NCBI GenBank assembly: GCA_020543525.1
Contig: JAHYIO010000001.1
Coordinates: 2,976,001 to 3,040,000, forward strand
Length of the DNA stretch: 64,000 bases
Origin: Coriolopsis trogii
Lineage: Eukaryota > Basidiomycota > Agaricomycetes > Polyporales > Polyporaceae
Direction: 5' to 3'
Made by a program: the position numbers and the translations under genes
Shown: in pieces, positions 1 to 64,000 of the stretch
Numbering within the stretch: the first letter of the stretch is position 1
Layout of the letters: each line of letters starts with the position of its first letter
Notes under the pieces: generated by a model
The model's database searches: none
What the model was told of the DNA's origin: nothing
The model's input: only the letters and a program-made list of their open reading frames with translations

Positions 1-1421
1 GGCCAAGAATTGAGCGGTTGGAGGCTTCACAGTGGGAGCAGGTAATGCGGCGGAGCGGTTCCAAGGGTTGAACTCTTGCTTGTTGCCTGGAATCACAGGC
101 GCGGTGGTATAGAAGACGTCAGGCGTCTGGGGTTGACTTCCAGCAATGCGAGCAGTGCCAACCCCCGTCATGTCCACACTCCCTACCTCGCTCTGGACCC
201 GTCCGTTGTCATTGAGTGACGAATCCGATTGAAAGGCCAAAGGAAGCTGCGCCTTTGGGAAAGGTTTCTTCAGTTTACCGCTGCTACTATTACTGTGACT
301 TGGCGTCACCTGCTTCAGAGGTGAGGAAAAGAGAGGGGATGTTGAGCGCAGGTGCCCTTCTGATGCCCATCTATCGGTCTTTATTTAGTATCCTGTTTGC
401 ACGATCAAAGAGAACACACGAACCCTCCATGTGTTGACGCTATTTCTCTCTTCAGCTCGACGTTGGCGACAGTGGGAGACGCAGGTGCTGAGTCGAGAGT
501 ATGAGTAGGGCCAATGAAGAGCCAGAAGTCCCTAGTGCGTGACCGACTACCCAAGGTGAGAGAGGTAAGTAACGTGAACGAGTGGCGGTCAAGGTCAGCG
601 AGAAGAGACAGAATCTGGTTGAGGGAATCGATTGCGAACGTGTTCTCTTGGAACCCTAATGCAAACCGCGATGAGACAAAGAACATGTCGTCTGCAGGGA
701 CGTACTCACAGCCATATCCCTTCAGCTTGAACTCATACGAATCTCCAATCTTCTTCTCATAGGCAATCCCCCTCGGCCAAGCTTTCCTGACTGCTTGTAG
801 TATGCCCGGAGTCAATGCCAGAGGCGGTTCAATGACGCGCAGAAGAGCAGTAGAGGGGAATGATATAGCAAAGAGTTGTGCTCCAGATTGAGGGAGGGTG
901 CTGACCGAACCGGTCGGGACAACGGGTATAGAAGAATTCACGGGAGCGGGTTCGGGTCGGGTGAATGCAAGAGCAACACGGTCATCTTGCTCTCGAGCGT
1001 ACTCGATGGTAGAAAGGAAAGAGAAATTGAATGAGTAAATCACAGTCACGATAGAGACAATGAGTCTCTCGGACGTCGCATTCCTCGCATTCGTCCACGG
1101 TTTGTGGTCGAGGGTGAACTCGAAGAAGTGATTGGGGACGTCTTCGCGAACGCTGACGAGTTGCTTCAGCTCCTCGTCGAAGAGACGTCGGAGGCCGTTG
1201 ATGACGCTGTCCGGGAAGTTATAGAGTCTGACATATCCTTGTCCGGCGAACGTGAGGAGAGCGAATCGATTGGGTATTCGCTGAGGGTCGCGCAGGAACT
1301 CCTTCCTGGGGTTGGCAAGGGGGGTAGACGGGACGAGGAGAGGCTTGAGGGCGTTAGGGATGGGGGAGGCGGACTGCGCCATGACAAGAGCATGGAGGAG
1401 GGTGTAACGTTGTGATAGCAA
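1..1421 (-). CDS. Unnamed fungal protein, 3' end beyond window
   Basis: Two exons are visible: 1421-424 and 370-1, joined by a 53-nt intron (donor GTTCGT, branch-like ACTAA, acceptor GATAG). The phase-2 junction keeps the frame open to the window edge, giving at least 456 residues. I do not recognise the family. The first about 310 residues look globular, mixing hydrophobic strands with conserved-looking stretches such as GDSYEFKLKGYG and DRHSFTLLTSL. The second exon is rich in Ser, Pro and Asn and probably disordered. A second in-frame Met at residue 14 could be the true start. Without the intron the first exon would end at a TGA near 405. The continuous coding character of 370-1 favours splicing. 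Function unknown; the gene call is fairly sure, the C-terminus is missing. Confidence 0.7.
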
Positions 1422-2574
1422 GCATGGACAGTCTTTGAGACGGCAGACTGGACTCCAGAACCACGCTTCACGTCACTCTTTCCCGAAACGCGCCTGGTCC
1501 ACGTGCAATTCCCCAGCGCTTTGATTCCCGACCTCCTCCTCACTGCCACAGCAAGACAACGAGCTGCAGCAGACTCACGTCCAACACGCTCTCTCCAGCC
1601 CTCTTCCTCCTGGTCATCCCTCCAGGCCTCCAACCTTGTCACCTACTCCTGTGTTGTGCCGCTCTCGACGCACCGGGGCTATCTGTCCTCCATCACTCGA
1701 CCGAGACACCCCGATGCTCGCGAGTGCCAGGGCCTCCACGTCCGTCCGCTGCGCTCCAGAACGCATGATGTCGAAATGGAACGCTGTCCGGACGTTGAGA
1801 GTCATTGAAGGAGATACACAAGTAGGGCGACGGTATCAACGTCTTTGGTCACCACGCCTGGCCGATGGAAACATTCCGCTGCGGACAGAGAGTGGAGAAT
1901 CCAGGAGCGGAAGACGAAAGGCAGTAGATGGATGCCATGGGGTCAGAAGGGGCCAAGGTGAAAGCACTCACCTTCATGCATATACCCACGAATTCCTCGA
2001 TCGCACCGCGACTACGGCATGTTCACTTCCACAGCACTCCTTCGAGATAGCAGTTGATTGTGTCCGCTGTTCTCTCCGGATTGCGTTTATGTATGTCCTA
2101 GTCTCTTCCCATCCCAGTCTGAGGCCGTGTGCTCCTCAAATACAGAATGGTGTCGCCAGAAATCCGCCAGACTACGGAGGATACATTGTTTTCGCCGCGG
2201 ACGGACGAACCTCGGTAGGATAGCTCAGCTTGAGCTCACATGAACCCAGCGAATATGAAGATGCTCATGCAGTGGTGCGCGATGCTGAGGTATTGCCGCC
2301 TGGAAGATGGCCGCTCGAAGCAAGAGCAAGTCGTCCGTGGAAGCCAAGTTGCGTCTTGCGTTGACGCGCCCCGCTGCCCTCAGCCACTGGTGACGGCGGA
2401 CACAGTAACGGGTACCGGCCCGGTGGGGTCCTCGGACCGTTCCCCACCTCAAGAGAGGACGACTCGAGGACGCGGATTTATATCTGGCTCTGCTTCGTCT
2501 GCAATGGCTCGCCTATCTTCTTCTCCCCGCTTTCTCCTCTGCCAGTGCATCTCAGCCGAAGAGAGTGCCTCACA
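1422..2574. other. Intergenic region between divergent genes
   Basis: This 1.15-kb stretch separates two divergently transcribed genes. I see no frame with sustained coding character and no obvious TATA box. It presumably holds both promoters. Overlapping frames here are short and rich in Arg, Ser and Pro, as expected of GC-rich non-coding DNA. Confidence 0.4.
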
Positions 2575-4666
2575 ATGTCCTCCGAGCTGAAGAAACTCAA
2601 TGTCCTGATGTGTACGTGCAATTAACGTTGTGAAGTCAGATATGTCGAACTGATCGACCTTGATACAATCGCAGGCGGTACTGTACGTCTTCTCTAGCTT
2701 GACTGTGAGCCACGAACGTAGCCTCATTCAGTAACTTGTGTAGGGAGAGTACACCACGGGGTGGACTGGCTCCGGTGCCTCGAAGTCAGACAAAAAGGTT
2801 AGCCACCATCGTATCCGTATTCCTCCATACATCACGCTCACCACCAGCCATAGATCGGTGTACGTGGGCCGGAATCGCACATTGCTTGCCGTACTCAGTG
2901 GGTGTCTAGGTTGTTGCTTTGACATGCTTCGATCTGCGGAGACTGGGCAAGGTACGATGGGCATCATACGTCAAGCCGGACAGTGCCAGTGGGCTGAACT
3001 GTTACTTCCTAGCTGGGCAATCTCGCCATGGTCGGTGTTAACGGCTCAAAGTTCCCTGCCATCAGGAATCATTTGCAGGAAAACATCGCCAATGTCTACA
3101 AGGACATGGATGTATCGTAGGTAATGGTCACTGTTCTCTTGGTTGCTACTTACGTTTTCCCCAGCTTCGATGCGTATCCCGATGGTAATTCGGTCAATGC
3201 TGAAGCATGCGAGTAGCAACATCACCACAGCGTGAAGGCATGCTAAACGGGGTCTGTCTTATAGATAAAGAGGCCATCGACAAGATGACTGCAGGCGATG
3301 CTGTGATCATCTTCACTCCTGACAGTACGTTGTAGTCGCCCATTTAAAGCTAGCTCGCCTAACATGCTCGCAGGCACTCACTATCCTATTTCTCTCTACG
3401 CCATTGAGCGTGGGTTGCATGTACTAGTCACGAAGCCTGCGGTCCAGCTCCTTCAGCACCATTCCGATCTCGTTGTCGCTGCCGAAAAGAAGGGTGTAGT
3501 GTGCATGGTTGAACACCACAAACGGTGAGTGAACCACCGCGTGGAAGTCTCAATCTTGCTGAGTATAACCGTGCTCGGTTAGTTTCGACCCTGTATATAG
3601 CGATGCAAAGGCCCGGTCCGCTTCTCTAGGCGAGTTCAACTTCTTTAGCGCGTGGATGAGCCAGCCGAAGAGCCAGCTGGAAACCTTCCGTGCATGGGCC
3701 GGAAAGGACTCTGACATCAGGTACGTGTCGAATGTATGCCTGCCAACTGTACGTAACGGTATTCATTGGCATGCCAAGCTACTACTTGTCCTCCCACCAC
3801 ATCGATATCCACTGCTGGATGATGCAGGACAGGGCCATCCCCACACGAGTTACCGCCAGCGCTGCCACCGGTATTGCAACCAGCGAACCCTTCAACTGCG
3901 TCCCGCAGACCGAAGACACCATCACCCTTCTTGTGGACTGGCAGTCACTCTCGAGCTCGAAGCACAGGGGTACTGCGGTGTACACGGCATCGTGGACCGC
4001 GCCGCTGAAGGCTGGCGTTCACACCTCGCAGCACTGGTACTATATGGCGGAGAAGGTACGTCCGATTTTTGTCCACTAGCCATGAGCCTGGACATGCTGG
4101 AGGAATGCATCCTGACGCGTGACGGCATTGTGGTTGTGTCCATGTCTGATTGTCGTATCCTCTAGGGTGAGATTAACGTCGACCAGGCACACCGTGGCTA
4201 CGACATTGTCAACGACGAGACCGGCAAGGCGTGGTACAACCCATTCTAGTGCGCACCTCTCCATGCTGGTTGTCGTGTCTTTGTACTAACGTAAGGTCTC
4301 GTGACATCACCTTACACCTGGACATTCACTCGCCGTCGTCGTCGGTTCCCTGCTCCGACCACCCAAACTCCGTCTGACGGATATTGATGGGCTTCCTGGC
4401 AACGCAGCATGAAGTACTCGCCATCTGAGAGCGGCCACTTTGACGGCCAGCGCGGGTATGGGTACATCTCGATCGAGAAGTTCATCGACGCCGCGCGGAG
4501 CGTGAACGCAGGCCTCACGAAGCCCGGCGAGTACGACAAGCACGGGTTCCCGACCATCGCGAACACCATCCTCACCACCGCCATCCTGAACGCCGGCCGC
4601 ATCTCGCTCGACGAGAAGCGTCCCGTCGGCATCAAGCGCGAGGGGGACAAGTGGCTGTTGGAGTGA
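2575..4666 (+). CDS. D-galacturonate reductase, Gfo/Idh/MocA type
   Basis: Thirteen exons close in frame to about 420 residues: 2575-2611, 2675-2682, 2744-2797, 2854-2859, 2910-2951, 3013-3116, 3165-3208, 3265-3324, 3374-3524, 3583-3720, 3779-4055, 4166-4248, 4408-4666. The N-terminus holds a Rossmann-like GTGEYTTG dinucleotide-binding turn assembled across an 8-nt exon. Later come the EHHKRFDP stretch and SQPKSQLETFRAWAGKDSDI, followed by HHIDIHCWM. This pattern matches the basidiomycete-yeast D-galacturonate reductases described from Cryptococcus diffluens, cytosolic NAD(P)H enzymes of the Gfo/Idh/MocA family that convert D-galacturonate to L-galactonate in pectin catabolism. Substrate is inferred from family only. 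The intron 3209-3264 begins GC rather than GT. Exons of 8 and 6 nt are unusual. Clustering with other pectin genes is not visible. Confidence 0.8.
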
Positions 4667-7418
4667 AGCATTACAGCGATATCTGCAGAGCGGGTTTGTG
4701 GCGGGAGCGGCGGTGGCCTGAAGGGCGATTCATGCTGTGAGCGATATAAGGCAATCCCAGGTCGTCTGGTGACAGGTACAAGAGGAATGAATGACCAATG
4801 TGTAGTTCTGGACGTGCTGAATGTATGATATACGTCGATTCGAAGGTGGAATGGAAATATCTGTGCATGCTCGTCCATCTCCTAGTTCGTCGTGCGCAGC
4901 TTGTCCGACATCGCCGCGTTCGTGCTAAGGTCGCCTTTGGCGTGTTCGTCGCGGCCTGATGCCCGTGTGTGCGCGCCTTATCGGTGGGGGTATGACGATG
5001 ATGATGTACGGTACCTGGCTCGTCGTTTGCGTATGCCTTCCACTGCGTCCCCACTGCCTCTTCCGCTCCACACGTCCGATGTGCCGTGATCCCGTGGACG
5101 CGCCATCCGTTCTTTTCGACGAGTCGTCGGGAGACCGAGAAAAGGATGGTGTGGGTTCCTGCGTACCTATGTGTTCCTGTCATTGCCTACGATCTCGTCG
5201 AGCTGACGTTCCGCACCAAAAATACAAATGTCCCTGCCCGGCTCTCCTCTCTCCGGGGCACGCGGCCTGGGCAGGAAAGACAGATGGCTCTGTGGCACAA
5301 ATTGTTCTGAAAGCTTCTCCGGCATGCACGGTAGCGCCATTCGCGCAGATCGAAAGCAGGAAATCCGTGATTGTCACTGCAACGTGCAGGCGATAGCGGT
5401 ACGCAGACGGACCAGTTGACCTCGCCACTCAGCAGCTGCGCGCCGTATCTTGCACCGCTCCTGGGACTGCTGATATTCTATGCTCTTAATCCCGAGCGCG
5501 TCCGGGTGCGCAAGTACGCCGAAGGCGCTGCCTGCCCAGTCTCATCGTCCGCCGCCAACGATGGCGTAACCCCGAATCAAGTCTGGATAAACGCATCGGC
5601 TATGCGATGAGGATCCCTCGGTCCCTCACAGACGGTCACACAAGACAGATTCCGCAGACCACGATCGCGACCGCGCGCGCGGACCCGTGCAGCCTCAGCC
5701 TGAATTCAACCTCCTCCCATCACCCTACTACTTCACACCACCACGTCCTCCGTCACACCGATCCGGCCGGCGATCCAACGTCTCCAAGTACAACTGATCG
5801 CCCAGCCAATCCTTAGCCTGAACGAACCCGCTCACACGGGTGCAGTCTGCTGGCCTGGCAGAAGAAAAAAAACACAAGACCGGTCTTGTGCGCGGACTCG
5901 CGGGCGGCGGCGGCATCACAGGAGGAACGTGCACGGCAGACGGCGAACATCGACCAGCATGGCGAGCCCGAGGAAGCAGCGGGGCAGGTCGGAGTCTCTC
6001 GATATCTCGCTGGCCAGGGTGTGAGGCCCCCCTTCCTCCCAGCATCATTCTTCCCGTGCACTGTGGTCGGCCCCGTGCCTGGACTATACAAGCCGCGGGC
6101 GTGTGCTTCGGGCCTTCTCCGCCCACAGGCCGGGTCTTCGCCCTCTGACGGCTGTGAAAGACGAGAGCAGTCTCTTACCTCACCCTAGTAACATGGAACG
6201 AACAGAACGCGCCCATACGCCCGATCACCAACGCAGCCTTGTGCTGCCTTTGGGCTCGACTCGGACTCCGCGAACCCCTCCCCCCTCCACCGCAGCATGG
6301 CGTAGCGTGATCACTGTATGCGTATGGTGCCATTAGTACATTCCCGACCTGCCAGGGAAGATGGGCCTGCGTACCCGGGAGAAATTCCAATATTGGGGCG
6401 ATCGATAGTGCCGCACATGCCAGAAGAAAGATAGCGGACTCACAATTGCAGGCTGCCTGGAACACGCCTCTAATTCCGAGCGGCGGCGTCCACCGTTCCT
6501 TGCTTTGTGTCTCGTCTTGCGGCGGCGAAGGCTTCTAGATCTTCTTGCGGCGCCCCCGGCTGCTACACGATAATATGATTTCGATGCGCGATTGACTTGT
6601 GTAATGTAAACGACAGGAGTGCGCGCGGGTGCGAGTGAAACATTGCGGCGAGCCCTTCAGGCTCAAAAGACTACGACAGGGGATGGGTGGTTGTTCGATG
6701 CTACGACATTGACGAGATGGCTCGAAAAAGAAGGTTGACTAAACGGACGTTATGACACAGTGCGCAACGGGATCGATATGCGAGGACCGGACGACGAAGA
6801 ATGTACAATAAAAGTGAAGAATAAGATAGGACGAAGGCGGCGACTTTAAGTGGGGATCGGGATCGAGATCGGTCAAGGGTGAATCGGGTTCGTCGCGTAA
6901 AGCGATCCGTGGTAGGTGCGCAGAAAGAGAAGGCGGGCGGAATGCATAGGGTAGGATATGTATGAAGAGCCGATGAACAGTGTTCGCGCGGGAATTGGCG
7001 AGGCAGTGCCAGAAAGCGGTCGAAACCACGAATACATCGAGGACAGAGCTGTCCGTAATCGTACACAAGGGGGCAATGCGTACATGACGGAGTTGCTCCT
7101 TGAATTCGAGCCGTCCAATTCGACTTCGTTCTTGTACTCGTATAGCGACGGCGTCTGGCACAGAAAAAGAACAGGCGAGATGATTGCAGTGAGACAGAAT
7201 GCATGGATGATGAGTCGATGTGTGTGTGATGAACCGGACAATGCGTTGTGGTGTTGCCGACGAACGACGTGTATGAAATGTTGATACATTTTGTGCGATG
7301 AGAGGATTGCAGGGAATGGAAAGCGTCAGGAAAGCTTTTTACAACCTATTACACCAGGCGGCGACGATGGCGACGACGACGTGGAGAGTGAAGAGCAGGG
7401 TCCAAGGCGGGGACAGTC
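4667..7418. other. Gene-poor interval
   Basis: About 2.75 kb lies between the end of the reductase gene and the end of the convergent cyclin gene. I found no frame with conserved-looking sequence. Open frames are short, overlap on both strands and are rich in Arg, Pro and Ser. The cyclin 3' UTR and the reductase terminator should lie here. A lncRNA or a decayed gene cannot be excluded. Confidence 0.4.
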
Positions 7419-8910
7419 CTATGAGACCATGGCGCGAGGAGAGGTCATGTTCAAGTTGTGAAGAGCCTGACGTTGGTACGCGACAAAGTCGTGGGGCAGG
7501 AACTGTTCAGGGACCTGTTCGATGAGGGACTTGTTCATCACTGGCTCGAACTTTGGTGATGGCAAGTTCTCCTTGTCGTCGGACATGTAAGAGCCAGAGA
7601 ACGCGTCGCTCGATAGAATAGGGCTCGAAGGCGTCGCAGGCATGTCGTCCGAGAAGTCGGACGCCGTGGTAGAGACGCTCATCGGCGTGCAAACCTTCGG
7701 GGAATACGAGGACCGTACTGGAGTCATCGGGAGCGAGGCAAGAGGTTGGCGCTGGAAGCGTCCACCCTGGAGGTAGAACTGCAGGACGAATGTGGCCGCC
7801 TTGGAGTAGAACGCGTACGAGTACTTCTTGACGAGGGTCTCCGAAAGGTCGTTCACGTGCTTCGCGAGCCGGTTGTCGAGGTGGTCGACAATCTCGAGGC
7901 ACTCCTCTGTCTCTTCGAAGATACGCCGACCCTTGCCGCAGAGGAAACGAGCCAAGGAGAGGGCGCCGAGAGCAATGGCGGACGATGGGTACTGCACAAA
8001 CTCGCGGTAGAAGAGCGTGATCTCCATGAGGAAGCGAGCGACATGTTGAACCTTCTGCTCCTCGATGATGGGGCCGCAGCAGAGAATGCGCAACCATGAC
8101 TCGGCGGTGGGGTGTCCAAGCGTCCACTGAAGGGTCGAGAGAACATGACCCTCCATTTGGATGAAAGCCGTCTCGTCGTAGGTGTCCTGGCACATTTGCA
8201 CCAAGTCGCGTACAGTCGGGACGCGCTCCTTTGCGTCCTCGAATTTCGCGGCGATCAACAATGCGGCGCAGCCCACGAGCTGGTAGTGCTTCATATACAC
8301 AACCCGTTTTGAGACGTAGCGGTCGATGATGTTGAGCGTGAGATAGAGTGTCTCGGGCCGTAGGCGGAACATGAAGTGTAGCTCGACGAGAAAATCGACC
8401 AGACACGGGCGCATATGCCACCGGATCTCTGGTTGCTGATCCATGGACGATAGCGAGCACATTGTCAGACGCTGTATGGGCGAACCTGTTCAGAGGGTGT
8501 ATGCGAACGTCATGTATACGTAAAAATCTCACCTCCATCTCGTGCATGTATGTTCGAATTTCCTCATGATACTCCTCCTCCAGATAGATGCCCTCTCGCC
8601 GCAGAGCGCTGATTTGCGCATGCCATTGGCGTTGTGCAATGAGCTCCGCCTTCGCTGCGCGCGGCGATTTCTTGACGAGGGAATGTGGGGGGTAGAGGGG
8701 CGATTGTCGCCGCTTGGAGATGCCGTATGGAGACGGCTTCTTCTTCGGGTACGCAGATGGACGCGCAGTCCGGGAAGTGTTTGATACGTCCTTCATCTCG
8801 GTGTCTGGAGGATGGTTGGAGTGTTGCCGGGAACCTGCTGTTACGGTATAGCTAGACGAGGAAGAGCTGGCGTGAGCGGGGAAACTGACAGAAATGGACG
8901 AAGAAGCCAT
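7419..8910 (-). CDS. G1/S-type cyclin
   Basis: Two exons, 8910-8533 and 8471-7419, joined by a 61-nt intron, give 476 residues. Residues 1-90 are Ser-rich and basic, with several SP sites. The cyclin box begins after EEEYHEEIRTYMHEME and contains the hallmark RWHMRPCLVDFLVELH and LTLNIIDRYVS, then the LVGCAALLIAAKFED helix. A second cyclin fold follows with YPSSAIALGALSLAR. This corresponds to fungal G1 cyclins (Cln/Puc1 type), activators of Cdk1 at Start. The last about 130 residues are Ser/Thr/Pro-rich, as in unstable cyclins, and may contain phosphodegrons. A B-type cyclin is less likely because no clear N-terminal destruction box is present. The start was chosen because the first Met opens the only frame that splices into the box. 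Confidence 0.88.
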
Positions 8911-11900
8911 CTATGTAACGAAAATCCAATCAAAGCCGCAGATGTTGAATAGCCTGATAAAGAACCAAACGAGAGGAATCGACCACAGTGCGGGCGGGTG
9001 CGGGGCTTCAGGTGTAACCAAGAAGACGGTGCGCTCGAGGGCACAGCAGAGAGAAGGATGGAGGAGCGGACAGAAAGCGTCGGGGGGAGTATAGACGAAC
9101 TCTACCACTTCACGGCGGGGCGCGAAATCAACGCGAGTGGACGTCGCGTCCGATCGTCACACAGTGGGCCGAGGCTCCAAATGGCAGTGGGGTCATATAT
9201 GCACTGAAGAGAAGGATAAAACGGCGCATATTTGAAGGAAAGACTCACGCGAGGGTCGGTTGATCATGCAAATCCTTTCGGAAGACGAAGAGCGGGGTGG
9301 ATGATGGCGGGAGGCTGGGAAGAGTGCCGGGACTGCTAAAGTGGACGTTATGGGGATCGTAAGTTGATCGTTAAGAGATACAGAGGAGAAGGGAGACGAC
9401 GGGAGGGCGGGGAAGGGGAGAAGAGACGTTGCAAACGTCTCTGGCTGGGGCGGGGAGGTCGAGGGAGAGAGAAGGAGTGACCGAATAGAGATATAAGGGA
9501 CCCGGGAGGTCGGGGCGAGGGGATAGGCGCGGAACGATTGATGGGAAGGACAATGAGCGACTACTACCGTCCTGAAAACGACCATAATAATCGGATAATA
9601 ACGAAAGCCGTCAAAGCGTTATTCCCGATGTTATCGACCAGGCCCTTCATCAGATCATATGCCTCGTGTACGGACTCTCCACCGCACACCTTGGCCATGT
9701 CATCGACATCGCCCTCGTCCTCCCCGACATGCACCCCATGACAGTCATCCCCCGCAACGCCCGCCCAGGATGACCGCATCGCACATTGGACTAGTGTAGA
9801 TAGTCCAGAATGGAGGGCACAGCAGCGATCACAGCATGCACAACTCCCCGCCCCCCGGCCCGGCGCAGTTTCACCTCGATCGGCGCTTGACCCCGCCAAA
9901 GTCCCACGAACCACGTTCCACGGTGCCGCCGCACCTGATATGGACGACAAGGCTCACCTTTGATCGCAAATCCGACAGCCAAACTGCGCTCCTTTTCGCT
10001 CTTGTATACCGTGCCAACCCTTTCAACCTTCGATCGTCTCTTGTTGCGATACGACCAGTCTTGAGCTGCAAATCTGTGCCCCCTCGTCAGCGTCATCCAA
10101 TCCCTCGTCGTCTATTTCGCTCCACTCAGAGCACTCACAGACACCTCCCGGTCGTGAGCTTTCTTGCGAATGCGACGGGACCGAGTGGGGGAGAGGGGGA
10201 AAGGATCCAAGGTATTAGATGCCGACCTTACTGATTAGAGCTTCTTCGTTTTTGGATTAACTGGCTAACGGTGCAAACCGATCGAGCCTGAAAGAGTGAC
10301 TGTAGATGCAAAGGAGGGACTTCGGGCGAAAACTGCCGTCTTCTAATGATGCGGTGGCGGCCAACACGCGGTGTTCCACGACGAGCGGGACCACGGATGC
10401 TAGCGGTGCCAGGGGATGGAGAGTGAGAAGACGTCCACCAGATAAGGTGGCCTGTTCAACACTCGGTGGTGGTGTGCCCAACGAAGCCGCCTGGAGGAAG
10501 CTCGCTGGTGCGCAGGAGGAGGAGGAGAGCTACGTCTGCTGTCGACGACCGAGTACTTCAGAGGTGGAGGTGCCGGTGAAACGTAGCTGGCGGATAGGTC
10601 GATCAACAACGCACAAAAAGCGTGTCCGCTTAGATTTCTCTCGCGCCTACTCTAATACACAGACGTTCTCGGATCCTTTGCCCATTGGCCCAAATTCTTG
10701 GCCGAGAGCTGCGTCAACTTCCAACACGTTGTCTGCCTGCAGGCAGATACCGCGTCCAGATCGGGCGAGTGTCTTATGATTTAGGTAAGCCCTCCTTCTT
10801 CCGTCCGACAGGCTCGTGTCCCAAGTGGCATAACGGTCGCCTCTTGCTAGACAGTGCAGTCTTCCAATTACTTATTCATGACTTTCAGGCCGAGCCGATG
10901 ACTTCCTGCCGCGCTCTTCTTACACCATTCCCTGGCCGTCGTCATCAAGGACGAAGCGCGAGCGGAAGGCCGGGATCATCATCAGCTCGGGCAATCAACG
11001 AATTCCAGCCCCCCCCCCCGGTCCTCCGCGCATTTGAACGTTTGAACAGCGGCCGGGTCGCACGCTCACATCGTGCCACTGACTAGTGCGTCCGACCGTG
11101 GGCTTGCGGATTATTACCGGTCGCGAATGCAAGAGATACAAGTGCGCGTCATGCCAGTCCCAGCGAGAATAGACTCTAGAGCGCCTCCATGACTTATTAC
11201 AAGGACGCATCATCCCAGGCCTCTAGAACCCCTTACTCTTCACTGTACACATCGCTCTCAGGACTGTTCCCCTTCCCATCAGTCACCTTATCAAATCAAT
11301 CGGCGCCCCTCTCTGCGCAGGCTCATCCTCCAGAGGATTTGGCAGGAGCGCGCAAACAGTCATGAGCAGGGTGGGCGGCTTCGTCCATTTGACGTACTCC
11401 TGACGTTCTGCTAGGAATCGAACGCCTCTCAGTCTGACAGCGTGCATTCTGGCGGCGAGACATCCCAGCATCCCCGTTGTGCGGCGGGGCCGGGAGAAGT
11501 CGAGCGGCTCGCACCACGTTCCACGAAGCTCCCGAGTCCCGACCGCCTGCGGGCAACGTGCCCGGGGCTCAGGACAGCCCTGGCTGTACGCTCTGCGTCC
11601 GAGTCGGACTCCCGCCCTGCCCGCGCGACCCGCCAAGTAACGACCGCGAGAGGCGGTCGACGACCAAAATATCTCTTGCGCGCCGCCGCTCGCACAGCTC
11701 CTGTCGTGTGCGCAACCTCCGAAACGCAACGATGAATGCAGGACGGTCTTGGACGAGAAAACCGCTAGAGCCGCGGGATTCAGACGCCGCAGTCTGATCC
11801 TCCGCGTTCGTCATCCCGACTGCCGACTCCGTCGTATGAAGGCGAGATGAAAGTCATGGGTAATGTGACTTTGATCCAGCGTGGCATTGAGCTCCGGGAG

Positions 11901-13824
11901 CCCGTCCTTCGTCTCGTTGACCGCGAGGGCAATTGGTAATGCCTGTGAGGCCGTCGCCCAAGTATGGCACCGCCCTGAACGTCTTCTGCAAACATCTGCC
12001 AGAGGCGTTCATAAGTGTACGTACACCGCGCCACAAGAGAACACTGGCTGGGCGCGCGGTGGGGGATGCTTGGGACGTCCATCAGGAGCTTCTAGCTCGG
12101 CCGTCGCAGCTAACGCGGGTTTATTGCGCACAGCGCAGGCTGGATGGGAAATTGGAGATGCGTTTGGGTATCAGATTATCGCGGGTACAAGAGCTGTTAT
12201 AACGGGCATTCACACCGGACGGTAAGAAAGCCGACCAATGACCGCGCTGAAGTTGTCCGGGAAGCCGTATGGGAGTAATAGAACTTGTCAGGCGTGCAGA
12301 CGCACGAGGCTCGCGAGAGAAAAGAAGTAGCGTGATCGCAGGCATTCGAAGCTCCCGTGAGGATGTTGTGCGCCGGATAGCCGAGCGCTGTCAGTCAAGA
12401 GATGGCGGTCAGTATAGCGACGTCTGAACAAACGCACTCCAGGGCGATCATGCTAACGCAATTGACTTGGCCATTGCACTTGTTGTCTCGGGTAGTTATC
12501 GCGTCAATTGAGTTGGAGATGATGATGCGAGCGAGACGAGGGCAAGCGAACGCAGAGACCAAACCCGGATGCGCGAATTAGCGGAGCACCGTAGGGAAGC
12601 ACAAGACTAAACGGCTGTCTCAAGGAGTGGGGAGAACGCCGCGGAGGCATGTGGACCGCAAACAGGGTAAATACAGAATAAGCTCTGGCTGCCTCGGTGT
12701 TAGTAGTGCGAAGACCTGAGGACACCGGGGCGCGTGCCGCCGTGCGTACGCATCGTGCACAAGACCACGCAGAAGAGCGAAGACAAGGCGGCTTCGGGCG
12801 GGTACAGTCGCTGCCACGTATGGCAGCTTGAAGAGGCTTGGGGGCGTCTAGTAACTGCTGACAAACCCTGCCTTTCCCACAAACCCAGCATGTGGGTAGC
12901 ATCCTTCCATTCTCGCTCATGTCCGGATGTCCGGATCAGATCAGATCTATGCTCAGATACTCGGCCCCTGCCCTTGTCCCATGATTGTCGCAGTCTAGCC
13001 GCCTCGGAGACTCTGCGGCGCATCCTGCTTCTCAGTCTTGTAGTTCTTGTATCGCTCTGCCTGCACTGATCAACTGAGCCGGTCTGAAAGGTTGAAACCG
13101 AAAGGGCAGACGACAGCCAGCAGGAGGATCTGCCAGTGAATAAGTAGCATCGGGAGGAGAGGCAAACGTGATCCAGGAACAATAGCTATCGGCAGCCCTG
13201 CTATACTTGGAAGACAATGACGTCGGTCCCAACACGAGGCGAAAGCGCTCTTCTCCAGACGATCGCGCGCGCTCAAGTATCGTTGACCGCTATTGTCCGC
13301 CCTGGCCGAGCTTGTCCGACGGACAGGCGACGTCGGGCAGACAGCACATCAGAACGCATCCTCCCCATTGCTCGAATTGCAGCGGGGCGCAGACGCCTCA
13401 ACTGACATCGCTGAAATGGAGACCCCACTCCCCGGTCATCGTTGTGAGGAGGAACGCCGCGCGCACGAGGGCCGGATGCCAAATTCCCCATCCGACTCCA
13501 CTATAGAACAGTGCTATCAGGTATCTTGAATGCTTGAGCTTCCGGCCGTCGCACGATGTCGCTTTTCTCTTGCTCGACGCGCGGATTTCGTCATCAGGGT
13601 GCATATGCGGACGTCAAGATTAAGTAGGTACAGAGTGTCAAAATGTCGACCGTAACGCATGAGGAGAGAGAAATGAAAGTATGCAGATGCACAAAAAGAG
13701 TGACAGAGGAATATGGACGGGACGATATCATAACACGTTCGGGAAGACGTGGGCGGTGTGTGGCGTACTCCAGCCTCGAGTCCGCTCACCGACCGACCAG
13801 ATGTTGCGATTGCTGACGCTATAC
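8911..13824. other. Long gene-poor interval
   Basis: Nearly 5 kb upstream of the cyclin and downstream of the 4E-T-like gene lacks a convincing gene. Most open frames look random. One minus-strand stretch (about 11,990-11,815) reads with coding-like composition (LPIALAVNETKDGLPELNA, then HITHDFHLAF) but has no start or flanking exons that I can define. A C-run is present near 11,010. The interval may hold the cyclin promoter and long 5' UTR, decayed mobile DNA or an unrecognised RNA gene. Confidence 0.4.
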
Positions 13825-16800
13825 TCACTCTCTATGCCCGCCCATCAAGAGCGCCATCAAGTCCTGCGTCGTCTGCGCCGTCGCGCCGGGTATCCCTTGC
13901 TGTTGCAGGTGAGATGGAAGAAGGTGAGGTAGCATGTGCGGAGGGATCTGCTGTTGCTGTTGCTGTTGCAGCTGCTGTCGCATTGCGAGGTGCGACGCCG
14001 ACAACTGACCGCCCGGGCCATGCTGAGGACCAAATCCAGGCCCCGAGCCACGCATCCCGCCTCCACCCAAGTTGCCTTGAGCGAGCCCCAGGAGCTGTGC
14101 TTGGTTCGCAGCCCGCAGGTCGAGGTTGTTCGGGCCCAAACCGCCCATCGCGTTCACGGCCAGTGGATTCGGGGGGGCAGGCGGGCCCCGCACCGGTGGG
14201 TTTCCGTTGAAGCCGAGGCCGCCTTGTGTGAACGTGTTGTAGACTTGCTGCGCGGGAGAGGCTCCGTGCAGGCCCCCGCCGGGGATGCCCACGCCAGAAC
14301 CGAGGTACTGCGAAGGGTCGTGAGGCGGACGTCCACCAAGGTTCGCCAGGCCTGGAGGAAGACGCTGCGATGGAGGTTGTAAGGGATTCTGACTGGAGAT
14401 CGGCGAGGCGCCACGGAAGTGGCCCTGTTGCATCGGAAGACCGCCGTTCCGGAGCATAGCCCCTCCTTGCTGGTTGTACATCTGCGCGTTGTACATTTGC
14501 TCCAGATTCCTCTGTTGCGTGAGACGCTGCACGTTGAAATGCAAGGGGTCGTCAATCTGCTCGTTGAAGAGGACTCCGCCAGACTCTCGGCTCCGGGACC
14601 GAGGAGGAGCAGGGCGGAGGCCAGGAACGAGGCCGTCGGGCACGAACGACCTGTCATCGAGGCGGCTGTCATACAGAGAATCAAGGCGGTTTTGCGCAAG
14701 TTGTTGATGGAGTTGCTGCTGCTGCTGCTGCTGCAGAAGCTGGAGTTCGAGATTGGACTGAGGGAACTGTCCACCGACTTGGGGCATTCGGCTTGACGGT
14801 GGGATCTGCGGCGAACCCCGATGGCCCTGAACCTCCTCTCAGCCGCGCATACTACGTCATACAAAGTTCGTTACTGACCTGTGTCGAACTCTGCAGCATC
14901 GCGAAAATGTCTTCCATGGTTCGCTCGCCTCGAGCAGGCATGCCGCCGAGCGACATAGACTCCTGCCGCTGACTAGGGTGTGGGATCGCAGGAGGCATGC
15001 CAGGAACCTGTTGACCCAGCCGTGGTGGGCCCGTGGGCTGTACTTCCCTCGCCTTCGCGTCAAAGAACTTAGCAAATCGGCTCCCTTTGCTGGCCGCATA
15101 ATTCGCGCCTCCTGGAACATTGCTCCCAGACGGGTCCAGAGGGATGCCAGGTGGGAATGCAGCGGCCTGAGAGCCACCGAGTTCGCCAAACGGTGACCCT
15201 GCGTCACCGGGAAGTCCCAAGATCGCGCGTTCCGCGGCAGAGGAACCGGAAGCCCTCCGGAGCTCGTTGAGTTGTGAGATATGCAGAGACTCCCGCAGAT
15301 CTTCCATAGGCAAGTTGGGCTGCGATCCATTGTTGAGAGGGGAGAAGCTCCTGATCGCACGAGACGAGTCTGAAGGTGTCATGCGTGGGCCTACATATTG
15401 CATGTCGTTGGGGATTGCTTCCCCAAGATGAGGCTGGAGTCCGGCGCTGGGAGTCAGAGGATGTGCGTGGGGCGTAGCGATACCAGGGGGAGGCAATGGG
15501 TTCATGCCAGGGGGAGCGGTAGAGCCTCCGGATGGTACACGTGACTTCAATGCTAGAACACGAGACCCGGGAGGAGGGTTGAAGGTATTGGCGGGCGATG
15601 CGTTAGAAGTAGGGAGGTCGGTATGTGGGATAGTGGGGTTTATAGCAGACGACGGAATACCAGGCGTGACGTGTCCCATACGAGGTCCAACAACCCTGGA
15701 TGCTTCAATGGGGCGGTCAATGGATGGGCTCGAGGATACGGAAGGACGAGAAGATCCGGCAGGGGTAGCGAGCACTTCAGGACGAGGGGGAGGTTTGTTG
15801 GTCTCCTGGGTGAGTACTTTCGACGTATCGGAAGCGCGTTGCACAACAATCGTGGAATCTATTGTAGGCGTACATTAAATGCCTCACATGCAATCAATGC
15901 TCGACAACGACGCACCAGCAATGTTAGACCCTTCGCTCTTTTGGCTTTGGAGGGACGGGCTGCTTGATAATCCAGGAGGGCCGGACTCATTGAGCGTCTG
16001 ATTGAGCAGACCATTCTGGGTTTTCTCGCCCTCTTTCTTCTCCGCTTCCCGCTTCATCATCATCTTGAAGAGTTGGATCTCATCCATTTGACCTTCAGAA
16101 CTGATATAAGCAGATGGCGCGACGGGTGGGGGGTGTTCGGAATTGCCATTTGAATCGTTGGTCTTGCCTCCTTCAGGAACCACTTCACCCTTCTCCTTGC
16201 GTTCCTTCTCTTTCATGCCCCTCTTCCAAGCCTGAATGCTATCAAGCTCGCCGTCAGCGCCCTTGGCGCCAAGGATACCACCACCAGGAGTAGTTGGATT
16301 GTAATCCATCCACGCAGGTTCCGCTTCACGTTCCTTGTCCCGCTCCCGGCGATCATGACTGTCCTTGGTGTCGTCATTTCCTCCGCCGGTACGTCTTTCG
16401 CGTCCTGGACCGCGACGATTCCGTGCGTCCCTATCGTCGCCTGCAGAGGGTCTTTCCCGGTCGCGATCCTCAAGACGGTCCCAGGGCCTGTTCGGTTCAC
16501 GGTCACGTCCCTCCCGTCTGGCAGCCATCCGTTCATCTCGACGACCGTCGTCCCGCCAACGCCTGGGATCTTCGTCGGCGTCGCGGTCACCGTCACGGTC
16601 TCTGAGTCGACGTCCGTACTCATAGCGATCATCGTCCCAATCGCGACGCATGTAGTCATCTCGGTCACGACGATCATCTTTGTCTCTTCGGTCGTCACGG
16701 TCAGCGTCTCCGCGGCGGTCCCGGAGACGATCTCTGTCCACACGATCACGGTCGCGGTCACGCCTCGTAGTAGAAGGTTCGCGCCTGGCCCTAGAAGTGT

Positions 16801-17907
16801 CGCGAACTCGAGAGCGAGGTCGCTCGCGGGCGTCGCGATCTCGTCGAGAGTCAGTCCCTGCATAATAATCTCAGTCGTGGAGCGAGAGTGTTCGATGTCA
16901 ACTCACTGTCATCACGGCCTGCTCTATTGGGCTCAGCACCTGCTATCCTCGTCAGATGGGAGGATACGGCTGGGAATACTAACTACACACCTCTTCGCCA
17001 ATCATCGCTTGTCTCACCGGCCTTTCTCTTCGCTGCGTCTCTTCCCTCTCCGCGTCGTCCAGTACTCTGTGCCTGAGCTAGTCTTGAAGCTGAGGCACCA
17101 GATAAGTGGGGAGCAGCGTCACGTTCTTTGTTGCGAAGGTTTGATGCAAGGCGGTCACGGTCGTATTTGTCGGAGAGCTGCGCAAGCTATGAGCAACCAC
17201 GACGACTGAACTCATGATTACGAACATTTCTTATCTGTTCTTGGCCTTCGCGGTCTCGAAGGTCGCGTTCTCGCTCTCGGTCAGGGTCCTTGTCCCCAGT
17301 CCTCTCAGTCGTGCGGATGGATTGATGGCGGAAATTGCCCATTTGAGATGGTTGTGAAAGCCCAGAGCGGAAAGATGGGCGAGAGGAGTCTACATTGCAA
17401 TGAGAGTCGAGTCCTGGGACGTGCAGTGCGAACACATACCTCCGTCATCTGCATCTCTGCGGAAGCTAAGGAAACAAAGAGATGAGGAGAACATTGGCGA
17501 GTCAGAAAACAAGACAACGCACCGACGATCCCTGCCGTTCGTCGTGGTAGATGCCTCAGATTCCTTCTTGCTTCCAACTTGCTCGTTCCAGTCGCTGTGC
17601 TCGACTCGTCATGTCACTGAAAGCACATTAAAGTAAATGCAACGCACCCAAACCAATCTTTGAAGGCGGGCATGCCCTCTGGCACAACCACAAGGGGAGA
17701 CTTGCTAATGTGGAGAATTTCATGGCGTGTATATACTTTGAGTGGGCGAGGTGGGGTCTCAGTAGTTTTCAGGTTAGAGGTTGCTGCTTCGTCCTGCAAA
17801 GAGACTTGGGCCACTGCTTCTGCAACATCATCAAGAGCGGATGCGGCGGCTGGTGTTGTTTCTGTGGTGTTGACGGAAAGAGCAGTGGTAGCATCTGGAG
17901 AGGCCAT
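13825..17907 (-). CDS. eIF4E-transporter (4E-T)-like protein
   Basis: Nine exons (17907-17648, 17594-17523, 17465-17440, 17389-17226, 17186-16991, 16942-16907, 16857-15916, 15858-14879, 14805-13825) close in frame to 1218 residues. The order of features matches animal 4E-T. An N-terminal eIF4E-binding-like YTRHEIL (residues 59-65; Y-x4-I-L instead of Y-x4-L-phi) comes first. A long Arg/Asp/Glu charged block follows. Then comes AEPAWMDYNP, equivalent to the EPEWF box of 4E-T, followed by a basic amphipathic helix (IQAWKRGMKEKERKEK). The C-terminal half is Pro/Gly/Gln-rich with two poly-Q runs and ends in QDLMALLMGG. 4E-T proteins bind eIF4E and DDX6 in P-bodies and repress translation. The role here is inferred. 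A Cup- or Eap1-like protein is an alternative. Confidence 0.68.
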
Positions 17908-17942
17908 GACAGAGAGAGAATGGGATTGGAGAGAGCGAGAGG

Positions 17943-18503
17943 ATGAGGAGGATCTGCGGTGCAGATGAGTTTGACCTTTTCCGTGTCAGGCTCAAGTCGT
18001 CCTTTGCGCGGCACATCAAAGCACGCGTCAAGCGCTCGACCTTGCTTCAACCAAAGTCTCGCCCCACAACAAAGTATCTGCCTGACTACGCTTACTCTGT
18101 ATCTGCCGACTTGGACGCCATCCTCGTTTTCTCTGACTACATGCAGCATCTTACTCTCAAGCATTTCATCCTCAAGCAACGTGCTCTCAATCTTTATCGC
18201 CAGGCCATCCGAGCAACACGATGTATGCTCTCCATGGTTATGATGCACACCGCAGTCATCCTGAACCATACTTCAGCAATCCCAGACAGAAATACGAGAG
18301 TAGAGACCATTGCATGGATACGGAGTGAATTCGAGCGCAACAAGTGGATTACCGATGTGGTATGTGTATTGTACCATGGTCACTGTCTGTGCTAAACTCC
18401 TACATACGACCCATAGACATTGATCGAGGACAAGATTGCGTCCGGTCGCAGAGAATTGAAACAGCTTTTCTCTGGATCGTACATCCCGTCTTCTTCATTG
18501 TGA
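17943..18503 (+). CDS. LYR-motif mitochondrial protein, LYRM2-like
   Basis: Four exons (17943-18074, 18147-18222, 18277-18359, 18417-18503) give 125 residues. The N-terminal about 44 residues are rich in Arg, Lys and Ser and poor in acids, like a mitochondrial presequence. Then comes LTLKHFILKQRALNLYRQAI, which contains the LYR tripeptide and lines up with human LYRM2, followed by IRSEFERNKWITDV and LIEDKIASGRRELKQL, also in LYRM2 order. LYR proteins bind acyl-ACP and act in Fe-S or respiratory complex assembly. LYRM2 is linked to complex I, so that role is inference here. The start codon lies only 35 bp from the divergent 4E-T-like start codon, so one of the two translation starts may actually be further inside its gene. 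Confidence 0.78.
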
Positions 18504-18939
18504 GCTATCTCTGCGAGAGCGTGTCGCCTAATCAGCCCCTATCACTACCCGAGACTAAGCCTCAAGAGGCCTTTCCCGAAAGCTGGGTAAGTGCATCGTT
18601 GTGGGCAAGTCCATCTTCTAGTATCATATATGTGGTGATCCGTCTCAAATTCGAGATCAACCATGAAGTATGTCATGTGTATGCTATGCTAGTGTGCTGC
18701 GGTAGGTAGTACATGCGTTGATAAACCTCACGCATGTCAATCCCAGCTCGCCATCGCTTGCATTCTCTCTCCCGTTGCTCATTTCGGGAGGATTGTATTC
18801 GGGGCGAGATAGTGCGCAAACACCCCATAGGTACCTTCCACTGCTCATATCCCGTCACACGTCTTCGGCACATACTCACCATGTTCGTATTGCAGACGGA
18901 ATTCAGTCAGTTACCATACCTATACTCTGGGCTGACTGC

Positions 18940-21900
18940 ATGGACATCCATCTCTCCCATATCGCGTTCGGGACACCAAATCAAAAGCTCAAACTCGAGC
19001 TCGCGAACATACTCCACGCTCATCCTTTCCTTGCTTCAACGGATGCGCCCTTAAATTTCGAAGTGAGCTTCCACCCTCAGAGACGAAGGGGCGCTTGGCG
19101 GAGCGCCTCTCTGACTCTTCCTGAAGAGGAGATCGGCCAAAAGCTCCTCCACTGGTACGGAAGCCCCCCTTCTCAGCGATCTCTGACCCTGGGAGGATAT
19201 CGCGTGCTCTTCGAGAGAAGTCGAAGGGAACCCCGCCGGGACGTTTTGGAGAGGGTGCGCCGGATGCCGTACGAAGATCCCCGAGTCGCGCAAGCTCGAG
19301 AGAGGCAGGCCGCAGAGCTACAAGTCAGCGCAGTGCATCTAACATCCATCCAGTTCGGCTGGGAGTGCCGAGACAACGTCTACTCCGTCGAATGGGAGAA
19401 GGTCTGCACCGCTTTCCTCCTCTACGATGGAGAGCGGCGCGAGTTTCGCGTGAAAGTCCCCGGCGCAGGCTTGGAAGACTCGCGCATCATCGTGGTACGA
19501 GTCAGTCAGCTCTTCTGGGCTTCTGCCTCTCCGCCTACGGAACGCCCCGCCCTGTTCTTCTCCCTTTCTTACCCTCCCAGCTTCGAGTCTGAGCCCGCCT
19601 TCGCTCGGGTTGCAGCTTCATTGGCTGGTCCGAACAACAGTCCTCAACGTCAGCGGTGGACTGCTTTCGACCAAAGTCACGAGGCCGTCGCGCCCTATAC
19701 GTCCCTGGCGATGAGGTTGGAATGTGCCTCACCAGCAGACCTCAGGACGTTTAGAGACTTTGCGCGCGTCGCCCATGTCCGTATCCAAGAATTCTCCTAT
19801 CCCATCGAACGCCGTGGCCTCTTTTCAGAGGAATGGAGGGACCGTTTCGACTTGTGGGTGAGGGCTTTGCCGTGGACGGTTGCCTTCCATATCGCAGGTC
19901 TCTTGCGCTCGTGGCTTTTCGACATGCCTGAACTTCTCTCGCTCCGTGAACTTATCGATCAGGTCTTGAGGCAGTACAAACGGGAGTACACCGTGGGGCT
20001 CTTACGTGACTTCACAGCCCAAGCCAAGCAGCTGTGGTGGTACGCCGAGGATCACGATCTACCAAATGCCGTCATCACACCCCATCATACACGCACGGTA
20101 CTCACTATACCTCAACTCTTCTCCCAAGTCCGCGATCGCTTCGTATACAAGCCGCTGTCCTTGTCGGACCCTGGGGACCTGAGCGCACCCTTCAATTGCC
20201 TACACCTCATTGTCACGCCCTCCACGATGATCCTAGAAGGCCCGTATCCCGAACGTTCCTGTCGGGTAATGCGGACCTTCTGGCGGAATCAAGATTGCTT
20301 CATGCGGGTCAGTTTTCAGGACGAAAATCGTCTACAATTCCGCTTCGACCGTGACGTAGATGGGAGGAGCTTCATCGATCGCAGGGTCAAAACCATCCTC
20401 CTTGAAGGGATCACCATCGCCGGCGTACACTGGGAGTTTCTTGCTTATTCCCAGTCGGCTCTCAAGGAACACGCCGTATGGTTTGTCAAACCGTTCAGGC
20501 ACGTAGACAGCGATGGCAACACACATATCGTCACCGCATCCACCATCATTGCCAGCCTGGGTACTTTCCGTAACCTCCCGTACGACAGTCGCCTCATATA
20601 CTGTCCGGCGCGATACGCCGCGAGGATCTCCCAAGCCTTCACAGCGACTGACGCCTCTATCTCCATAGACGTTGATCAAATCATGTATGGCACGGATGTC
20701 AAGGATCCTATTCAACAATACGTGTTCACAGATGGAGTAGGGACCATCTCCCCTCAACTGGCCGTGGAGATTTGGCGAGCGTTGAAGGCAAAGCGGCGTC
20801 GGGGACGTCGTGACAGGACCTATCCCCGTGCTTACCAGATCCGCTTTCAAGGCTCCAAGGGCATGCTTAGTGTTGATCACACGTTGTCCGGCAGATCCAT
20901 CATGCTCCGACCTTCGATGATCAAGTTCGAAGCCCCGCAGTCCATGGCCATCGAAATCGCTCGGGCCTTCGACAAGCCAGGTCCCTACTACCTCAACCGT
21001 CCCCTCATCATGCTCTTAGAAGGCCTCGGCGTTCCCTACGAGGTTTTTCAGGAGCTCCAGGACAATGCTGTACATGAGGCAAAGAAGTCAGTTGAGTCTC
21101 TGGAGCGGTCTGCTCGATTGCTTGAGGTTCATGGTCTCGGCACGTCATTCCGCCTTACCTCTGCTATGCTGGGGCTACACAAGCTCGGCCTTGGGCCACT
21201 CAACGATGACATCTTCTGGCGTCAGATGATGGCGTTCGCAGTCAATCATGTGCTCCGAGAACTCAAGCACCATGCGAGAATACCTGTCCCAGGAATGGAC
21301 AGCTGGACTCTTGTCGGGGTTGCCGACGTCCACGGCTACCTGCAAGAAGGCGAGGTCTTCGCGTGCATTGACTCCCCGAATGGATCTGGAGTAACGTACC
21401 TGGAAGGACCGACCCTGGTCTCACGTTCCCCAACGAAACACCCCGGTGACGCTCAGGTAGTCAATGCTATTGGAATGCCTCCACCTGATTCCCCTTTCGA
21501 GATGGAGTCTCTAAGGAATACTATCGTGTTTGCTATCAAGGGTACGTCCTGTCTCCTTCAGCTGTCGGGCCTGCACATGAAGATTGATGTGTTCGTTACA
21601 GGTGCGAGACCATTGCCTTCTTGCCTTGGTGGTGGTGACCTCGACGGCGACCTCTACAACGTGACGACGCGGCCTGACCTCTTGCCCGCGCACACGTACA
21701 TTCCTGCTTCGTATGCACCCGCGGAGAGAAAGTACGTGAACCACGAAAGTACGATGAATGACGTGGCGGAATTTGTTGCAGAGTACATCAGTAGCGACGT
21801 GAGTGGCACTATATCTCTTTCCGCTACGCTGGTGTGCCTGAAGTGTTCTATCAAATAGACGCTTGGCATAATTGCAACGACGTGGTTGATCATAGCAGAC

Positions 21901-22836
21901 CAAAGCAGCCAGAACATCTTTGACCCCGACTGTCTCAAGCTAGCCGCTCTCCATAGCGATGCGGTCGACTATCCAAAGAGCGGACAACCAGTCCCTTTGA
22001 AAAGCATCCCGAAGCTCAAGCTCAAGATTAAACCAGACTGGAATGCTCCGGAGACCGTCAACAAGGACATCGCTTCGAAGTACTACGAAAGTAACAAGGC
22101 GATTGGCAAACTGTATCGTTCTATTGATCTCCCTGCCGTACGTATGCTCGAGCGTGCTGTACGTTTCCAGCGTAGGCATATGCCCGACGTCGGGCAGGAA
22201 GAGCAGGTAGCCGACATCCTCAACGAGTTCCACGCCGACGAGCCGTGGATGTATGGCGGAGTCTCAGATACCGTCCGGGATCACGTCTCCGATTACATCG
22301 AACCAAACGACTACGACGACCCGACGGTTATGAATACCTGGGAGTTATACACTGCGTATGTCGCTCAGCTCCGTGCCATCTGCGCAGACCATACCCTTTC
22401 GCATTCGCGCACGGCCATGCTGACGGAGGAGGAGGCGATGGTCAGTGCGACTCTCTATTTTCTACATGGAGATAGACCTCAATGGGCGTCTTGCAGGTGG
22501 GAACCATTGTCGCGAAATGCTCCCAACCGCGAAAGCGGAAGGATCTCATGTCGCAGATGCGAGAACAAACCGCCACGCTGGTGGGTAACGTGCTAGGCGG
22601 CCTTTCCGGGGAGGATGACGTCTCTTGCTATGAATCACTACGCCGAGCCTGGATCGCATACCGTTTGGGGAACATGGAGGGTGATATATTCGGTGCCCGA
22701 AGTTTCGCTTGGATCGCGCTGGGTGCCATCTTTGACGCGATCAAGGAAATCGAGGCAGAAGAGCGCACGGTATCGCGTCGGTGCGTTCCTTCCACTGCAG
22801 CACACTGCTCTGTGCTAATGCCGCTACAGTGTATGA
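18940..22836 (+). CDS. RNA-dependent RNA polymerase, copy 1
   Basis: Five exons (18940-21541, 21602-21798, 21859-22440, 22497-22780, 22830-22836) give 1223 residues. This is a eukaryotic cell-encoded RdRP (QDE-1/RDR family) that makes dsRNA for RNA silencing. The catalytic DLDGD lies at residues 880-884, encoded at 21637-21651, in context PLPSCLGGGDLDGDLYN. Upstream family blocks are present: FTDGVGTISPQLA, RFQGSKGMLSVD, LRPSMIKFE and MLLEGLGVPYEVF. The start at MDIHLSHIAF was chosen because the neighbouring paralogue begins at the equivalent residue; in-frame Met codons up to 18718 also exist. Introns of 57 and 60 nt are multiples of three and partly read through, so they could be overlooked. 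All domains expected for activity are intact. Confidence 0.92.
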
Positions 22837-23572
22837 CATTGGAAGATTTTGCAAGTCTCACGTAGTCACGGGATTGTCGTCACGCGTAGTACTTGTAGTC
22901 TGCACCGAACGCATACCGCTGCTGCTGTGACTGCCGAAATGACGCCTGTACCTGAAACCACAGCTCCAAACTTGAGATTGATCGCGTGCGTATGATTGAA
23001 GCATATGTTCTTCCAGGAGTTCATGGAGACGTTGAAGCGATATGAACTAGGAATCGTTCACAAGGTATGTTATCCTGAATTGCACAATGGCGCTCCTCAT
23101 ACATGAGATTGACACCAGATAGTGCGTCCCTGTCCCTGCCCCATGACAATGGTTTTTTGGAGCTTTCAGTATGGAATATACCCGTACGTGGCCAAAAGGG
23201 GTTGAATGTGGCTTAAGGAGCTCGGGTGCTGCGGTAGGCCTTTTCCATCAGCCTACATCATGAAATGCTGAACAACGTTGCGCATCAGCGTGTCAAAACA
23301 ATACCATTGACACTAAAGTCTGCCATCAGAATACCATGAAGTATCGAGTAGATTGGCATACTGATTTCATGGTTAGGTGCATGGTTGATCAGAGGGTACC
23401 CTAGTACGTCGTGCGATCAATGGGGCGAAACCTTCTTGACACGATGCTTCTGTGCTGCAGCGAACTCTATCTCCCAGGCATATATCAACACGCATCTGCA
23501 TGTCCGACAGGGCATCATCGCACCCTCGTCTCCCCTTGCGTCCGTCTCGCTGGTACCACGGCCGCACCTGCC
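22837..23572. other. Spacer between RdRP copies
   Basis: This 0.74-kb spacer must hold the terminator of copy 1 and the promoter of copy 2. A coding-like stretch at about 23,007-23,061 reads FFQEFMETLKRYELGIVHK and is followed by a donor-like GTATGT. I cannot join it to either gene, and it may be a relict exon. Confidence 0.4.
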
Positions 23573-26500
23573 ATGGAGATCTTTATGAGGAACATCCCTG
23601 CAAGAACGACCAACAACGGGCTCAAAGTAGAACTTGCCAACATTCTTCACCTACCTCCATTCCGAAACCCTGCCGAGCCCCTCTTCGACTTCAACGTCTA
23701 CCTATTTCCTCACAGGAAACAACTCCCCACACGTATTGGGTCTCTGACGCTGCCCACTGAAGAGCTTGGGCGACGCTTCCTCGAAATATATGGGGCTCCG
23801 AATGCTCAGCGCCATGTGGTCCTCGGTTCGTTACACGTGCTATTCACACTCAGTAACAAGCCCGTACGCCAGAATATCCTGCATCGTATACGGACCTCCT
23901 CGTTTCGAGACCCCAGAGATGCGCACGAGCGCGAAAAGCGCGCGCAAGAGCTTGGAGCTCTCGAGGTCCGACTTTCCGCCATTCAATTTGGCTGGGAATG
24001 TAGAGACCACGTTTACTCGGTCGAGTGGGAACGGATGGGGGATGCCAGTCTCTCGTACGATTCTACCAGGAGAGCTTTGGAAGTCAAGACGCAAGACAGT
24101 ACGCGTGCCTCTCGCGCACCCGACCTCTTCGATGCCGATCCCTTCGATATACAGTCATCGGTCTTTTCGCTTCTAGAGGCCAAAATCCATCAGGTTGTCA
24201 TTCGCAGCAACCAGATCTATTGGTCTTCTGCGAGTATCGACCAGAGTACAAACAAACCTGTCATCTTTTTCTCTCTCCAACACCCTCCCGCATTTGAAAC
24301 AACAAGTACCCTCGCTGAATCCGTGTCGTTCTTCAGCAGACAGCGATGTTGTGCTTTTGACGACAGTCACGCCCCCATGGCCCCATATACCTCCCTGTCA
24401 ATTCGACTGGAGTGCCGGTCCATTAGCGATTTACACAACTTCCGTCAACTGGCACGTGAGGTGAATCGCCATCTCACCGACATTTCCTATCCCATTGAGC
24501 ATCGCGGGCTCTTCTCTCAACATCTACAAGCTCAGTACCAGGACTGGGTAAGGAACCTTCCCTGGAGGGTGGCGTTCCAGGTGGAGGCGGTTTCTAGGGC
24601 ATGGTTCGTGGACACGGAGGAGCTCCTATCGCTTCGCAGACCCATTGGCCGAATCGTCGACTTAGGAGTCGATTACGCAGTCGCTCTCCTACGAGACTTC
24701 TATGCAAAGGCCCGGCAGGCCTTTTGGTACGGCGAGGCAAATACTGATTTGCCACAGGGAGACACTCCATCACACTCCGCGAGCCCGGTGAGGCAACTAT
24801 TCGTGCAGGTGGAGGCCTGTTTCACATTCCGGCCCGCCGCCAATTCATTCACCGCTGGAGACCCAACGGCACCGTTCATGTGCCTTCACGCGGTTGTCAC
24901 CCCAACAACCATGCACTTGGAAGGTCCCTATCAGGAACGCTCCAACCGTGTGATGCGGACTTACTACCGAAATTCAGACAGCTTTCTACGCGTCAGCTTT
25001 CAGGACGAGAACGGACTCCAGATCCGTTTCGAGCAGAGGGTGGATCTGCGCAGTTTCGTCAACGGGAGGTTCAAGAGCATTCTACTGGAGGGACTTACGA
25101 TTGCAGGGACGAAGTTCGAGTTTCTAGCGTACTCGCAATCCGCTTTGAAGGAGCATGCAGTGTGGTTCGTGAGGCCGTTTGAGCACACAGACGAGACCGG
25201 GGCCACTTCCGTTGTCAACGCCGCCTCCATCATAGCCAGCCTTGGGAACTTCCACAATCTATCCTTCGACCCCCAGTTAATCCGCTGCCCCGCGCGTTAT
25301 GCAGCTAGGATTTCGCAGGCGTTCACGACCACCGACGCGTCCATCAGCGTAGATGTCGAGGAAATCTTACGGGGAGAAGACGTGAAGGATGCTTCGGGGA
25401 TGTATTGTTTCACGGACGGAGTCGGGACAATCTCGCCCCAGCTGGCGAAGGAGATCTGGCGCGCTCTTCAGGAGAGGAGGAGTCCTAGAGGACGGAAGGA
25501 CAGGACGTACCCTAGGGCCTACCAGATTCGTATTCAAGGGGCTAAGGGGATGGTCAGCGTCAACTACCGCCTCAGTGGCCGTACCATCGTCTTGCGCCCA
25601 TCGATGATCAAATTCGAAAACGTGAATACTACGGCCATCGAAATTGCACAGGCGTTCGACAAGCCGATCCCCTACTTCCTCAACCGGCCCCTCATAATGC
25701 TTTTAGAAGGGCTGGGGGTACCGTACGAAGTTTTCCAGAGACTGCAGGACGACGCGGTCCATGTCGCGCAGCAGTCCGTAGATTCCCTAGGGGCGTCGGC
25801 CCGCCTACTAGAGGGACACGGTCTCGGCGCGTCCTTCCGCCTTACATCTGCTATGCTCGGCCTTCACAAGCTCGGGGTAGGGCCGCCCCGAGAGGATCCG
25901 TTCTGGCGGCAGATGATGGACTTTGCTATCAACCACGTTCTTCGCGAACTGAAGTACCACGCGAGAATCCCTGTGCCGGGAACGGAGAGCTGGACCCTTG
26001 TTGGGGTCGCAGACGAGCATGGGTATCTGGCGGAAGGCGAAGTCTTCGTGTGCGTCGATTCGCCGGATGAGTCTGAGCTTATATACCTTGACGGACCCGT
26101 CCTTATCTCCCGCTCTCCAACCATCCATCCCGGAGATGTCCAAGTTGTACACGCAATAGGGCGGCCGCCGTCCGGATCCCCCTTCGTCCATGAATCACTG
26201 AGGAACACAATTGTGTTCTCAATACGGGGTGTGTTTTCGACCGCTGCCATAAGAGTCAGACATCGACTTAATACATCGATATAGGTACCAGACCGCTACC
26301 TTCTTATTTGGGCGGCGGCGACCTTGATGGCGACATATACAACATCACCACAAGACGTGAGCTCCATCCGCCAAACACATGCTCTCCGGCGTCATACGCG
26401 CCAGCGCAGAGGAAGCTGGTCGATCATGACAGCACCATGGCCGATGTTGCCGAATTTGTCGCAGAGTATATCATCAGCGACGTAAGTACATGCGGGGCAA

Positions 26501-27510
26501 CCATCCTGCCGAGAGCATTGTTGACGGTGCAACCTAGACTCTCGGGATGGTCGCCACCAGGTGGTTACACATAGCAGACCACAGCACCGAAAGCATCTTC
26601 GACCCCGATTGTCTCAGGCTCGCCGAGCTTCATAGCAAAGCCGTCGACTACCCCAAGAGCGGCCAACCGGTACCCCTGAAGGACATTCCTCGCTATCGAT
26701 TCGACCAAAAGCCAGACTGGAGCGCTCCTGAGACGGTACGAGAGGGCGAAGACTCGTACTATGAGAGCTCGCGCGCGATCGGGAAGCTATTCCGCTCCAT
26801 CGAACTCCCCCCCGTTCCAGAACAGCGACGTCGGACCCGACGCCAGCACCGGAACGACAGTCACGAACCCAACCGAGATGAGCAGCTGGCGCGCGTTCTC
26901 GAGCAGTTCCGTGAGGTCGACCCGGACGAGCCCGATGAAGTCATGCTAGCTGTTCAGGAGCATGTTCAGGACTTCATCTCCATCGAGTATGATCAAGAAA
27001 CCATCACCACTCTCTGGGAGGAGTACAGCATGTACGCGTCCCAGTTGCGCGCGATTTGCGCCGAACACACACTCTCGCGCGAGCGCTCTGGGATGCTGCT
27101 GGAGGAAGAAGTAGTGGTAGGTGCTGCAGACTTCGCTAACGAACCCATATGGCTGATAGTAGCTTGCTAGGTGGGAACCATCGTCGCAAAGTGCTCTCAG
27201 CCAAGGAAGAGAAAAGATATGATGGCACGAATGAGGGAGCAGACCGCGACTCTCGTCAGCAGCGTCAAGGGGCAGATATCAGGGGGTGACGAAACGCCTC
27301 TGGAGGAGTGGCTCCGCAAAGCATGGATCGCCTACCGACTGGCAGACATCGAAGGAAATGCATTCGGAGCATGCAGCTTTGGATGGATTGCTCTCAGCAG
27401 TATCTTTGAAGCCATCAAGGAAATCGAGAATGAGGAACGCACATCTGGAGGGTATGGCTTGTAAATATGTGATAGTGAACACGCTGCTGACATTGCCTCA
27501 CAGTGCTTGA
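23573..27510 (+). CDS. RNA-dependent RNA polymerase, copy 2
   Basis: Five exons (23573-26228, 26285-26481, 26538-27116, 27171-27451, 27504-27510) give 1239 residues. It is clearly paralogous to the adjacent copy from MEIFMRNIPA onward. It keeps DLDGD at residues 898-902, FTDGVGTISPQLA, LRPSMIKFE and MLLEGLGVPYEVF. All four introns sit at the same codons and phases as in copy 1. In each gene a final exon of 7 nt supplies the stop (TGA), which explains why unspliced reading gives different C-termini. Copy 2 has an insertion of about 20 residues near residue 180 (DPFDIQSSVFSLLEAKI). No stops or frameshifts were seen, so both copies are probably functional. It acts in dsRNA synthesis for RNA interference; any division of labour is unknown. 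Confidence 0.92.
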
Positions 27511-27685
27511 CGTATGGACAGAGGGTGACATAGTCTTGTCAGGCATCCTCTCGTAGTCAGGACGGCACAGCGTATAGCAGTAGAAGGAGAACAGGGTACA
27601 ATACGTGATACATCGCAAACTGGAACAATGTTGGGACATCTGTCTGCATCGGATGAGTTTTGAGATCGCCACCAAAGGGGGTACC

Positions 27686-28300
27686 TCATGCAGTATTGCG
27701 CAGAACTGAATCGCGATGTCAAATGAGGTGGTAGAAAGAACGGAGGTGAACAATCTCACCTAGAATCACAGAATCACCTCTGTCGATCGAGAGCAAGCCA
27801 TGAACAAATGGCTGATGCATACGAAGGAAATCAACTCACCGGAGGAACATCTTGCTTATGAACCTGTCCTTGTTGACAGGCTTCTTGTTCTTACCCTTGG
27901 GCATTTCTGTCCACATCTATGCAGATCGTCAAACACAAGACGTTCATGTAGAGCGAGGTACAACGTGCCTCCTTGACGTTCTCCAAGACCTGAGAGCATG
28001 TTTATATTATGTAGAGTGGAGATAGTTGAGCAACGCACCATGTTGCTGTGTCTGTCGAATGCCTTAACACGTGCTAGCAGCTTTTTGTTGTTCCGTAGTG
28101 AAATAAGGACTTGCGTGTGGTTCCGCACTGCCTGCTGGAGAACGGACAGAGGACCCTGGCTGATCTCATGCTCCTCGAGGGCACGAAGCTGGGCCTCATC
28201 GAGCTCGGACTTGGGTACGTGTACGTATTGACTGTGATTTGCAGAGTCAGCATCAGCGCGTCGAGAGCGAGTGGAACGGGAGAGAGAGGGCGCACCTCAT
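27686..28300 (-). CDS. Small nuclear ribonucleoprotein Sm D2
   Basis: Six exons (28300-28296, 28231-28039, 27989-27969, 27916-27840, 27779-27760, 27705-27686) give 111 residues, close to human Sm D2 (118). Recognisable blocks are [51 protein letters not shown] and [18 protein letters not shown], covering Sm1 and Sm2 motifs. Sm D2 is a core subunit of the Sm ring on U1, U2, U4 and U5 snRNAs. The first exon has only 5 nt (ATG AG), and two further exons have 20 nt each. The intron 27968-27917 starts with GC (GAG|GCACGT) and ends in AG; no GT donor there would restore the conserved KEMWTE junction. The gene converges on RdRP copy 2, with 175 bp between stop codons. Confidence 0.93.
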
Positions 28301-29177
28301 GGTGGTTGGCGAAGAAGGTGAGCAGCGCGACGTACGCGGTGCACGCGGTGCACGGTGCAGCGTGCCGCATACAGACGCCCATAGAGCCCCCTTGTCGAAA
28401 GCAAGACTGGTTAATGTCATCCTGGATTAGATAACTGTCATTTTGAAGTGGCTTACGGTCAAGCAGGAATAAGCTATATGTCTAGCGAAAATATATTCAC
28501 GGAATTACTGGATGTATTATCAGTCCCGTTGTTCTGGCGCTTCTGTCCTAAGCGGAAGAGAATAGCGCCCTAAAGGGATTAGGATTCGGTCCCAACTTAA
28601 ATCCACAGACCTACACGTCCCCCCCTGCATATACACAAGGTCATATTCATACATGGTACATGCCTCAGAGCATAGCAAAAATACGATTGGAGAGAGAAAG
28701 GAGGAAAATGGACGTGAACACAGAGTACGAACAAACTGAGGGAATAGGTCGCATTACCATATCAGGAGTCGTAGCAGGAGGCGCGGGAAGGTGGGGATAT
28801 GGAAGCGCCGTAAACCAAGGGGGAGAGAAAGCATACGAATGGGGGGGAATTCAGAAAGTGTTGGAGGAAACCAGTATTTTTCCCAGTGTACATGCAGCAC
28901 AATAGTGCTATATATCGAGTTTGAGAGAGAACAGTTGGGCGGGGAAGTCCCTGGATTTAAGTTGGGACAGATGCCTCATCGCACGAGAACGAGCAGCAAA
29001 AGCGCGGACAGTTTCCTTATCGCCGATGACATTATATAGTTTAGCTTGTCGAAAAGTTTAGAGCGCGCTTCCTCATTGGACGCTGGGCTCAAGTGCTCCT
29101 CTCCCTCTTCCTCCTCTCCATACCCTCCCCCACTACTTTTCTTTCTCTCGCACTCTCATCCAGAAGACAACTCCAGT
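28301..29177. other. Divergent promoter region of Sm D2 and pescadillo
   Basis: This 0.88-kb spacer separates two divergent RNA-processing genes. It contains a perfect 17-bp inverted repeat listed separately. A pyrimidine-rich tract at about 29,095-29,160 lies directly upstream of the pescadillo start, a common feature of highly expressed fungal genes. No gene is evident. Confidence 0.45.
28589..28968. repeat. 17-bp inverted repeat bounding 380 bp
   Basis: GTCCCAACTTAAATCCA at 28589-28605 recurs as its exact reverse complement at 28952-28968. The enclosed 346 bp is purine-rich on the plus strand and contains no gene. The layout resembles a short non-autonomous DNA transposon (MITE) or foldback element, but I see no clear target-site duplication. 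It could instead be a pair of binding sites shared by the flanking divergent promoters. Confidence 0.5.
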
Positions 29178-31322
29178 ATGGGTCGCTTAAAGCAGAAGGG
29201 AAAGGCGGGTGCGGCCAAAGCATACGTGACCCGTTCCGCCGCGGTCAAGAAGCTGCAATGCTCTCTGGCGGATTTCCGGAGGCTATGCATTCTCAAGGGC
29301 AAGTGCTCTCAGGGCATGCGTAACTGCGCACCTGTTGTGGCTGACCGAGACAATACTAGGGATTTACCCTCGCGAGCCTCGTAATCGGAAGAAGGCGAAC
29401 AAGGGAAATTCTGCCCCCACGAACTTCTACTACGCCAAAGACATCGCCTATCTCGCTCATGAGCCTGTGCTCAGGAAACTCCGGGAGCACAAGGCTTTCG
29501 CGAAGAAGCTCGCTCGTGCACTTGGGAGGGGGGAATGGAGTAGTGCGAAGAGTCTGGAGGAGAACAAGCCGGTGTACCGACTTGACCATATCATTAAGGA
29601 GAGGTACGCTTTGCCTGTCCGCTCATACCGGAATCCTTCTAATGAAACTTCATACGCAGGTATCCAACGTTTGTGGACGCGGTCCGAGACATCGATGATG
29701 CTCTCTGCATGATTTTCCTCTTCGCGTCCCTCCCCTCCGACTCCAAGGTCTCCCCAGAGCTCGTCGAGAACTGTGCGAGGCTTGCGGCAGAGTGGCAGTT
29801 GTATATCATGCACACGCACTCCTTGCGGAAAGTCTTTCTCTCCATCAAGGGTGTCTACTACCAGGCCGAGGTATTCGATCAAACGGTCACCTGGCTTGTC
29901 CCGTACCAATTCACCCAGATGGTGTGTCCACGTTCACCGTTATTCATTCTGCCTCGCTAATTCGCACCTACTCAGATTCCTGTGGAGGTCGATGTGCGGG
30001 TCATGCTTACATTCTTGGAGTTGTATCAGACCCTTCTCGGGTTTGTCTTCTTCAAGTTATATACAGATGCCGGACTCGTATACCCTCCACCCTTGGACAC
30101 GCAGAAGGATGAAGGTGCTGCAGGTGTCGGGGCATTCAGCTTGCAAGAAGCCAAAGACGCACGAGCAGTCACATCCACAACCTCAAAAGTCGTCGAGGTC
30201 GATGGCAAGCGCGTCTCGAGTAAGGACGTCCGCCAGACCATCAAGAGCATAAATGCATCTACGTCAGAAGACGCAGACGTAGACATGCCGTCAGTAGATG
30301 CATCCGCGGCCAACGACGAAGATGAAGAATTCGTCGAAGACACCACGGAAGAAAACCCCGAAGACGCCCCTTCTGCCCCCGCATTCACTACCGCCACTCT
30401 CCCCACCCTGAAAACGCTCTCGAGCCTCCCCCAGTCGACATCAGCCAAACTCTTCGCCCCATATACATTCTGGCTCTCACGCGAAACCTCGCGACCCATA
30501 TTCGAGTTCATCGTCCGTGCGTTCGGTGGCCGCATCGGCTGGCCCGCGTCCTCCGGGAGCGGCTCGCCATTCGATGAGGACGACGAGTCCATCACGCACG
30601 TCATCATCGACCGGCCCTTGGTACAGCGCGCAAACGAGAGCGACGCGGAACGCGAGCGGCGGCGGCGGCGGAAGTTTGTGCAGCCGCAGTGGGTCGTCGA
30701 CTGCGTCAACGCGGGCAAGATCCTGCTCGAGGACCTGTATGCGCAGGGCAAGACGCTCCCGCCGCACTTGAGTCCGTTTGGCGAGCGCGCGGATGCGTAT
30801 GATCCTACGGCGGGCCTCATTGGGAGCGCGGAGGACGAGGAGATGGAGGACGAGGAAGAGGAAGTTGTGGAGGGCGAAGAGGACGGAGAGGCTGAGGGAA
30901 GCGAAGAAGACGAGGAAGTTGCGGCACGCACTGCGAAGAGTGCGCTGAAGGCTGCGGCGGCTGCAGAAGACGCCGCTGCGTTGCGTGCCGCTGAGCTGGT
31001 GGCGGAGGCTGCAGGCGTCGACTTCGGGACGTTCGAGAAGGAGACCAAGAAGGCGCAGAAGAAGGCGAGGAAGGCGGAGGCGGCGAAGGAGGACGAGGCG
31101 GAGCAGGACATGAACAAGATGATGATGAGCAACAAGCAGAGGAAGCTGTACGAGCGCATGAAGTACGGCGAGAAGAAGCGTGCTGAGGAGGTATGCGTAG
31201 CTCGTTTGTGGCGTTGCTGTCCCATATGCTTACTTTCACGCTTCTCTTTCTAGCGGCAAGAACTTGAGCGCAAGAAACGCGCCATCGAAAAGGAGAAGAA
31301 ACGGAGAGTGAAAGCGTCGTAA
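29178..31322 (+). CDS. Pescadillo homologue (60S ribosome biogenesis)
   Basis: Five exons (29178-29298, 29360-29603, 29660-29921, 29976-31190, 31254-31322) give 636 residues. The N-terminal pescadillo domain is unmistakable: [20 protein letters not shown], then [30 protein letters not shown], and [22 protein letters not shown] domain spans about residues 365-475, ending in [15 protein letters not shown]. The tail is first acidic and then a Lys/Glu coiled coil (residues about 490-636), as in Nop7/PES1. The protein belongs to the PeBoW (Nop7-Erb1-Ytm1) complex that matures 27S pre-rRNA in the nucleolus. Intron 1 (29299-29359) begins GCAAGT, a GC-AG intron; a GT donor would break the conserved ILKGIYPREP junction. 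Confidence 0.93.
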
Positions 31323-31579
31323 TCTCTCGCTACTCTGCATGTTCTTCTCATACCTTGTACTTCCCTGTCGTCCTGTTCTCGTGGCACTTCGTGGCATGCA
31401 ATGATGTAATTCACTTGATTACTATTGATACACCATAAGTGGCACTGCGTATATGCGGCCCCGGCATCTAACCCAGAGAAAAGGTAGCGTACACTATCGC
31501 TGGGTCAGCCAGAGGCAGATACGAACATACGCAAAGTGCTCACGAAATGACCCAACTACGACGGCGACACACATACCAG

Positions 31580-32044
31580 CTAGATGTCGCCGTTTTCCCA
31601 AGCTTCCAAGAGCTCAAACATCTCGTTGCGAAGCCGCACCCACGTAAGGTTGGGTTCTATGGCGAAGCCTGCATGCCTGAGCTCGCGAAGGCCAGCATAG
31701 CACCAATTCTGACAGTTCCACGAGGGATCATGACGAACGACGGGAATCTCGGAGAGAATGCGTTCGAATCTGGGGATGGATTCCTCGGGGAGGCGTCCGA
31801 CGGTGAGAGAGCCGCGCCAGCCTTCGTGGCGAATGGGCACATCGGATTGGACTTCGTAGCAGAAGGTGTCAATGTTCCCCGCTGCGTTGTAGATGTTGCC
31901 TATGGGCCGATCGTCGGGGCCGCTGGTCTTGTAAGTGATTGCCCAATGGAGGGGATATATGTTGCCCTCGGAATCTTTTCCTCGCCACCACTGGGTGACA
32001 TGAAGGACGATCTGTGTGTTGCCTTCGGAGACGGACATGGTCAT
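31580..32044 (-). CDS. Unnamed 154-residue fungal protein
   Basis: A single uninterrupted frame of 154 residues has strong coding character. It opens with a strand-rich segment (TQIVLHVTQWWRGKD, then YPLHWAITYKT) and later shows PSWNCQNWCYAGLRELRHAG, where a Cys-rich NCQNWC and a histidine suggest a papain-like or NlpC-like fold. This resembles small basidiomycete proteins of unknown function grouped under DUF6914, but I am not certain of the assignment. No signal peptide or membrane segment is present. It is convergent with pescadillo, 257 bp away. Possible upstream exons were not found. Confidence 0.6.
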   Translation of the reverse strand: MTMSVSEGNTQIVLHVTQWWRGKDSEGNIYPLHWAITYKTSGPDDRPIGNIYNAAGNIDTFCYEVQSDVPIRHEGWRGSLTVGRLPEESIPRFERILSEIPVVRHDPSWNCQNWCYAGLRELRHAGFAIEPNLTWVRLRNEMFELLEAWENGDI

Positions 32045-32663
32045 CTGAACACTGCTAGGATAGATGGAAAGAGATCAACTGCGTGTGTCGCGAATGCAGC
32101 GACTGAACGTACTAGGGGGTGTAAGTAGTTGTTGACCGATGGGCAACTGGGATGAATGGCCTATGAGTACGCGTTACGTTAGATGTGGAGACGGATGATG
32201 GACGAGATGACATACTTGGGAGGTTGTGGTTGGACGAATTGATGCCGGTTTGCTTCGAGCTCTGTGTCTCAACTATGATGGGAGTGCAGAGAGAGAACAC
32301 AAGAGGATGCATGGCTGTGAGTGGAAGGGAAGAGGAGCTCGGTGCCAAACCAGCGGAGGGACTGCCCCCGGCATCGATGCAGACGCACTCCGAGGCGGAC
32401 TGAGAGTGCTGAGTACATACTATCGTTGCCCGGGCCGGGATACCGCGTCCACGTGACGAGGCCAAGTATGGCAGGCGATCGACCGGGGTCTGGGTGTCAG
32501 TGTGAGTGAGAGCGCGAGTTGGATGGGATGAGCAGCCTGACGAGAGCGACCATCCTCGACCAATCCTCCCCGTCCTCCCATCCTCCTCTCCTCCGCCTGG
32601 CATCCGCAACCCTGGAGGCCCCCAACGACCCACCCTAGCTTTTCCGCCATCCGTGCTTCTGGC
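32045..32663. other. Divergent promoter region
   Basis: This interval separates the small unnamed gene (-) from the Arf GEF gene (+). A pyrimidine-rich tract at about 32,550-32,600 precedes the Arf GEF start. No coding signal was seen. Confidence 0.35.
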
Positions 32664-35600
32664 ATGGTCGGGCTCTTCGGTCTTTCCACAAAGGCTTCTC
32701 CGTCCAAGACCCCTCGCAACATCGACTCCTCCCCCCCCACCTTCTCCCAGGACGCCTCCGAGTCCGCCATCTTCGCGACAGAGACTACTACGACCACTCA
32801 GGTCGTCACCACTACCACCCAGTCTACCACTCATTTCTTTTCTCTTCCATTATGGAGACGGCGTCCCGCTCCTGCCTATTTCTCGCGAAATGCCGCTGCT
32901 CTATCCACAGACGAGCTGGGAATAGTAGCGGTACATTCCGGGAATACGTCCACTCCCCCTCCTATGCGTCCTAGAGACAAGGACCTCCCCCCTACACCTG
33001 AGCTCAGCCCCGATAGTAACACCCCTCCCATCCATCTCTCCCCAGATTCCACTTCCTCTCCGCTAGACGGCGGGGACGCGTCACGTACTGCAAGGAAGAG
33101 AGTCGTGTCCGGTTCTGCTTCAGTTGCGTCCTCGCGGGCATCTTCCCTACAACCAATCTCGCGGTCCTCTTACGCGCCTGGTGATTCCCCTGATACTTCC
33201 CAACCAACCGTCGTTCTCGCCCGTGCCGCTCTCGGTCTTGGCCTTGGCCATGCTACTCCCGCATCCGTCTCGGCTTCGGTTTGTGCCTCTGCGTCCTCGT
33301 CGTCTGCAGAGGTCAACACAGTCACCTTCCTGCCGCCGAAAACACCGAACACGGTTGATCTGGGACGTACCGCAATGGTACGACACACGAAGAGCTTCTA
33401 CAAGGAGCCAGGCGCATCTTCTAACGAACCCCAGTCCGCTTTTCGAGAACGTAGACGCACGCGGGGCTTGTCATTGGGTCCTTTAAATCTCATGTCAACC
33501 GATTCCAAGGGCAAGCAACGGGAGAGTGAGGATGTTGCTACACCGATAGAAACAAAACCGTTGAGTCGCAAGAGTTCATTCTGGTCCAGGAAGAGAGTCA
33601 ATTCGCGACCGGAGAGTTCTCTTATCCCTCCCTCGCCTACACCTCAACCCACAATCCCTGCGTTTCCACCCGTCTCACCCTTCAACATCAATACCCCCGT
33701 ACCCTCTCCAGGTCTGTCCGTCGACCATCCTCCAGAACTCCAACGGCGACATTCCGAGCGACTACGAAAGCAGGGCTCAAGGAAGGAGGACGAGAAACCT
33801 GCCGAGGCGTCTGCTCGTGCCTCCATCCACGTACGCCGACGGCGGGGGCCTCAGCGGCCGCAAACGGCCGACTCAGCTTCAAGTCCTCGCTTATCCTTCT
33901 TTTCAGAAGCCCGTCCCCTCAGTTCGTCGCCTACTTCTTCGCCCCTTCCGACACCCCATGAAGATCCAGCACCGCCGCCCGTACCCCTCGCGCAACCTGA
34001 TTCGCGGGCGCGTGCGCAGACCAATCCTCCCCTTCTCCACCGCTTGTCTGTGAACCTTTTTGGTGGTGGATCTTCGTCCAGTACCCACACCCCAACCTCG
34101 TCCAGTTCACCGAACATCCTCGAAGGTCAGGCTGTGACATCACCACCATCGAGCCTCGGATCCTCGCGGCCGTCCCTGTCCAAGCCTTCAGTTGAGATAC
34201 CACGGCCGCGATCTGATGAGGAGTCCCCGGAGGTGTACTTGCAACGACTGGTTGAGGCGGTCAGCAAGGCGGAGGTCGCGACGGTCCTGGCATCGAGGTA
34301 CGTCTGAGTGATGGTGCCTTCCCCTGATCAAGCTAATATCCAGCTGTGTAGTGCGGATGCATTTCACGCCCGGGCGCTCCGCGCATATATCGAGCGTTTC
34401 AACTTCGTTGGTGACCCGCTGGATGTCGCGGTGCGGAAACTCCTCATGGACGTCGGGCTCCCGCGGGAGACGCAACAGATTGATCGCGTTATTGAAGCTT
34501 TCGCTGCACGATATGTTCAATGTAATCCTAACTTATTCTCATCAGACGGTGAGATTCACGCTTTGCTGTCCTAGAGGCGACACTGACGTTTTCCTGCAGA
34601 CCATCCGTATATTTTAGCATTCAGTCTTATAATGTTGCACACGGACGCATTCAACAAGTCCAATAAACGAAAGATGACGAAGGCCGACTACGTGAAAAAC
34701 ACTCGTTTGCCAGGTGTTGCCCCGGAGGTCCTTGACGTATGTAAACGATGTGCAAGAATCAATTTTTGTTTCCTGCTGACAGGCAACCTCCGCAGTGTTT
34801 TTATGACAACATAGTATTCGCGCCATTCATTTTTATCGAGGACCCTCTAGACGTCAATGGGCAGCGTGGCCTGGTGCCCGAGGCTATATCCCGGCGGATG
34901 TCCACTATCAATGCACCATCACCAGGCGGGTTGAACGGTTCCACTTCGACTTTGCTAGGCAAGAGCAACAAGATAGATCCGTATTATCTTATCACTAGAG
35001 TCAGTTGACTTGCTTCCGCATAGTTCACTTCCTAAACGTTCAATGACCCCTTTGGAACAGAACCTGCTTGACGACCTCCGCGTAGACGTGCATTCACTGA
35101 TACCCCCTGAAAGCCCATATTTCTATCAAGGAACTGGTGGGCCTTGGAACGAAGATGAGCTGCAGCGCGCGTTTGCGCTCGCTACCATGGTCGAGGTGGC
35201 AGGTGTGGAGAGCCGGTATCTTGCGTCTCCGTGGTTCAGCATGAGCGTCTCAGGCGGACCGGGTCCCATGTTTCAGAGTTCGCTGGGTGCTATGGTCCCG
35301 ATGGGGCCGCCGAGTGGTGGTGTCTGGATCCTCAAAGTAACGAAGGTTGGGCTCTTGCTCCGGAAGGAGGACACAGTTGAAGGTGGCCGGCGCGCGCTCA
35401 GTCGGAAATGGCGTGAATGGTGCGTCCTGCTGACGGGGTCACAGCTGCTCTTCTTTCGCGATGCCGCTCTGGCCGGGATCCTGCAAGCCCACGGCAATCA
35501 GGCGAATGGTCACGGGCTCTTACCGCAGACGTCGTTGCCTCAACCAGACGAGATGTTATCTGTGCGGGATGCCATTGCTGTGTTTGACAGGTCCTACACT

Positions 35601-37363
35601 AAGGTGGGCTATTTGATTCATTAACCTGCGACAAATTGCTCATTATGACGATCAACCTGCAGTACTCGAACACTCTCCGTTTGGTCATGCCCGACGCTCG
35701 CCAGTTCCTCCTCCAAGCGCCGGACGAGAAGGAGATGAACGAGTGGATTGCGCGTATCAACTACGCCAGCGCGTTCAAGACGGCTGGTGTGCGTATGCGC
35801 TCGCTTGGGCTGTCCAGTAGGGACATCGAGCTCACTGGGATCGCCGCTGCTGCCTCTCACCTGAAGGACATCAAGCACAATTTGAGCCCTGGTCAGGCGT
35901 CTTCGCCTGTTATACGCACGTGGACTGGGCGTTCGTCGGAGGATCTCGATCTTCAGTCCCGCAGGACTATCGAATCGGAGCCGACGTTGCCATCGCGCCC
36001 TGGTCCCGACAACTCTCGTACGAGACATGGTTCGGTCGGCTCCGTAGGGTCGGATCCCACCACGCCTCCGATTGAGAACTCGTCCCGACTGTTCAAGGCG
36101 ACGTTCGACCAGGTCAAGACGGAGCTTGCGGAAGGCAATTGGCGGTCGTTGGACGAGATGAGCATCCGCTCCAGCCGAAAGCGCGCCTACAGCTTGGAGT
36201 CAGTGCTCGGCTCGCCGCCCCCCTTCGCGCCAGGGGGACACACTAGTGGAGATCGCAAGCCGCGTATGTCATCGCGACCTGAGATCATCAGGTCCAAGGT
36301 CGAGGACTTAAACGCCAAACTCTCGCTGGCGCGGACCCAGCTCGACACAGACATGCGCTTTGTCCGGAATTTGGCCGTCCTCACCCCCTTCCAGCGGGCG
36401 ACGCGCGACAGGCTGCAGGCGGCAGTGCAGAATGTGGCGAAGCGCGTGATGCAGGTCCGCCTCGACATCGAGAAGCTGGTCTGCTATCGGGATGTGCTCA
36501 CGGCTGACCTCGCTGCGGAGGAACGCGATTGGCAGCGGACGAAGAAGCTTGCGATGCAGGCTGCGACACGGAAGATTGCCATCCAACGCGAGGTTGAACG
36601 CGCGATTGAAGCCGAGGCTGAGGCTGAGCGCGTTCGGGAGGCGGAGGCGGAGGCGGAAGCTGAAGCTGAAGCTGAGCGCGAGCGCCTGCGTGAGCGGGAG
36701 CATCGACGGGAACATCTGCCCAAGTTGACCCTGTCTGCATACGTGGACCAGACGGAGCCCCCTGCAATGCCGAGTCCCGTTAGCATTCCTCGGTCGGCTG
36801 CTTCATCACGCTCTCGTTTCCAAGAGTCTTCTGCGGCGGAATCGTTCCATTCCGCGACGTCCAGTGGCTCGATGTGGCATCGACGCCAGCGAAGTGCTAC
36901 AGTAACGCATGGCTCCCCGACGACGACATTCGATTCATCGACCACGTCACCTGCTGGTGCAAGCCCTCTCGCATCGAACAGTTCGTTCCCGTCTCCCGAT
37001 TCGCCCGAGCGCCGCCGTGCCGTTCCTCTCGTGACGCAGCCGTCTATGGACAGCACGGCGAGCACGGAAGATGGCGGGCACGAGAAGTTCTACACCGCGC
37101 CTGAGATGCCCGAGGAGCAGGCGGAGGAGTGGAACAAGACGCGGGCGGCGAAGCGGGTGTCGCTCGTGAAGCTCCCTTCGGACCTACGCATCTCGATGCT
37201 GTTCGGGAAACACGCGCGGGAGGAGACGAGGACAACAAGTACCACTCCGGAGCTGCGCGAGGAGTCTGCTGCGTCGACACCCACCTCGGGCAGACGGCGG
37301 AGCATCGCCATGAGTGCCTACGATCGGGTCCCCGACGCGACGGTGTCGATGCTTGACATGTAG
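32664..37363 (+). CDS. Arf guanine-nucleotide exchange factor, Sec7-PH (EFA6/Yel1-like)
   Basis: Six exons (32664-34297, 34352-34548, 34600-34736, 34796-34999, 35061-35603, 35663-37363) give 1471 residues. Residues 1-520 are Ser/Pro/Thr-rich and disordered. The Sec7 domain (about 520-725) has FNFVGDPLDVAVRKLL, GLPRETQQIDRVIEAF (the Glu probably being the catalytic finger), ARYVQCNP and LIMLHTDAFNKSNKRKMTKA. A PH domain follows at about 808-940 (GGVWILKVTKVGLLLRK to DEKEMNEWIARIN). An Ala/Glu/Arg coiled coil lies at about 1205-1258. The spacing of Sec7, PH and coiled coil matches EFA6/PSD and yeast Yel1, GEFs for plasma-membrane Arf6/Arf3 in polarity and endocytosis. Membrane targeting by the PH domain is inferred. 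Confidence 0.9.
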
Positions 37364-38313
37364 GCATGTGTCAGCATCGGCGTACAGCTACAGGGTGCTG
37401 TAGTAGGATGCGATGCCGTATCGCCCTCGACTCCGGCTGAGGCTCAGGAAGATTGGATTGGGTTCCGTCAGGGAGGTGTATACATCTCTCGCCACTGACA
37501 TCGCATTTTTGGATTCTGGTCGGATCGCCGATTGCTCATTGGACCAATTGTTTGGACTGTCGCTCGCTACATATCATGTTGCATTCGTCCTGCATTTTCT
37601 AGCATGTTTGCATAGTACATTTATAGATTCATCCATCTGGTCATCCGTTCTTGCACTGGTCGAAGATGTGGCCGCATCAGGATAGTCATCGGATGTCTTG
37701 GAAGGTTCCCTGAGCCAACTGGTCACTCGTTCCGGGCTAGGTGTGTGTGCGCACTTGGTTCTCGCGCTTGAATTCCCGGAGCTAGCGGCCGCCGTCGCCC
37801 GCAATGCGCCAGGAAGGGGAGAGGCGTGGGTAGGTCGAGGGCCAGCAGGGCGGATAAGGGCATGGCGGCGGTCGGCGCGCGCGAATCAGGGGGGAGAGCC
37901 CGAGCGCGTGGAGGGTGCCTTCCTAATGGGGCGATGTAGGATGGGGGGATCTGAGGATTGGATCTGTCGCGTATCCATGGCCGCGTCCTGAGTTGTTTGC
38001 CGCAGACGCGTCTTGACACGAGTCCCTCTCTCCCGGTCAATACAACCATGGCCCCCAGCGTATGTCGCTTTTCTTGCCCTTTCTTCTTTCCTGCGCCCGT
38101 TCTCCTACGGTGGCCTGACCCCATGTCCCCTTCCTCCACGGTCTTCTGCTGAACGCTCTGTCTGCTCTTGGTTTTGGTCTGCATTCTTTCTCTCTCCATT
38201 CGCATGTACAGTCGGTCAACAAGCTTCTGAGACACCCCATCTGCCTACATCAAGCATTTGCCGCCACCACCGTTCATTACTCCTGCCCTCTGCCGTCGTC
38301 AAAAGCCCCCATC
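37364..38313. other. Intergenic, including promoter of the next gene
   Basis: This 0.95-kb interval has no gene I can support. An ATG at 38,049 opens a very short frame (MAPS) followed by a donor-like GTATGT, so a small 5' exon of the next gene is possible. A pyrimidine-rich stretch at about 38,070-38,100 fits a promoter or intron. Confidence 0.35.
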
Positions 38314-40937
38314 ATGCTCCAATCCAACCCGAATCGCAAGAGCTTCTCGCTCAGCCTCAGCATTCCGCTCTCCAGATCCTCTATCACGACACGTCCCTCA
38401 AAGGACTTCGGGCTGTCCAAAAGGTCCCCGAATGCGCCCACCAGCTTCTCCCTGGCCAGCACACCTGTCTCGGCCAGCTCGTTCAAGGGTGAACAGCCAC
38501 TTCTCCCCGTCTCTCTCACAGACAGCCTTGATCCCAGCGAGAAGATGAAGCTGCTGCGGAAGACACGGAAACTGAGCCGCATCCTCGGAGAAGTCCCCAT
38601 CCCCGTGTCTATGGAAGATGCGACCGACCTACGCCTCGCGGGTCTCGTCGAAGAACCCTCCTCTTCCTCGTCATCTGCGTCCGCGACTTCTTCCCCAGGG
38701 ACATTTCCGGTCGCAATCGAACCTCTGACGAGGAGCGCCAGTGTGATTGCGACCAAGTCAAATCACCAGCGAGAGATCCACCGCGCTCGCTCACTCGCCT
38801 GCCTCCGCCCTTCACTCTCCCTCTCCGCCACGGGCCTCACACGCCCGTTCGCATACTCGCGAAAGGTTGACCATCCGCCACCGCTACCTCCCTCACCCGT
38901 GTCACCCGTGAGCCCGTCCTCACGTTCGGCGGAAACCGTCGTCGGTTCGCGTCGCAACTCTGTCATCTCCGCCAGGTCGAGAGTGGACTCCACCGCGTCC
39001 TCCATCTTCTTCGAGCGCACCCCGGAGCAAGTCCAACGGGCTCGCGCCGCGAAGCTCTCACGTCAGCTGGGCGACAACGTCCCGCCAGAAGTGCTCCTCC
39101 GCGCGTCCTCCCCTGTCATGCGCTCGCCGCCCGCGTCGCCGTCGATTATGTCCTTCACGGAAGCGTCAATGGGCCTCCAGGATCGCCCGTCCTCGCCTGA
39201 TAGGCGTACCCCGTCTGTCAAGCGTGGCACCGCGTCGGAACGCTCACACAGACGACGCTTGAGTTTGGACGTCAAATCATTCGTGCGCGGGGACTCGAGT
39301 GTCGACATCCCTCTGCTCCCGGATGCTGTAAAACACCGGGTGCTGCTGAAGAAAAGCGGTTCTTTGGGGAGGGCCAGCCGGCCGAACACCGCCGGGGCGA
39401 TGGATTCGACAAGACGAGCGGCCTTCCCTGCGGTCGATTCTGACGCAGATTCGGACCTCGACGATGACATTCTTGCGGGCGCGCTCACGGTGGAGAAACG
39501 GCGCACACTGAACGTCCGACGAGCGCGAAAGATGGCACAGGTGAGCGTCACGTTTCAGTATGCGCGTGTTTGCATCTGTGTGGGCTCGATCTGCGGTCGC
39601 TGATCCAATTGTGGTAGATGTTTGGCAGTGAGCCTCCCCCGGCGCTGTTCCAGATAACGAACCTCCCTTCCTCAGAAGCGCCAGAAGACGTTGCGGACGA
39701 TGCGCTCTCCGTTGCTCTGCAGATTCAGGATGGGAGGAGCGATTCGCGCCTGACGTTCGTTTCTGTGGCCGCGAGTGCGCCCCCATCGCCAGCAGGCCAT
39801 GAACTCGAAGGACGGCGCGACAGCCATGAATCAACGGAGGAGAACCTTTCTCCCCTGGTCTTTGCAGATCCTGTGTCACAACCGCCATCGGTGGCGCAAA
39901 CACCCATGCGTGGCAGTCCGCTTCCAGACGACGACGAGTCTGAGCTTTTAGCTTACATGAACCCCAGTCAGCCCTCGCTGGTAGCAAAGTCTACGCACTC
40001 GGGTTCCTCGCTCACATCCCCCAGCCAGCGTTCCCTGTCGAGTCCCTCGGCGTCCTCAGTATCATTTGCACAGCCTCGGACACACTCGCAGACATCACAC
40101 GGTCCCTTCCGCGCGCCCACTCCCCTCCTGCGACGCCCCAGCCCGCCCCCGTTCGCCGACTTCTTCCGCAGGGGCTCGTCGTCCGCCCCGACCTCCCCTC
40201 CCTCAGCGACCACCCCGCTCTACCCGTCATCGCCGATCTCCGGCCCGCCATCAGCGTCGGCCGAGTCGAGCGCGTACGACCCCGCCTTCCGCACGCGCCG
40301 CATCCGCGCCGCGAAGCTCTCCCGCTTCTTCGGCGTCGGCCTGCAGGACATCACGCCCGTCCTCGCGCACGCCGACTCGGTCTCTTCTCTCCCCTCCTCC
40401 CTCCCTCCCGCTCCCGCCCCAGCGCCGCCCGTGAGCGTGAAGCAAGTGTACCCCGTGCCGCCAGTGCCGCCAGTGCCGCCTCTACCGCCCCTGCACGTGT
40501 ACACGTATCAGCACACGGAGTCGACAGGCTCCGTCGCCGACGTACCCGTCTCGCCCACGTCTACGTCCAGACGGCCGTCCGCGAGTTCGGAGGAGCACCG
40601 CTCTAGCGCCCGTGTCCGACGCAAGAGCACCACGAGCCGACGGAGCCAGAGCGCGACACGGCCGGCACGCACGACGTCGCAGTCTGAGACATCGCGCATG
40701 GAGGAGCTTGCTGAGGGAGGAGAGGTCGCGCCGCTGCCGCCGCTCAAGGACAATAGGAACCGGTCGAACAGCCAGCCGGAGGGGATGCCGTTGCAGAACC
40801 ACGGCCGGACGTACTCGACGACGGTTGAAGTCGCAGCTGAGTCGAAGGGGAAGTACTTCTTCCTCGAGGGCCGGCGGGGGAAGACGAAGGAGCTCGAGAT
40901 GCACGCCGCCATCAAGCAACTGCGCAAGATGAAGTAA
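38314..40937 (+). CDS. Disordered Ser/Pro-rich protein with four short basic repeats
   Basis: Two exons (38314-39540, 39618-40937) give 848 residues. I do not recognise the whole protein. It is low-complexity (Ser, Pro, Arg) except for four copies of a short motif of the form R-x-x-K-(L/M)-x-(R/Q)-(x)-(L/F)-G followed by Pro: RKTRKLSRILGEVPIP (82-97), RARAAKLSRQLGDNVPPEVL (242-261), RRARKMAQ-MFGSEPPPALF (402-420, spanning the intron) and RIRAAKLSRFFGVGLQDITP (about 637-656). Other fungal proteins carry similar KL-x-RFLG elements, but their function is unknown to me. The C-terminus is basic (GKYFFLEGRRGKTKELEMHA). Probably a scaffold or regulatory protein; this is only inference. Confidence 0.7.
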
Positions 40938-41374
40938 TGTTTTGTACCCTTCACGTTCAACTGATCGAATATTTGTCGCATTCTGGAGTTTCTTGCATCA
41001 TTGTCGTTATACTACATTACACGCATTACATGCATCCACCACTACAACCTTACGAGTATCCATTTCATGATATCAATGTCGTCGGTCAGACGTATGATGC
41101 TTTTATTTCACACAAACATCGTTAACATATAGCCCTTCCATCTCCTGCTTCCATTCGTGTCCAGTAGCTATCCGCATGTCGCTATGAGCACGTGCGTGAG
41201 GAGACCAACTGTAATCATCGGACGTGCGATCCATTGGGATGGTAATCTAAGTAACCTTGATCAAGTATATCACCTATAGAATCGCCCGAGCGAAGTTGGT
41301 GCAACTATTTCATGCTGTATCCGAATTCGAGTTCGCCAATGTTATTACACAACGTACAAGGCGCAATGATACAA
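40938..41374. other. Convergent 3' intergenic region
   Basis: AT-richer DNA lies between the convergent ends of the repeat-motif gene and the Con-6-like gene. It presumably contains both terminators. No coding signal was seen. Confidence 0.35.
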
Positions 41375-41777
41375 TTACAAGTCTTCCCCCATCTCCTCCA
41401 AAACTTGCTTGGAGTGTTGCTTCGCCTCTTCAGAATTGTTGTCATTGGCGAGTGCGGACTGTGGCCCGGCATGAGCAACGCCCAATGTTTGAAATCACAA
41501 AATACCTTATGACCACGTTCGACTTGTGCAGCGTGAGCTTCGGCGCTGTTGGCCTCTCCACTATCCACCATCTTGTCGAGACGGCGCTGCGCATCAGCGC
41601 GAGCCTCCTCAGAGTTGTTCTGGTTGGAGACTGCGGCCTCTGTGCGAAGTTAATATTGCACAATGGAAACCCCTGAGGAGGCGTCTTACTCAGACCACGC
41701 GCGACCTGCGTATGAATCGATGAGTTTGCCGGAACGCGAATGACACAACGACGTACGTTTCCAGGGTTGCCAGGCAT
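41375..41777 (-). CDS. Conidiation-specific protein 6 (Con-6) family, copy A
   Basis: Four exons (41777-41757, 41705-41690, 41639-41506, 41458-41375) give 84 residues. The protein holds two Con-6 repeats: ARGLKAAVSNQNNSEEARA and HKSALANDNNSEEAKQHSKQ. Con-6 proteins are small, hydrophilic and abundant in fungal spores and stressed cells; their molecular role is unknown. Intron phases (0, 1, 0) are the same as in the copy at 45 kb. A TATATAAA box lies about 95 bp upstream. Expression during sporulation or stress is inferred from the family. Confidence 0.88.
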
Positions 41778-41869
41778 GGTGAATGCGATAAATCGTAAAG
41801 TTGAGTAGACGAAGATAGTACGAACGATGGAAAAGAGATGATGCTGTTGGAAATGGGCTCGACAGAGGG

Positions 41870-41877
41870 TTTATATA
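41870..41877 (-). promoter_or_regulatory. TATA box of Con-6 copy A
   Basis: TATATAAA on the minus strand lies 93-100 bp upstream of the start codon. The other Con-6 gene has TATAAAA at nearly the same distance, which supports both as true core promoters. Confidence 0.6.
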
Positions 41878-42981
41878 GGCAGAAAGAGCTCACTATGGGC
41901 TGGAAATCGAGGTCTCACCCGCGTCCGACGTCATTTCACTGCGAGACCTGCCATAACGAGGAATGCGTTCGCCAGATTGGGAAAGCCCGTACGGGATGAC
42001 GGTGACGTCAGAGAATCGCAAGTGACGAAGAGCGTGGAATGGCGCCCTTCCCGATTCGGATACGTGTTGGGCATGTGTTGAGCTTGGGTGGGCTTGTTCT
42101 CTCTACGCTCTCTCCCTGTCGGCCGTCTACGACATGGCTGCACGTGCGCGCCTTTTCTCGCTCGTGGGACAGATGTGATGTGATGTCCTTGTCTTGTCAA
42201 TGTGATACTCAGCACTCGACGTCGCATCCGATGGTGGCGGCGATGCGACAGCTCGCACCGTCGTCCGCTTCCACCAGTCATCACCCTTGCTAATGGCGCA
42301 GGATACCCTCCTCCCGTGCAAATCGACTGTAATCACTCGGTACGCAGGTCGGTACAATACGTCCTCGAGCAGGCAGAACGCAGTCGTGATCTCACCTCTC
42401 AAAGATGTCCGATGTCAACGCTGTCTGAGGTGATCGCTTCCAGTACAGCAGTCGTGGGCTCTAGGTGACTAAGTGCGTCCTGTGGTAGCCCCTCAATGAA
42501 GCTGATCTTTGGTATCTGCGGTGCTTGAACGGCAAGCACTCCTTTTCTGAGGCCAAATGACAAGGGCGGGGGAACGAGGCTGTCAGTTGCTACAGCTGCT
42601 AACCGCATATGTCGAGCGTAATTCAAGTTCATGACATCGGCTCTGGGCTCGATTGACAGGAGGCCAGATGGGGCAGACTAGCGCTCCCAGCCTTGTTCCA
42701 GGACAGCTCGTATATTGCCTCCACATTGCATGGGCTGTGTCCGGCCAGCCTTGGCTCCTGCGACCACGGACCGAATCGTGTGTCGTCTACTCGCCATGTT
42801 CCGTCCTAGCGCTGCCCTCGCGACAGCGTTATATACGTGACCCGGGCTCTCGTATCCCTGGGCTTTCTTCCCTTCCCTGCTGTCTCCCCAGGTGCGCCAT
42901 CACACTCCCGGAATCAGAACGTTGACAAAAGTCCTCTTCTTTAGTGCTCTCCCAGATCAGCAGCTCCAACTCATAATCCCC
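41878..42981. other. Intergenic region
   Basis: About 1.1 kb between divergent genes. I see no gene with consistent coding features. It should contain upstream elements of Con-6 copy A and the promoter of the membrane-protein gene. Confidence 0.35.
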
Positions 42982-43930
42982 ATGTCCTGGCTATCCATCG
43001 TCCGCATTGTTGCCCTCGGTATGCCCCTCACCGACATGACATATTTAACCGATTTTAGAACTAACATCGCTCCCCAGCCTGGGCTTGCGCGTGCAGTATC
43101 GTCCTCCTCGGGATTGGCGCCCATGCCCTCTCTGCAGTTGGTGACCTACGTCTTCCCACCTTCGCGTGGGCAGGCCTCGCAGTCGCCACCGCCGTTTTCG
43201 GGTTGTTGACTCTACCTGCCATGTACGTCCTCCGCTCGAACCCAACTCTTATCAACTCATCCGGACGTGTCTCAGGCTCGTCATCGACTTTTTGAGAAAG
43301 GGCGCATTCACCTCCATGATCGTCGTCGAGCTCGCATGGTTCGGTGCGTCTCTCTCCTCGCGACAGTGCCCCTCGTCCGCTGACATCTGGGTCCTCCACA
43401 GGCTTCCTCGGCGTCCTCTTCCTGGCCACAGGCGGGGCCGCCGCCGCCAACGCTTCCGACTTCTGGGTCCAATGTGATCTCTGGACACCCGCATCGGCGC
43501 GCACAGTGTGCAAAGAAGTTTCGGCCGCCGCCGCCTTTGGCTTCCTCGGTTGGCTTTCGCGTGAGTACCCGCTTTCTCTGCTCCGCACACGCCGCCCATG
43601 TGAATGAAAGCTCACCGGTCCCCGCACGCAGTCTGGATATACGCCGGCACCCTGCTCGTCGTGCTCATCATCCAAGCGAACCGCGGAAACTACATCTGGC
43701 AGCAGTCCGTCAAGGAGGCCAACTTCCACGGCGGCGCGAAGAGCACCATCCCGCCTGTTGGTGTGACCGCCCAAGGCCAGTTCCCGGAACCGAAGTCACA
43801 CGAGACAGCGGCGTTGCACCCCGCCGGCCAGATGCCTTACGGGTACCCTCCTGCTTCGGGGGGTCCCGGAGTGTCGCCTCAGCTCACGGGATACAGCCAG
43901 TCTACGACCCCCGGATATCCGCAAGTATGA
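42982..43930 (+). CDS. Four-helix MARVEL-like membrane protein
   Basis: Five exons (42982-43018, 43078-43222, 43276-43343, 43402-43560, 43632-43930) give 235 residues. Four hydrophobic segments are visible: IVRIVALAWACSIVLLGIG, FAWAGLAVATAVFGLLTLP, SMIVVELAWFGFLGVLFLAT and FLGWLSLWIYAGTLLVVLII. The extracellular-like loop between helices 3 and 4 holds two cysteines (VQCDLWTPASARTVCKE). A Pro/Gly-rich cytosolic tail of about 70 residues ends in GYPQV. This is the fungal MARVEL-like arrangement found in plasma-membrane or endosomal proteins. The exact role is unknown. The third intron splits the third helix. Confidence 0.8.
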
Positions 43931-44973
43931 GCAACACTTTGCTTGCCCGCCGCGCGGCAGAGGGCCAATCTCTGTACACCGGAGGCAACTGTCATGTTCT
44001 CTTGTCACATCTATCAACGACCTACGCGCCTCTATGCATGACGTCCGTGTATTGCTCTGCACGTTGTAACCGTAAGATAATGCCGGGGATGTAATGGCCA
44101 TGGAACGCTATTTATCTGATACCACATTCCCCTCCTGTCGCGAACGGCCCTATGGCTCATCCCGCTGTATGAACGTTTCCATCGTCACCACAAATCTCAT
44201 GCATCCTAATTGTAAACCTGGAGGCAACCTATGGCAACGTGAAAAAGGCAACATGATTTGGCCCCCTCTACCAGACATGGACCCTTCAAGAGGCACAACC
44301 GCAACCAGCCGCGGAGTCCCTACAGGCAAGCAAAGTCTCCTGGTGTTTGGCACGACGATCATGAACCCTCTATTGCGTCAGCCAGCACTGACAGGACACA
44401 TCTATAACTTCGCCAGAAGCAGTCGCGGCGCAGCCCGCTTCGCCGCATGGTCATGCAACCCAACTCTGGATGTATATATCCACCTCGCCGCTCCTCGAGT
44501 CTACCTAATCATTATATGTCCTGCACCTTGCCCCACCAAATATCAACCCGTCATCGAAGCTGAAAAGGTCCACGAAGGTGGCAAGGGACGAAGGAGCGGC
44601 GTCCGCCGCTTCCAAACTTCGATTTTCGCGAGACCGCCTCATCAGTCTACGCGATTGGTGCGCGACCAGCAGGTAGGCGTGGCCGACGGCCAAATGACCA
44701 GTGACCAAGGCGTGCGTGGACATGGGTCATCATGCAATGCCCCACCGCAATAATTGCATGATTCATGAACCACAGCCTTTTGGGCCCTCTGACGGAACGG
44801 TGACATCAACACGACGTAGTCTGGTGCGAAGACAACCGACATTCTGGACGTTCTGCGGGTGGCCGCTATGAACATCTATAAAAGCCTCGTCCAGTCTACT
44901 TTCGACCCTCTCAGCACACCTCTACACACTCCACAATAAACCTTGGTACTCACTACTCAAATCGAATTTTGTC
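43931..44973. other. Intergenic region upstream of Con-6 copy B
   Basis: About 1 kb with one long open frame (44,094-44,753) of ordinary, non-conserved composition that I regard as chance. The last 100 bp is a clear promoter with TATA box and a pyrimidine-rich start region. Confidence 0.4.
44877..44883 (+). promoter_or_regulatory. TATA box of Con-6 copy B
   Basis: TATAAAA lies 97 bp upstream of the start codon and is followed by a CT/CA-rich initiator-like stretch (CACACCTCTACACACTCC). This matches the arrangement in copy A. Confidence 0.65.
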
Positions 44974-45410
44974 ATGTCTAACCCCGGAAACGTACGTGCA
45001 GTGTCCTTCCGTTCTAGTCTTTGACACTATACTGATACGCTGTCCGTTCCTAGGTCGCTCGTGGTCTCAGTTAGTATACGCTATTCTTTCCGTCTCGTGA
45101 GGACACAACTCACCCGCGTGTTCGCTCGACAGAGGCCGCCATCTCCAACCCGAACAACTCTGAGGAGGCCAAGGAGCGCGCCCAGGAGCGCCTCCAGGAG
45201 ATGGAACAGTCCGGCGAGTTCAACACCAGGGCCGCTCACGAGGACAACATTGCCATCGGCCACAAGGTGAGCTCTCTTGCCGCTGTACCGTCGTCGAGTG
45301 CTTTCGCTGACGTTCGCTTGCACGCCCAGGCTGCACTCGCTAACCCCAACGTGTCCGAGGAGGCGAAGGAACACTCTGCTCAGGTACTCGACGACATGGG
45401 TCGCTTGTAG
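44974..45410 (+). CDS. Conidiation-specific protein 6 (Con-6) family, copy B
   Basis: Four exons (44974-44991, 45054-45069, 45133-45266, 45330-45410) give 82 residues. Two Con-6 repeats are present: ARGLKAAISNPNNSEEAKER and HKAALANPNVSEEAKEHSAQ. It shares the N-terminal NPGNVARGLKAA and all intron positions with copy A, 3.2 kb away in the opposite orientation. It is hydrophilic and without cysteine. Function at molecular level is unknown; family members are spore- or stress-induced. Confidence 0.9.
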
Positions 45411-45605
45411 AGTGCCAGACTCGCTCTATGAATTGCAACAATGTACGATCAGTCTAGTGTACTTATAATGCCAGTCGCGCTTTTTTGATGTATTGCATGG
45501 TGTCTTTGCATCCGTGGTGACGTCGTATACGCATATAGTTGGTCCCTCTGCACTCTCGGAAAAGTCATAGAAGAGTACAACAAGCAGAGGGGATGTCGCG
45601 GTGCA

Positions 45606-46364
45606 TTACCGGCGTAGCAGTATGAATACAGGGTCTCCAAGCACAATGTTTGTCATATGCCTGTGCGATCCTGTTAGAGACATCAAGAGCCCGCCAAAGG
45701 ATGCGTAGGCCGTCCTGTGCCCACGTGTCAGACTATGTTTGTGAGCGAGCCTGGTTAGGGGATAACTCACACTATTTCCGCCGATCCGCTGTCGAACCTG
45801 TACACCTGTGAACCAGGATGAGTCGTGTATGCCCACGAGAGTGCCAATAGCGGGCGAATGACGGGCGGGGGACCATAGCTGACGTCGCGCAGTGCAATCA
45901 AATGGAGTCGGGCGGGAAAACGAGAGACTCGGGGAGAGAAAGTCACGGCACTCACCTTCCCGTACATCACGTACTCATAGTCGTCGTCCAGCCCTCTCCG
46001 ACCCTTCGCGTCTGGCCGCCACACGTCCCTGTCCTTCTCCTCCTCCTCCCCAGCCCCGGCAGCGCCCTGTGGTACCCGGGATAGCGAGGACGCGAGCGCG
46101 AGCGCAAACGACTGGTCCTTCTGCAACGGAAAGAGCTCGACGTTATAGTCTAGCGTCAGCTCCATGTCGTAGTTTTTCGAGCGCGCATAGAGACGCGACA
46201 CTGCGCGTAGGCAGAGCGGAGCGGACAACGAAGACGGGTCAGTGATGAGCAGAGGGTCGAGAGCGGGGTGGGCACGCACCTCGGTCAAATTTCTTGCCCT
46301 CCTTGTCAATGTCGCTGATCGTGAAGATGTCATCGAAGAGAACGTTGGATGTATTTGAGGACAT
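45606..46364 (-). CDS. RPB8: RNA polymerases I, II and III subunit RPABC3 (Rpb8)
   Basis: Four exons (46364-46280, 46200-45956, 45805-45771, 45714-45606) give 157 residues (yeast Rpb8 is 146). Family blocks are NVLFDDIFTISDIDKEGKKF, MELTLDYNVELFPL, ALALASSL, YEYVMYGKVYRFD, and the C-terminal YASFGGLLMSLTG followed by VFILLRR. The fold is an OB-like beta barrel and the subunit is shared by all three nuclear polymerases. The insertion between strands (GEEEEKDRDVWRPDAKGRR) is charged and fungus-typical. The start was placed at MSSNTSN; an upstream in-frame Met at 46505 would add about 47 residues unlike the family. Confidence 0.92.
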
Positions 46365-46618
46365 GGCTGTTTTGTGTAGCGGCCGGGCGTTGACGAGGGT
46401 AGAGTGAAGCCTCCGGCCAAATGTGGCTGCAGGAAGTAGTTGGAGTAAGAGAACGAGTTGCGCGCTTACCCGCTCTGGAGTGTCTTGCTCACCCGAAAAG
46501 GGCAATCTTCCAGCCCACTAACACTTCAGGAGAATCGCAATCAAAGTTCTCATTTCTTACTTGCTAGTACAGTACGCGTACAGTGGACAGTAAACTTTAT
46601 ATCAACTTGCGTCTTCCA

Positions 46619-47191
46619 TCACCACCCGTGCGCGCCACGAACAGGCATGTCGAGACACATCCGGAGATGTTCTCGTGTCTCTCCCGCATTCCAAGGCGGC
46701 GGATCGGCACTGCTGAAGAACGGCTCGACACATGTCTTCGCGATCGACTTGAACAGGTCCTCGAGAATCCATGTGAGGCGAGGACCAGTTAACTCTATTG
46801 CGGGCTCGGAGTTCACCTCAAGGAGGTTGGCCTGCAGCTTCTGTCCGACCTTTTCCCACGGTATCCTGATAAGGGTCCTCTCTGATTGGTCATCGCATTT
46901 CCCTACCTTTCTCCAGACTATACTATTTCCTCGGGTAACCTAACCAGCTATCTATGATTGGCTGATATTATTTAGGACCAATACATTGACATCTAAACTT
47001 GGAGACGGCATCGGAATAGCGGGTAGCGGCATCTGAATAGATGGTAGCGGCATCTGAATGATGGGTAGCGGAATCTGAAAAGTGGGTAGCGGCATCTGAA
47101 TGTCGGAGGTGGCATCTAGATCGGAGGGACCGGCATCTGGCAGGTGACCATCACGTGGGGGTGGTCCGTGCGGTTGCGATACGAACTGCAC
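46619..47191 (-). CDS. Small unnamed protein with MPLPxxQ heptad repeats
   Basis: Two exons (47191-46991 and 46939-46619, 51-nt intron) give 173 residues. The first exon has five tandem 7-residue units of the form M-P-L-P-x-(I/F)-Q, encoded by 21-nt repeats at about 47,095-46,995. The second exon looks globular: WRKVGKCDDQSERTLIRIPW, VGQKLQANLLEVNSEPAIEL and WILEDLFKSIAKTCVEPFF. I do not recognise it. It could be a complete small gene or the surviving end of a larger one, since the globular part lacks a matching N-terminal domain. It lies directly before the transposase gene in opposite orientation, 187 bp away. Confidence 0.5.
46995..47095 (-). repeat. 21-nt tandem minisatellite, about five units
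   Basis: Units such as CAGATGCCGCTACCATCTAT recur in frame with a 21-nt period on the minus strand and encode MPLPxxQ. Variation is mostly at the two wobbling residues. Confidence 0.7.
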
Positions 47192-47378
47192 GGCCCCGTC
47201 GCGCCTCTCCCAACCCCCACCATCTTGAAGACATCCCTCTCCTTCCCATCGCTCCTCACACGTCGTTCGTTGTATTCTCTCCCTCTGTAGTATCGTAAGT
47301 CAGTCTCAACCGGTAGATGTAATCATAAGCTGTATACTTAATTTCACTTTCAAATGTGCAGACAAATTTGTCCGAAAC

Positions 47379-50300
47379 ATGCCTGCCATGAGATCCCGCT
47401 CTGTTTGCCCGAACTGTGGGCAGTCATACGGGCGTGGCGGAAAGGCAGCTCATGAAGCCCAATGTCAGGGTTGGTCTCAGGCGGGTTCGATGCAGGCTCA
47501 ATATGATCGTAAGTTCCTCGCCAATCTCTACGTAATGCGCTATTGGTCTCATACACTCCCTCCAGCCGCGGCATTGCTACCGCCTCCCAGACCGCTTGGC
47601 GTCCCCCGAATGCTTCCGAACTGTAAGTCTGTCCTTTGTTTCAGTGTCTTCTCTGTGCTAAGGGGACTAGTCGTTCAACCTCCGTCAATGTCTCTTCGCA
47701 CCATTCTGGAGGCTCTGCCAACGCCGCAAGTCCCACCCTCCACTGAACCTGTTCCCAATCCTGGTACGGATTTGCTCCACTCCGCCACCTTGTACGTGTA
47801 CTAATACAAGTTCCAGAGGCAGACATACCTCGGAATCGACGTAGTCGGCTCAGGGCTGATGCTGCTGTCCCCTATCCTCCTAGGATCCGGTCGAAATCTA
47901 ATGGAGCCGCCGCCGCCGTCGCTGCCGATCGTCCCGTCGCTGCCGATCGTCCCGTCGCTGCTGATCGTCCCGTCGCTGCCGATCGTCCCGCCGCTGCTGG
48001 TCATCCTGCCGCCGGCCATCATCCCACCATCATTGATATTCCTGTCACCACTGATCTTCCCGCCATGGCCACCACTCCTGGGGCTGCTGGACGGTCTGCT
48101 GACCATCCTTCCAACACTGCCGGTGATGCTCCTAGGCATCGGCGTGGACCTTCCCATGTACCGCCCCTGTCCATTCCAATTGCGGCAGCAGCTTTGTCTG
48201 CTTCAGAATCATCTTCACCTTCCCCGACTCCTTCGCCGTCGGTGAAGAAGCATATGTCTGCCGAGGACGTTCAGGAGGGTGACTTCAAGACCGAGCATCA
48301 TCCCCGAGCACACAGGGAGACTACCTACTATAGTTACGATAACTTTAGGCAGCCAGAGGACGTTCGTGTCGAACCCCCATCGCACACTCCATGGTACCCA
48401 TTCAGGTCCCGTACCGACTACGAGTTTGCAGAGTTTGCCCTTCAGGCCAGACTGAACAACAATCAGCTTGGGACGTTGTTGCAGCTTGTGCGGGATGTGG
48501 CCAAGGACCCTGCCCAGCTTTCTTTCAAGTCTGTGGCGGAGGTGCATAGGACTTGGGAGCAAGCAGCTGAGTCACAACCTAGAGTCTGTGTAGTTTACAT
48601 GTTCTCTCAATGATGTTGAAGCTTATGTATGTATGTGCATGTAGATGCAGAAGAAAACCATCTCAGTTCCTTATAAGAATGGAGAGTGGGAGACCTCCTT
48701 TCACTTTCGTGACATCTGGCAGTGGGCTCTTAACCTCATCAAGGATCCTATGCTTGGGCAGAAAGTGAGATGGCATGCAGTCAAGAATTTCCAACTGGTG
48801 GATGGTGCCTGGGTTAGATTCATTGATGAGCCTTATACTGCAGATGCATGGTATGAGGCTGAGGTGTGTTGAGTCCTGGTCTATAAATATTGACAACAAT
48901 TAACACAACTTGTAGACTCAGCTACCTGCTGGTGGCTATCCAGTCTGTTTTACTCTCTATGCAGACAAAACCAAACTGTCAAGCTTTGGCACTAAGAAAG
49001 GCTATCCAATCATTGCTCGTTTGGCCAATCTTCCTGCAGAGATACAAAACGGTAGTGACTATGGTGGAGGTCAAGTTGTTGGATTTATGCCTATTGTAAG
49101 ACTGTATTCATTATTGATTGAACACATGTACTAAGCAAGTCTTAGGTGGAAGATGAAGATGAAGAGGGCAAGGCAAACTTTACCAAGCTCAAGCGGGAGA
49201 TTTGGCACAAATGTTTTGAGGTGCTGCTACAGACTTTTCGAAACAAGTACCCACTTGGCTCCAAGGTTCGGTGCGGCGACGGAAAAGAGCGTGTACTCTA
49301 CCCTGTCATTCTGATTCTGGTTGCTGACTATGAAGAACAGTGAGTTTGCTAGATCAACTATATTGCTATCATTGTACTAATAAGATATATAGATGCATGA
49401 TGTCACTTATCCGTGGTGTCAAAGGCTCTCATCCCTGTCCTATCTGTCTTGTCCCAGCCAATAAACAAAGCAAATTGTTCTCTGAGCCCAAGTATCCTCT
49501 CAGAGACTGGACAGTGGTTCAGGAGCACATCAATACCTCTACTTCAAAAGTTGGCTTAGAACTCAAACTCAAACCTCTAAGTGTGCGACCTGTCAAGGTT
49601 AGTCTGTTAATTTACATACTATGAACCATATATTGATTTATTGGATTAGAGTGCCTTTTGGCAGATACCTAATCTGAATGTCCATAAAGCACTCTCATTT
49701 GACAGGCTCCATGCTTATAGTCTTGGCTTGTTTGGAAAACATATTTTCAAACAGGTTAGAGAGATTGTCAAAGTAGCAGGTCGGGCTACAATGGTTGGCA
49801 TGAATACAGTGTAAGTTCACTCTTTGTAAGATATGATTGTATGGCTTAACATCTTTTGAAGATTTGCAAATATTCCCCGCTGGAGTGGCCTTCATCATTT
49901 TTCCAAAGTAGCAACAGTTCAGTTTTCAGATGGGTCAAAATATGAGAACATCTCAAAGGTTGATTATTATTAAACTTCAATTTGTTTAATCTCATCTTAT
50001 ATCAACCTCAACTAGCTTCTTGTACCAGCAGCCTATCACATCATTGATGTCAAAAAGAACACACGATGGCGTACAATCCTGAAAGCTGCCCGCTGCTTTA
50101 CCATACTGGACACCTATGTTGCTATGAAAGTGCATACAGAAATCACACTCCAGGATTACAAGCAGCAACTTCCTATTTTTTCCTCTGCTATCAAGGTGCC
50201 TTCTAATTTATCTATTGTTAATATGTGTAGTTCTGACAGGTTGATCTTTCGATAGGAGTATAGAACAGTCTATCCTCATAAGTCATGGAATTTTCCCAAG

Positions 50301-51581
50301 ATGCATAGCCACCAACATGCTATCCTGGATATTATTGCCAAGGGTGTTTCTCTGCACTTCAACACCAAACCCTTTGAGTCTATCCATGGCTTATTCAAGT
50401 TGATTTACCAAAGGCAGACTAACTTCAAAAACTCTGAGGACCAGGTATGATCAATTTATCATATACTAGTTGTCATAAGGCTGATATTGTAAACAAACTT
50501 TATAGATTGCTGTCATTGACCATTATCATCTGGTTGCTAAAGAGAAGCGCTATCACATCAACTGTCTAGATGAATATCTGAATCCTCCACCACCTGCCAA
50601 GGATGCTGATGAAGAGGTCACTTTTGGAGGTCTCTCTCTGGGCTCTTCAGATAAGAAGATCACAATCAAGAAGTTTGTTGCTCAGCATGCAGCAGACCAC
50701 CCTGTTGCTTTTGGCCAGTTTCAAAAGCGCCTGCTTGGGTATCTTCAGAGTCTGGGTTGGAAAGGCCATAATGGATCAAGGCTAACTCTTGATGAGTCTA
50801 CTCAGGTTTGTACTATAAACACCCTAGCTGAATTTTCTGCTCACTTGATATATAATTTCAGATCACCCCAATGCACTATCTCAGAGTCAGCTATGCCTCA
50901 ATGGTAACATGGCAGACAGAGATTGACAAGTTAAGATGCACGCCCAGCTTCAACGGAGCAGAACGACGGGATGGAATCATGTACCAAGCTGACCAAGCTG
51001 GTAGTGTGGCATTTGGCATACTGCAGGAGGTCTTCATCATCAGCAATCCAGAAACTGGGAAGAACCATCCTATGGCTTTGATCCAGACGCTCAAAGTTGT
51101 GCAACAGCGTAGCAAGATTGCACAGGACTTGGGACTTTGTCGCTTACACCTGGACCAGCAGAACTATGGCAGTACATCGTTTATCCATGGACAAAGTATC
51201 ATCCGAGGTGCTCTGATCATCCAAGATGGTGGACACTCCAGTGGAGAGCAGTACCTGGTAGTGGACACCTTGGACTCTGACATGTTCCTCCGATGCAAGA
51301 AGCACTTTCCCCTTTGGTACTCCGATTCCGAATCTCAGCCCGACCTCTCTCAGCCCGATTCGGATTCCGAAGAAGTAGAGAGTGTGGGTGAGGACAGAGA
51401 GGTGTCTGAGGAAGAGGGGAGTGGAGATGAAGACGAAGATGAAGATGAAGACAAAGACAAAGATGAAGATGAAGACGAAGACGGGAACAGTGATGATACC
51501 AGCAGGTCCAGCGGCGAGGACTGGGATGGCACAGTTTCTGGTGATGATTCCGATGAGTCCGACATAGAGAACTTGGATTGA
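47379..51581 (+). mobile_element. Plavaka-type DNA transposase gene, apparently intact
   Basis: Fourteen exons close in one frame to 1163 residues: 47379-47508, 47566-47622, 47671-47763, 47817-48583, 48645-48863, 48916-49095, 49146-49339, 49393-49597, 49650-49810, 49862-49958, 50016-50195, 50256-50444, 50506-50805, 50862-51581. The N-terminus holds a C2H2-like finger (CPNCGQSY, H/C later), then a variable linker. Plavaka-like blocks follow: DEPYTADAWYEAETQLPAGG, LYADKTKLSSFGTKKGYPII, VGFMPIV, CGDGKERVLYPVILILVADY, CPICLVP, and FDRLHAYSLGLFGKH. The tail is strongly acidic (Glu/Asp runs). Plavaka are CACTA-related elements of Agaricomycetes. Exons from 48.6 to 50.9 kb are visibly AT-richer than neighbouring genes. 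Terminal inverted repeats were not located. No stop or frameshift was found. Confidence 0.8.
47914..47998 (+). repeat. 18-nt tandem repeat inside transposase linker
   Basis: GTCGCTGCCGATCGTCCC recurs about four times with an 18-nt period and encodes VAADRP units in the disordered linker. Only a few third-position differences are seen, suggesting recent expansion. Confidence 0.75.
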
Positions 51582-52459
51582 ACTGGACTGGACAACAACT
51601 ACTGTATTCCATTTCATCCCTTACTCTTATGAGGTCCATCAAAGTGTGATTTCTTCTTGGGTACAGCGTTACCCGAACGGTTCCGGCCCGCTCAGCCAAA
51701 CAGTAGCGCCTGCGCCACGACCATCTACCAGACGTGGTCTAGAGGGGTATACACCAAAGTGGAAACATCCCCCCACCAGACACGACCGCCACGCTCATGT
51801 TTGAGCCATCAGACAACTGGAAGCAGACACATGGTAAGCCTCCTCAAGGCCGTTTCCCAGCCGGTGACAGAGTGATACAGTCCGTACTCGCCACCAGTCG
51901 CCACCAGTCAATGCGTCTTAGCATCGCTTTCCGCTTAACAATACATGTTCCCACTCCTACCGGCAGACATTCAACGACACCAATCAGTGGTCCCCTGACT
52001 AGAAGGAACCGTATGAAAGCATTGCACCAGATCACCATGCATCCATGGCCTCCGCTCATTCTACAACGCCCAACCTGGTTGATAGGCATGTCCGGGGTTT
52101 CCAAGTGGATGAAAGGTCCATCACCCCTGTCTCCCCTCACAGTGCCCAACATTCCTCTCCTGAGTACGGCTCAACCGTTCCTGCGCCAAAGCGAGAATCC
52201 CCTGAGCTTCCCCATTTGCTTCCTCACCTAGAGGCCCTTTCGCCGAAGTCCTGAGGTCCTCTGGTGTCTGTACCACCTGCTCACAAGCCGCATTCGCGCT
52301 CTCCATCATATTCCTCCACCAGCAGTTCTGTGAACCTGCCGCACATACAGGCCTAACAGCAATTCCCGAAGAACGGTCTCCCTGCTAAACCCCAGTTCCA
52401 ACTCCCGCCTCGCTCTCAGGGCTCGGGTGGCTCTCTTTCTTCGTCCCTACAGGCTTCAC
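51582..52459. other. Non-coding or decayed interval after the transposase
   Basis: Open frames are short and shift repeatedly. Composition returns to higher GC. The 3' end of the mobile element should lie here or further right. I could not identify a terminal repeat. Confidence 0.35.
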
Positions 52460-53895
52460 CAATGGCCCGTGCATCACCGGAGTTGGACATATCATCAATC
52501 TCTGGTGACCAGACACCCAAGTCCGCAAGTCACGCGTCGTCTTCTCGTTCCTCCCCAACACGGCCAGTGCAAAATCAGCCCTCGGGTGCGAATGGTCTGT
52601 ACGATCCCTTTTCCTGCCTTTGCAGAACCTAGCAGCTCATTGCGTAGAAACAGGAACAAGGCGTTTAAGGCGTTCGGGAGGATGTGGGTAGCGATTCTAT
52701 ACGTTCCTCTCCGTCGCCCACCTGCCCGACGCCTGACAGGGAGGAAGGTCGCGGACGTCCAGATATAGTCTTCGACAAGAAAGATGACTCGTCGGACGAC
52801 TCCGATATGGAGATGTCGCCCCCTGCAACTCCTATGCTCAAACCTACCACGCCTCAGGCGCCTAGTACACCCGGCACAAGCCAGGTAGCGTCAAGCCGCC
52901 CGACTTTGGCCATTTGCATGGCTTCTTCGTCTCCTGGTCTTCTACCACACGAGATCCTCCGACAAACTGCATCTGCGTCACCCATGCCTACAACTTCTGA
53001 GCACGCTAACGATCCCGATGCCGGTAATGACTCCGACATGGAGATGTCTTCTCCTACGTCTGAGACTACACGTACTCCTTTGCCTTTGCGCCGTCAATCC
53101 CCTGCTTCTCCTGCTCTCCTCGTCACATCCTCGGAGAACTCCCCTACATCTGTGCCTGGGTTGGGTCTGACCACGACTACCGTTGCTACGCCAAAGCAGG
53201 CCGCAATCCCTCACCAGAACTTGATTCACCTATCCCTTGTTCCGGTACCACCGATTTCTATGCCTGTGTCTCAGACTCCTAGTGCTCGTCCTGCAACGCC
53301 TGTGATCACAACTTCATGCGAAGTCAGCGTGCAGGTATCCCCACGCATCGGCAAGGCGACTGCCCTGGATCGTCACCCTGTCAATGCCGGTGAGCTTTCT
53401 CCTCCAGCCAGCGAAGAGACGACGCGCTGAGGATGGTTGCCAGGCTCCGATTTCGTCATGATCCGATTACTCAGGAAGGTCACGTAGAACCCATCCTCAT
53501 CTCTAACCGTCACCTCGCGGAATCTGAGGCACCAGAGACTGCTGCTTCGTCGTCTCCGGAATCGCTTGTTCAGACGATCGCGGAGAAGGAGCAAAGGCAG
53601 CTATCAGAGGATTGCTACGATGGCACGAAACATTCTCCTCGGAAACGCTTCGCACAACACCAGGCCGCTCTTGCTGAGAAGGTTGCGCGTCTGCGCAACG
53701 AGTACCTTGCTCTGCACGAACGCTGGGTAGTACATTGCGCCAAGATGGACGAAGTAGCGTGAGCCAGCACTTTGGAGGAGGCAGCCGCCACCGCGTGTCG
53801 TACAACGAGACGCACGACCGCAATGAGAGATGCGGTACGTTCTAACCTTGAGATGGAGCAGATTCTGGCCAGCCTGGGCAATGAAGAGAACTCGG
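52460..53895 (+). pseudogene. Snt1-like SANT co-repressor, N-terminal fragment
   Basis: Coding character runs through several frames: Ser/Pro/Thr-rich sequence (52,460-53,430), then RFAQHQAALAEKVARLRNEY and WVVHCAKMDEVA, then directly after an in-frame TGA (53760-53762) ASTLEEAAATACRTTRR and AVRSNLEMEQILASLGNEE. The last block is the segment that precedes the first SANT domain in basidiomycete Snt1/SMRT-like proteins, subunits of the Set3 histone-deacetylase complex. The first SANT domain expected next is absent; an ELL-like fragment starts instead. At least one nonsense codon and one frameshift (near 53,430) show decay. The assignment is from motif memory and needs a search. Confidence 0.6.
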
Positions 53896-54151
53896 TAAGC
53901 CTTCGAAAACGAAGAAGAGTAGTGCTGCGCGTCGGCCTGCTGCCTCGTCAACTTCGAAGGCGTTTCCTCAATCCACGCCCATCCATCCACCGCCTCCCAA
54001 GCCGTCTCCTGCCGCAACTTCTTCGTGCCCCAGAACCTCTACAGGAACTAATCCTAGAGACACCTTCTCGTCTTCGAAGGCTTCGTTGCATAATACATCG
54101 ACTTCACAAGCAGCAATTTAGACACCCGATTTCACGTCCACTCGAGCACGA

Positions 54152-55905
54152 TTGATCCATTGCTTGGCGCTCAAACCACGAACGACAAAGGCAATTGCCG
54201 CAATGTGCGTAGGTAAGAACCCTACGGAAGAATTGAAGGTAGAACTCATGGGTCTGGTCAGTACGGTGAGTGGCACACTACCACGTACGTCATCCTGCCA
54301 TGAACCATTGTGCCCACAGCTGGCAGAACTGGCTCCGCCCCTTCACAACAATGACTCGGACCCACAAAAACGCTATGAACTCACGCTGGAGGGATGGCGA
54401 GAGGTACGGCCGTACGAATGGCCGAACTTGAGGGATGAAGACCACGTCAATCTATGCCATTCCGCTCAACAAACTTTCAAAGAGCTGCGTATACCGTCTT
54501 CCGACCCTCTATGGCAACATGTGCGTATTCGCAGCGGTGATGGGTCAGCGTCAGGATCCTCAAACCATGCCACGGCGGCCACGCGGCCTCCGGGTTCGGA
54601 GAAAAATGGACTAGTCATGACGAAGAGCAAGACGAAGACGAAGACGACAGAAGGTACGCAGAAGAAGGTCTCGGACGTCATGGTCCCAGCAAAGGACGAG
54701 AGTATGAAGGGAAAGGCGCGCGAATTGGACGACGGTGCTGCCAGTACGCCGACAAGTGCGAACAGACCACCAGCACGTAGACAGCCCGGATCAGGCTACA
54801 AGGTCAAGCAGTCTGAAACCTCGCCTATTTCCGACCCTCCGAGCACACTCTCCACTACCTCCGATACCCAGGAAAGGGCCGGTCGACGCGCGTGAAAGCA
54901 AGCGAGACCGGCCACAAGTATCTGGTTCGGCGAAGCCTATGCCACCGATTGCGCCTCCAGTGGACTCCAGGACGAGCTCTAGTACTGCTGCTATCAAGAA
55001 GAAGCCCAAGGAAACGGCGCAAGCTTCGTCTAGCTAACGCGCCGATTCAGAGAGGCGGGAGGCGCGTCCGTGAGAACGTGAACATGAGCGAGATCAGCCC
55101 AAGGAAGAGAAGCCGCGGGCGAAAGTCCCTGCTTCCCCAGTCCCACATTCTCTGCCTTCGTTCACGCGCAAGCATCGTCAAGATGGGAACGACTCGGAGT
55201 ACTCCGAATGGGAAACCCCTCTCAGCGCCGACGAGAGCAGCGGTGAAGCTTCCTTCTTGATGTTCATGCCAGGAGGACCGAGAGGAGATCCAGGTTTTTT
55301 AGGAAGAGAAAGATCTCTAACACGAGCCTTCTCCGAGCTGGATTGCTGCTTGATTTTGCGCCGCTTTGACGCACTCGCGTTCTCGCCACCTCCAGCCACC
55401 CCCGCCCGGTCCTCTCTTCCTCCTCGCCATCTTACGGCTGACAAGCCTATCCCGTCTTCCTCGTCGTCAACAAGTGCACACAGCGGCAAGTCTGCGCACA
55501 CGGCCCGCTCATCAGAATCTGTCAAGCCCCGGCGGAGGTCTCCGATATACACGTCCTCCGAGTCCGAATCCCAGGCGAGCATTCCTCCAGTCCGCCGTCC
55601 CCGCTCCGGAGCCCCCTGCAAAGGCTTATCCCCCCGTGACGCACACGCCACGCTTCAAGCCCCGGTCGCTCCCTGTGGACAGCGCTGGGCTGCGCAAGTA
55701 CTACCGCGGGTGCTACCGGATCTACCACAAGCTGTACGACCAGTACGAGGCGCCGAAGGTGCGCATCGAGCAGATGCTGGCGCGGAACGCTCGCGGGGAG
55801 GCTGGGACGGGCACGGGCATGGGCACGGACGACGAGATGGACATTGACGAGCTGAGCCCGGAGGTGGTGAGCGGGTTCATGGCACTCCATGCCCCGGATG
55901 AGTAA
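54152..55905 (+). pseudogene. RNA polymerase II elongation factor ELL-like fragment
   Basis: The 5' part encodes ELKVELMGLVSTV and then YELTLEGWREVRPYEWPNLR with HSAQQTFKELRIPSSDPLW, which matches the winged-helix ELL domain of fungal ELL proteins. A Ser/Lys-rich linker follows, including RRRSPIYTSSESESQ, and finally SAGLRKYYRGCYRIYHKLYD, an occludin/ELL-like helical end. The linker and the C-terminal piece lie in different frames, with a shift between about 55,590 and 55,640, so this copy cannot make the full protein. ELL suppresses pausing by RNA polymerase II. The fragment sits between two pieces of an Snt1-like copy in the same orientation. Confidence 0.5.
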
Positions 55906-56684
55906 TACAGCCGCCTCTGACAGCCCTTTTCCTGAAGTTGCTCGCCCAGTACGGTGACGATTTCAAGCGGATCGCCTCCTCCATGCCCAACAAGGTGCGT
56001 CGTACCTGACAAATAGAGTTGATAGCATACTAACATTGTTCGTCAGACTACCATCCAAGTGGCGGCATTCTATCAGGCCAATGTCGCAGAGATGCAACTC
56101 GCCAAGGTCGCGGCTTTAGCACCCAAGAGATCTCCTACGCCGCACGAGCCAACGTACCGACATAGTGTCCCCAACATCCCTGGCGCTGGGATCATGCCAC
56201 CCGTTCTCAAGCCAATGCATCTGGGGGTGGACAATGGCGCAGCGTCCTCGGCCGTGTCTCGCTTCCGAACTAGTGGGCGTATGTCTCCCCCTCCTAATCC
56301 CAGTGGAACTCAGTCCGCTGAGATAGACAAGCGGGCGAATTCTGCTGCACAGCGTGACATGGCCTCATTCCCCAAGATTGTAGTGCCGCTCCAATACCGT
56401 GGCGGACTGGCCGCATTCGCCAGACCATCGGGCAACCTGACGATGCAAGGCATGGGTCTGCCGCTACCCAAAGGAGCCTTGATTCTTACACGTGCAAGCT
56501 CCATGACTCGCCAGTCCACCAGTAGCTGCTCAGGGACATGGTGAACGAGGCAATCTTTGCCGGGCTAGACCCTTTTCAGAAGACGTCAGAATTACAAGAG
56601 TGCGTAACAGAACAACAACGCTCTGCTCGTGCCCTTGGAGATCCGGCGACTTCTACCTTAGCATTTTCAGCACTGGGGTCCTAG
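55906..56684 (+). pseudogene. Snt1-like fragment with second SANT domain
   Basis: LFLKLLAQYGDDFKRIASSM followed by PNKTTIQVAAFYQANVAEMQ is the second SANT repeat of Snt1-like proteins. The phase-0 intron between them (55,996-56,046) is retained, so the copy came from DNA, not mRNA. The frame continues with KVAALAPKRSPTP and a Pro/Ser-rich tail. Near 56,530 the frame is lost (stop at 56,544), while coding-like sequence resumes in another frame (DMVNEAIFAGLDPFQKTSEL). This piece continues the fragment at 52.5-53.9 kb, separated from it by the ELL-like segment. Confidence 0.6.
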
Positions 56685-57444
56685 CATCGTGCGTACATTG
56701 CTCTGATGCAGAATTACGCATGTTTCTCATTTCCGACACAGCCTTAATTGATCGTCAGGGCAGGTGGACAGCATTCTGAGATGGCATGCCTTCCGCAGTC
56801 ACCCTACAAAAATAACTGCCCGGTTGGAATTTGAATATCAGATTGATCTTTACGATGTTACACAGGCAGGCAAGCAGGAGGTTATGCACGTTGCGGGCGT
56901 CACCCACTTGATTAGGACGGCGTCCTACCATCTTAGGTTCTCCGCCCATGCCGGGCCTTAACAAGCAGGCTTGTACGTAGTCATGTCTGTTTTTTTTTCC
57001 CTTCTGTCGTTTTGCGAGGCCCAGTCCGGCCGTCACAAGTGAGATTCCGCGCAGGTTGTTTGTCCGGTAAGGGAAGACTTTCCATATCCGTGAATCGACT
57101 TGAAGACTCGGAGCCTCAGGCTTCTTTCTTAGTCTACTGGCCTTCTTGGTCAATGATGGTCCTGCTTACACAGTAGGATCATGTCGACTCTGCCAGTGCA
57201 ACATGGCAAGCACGAAGGCACTTGTGCGGCGCCCTCGTTTGGGTGCTGACTTGAAATCATTTTATATGACCCTTATATATCAGACCGTCTCTTCATCGTT
57301 TCTCCACCACTCCCTGTTCCCTGCTGGCATCGTTGTATCACTCATTCTTCCACATCGTCGCTGCGTTCGTCCTCTTCTTCACACAGTCTCAAGTGTATGT
57401 ACTCCCCGAATACTTGTGCCCGGTTACTGAACAGCCTGCTGCAG
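56685..57444. other. Interval without recognised gene
   Basis: A T-run (56,990-56,999) and pyrimidine-rich stretches near 57,300 are present. The last 150 bp probably forms the promoter of the following gene. No coding signal was seen. Confidence 0.35.
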
Positions 57445-59589
57445 ATGCCTGGCCGCGGACACCGCGCATCGAGACTTCGGCAGCCTCCAGACTCCGACTC
57501 AGACGGCGAAGTCTTCGACCTCGAGGGGATCAGCTCAGGCTCGGAAGAGGACACCGATGACCATCAGGACTTCTCGCAACACGCCGCTTCCAACGTCGGT
57601 ACAGCCGGAGCAAGTTCAAAGGCGAAGGAGAAAACGAAGGGAGGGAAAGGTAAAGAGAAGGCCAAGGGTGCAACCCTAGAAGAGCGTGCCAGGCGACTCT
57701 TGGACTGCAACCCGATCGCTGATTTTGTGTCGCTTACGGAGGTGAGTGCCTTTTATGCTAGTTTTGTGTACGTATAGCTGAGTCCTATGGCCACATCCAG
57801 TTCGTTGGGGAAGCGCAGGTCGTGGTGGCCGGCCTTCTCGAAGAGCAACTCGCTCTCAAGGCTGAGCAAGCCGCCAAAAAGCAGCTGTTGTGTTCGCAAT
57901 GCAGCAAGAGACTCCGTAAGCGCAAGGACAAGCCGCTCTCCCCGCTCGAACAGCAGGCGAAGAATATTGGTTCCGTCGCTCGCGAGTATTGTTTCCTGTG
58001 TCGTATCTACAGCCCTCCACCCTCGGTATTCAACTTCCCAGAGCCACCGCCCGGTATTGACCCTCTCAACTACGAACATCGCTATCCCTCCAAAAACGAG
58101 AAGGCAGGCACGCTTGTAGCTTTGGGCGCAGAGCTGTATCTATTTGTGCCGCCTCACATGAGGACGTGGCTGAGCGATTCTTGGTTTCAAGAAACTGTAA
58201 GTAATATTCACCTACTCCTCGTGGCAGATTCTGACCAGTGCCCATTCGCTTAGTTCAACAACGCCATGGGCAACGAGCGTGGCCACCTAATCTCAGACGT
58301 CAAGAGCTGTTGGGGGGTGATCTTCGGCCACATCAAGAACTTCGATGATCCAAAAGTTGCTCGCTTTTGGTTCGGCAAGGGCGTTGAAGACCGCTGGGCT
58401 CCCATCCTCTTCCCTGAGGGCTCTCATAGGGACTTCAAGCAGGTCTTCCGGCAGCTCGCCATTCCGAAGGTAATCTCATCTTCCCATGATCTCTTCGCAA
58501 TGCCGAGCTAACAATTTGATTGCAGACCCTTGTTGTCATAAATTGGGGTCATAATGCCTTCGCCGCCGACGGCAAAATCATACGCCGCAAAGCCTCTAGA
58601 GCAAAGCGAAGGGAGGTCGAAGAGATTTCCTGGAGCCAATTGGCATTCGCTGCATGCCTGGTATGTGGTGCGCTGCCTCATATTCGTTGGGCATGATTAC
58701 TCAATGTTCACTTTTCAAGTGCATGTATGCTTGCTCCGGCGAAGCCGCTATGACGTCAAACATCTGGGAGAAGCTGTACGACGAATACCTCAAGTTCCTC
58801 TTGCAGAACCAGCACACCAAGGCCATTCAGCGCACCATGCAGTGGCTAAACGACATCGTCTTTCCAACCAATCCGGGCAACCAGGGCCAGGGCTCCCAAT
58901 CTGACTCGCCCAACGATCAGGAAGATGTGGTCCAAGACAATGCACAGCTGACCGCCTTGCTCGACGAGGACGACTCCGATATAGACCTCCCGCAGCTATT
59001 TCCAGCACGTCCTGGCCAGCACTCCGTCAACCCTCGCTCACAGGTGCGGCCAGATCCCCTCCCATCTCCTACAGGGGGTGTTTCCGAGGGCAATGAGACA
59101 GAGAGCGGATCCGCCACTCCTCGCCCAGAGGACACACCTCCTACACGCTCACCTTCGCCCCAGGACCCACGCGCTCGCTTGCCCGCTTCGCATGACTTGC
59201 CCGGTCCAGCACAAATCACCCAGGCGCTTTCTCGCCTACAGGTGAACCAGACGGCACACCATGGAGCTTCTCATCTCAAAGCTGTCCCTGCTAATCTGAG
59301 GGAGGATTCTGATGAAGAACAAACTCCCTCCACCCGTCCAACACGGCCCCTTCCGAAGTTTGGCAAACGCGCCAAGGCCAGCAAGGCAAAGGCCCCAGTC
59401 AACGCACACAGTGGTCCATCCAACCCAGTCCCACCCCCTGCAATAACCGGCGACTCAGCAGCGCCTGCCAGGTGGTCAACAAGGGGCAGCGCAGATGGTA
59501 GGACGAAGGTGGTTAGCCAGCAGGACGTGCAGGGCTCTGGACAGGGTGTTCGTTCTACTCGCAGTAGTACTCGGGCCTCAAAGCCTTAG
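57445..59589 (+). CDS. Unnamed, unbroken fungal protein inside the fragment mosaic
   Basis: Five exons (57445-57741, 57801-58196, 58254-58469, 58526-58660, 58720-59589) give 637 residues with no defect; an upstream Met at 57,397 is possible. Residues 1-80 are acidic/Ser then Lys/Gly-rich. The middle looks globular: a CSQC...CFLC pair that may bind zinc, FVPPHMRTWLSDSWFQETFN, WGVIFGHIKNFDD, DRWAPILFPEGSHRDF, and a helical AFAACLCMYACSGEAAM. The C-terminal 250 residues are disordered. It resembles a lineage-specific Agaricomycete family often found near mobile elements, but I cannot name it. Being intact among pseudogenes, it may be element cargo or a recently inserted copy. Confidence 0.65.
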
Positions 59590-60059
59590 TGTGAATGCCT
59601 GTCGGTTGTATGCTCATATCTTGTCTTCGCAACGAATCGTTATTGTTTCTTGGCAATCTGTGTCTTGGGGATTTGCGAACAACGCTGTATGCTTTCCGTC
59701 CATCAGTGTCACAAACGGCGAATGCTAGACCATTACGTAAGCCATTGTGTCGGTTCTGCTACCACGCATTCTACTCTCTTCTAACCAACAATAGTTCTGG
59801 GCTGGTATTGGTGTCCATGCCTTTTCTATGCTTTCGCCATACCTCGACAGGCCCTGGAATACACACTATGTGACCTTGTTCTCCTGTGACACCCACTGCA
59901 GTCAATCACTTCAACAGGAGGACGACCACTATATTCTGACCGCCAGCACGCAGCAACCGGGACGCAGCGCTCTACAATAGGATACACTTCTTTGACATTG
60001 GCGAGAGAGAGAGAGAGCGCACGCTCAGCAGCAGCAAGGTGTGTGAGCGGATTGCGATC
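59590..60059. other. Interval with short GA microsatellite
   Basis: No gene is seen. A (GA)n run of about 8 units lies at 60,003-60,018. The interval separates the unnamed gene from the convergent end of the LYS2-like fragment. Confidence 0.4.
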
Positions 60060-61459
60060 GGTGAGATGGATGGCGAACCATGACTACCCCGAGTATTGCC
60101 AGGTCGTCCTCCAAGGCAACCAGCTGGCGCCATCCATTAGCCAGGAACATCACTTCCCTGGTCATTGAGGGGATGAGGAAGTACGACACCGCCCGCTGCG
60201 TCTCGGTCTTGCCTTACATGTTGACGTGCACATTGGCAGCCAGAGACTGCAGAAGCAGGACGTAGCGGCTGGCCCCTAGGAAAGGTGAAGTGAACACTAC
60301 ACGTCAAGAGGTTCAGTGACAATTGCATGAGACAGCTATTGACATTCTCACTGTTGCTTTGGATCGTATGCACGATCCTGCTCAACATCCTGAACTTCGA
60401 GGGCTCGCCGATCCCGAACCGCTCGCCCATGCATGGGAAGAAGTGGGTCAGACTGTAGTGTCTGCCCTTGACACCATTCGGTATGCCTGTGCTTCCACTA
60501 GTAAACGATAGTTTCACGACGCTGTCCGGACCTAGCGCCACGTTCCGGTCAGAGTCTGCCAGTTGCTTTTGAGGTGACAGTACGACTTCTGCTCCATCCG
60601 CATGGGCTCCACCTGCAAGTTGTCCATCTGCGAGTCGCTCCAAGACTGGAACTTCGACGCGAATCTGAAGCTCCGTGGTGATGAAGTTGCGAACGGAGGG
60701 CGAAATCCTTCCCCGGGCCGTACCCTTAAGGACGACGAGCGCACGAGGCTGAGCGACCTTCGGGTAGATCGTCTGCCTCGAAGGCGGGTACGCCGGGTCG
60801 ATGACTGAGAACGTCGCGCCGGGCTTGAGCATGGCCAAAACGGCCACGACCAGCTCGACGCTGCGGTAGGCGTAAACTGTGACGACCTCCTCTCTCTGCA
60901 GCCCGTTCTGGAGCAGGTGACGCGCGAGAATGTTGGACGCGTGCAAGATCTGGCTGTACGTGAATGTGCGCTTCTCCTGCCGCTCGTCAGGACTTGCAGA
61001 GGGGATGCACTGGACGACGCAGGTGCGATCGGGCCACTGCCTTGCATTCCGGGAGAATACGTGTGGGATGGCGCCCTCGAAATCCCACCAGTTCAGATCG
61101 GCGGTCGGGTTGGGCAGCTTCGTGCGCCGGGGAGGGGTCAGCAGCAGGACGGATCCGACCTGTGCCAGGGGGATCGCAGCCACGCGACGGAGCAGCACAG
61201 AAAGCTGATCGACGATGCACGATATCCGGGCGGACGTGAACAGCAGGGAGTTGTACAGGATACGGAGGGAGATGTGCGGCGCGATGGAGGCTCGACTCGA
61301 TTCTTGCTGTCGCGTGACGAAGATGGTAAGATCCGAGGTGAGGCTGGTGGTGCGAAGGAAGTGCTCTTGCGGAGAGTCGGTCTCGTCGAAGAACCGTACG
61401 CGGAAGAGAGGCCGCGATCCCTCCACGGTGTCCGCCTTGTCCTTTCCCAGAGCTCGCAT
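60060..61459 (-). pseudogene. Alpha-aminoadipate reductase (LYS2) fragment
   Basis: A 440-residue open frame encodes most of an adenylation domain: SLTSDLTIFVTRQ, SARISCIVDQLSVLLRRVAA, FSRNARQWPDRTCVVQ, RTFTYSQILHASNILARHLL, GATFSVIDPAYPPSRQTIYP and SFTSGSTGIPNGVKGRHYSL. LYS2 activates alpha-aminoadipate with ATP in lysine biosynthesis. The N-terminal about 180 residues normally present are missing. After ERFGIGEPSKFRML the conserved sequence breaks off. About 150 bp later sequence equivalent to SLAANVHVNM-x-GKTETQRAVSYF follows with TAA (60216-60214) where Tyr is expected, then LVALEDDLAILG. The P-loop-like motif has Asn for the usual Lys (GIPNG). It is truncated at both ends and cannot be functional. 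Confidence 0.82.
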
Positions 61460-61599
61460 GATGGACTCCTACGACACGCTATCCGCTTCGGCCTCCCGCT
61501 CGACCTGCTGCATATTTCGTACGACCGCCCATTCTGGGCCCTCCGGCCCAATCGCGAGGCGGAGAACGAGCGGATCGCGAGCGGATGCAGACGAAGAGC

Positions 61600-61850
61600 C
61601 AATGACACCGACCCCGTCCACCGTGTCGCCTCCTATGGGCACGCCGATCCTGAAGAAGCCGACACCGACGACTCCGGGGACTCCCACCGCCGCGACTCCT
61701 ACACATCACGCAAATTGCCTTCAGACACCCAAGTCGCCGAGGAATAAGCTCGCACCAACCCCGAAACAACCGGCGCCAAAGCCACGTAAGGTCTCCCCGA
61801 CCCAACCACGGCCGCCGCCTCCGCGCTCGCCTCGTCGAGGAACGCAGTGA
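61600..61850 (+). pseudogene. MED15-like fragment, Thr/Pro-rich part
   Basis: The plus strand encodes TPTPSTVSPPMGTPILKKPT and then TPTTPGTPTAATPTHH, QTPKSPRNK and PAPKPRKVS. This is the low-complexity region typical of basidiomycete Mediator subunit 15. No start or flanking KIX domain is present. It abuts the LYS2-like fragment on one side and an antisense fragment on the other. Confidence 0.4.
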
Positions 61851-62215
61851 GCTGCTCCATGCTCGCCTCTTCGATCGACGTCCTGTCTATCCGCATGCTG
61901 TGGTCGTACTGGTCCGTGATGCCCGGGTAGTCCAGTCCGCCCCTGCTGCCGTCGCTCGTCTCTTTTCCGAAACCGACACCCGAGCCGTACCCGATCTGGC
62001 TGAGGAGCATGTCACCGGCTGCGACGTGTCGTTCAGGCCGCTGTTGGATAATGAGTCGGGTAGGAGGTAGTTATTGTTCTGCAGTGGAGCGGCGCCGTTC
62101 GAGGTGCCGTTCATGTGGTGAGAGGGAGGAGCGTTGGGCGACATCGGGTCCTCCGTCGACGGGGGATGAGGGATGCCGAGGTTCTGGATGAGCGAGTCGA
62201 TGGACGACTGGGACG
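61750..62215 (-). pseudogene. Fragment of an unidentified gene, antisense to MED15-like pieces
   Basis: On the minus strand SSIDSLIQNLGIPHPPSTED is followed by MSPNAPPSHHMNG and LLPDSLSNSGLNDTSQP. Then, in another frame, come GDMLLSQIGYGSGVGFGKE, DYPGITDQYDHSMRIDRTSI and EEASMEQLTAFLDEAS. The frame changes near 62,025, so the copy is damaged. Composition suggests the C-terminal part of a regulatory protein, but I cannot identify it. It overlaps the end of the first MED15-like piece. Confidence 0.45.
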
Positions 62216-62230
62216 AAGATCACTGCTGCC

Positions 62231-63012
62231 CCTGCTGTGTCAAGTCCTGCAGAGAAGCCGCCACCCACGCCTGCCACACCCGCCAGTGCACCAACACCTG
62301 ATCCGCAATCAGGGAGCAAGCGGCCACGCGAAGAGGACGCGTTCACCTCTGCGGGTACGGTGGCTCCAGCGGTGAAGAAGGTCAAGACAGAGTTCAACGA
62401 GGGCGCCGCGACGAATTCGTTGACGAAGCGGGAAGCTGAAGCGGAGGCCGTGAAAACGGATGAGGACACTGTGAAGTTCTTCCAGCGGATGTCGAGCTGG
62501 CTGAACCAGGTGTCGTCGACGGAGGCGAAAGGCCAGGACAACTTCAAGTCGGAGATCGCGGACCCCCTGGATGAGATCCTGAAGGCATCCTATCCGGCCA
62601 TACCAGAGGGCGGTGACCTCACGTCGAGTACGAGTTTCATCGACAGCCTCGCGATCGGAGGCTGGTCACCGAAACAGAGCGCGGTCGACCCAGCGGATTT
62701 CTTCGGCTTCACATGGTATGACCTCCTCGAGGAGACGGGGTCGGAAGCGGCTACCCCATACTTGGTGCACCCGTCCTCATCAGTCGGTCGAAGTCCGGGA
62801 TCCGCCTTGGAGACTGACTCGAGGTGCACCCTCCAGGGCCTACAGGACCTGACACGGTTCAAGATCACCGACGTGAAAGCTGAGGAAGAGGACGCCATTC
62901 CGTCGAAGCTGTGGAGAGCGATCGATGGGGGAGAGTCCAAGTTCTACAGTGCGTCGGACAACTGGAAGTCGGACCAGCCGTCGACCAGCCGTGGGCGTTG
63001 TTCTCGGAACAG
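62231..63012 (+). pseudogene. MED15-like C-terminal fragment with frameshifting duplication
   Basis: The sequence runs PPTPATPASAPTPDPQSGSK, then RPREEDAFTS, KKVKTEFNEGAATN, VKTDEDTVKFFQRMSSWLNQ, and ends LWRAIDGGESKFYSASDNW. This is the C-terminal order of Agaricomycete MED15/Gal11-like Mediator subunits. An 11-bp tandem duplication (62972-62982 and 62983-62993, GACCAGCCGT plus one base) shifts the frame just before the end. In the alternative frame the expected QPWALFSEQS and stop (TAG at 63,010-63,012) are visible. In the actual frame translation continues to 63,193 through unrelated sequence. MED15 contacts activators in the Mediator tail. Confidence 0.55.
62972..62993 (+). repeat. 11-bp tandem duplication
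   Basis: GACCAGCCGTC and GACCAGCCGTG stand side by side. Taking one copy away puts the conserved end of the MED15-like reading frame in register with its stop codon, which indicates that this duplication caused the frameshift. Confidence 0.75.
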
Positions 63013-63360
63013 TCATAGAAGGAAAGCTTTGAGGCGGGGAGAGGTGAGCACAAGATACTCGCTTGATCAAACTTTACCTTACGTGCTTACTCTTAATTCC
63101 AGTGCAACTGATCCTCGGGCTGCCCTTCCAAGAGGAGCAGTCATTGAAAGGGCAGCCGTCGCCCTTCCGAGCGAAGCCACATCGGCCTTATAAACGACGC
63201 GTACTGCCTAGACGCGTAACTTTGTTGACCACGTCACGTGGGGCGCGTCATGGTCTCGTGATGCACCAACCCAGCGCGATCCGCCTACGGTTGACAACGG
63301 ACGTTGCCACCCGTGTCGTGCTCCCTATCCCCCTTCTCCTCTAGGTCTTCACCACTCTAC

Positions 63361-64000
63361 CATGCTGTCTTGTTCAACACCCGTTGACGACGGAGATATT
63401 GACCATTTGAGCGGCTTGTTATCAATATGGTGAGCGCCACCCTTATTAGCAGACTGCCAAGCTTGACCTGGCCATCCAGCTTTGGCACGACAGCTTCAAG
63501 TTCCCGACAAACGACTCTGGTTACCACGACCACGGACATGCAGAGTCTTCTACAAGAATACGTACTTGAACGTCGACAGGAGGAGGATACCGATCCTATA
63601 TTCATGGATGGAAACGTGGACTATGGAGTGGCACAAGGGTGCTTCCGCCCGGTATGTAGGACATGTGGCGACCCCTTAGCGAACTCGAAGCATGCTGACT
63701 GTCTGTGTAGCCTGAGGTCAACGACGAGGTCTCCCATAGCCCATCCGATCACGCAGAGAAGCAGATCAAACGGCGTAGAGAGGACATGGCCCAGGGAGTG
63801 CGCTCTGGCAAGAGACACAAGCCTGATAAGGTGACTACTGACACTTCGGCATCCTTATTCCCGGCGACCGAGACAGGCTGGATGGGTCAGAAGATGAGCA
63901 GACGAGATATCATGCGAGGGATCGACGAGGCGTGGAAGAACCGTTCGATCATGTACAAGATGGTCAAGGAGCTCAACTTTCGCTTGGTTTCATACGAAGG
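63361..64000 (+). CDS. Partial unnamed gene at right edge, possible frameshift
   Basis: Coding sequence enters the right edge in the frame IPI-like exon 63711-64000 (EVNDEVSHSPSDHAEKQIKR, then GWMGQKMSRRDIMRGIDEAW). It joins an upstream exon ending at 63651 (SLLQEYVLERRQEEDTDPIF, then MDGNVDYGVAQGCFRP) through a 59-nt intron. Before that, LAIQLWHDSFKFPTNDSGYH is strongly coding but in another frame; the change occurs near 63,540-63,550. Either an unrecognised splice or a one-base frameshift is present. A possible start is at 63,361 (MLSCSTPVDDGDIDHLSG) or 63,427. The family is unknown. It lies next to the pseudogene mosaic, so it may be another damaged copy. Confidence 0.5.

Follow-up and report, generated by a model that had tools for sequence, protein, structure and literature searches.

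A DNA transposon in the Coriolopsis trogii genome is very probably a single autonomous-looking cut-and-paste element of the PlavakaA type that has captured host DNA serially, by gap repair with template switching. It was recognised in a window of 64,000 nt (GCA_020543525.1, contig JAHYIO010000001.1, positions 2,976,001-3,040,000 of the forward strand); coordinates without a contig prefix are window positions, and C1, C3, C6, C28, C33 and so on are contigs of the assembly. The copy in the window (E1, plus strand, 46842..64000 and running on to 68211; C1:3022842-3044211) is 21,370 bp long, with its right end 4.2 kb beyond the window end. A sister copy of 19,141 bp (E2) lies on another contig (C33:825643-844783), and both ends and the common blocks of the two copies align. 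An earlier note on this DNA had described, at 52460-63012, a mosaic built from unrelated host loci, in which copies of either orientation are nested in each other, and this description holds: the donor matches in that region are 0.12-1.34 kb long with 84-99% identity (E-values 3.7e-32 to 0), and chance is excluded as their source. The note had placed the mosaic beside an intact transposase; the Plavaka transposase is intact, but it lies inside the same unit (46842-68211), which is larger than the 10.5 kb supposed.

Both copies have inverted ends (TGTC..GACA), and 2-bp target duplications were found at both sites, TC/TC at C1 for E1 and TG/TG at C33 for E2. The left terminal inverted repeat occupies 46842..46861 (plus strand), and the right repeat, at 68211, reads TGTCATAACCTTTCCCAAATC inward. 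The search for terminal repeats or target duplications around 47-63 kb, which the earlier note had proposed, was therefore rewarded, with those enclosing 46842-68211. The element thus bears ends of the PlavakaA type (TGT..ACA), a Plavaka transposase and a 2-bp duplication. Its insertion at C1 interrupted a tubulin-tyrosine-ligase-type gene, the C-terminal coding part of which forms the host flank at 46622..46841 (minus strand); when the C1 flanks are joined minus one TC, an open TTL frame of 115 codons results (PF03133, E 2.5e-8). At the C33 site, no open frame of at least 60 codons runs across the joined flanks.

Three genes are the element's own. The Plavaka transposase (47379..51581, plus strand; 12 exons, 1200 aa) is open in both E1 and E2. 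Its spliced model matches PF18759 in Pfam (E 4.5e-42, profile positions 1-323 of 325) and is required for this match, as the individual exons gave none; relatives cover the entire searched core. ORF2 (57445..59589, plus strand; 5 exons, 637 aa) encodes a DUF6698 protein (PF20414, E 1.5e-6, above the cut-off), and its matches at the DNA level are solely the two element copies. ORF3 encodes a TET-fold Fe(II)/2-oxoglutarate dioxygenase, whose upstream part is at 63711..64000 (plus strand, provisional start) and whose conserved core is at 64061-65160, outside the window. Between the two copies, Ka/Ks is 0.29 for the transposase (0.22 for its core), 0.29 for ORF2 and 0.06 for the ORF3 core (on 11 changes only), and all three proteins are under purifying selection. 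ORF3 has the TET fold, and in its HxD..H iron site H380 and D382 are near-invariant and H433 is invariant among 21 sequences. ORF3 has HVD where the PE type of TET/JBP would have HxE for HxD. At the offsets of CcTET 331/337, which are Gly/Ser and Asp in the AG type, counting without gaps from the HxD motif alone gives Asn and Cys. No Tet_JBP match was found by Pfam in the 21 members of the dioxygenase family up to E 1, and a PDB sequence search with the dioxygenase alignment gave weak unrelated matches only (best E 0.44). TET activity of ORF3 is suggested by the fold of a homologue.

About half of E1 is DNA from six host loci, namely a Snt1-like SANT gene, ELL, LYS2, a SWI1-like ARID gene, an HSF gene and FAS2, and all of the donors remain at their original loci. 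The Snt1-like piece is in two parts (51636..53888, plus strand, donor C6:1110661-1113317; and 55883..56468, plus strand, donor C6:1114272-1114860), the first of which has a 40-bp gap and has lost about 220 and 143 bp in two internal deletions. Nested within it is the ELL piece (53887..55882, plus strand; donor C28:3132263-3134277), in which 154 bp (55226-55379) are inverted in place, possibly by a later event. Homologues of the ELL donor have PF10390, and some are named 'RNA polymerase II elongation factor'; a PDB sequence search with the ELL donor ORF found nothing. The LYS2 piece is antisense (60138..61605, minus strand; donor C25:885259-886906), and its donor locus has Condensation, AMP-binding, PP-binding and NAD_binding_4 domains. 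Two gene calls of the earlier note needed correction. What it had taken for MED15 is an ARID-domain gene (61608..61795, plus strand, donor C33:2019969-2020156; and 62212..63044, plus strand, donor C33:2020157-2020999), ARID (PF01388) being the only domain in the donor gene model (C33:2.02 Mb) at E up to 0.01, and the gene it had left unidentified is a C-terminal fragment of an HSF-type gene, in antisense orientation and nested within the ARID-gene piece (61811..62211, minus strand; donor C3:602600-603028; PF00447 in the donor locus). The parents that the note had expected in the same genome were located with their boundaries, together with an extra donor, FAS2, whose 2.7-kb piece (65210-67881) lies outside the window between the remainder of the dioxygenase gene (to 65160) and the right end. 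The stretches at about 56.5-59.9 and 63.0-65.2 kb, which contain ORF2 and the dioxygenase gene, yielded no donor except for one 124-bp match (59959..60082, minus strand) at 80% to C33:1486699-1486817, a possible older capture left out of the donor count.

Of nine parental introns examined, seven are present in E1 (six complete and one partial; four inside the window and three in the FAS2 piece), and the other two fall in deleted stretches. Because parental introns were kept, retroposition is ruled out and the capture took place at the DNA level. The earlier note had reached the same conclusion from the intron of the Snt1 SANT domain; the copy lacks that domain entirely (0 of 129 SANT bases), and the conclusion stands on other introns.

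The two copies reveal a partial order of capture. Each has six pieces, and five of the seven donors in total are common to both; capture therefore preceded transposition. E2 is without ELL and has a piece from the seventh donor (hereafter the C3 piece), whereas E1 at the same point has uninterrupted Snt1 sequence; a 38-bp Snt1 patch adjoins the C3 filler. Both ELL and the C3 piece sit within the older Snt1 capture, replacing part of its DNA. Since the seventh donor lies inside the common Snt1 piece, capture went on after the copies had separated, and at least one capture postdates that separation. The ELL capture may predate it, because E2 has lost that stretch of Snt1; the divergence of ELL from its donor (2.55%) does not decide the timing. 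Both copies agree in the borders of HSF in ARID, in the 3' ends of ARID and Snt1, in where LYS2 starts, and in the end and the deletion of FAS2; later deletions have made them differ at the LYS2/ARID border and where FAS2 starts. Divergence from the donor is greater for the HSF piece (10.6-12%) than for the ARID piece in which it is nested (7.2-7.5%), the reverse of a simple capture order, although the donors differ in rate. With regard to the bias towards nearby donors that Pack-TIR gap filling would predict, the seven donors are spread over five contigs, those of ELL and the C3 piece being on contigs other than those of the copies that carry them, and the present sites of the element need not equal its sites at the older captures.

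Thirteen of the 18 tested junctions are free of added bases. Sharing of 2-3 bp is seen at 10 of the 13, against a chance expectation of 0.163 per junction (p = 2.4e-6 for n = 13, p = 1.6e-4 for n = 18). With two small Snt1 gaps added as misses, 10 of 20 share 2-3 bp (p = 5e-4), and when the poorly aligned LYS2/ARID border of E2 is excluded, nine of 12 insert-free junctions do so (p = 1.1e-5). Outside the 18 are these two gaps (near the 5' end of Snt1, one per copy), the border between the 80% match and LYS2, the short E2 insert, borders to the element's own sequence (single source), and E2 duplicates of junctions common with E1. Such sharing above chance favours repair via template switching, although the five junctions with 1-15 added bases count against it. 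We propose that breaks or excision gaps would arise inside the element, that repair synthesis would use microhomology of 2-3 bp to switch to loci elsewhere in the chromosomes and then back, and that the copied filler would stay, replacing part of the element, which would then transpose in its enlarged form.

In the fusion model put forward for plant Pack-TYPE elements (PMC8903248), local hopping yields two neighbouring insertions that mobilise as one element with the intervening DNA. This route is very unlikely here, as E1 has no internal copies of the ends (at up to 5/20 mismatches for the left or 8/30 for the right) and the sole internal end match of E2 is a short insert in the interior of the LYS2 piece, not at its borders. 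Eight donor loci of 10 kb had no right-end match and, in two of them, three weak left-end matches (4-5/20 mismatches), the latter a possible point against the repair route; the fusion model does not fit the position of ELL and the C3 piece inside an older capture that they partly replace. The transduplication suggested by the earlier note agrees with a DNA transposon (inverted ends with target duplications, a second copy, donors still at their loci and introns kept) but not with a Helitron. Capture of gene pieces is known for Helitrons, although those of Pleurotus ostreatus, as described in the same source, do not tend to capture them (PMC4289320); that a Helitron or other transposon put the pieces into the Plavaka element is extremely improbable, given the inverted ends, the 2-bp duplications, the Plavaka transposase, tested borders that show either microhomology of 0-3 bp or 1-15 added bases, and the loss of Snt1 DNA at the entry points of ELL and the C3 piece. 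No RepHel match was found among three gene models. The junctions are of the break-repair type, as would suit the hotspot also raised in the note, in which a chromosomal site gathers ectopic duplications and the transposon is a bystander. However, the same ends bound the five common captures at two sites, each with its own 2-bp duplication, which refutes a hotspot for these captures and makes it hardly credible overall.

Under serial capture by the transposon, the reading that we prefer, the host-gene pieces would most probably be passengers. Their pooled Ka/Ks between E1 and E2 is 0.76, near neutral, and differs from that of the transposase (p = 2.8e-4) and of the ORF3 core (p = 9e-4); individual pieces range from 0.41 (HSF, indistinguishable from the transposase) to 1.6 (LYS2). 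In-frame stops occur in four of the six E1 pieces and in three of the five coding pieces of E2. CpG has been lost from the copies but scarcely from the donors (copy versus donor: 23 versus 3 for ELL, 23 versus 0 for the C3 piece), and one prediction of heritable methylation in trans did not hold, CpG decay being far greater in copies than in donors. RIP-like decay was ruled out, because C-to-T change is concentrated at CpG (CpG 314/3535, CpC 91/2621, CpA 55/2257, CpT 36/2262). It is quite unlikely that the pieces function as chimeric genes, or as antisense or small RNA against their donors: the antisense LYS2 and HSF pieces, the Snt1 piece in sense about 55 bp past the transposase stop, and the low Ka/Ks of HSF would fit such roles, but the stops, the pooled Ka/Ks and the CpG loss in copies speak against them. 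A possible role of the TET-like enzyme is to act against methylation of cytosines in the element. A two-fold escape from silencing, in which this strongly conserved enzyme demethylates and the growing load of pieces from essential regulators and metabolic genes makes sequence-based silencing costly to the host, seems unlikely; if it were true, capture would be maintained by selection on the element and not by accident.

Gene-capturing TIR transposons are a kind already known, and the present element is a variant of them. The PlavakaA lineage (CMCT clade), as described by Kojima (2025, PMC12730594), has the TGT..ACA ends, 2-bp duplications and Plavaka transposase seen here; that account assigns all TET-carrying Plavaka to PlavakaB, whereas the present element combines PlavakaA-type ends with a TET-fold gene and host-gene pieces. 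In the animal Pack-TIRs, according to the gap-filling account of Tan et al. (2021, PMC8277862), filler is likewise copied from elsewhere before later transposition, and junction microhomology has a median of 2 bp, that of our element being likewise above chance; our element differs in retaining its transposase, in having six donor pieces, some nested, and in the ELL and C3 donors being on contigs other than those holding the copies. The plant Pack-TYPE and Pack-CACTA elements (PMC8903248) also carry host gene pieces between inverted ends and move as a unit, but they are described as non-autonomous, unlike the present element with its intact transposase and no sign of the fusion route. Among the CACTA-related plant elements reported with a transposase, those of Chenopodium hold gene pieces (PMC8978399), and the soybean Tgmt* (20.5 kb; PMC2613891) is similar in size; ours differs in being a fungal Plavaka with seven donors, a TET-fold gene and two copies that reveal part of the capture order. 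A fungal DNA transposon with a host-type gene beside its transposase is reported in the histone H3-like transduplication by a Pyrenophora tritici-repentis hAT element (PMC3538342), which, as described there, has one such gene, with 10 nearly identical copies of the longer form, and is not a multi-donor mosaic. We found no description of an element such as ours in the open-licence PMC papers searched.

A general Plavaka habit of capture was set aside on one control element only, in which no multi-donor mosaic was seen. A genome search with this Plavaka (7,459 bp, CATC..GATG ends, C4:101409-108867; a 99.99% copy lies at C30) gave 25 matches, most at Plavaka loci; those elsewhere were C4:682454-684216 (left end included), C33:1330296-1330813 (right end) and, at C5:1629378-1629565, a pair of short stretches.

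There is continuing debate about how cut-and-paste transposons acquire host genes. With sister copies that have common older and differing newer captures, known donors and exact junctions, the question becomes answerable by sequence, and in a fungus whose genome is small. Because a strongly conserved TET-fold gene and gene capture occur together here, a link between demethylation and capture is open to testing.

Based on a search of the 38.8-Mb genome (39 contigs; window, C1:2976001-3040000), the 10.5 kb at 52460-63012, in which the earlier note had recognized a mosaic of broken host-gene copies beside an intact Plavaka-type transposase, match pieces on contigs C6, C28, C25, C33 and C3 that abut almost base to base, an arrangement that cannot be explained by chance. 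The best-matching proteins were from Polyporales fungi. The observation is real, although the extent first noted was too small, and the unit is larger and better defined. A second long match, on C33, begins at window 46842 and extends beyond the window end; with the flanks included, the element is bounded by inverted ends at window 46842-68211 (E1, 21,370 bp), and its sister copy lies at C33:844783-825643 (E2, 19,141 bp). Both start with TGTCCGACCTTTTCCCA, and the other end is an imperfect inverted counterpart of it. Target duplications, which had been proposed for a search together with terminal repeats, flank both copies (TC/TC on C1 and TG/TG on C33). When the C1 flanks are joined minus one TC, an open 115-codon frame matching the tubulin-tyrosine-ligase family results (E = 2.5e-8), so the insertion of E1 disrupted a host gene. 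At the C33 site, no frame of at least 60 codons runs across the joined flanks. Short degenerate repeats (GGTAGCGGCATCTGAAT), spotted by eye, adjoin the left end at window 47000-47300, and resemble the subterminal repeats of CACTA elements.

Captured DNA amounts to 10,395 of the 21,370 bp in E1 and 7,906 of the 19,141 bp in E2. E1 holds pieces of a Snt1-like SANT gene, ELL, LYS2, an ARID gene, an HSF gene and FAS2; E2 holds the same except ELL, plus 2.06 kb from C3:2969627-2971729, which is mostly upstream of an uncharacterised gene model. The search for parents in the same genome located at least one donor outside both copies for each piece (one found, a lower bound). The SANT-gene donor has PF00249, "Snt1" being the label given in the earlier note, and the other names rest on PF10390 and source names among donor homologues (ELL), LYS2 domains of the donor (LYS2), PF01388 (the ARID gene, which we take to be "SWI1-like"), PF00447 (the HSF gene), and FAS2 structures with the genome's single FAS_I_H locus (FAS2). 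Four of the six donor genes (SANT, ELL, ARID and HSF) resemble transcription or chromatin regulators, a number too small for a test. E1 retains seven of the nine parental introns examined (one partial) and E2 four (one partial), the remainder being absent from the copy.

The donors are still at their own loci, and therefore the DNA was copied. Among 18 junctions tested, 13 are free of inserts, and 10 of the 13 have 2 or 3 bp in common, the expectation from random breakpoint pairs within the same donor loci being 16.3% (p = 2.4e-6); the other five carry 1 to 15 added bases. Microhomology stays in excess with an inversion counted once (p = 1.1e-5), over all 18 junctions (p = 1.6e-4), with two small Snt1 gaps entered as misses (10/20, p = 5e-4) and with one poorly aligned border excluded (9/12, p = 1.1e-5). 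Snt1 DNA was replaced where ELL and the C3 piece entered, and a 38-bp Snt1 patch from another part of the gene directly follows the C3 filler. Fusion of neighbouring insertions does not fit, because a search of E1 for internal element ends found none. The junctions and donors match the model reported for animal Pack-TIRs, whose microhomology has a median of 2 bp (PMC8277862): capture would have proceeded by template switching during the filling of gaps.

Divergence from the donor in E1 and E2, respectively, is 12.0 and 10.6% for HSF, 7.2 and 7.5% for ARID, 7.5 and 7.6% for LYS2, 7.8 and 6.8% for FAS2, and 4.7 and 3.9% for Snt1, and is 2.55% for ELL (E1 only) and 2.4% for the C3 piece (E2 only). 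The two copies differ by 3.1-4.4% in three long blocks and by 4.7-6.4% in the captured pieces common to both. Because E1 has unbroken Snt1 sequence across the C3 entry point, the C3 piece is placed after the split of the copies; the case for ELL is weaker, because the corresponding Snt1 stretch is missing from E2. The HSF piece is further diverged than the enclosing ARID piece, but donor rates are unequal, so divergence does not fix their order.

In the comparison of E1 with E2, 164.5 nonsynonymous and 71.5 synonymous changes fall in the captured pieces common to both (per-site ratio 0.76), whereas the transposase shows 64.5 and 63.5 (p = 2.8e-4 for the contrast). The ratio is lowest for HSF (0.41), followed by Snt1 (0.61), FAS2 (0.69), ARID (0.79) and LYS2 (1.6); the HSF piece alone showed no difference from the transposase (p = 0.48). 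For ELL, 23 changes from CpG in the donor to TpG or CpA in the copy were counted, against 3 in reverse; the corresponding counts for the C3 piece are 23 and 0, and the older pieces lean the same way (47:12, 102:43 and 90:32). CpG observed/expected is 0.53 in the transposase gene and 1.04 in window 1-46.8 kb. Such a trace would be expected if the element were methylated and the donors were not. The idea that captured pieces act as camouflage has been published for plants (PMC8978399); the CpG decay suggests that the pieces here were not kept free of methylation.

An insert of about 183 bp, with a target duplication of CA or none, lies inside the LYS2 piece of E2 (C33:832973-833156), and its right end resembles that of the element. 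Since the same terminus recurs at four other places, this transposase may also serve a small family of miniature elements. A second Plavaka (7.46 kb, CATC..GATG ends; C4:101409-108867 and C30:2371308-2378765) is very recently active, judging from its two copies being 99.99% identical.

The ends, target duplications and transposase domain fit PlavakaA (Kojima 2025, PMC12730594). The element's own ORF3 (window 63711-64000, on to C1:3041160) belongs to a TET-fold family known from Polyporales and from a small number of other Agaricomycetes; a Pfam scan of 21 members found no Tet_JBP match, and the genome has five weaker relatives at other loci (35-39% identity). Because that classification puts every TET-carrying Plavaka in PlavakaB, an element that combines PlavakaA-type ends with a TET-fold gene would depart from it. 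The mode of working is like that of Pack-TIRs, but the element is not a Pack-TYPE element because it has its own transposase. Fungal transduplication has been described earlier for a hAT element with a histone-like gene (PMC3538342); the value of the present find is that E1 and E2 together hold a partly ordered record of capture.
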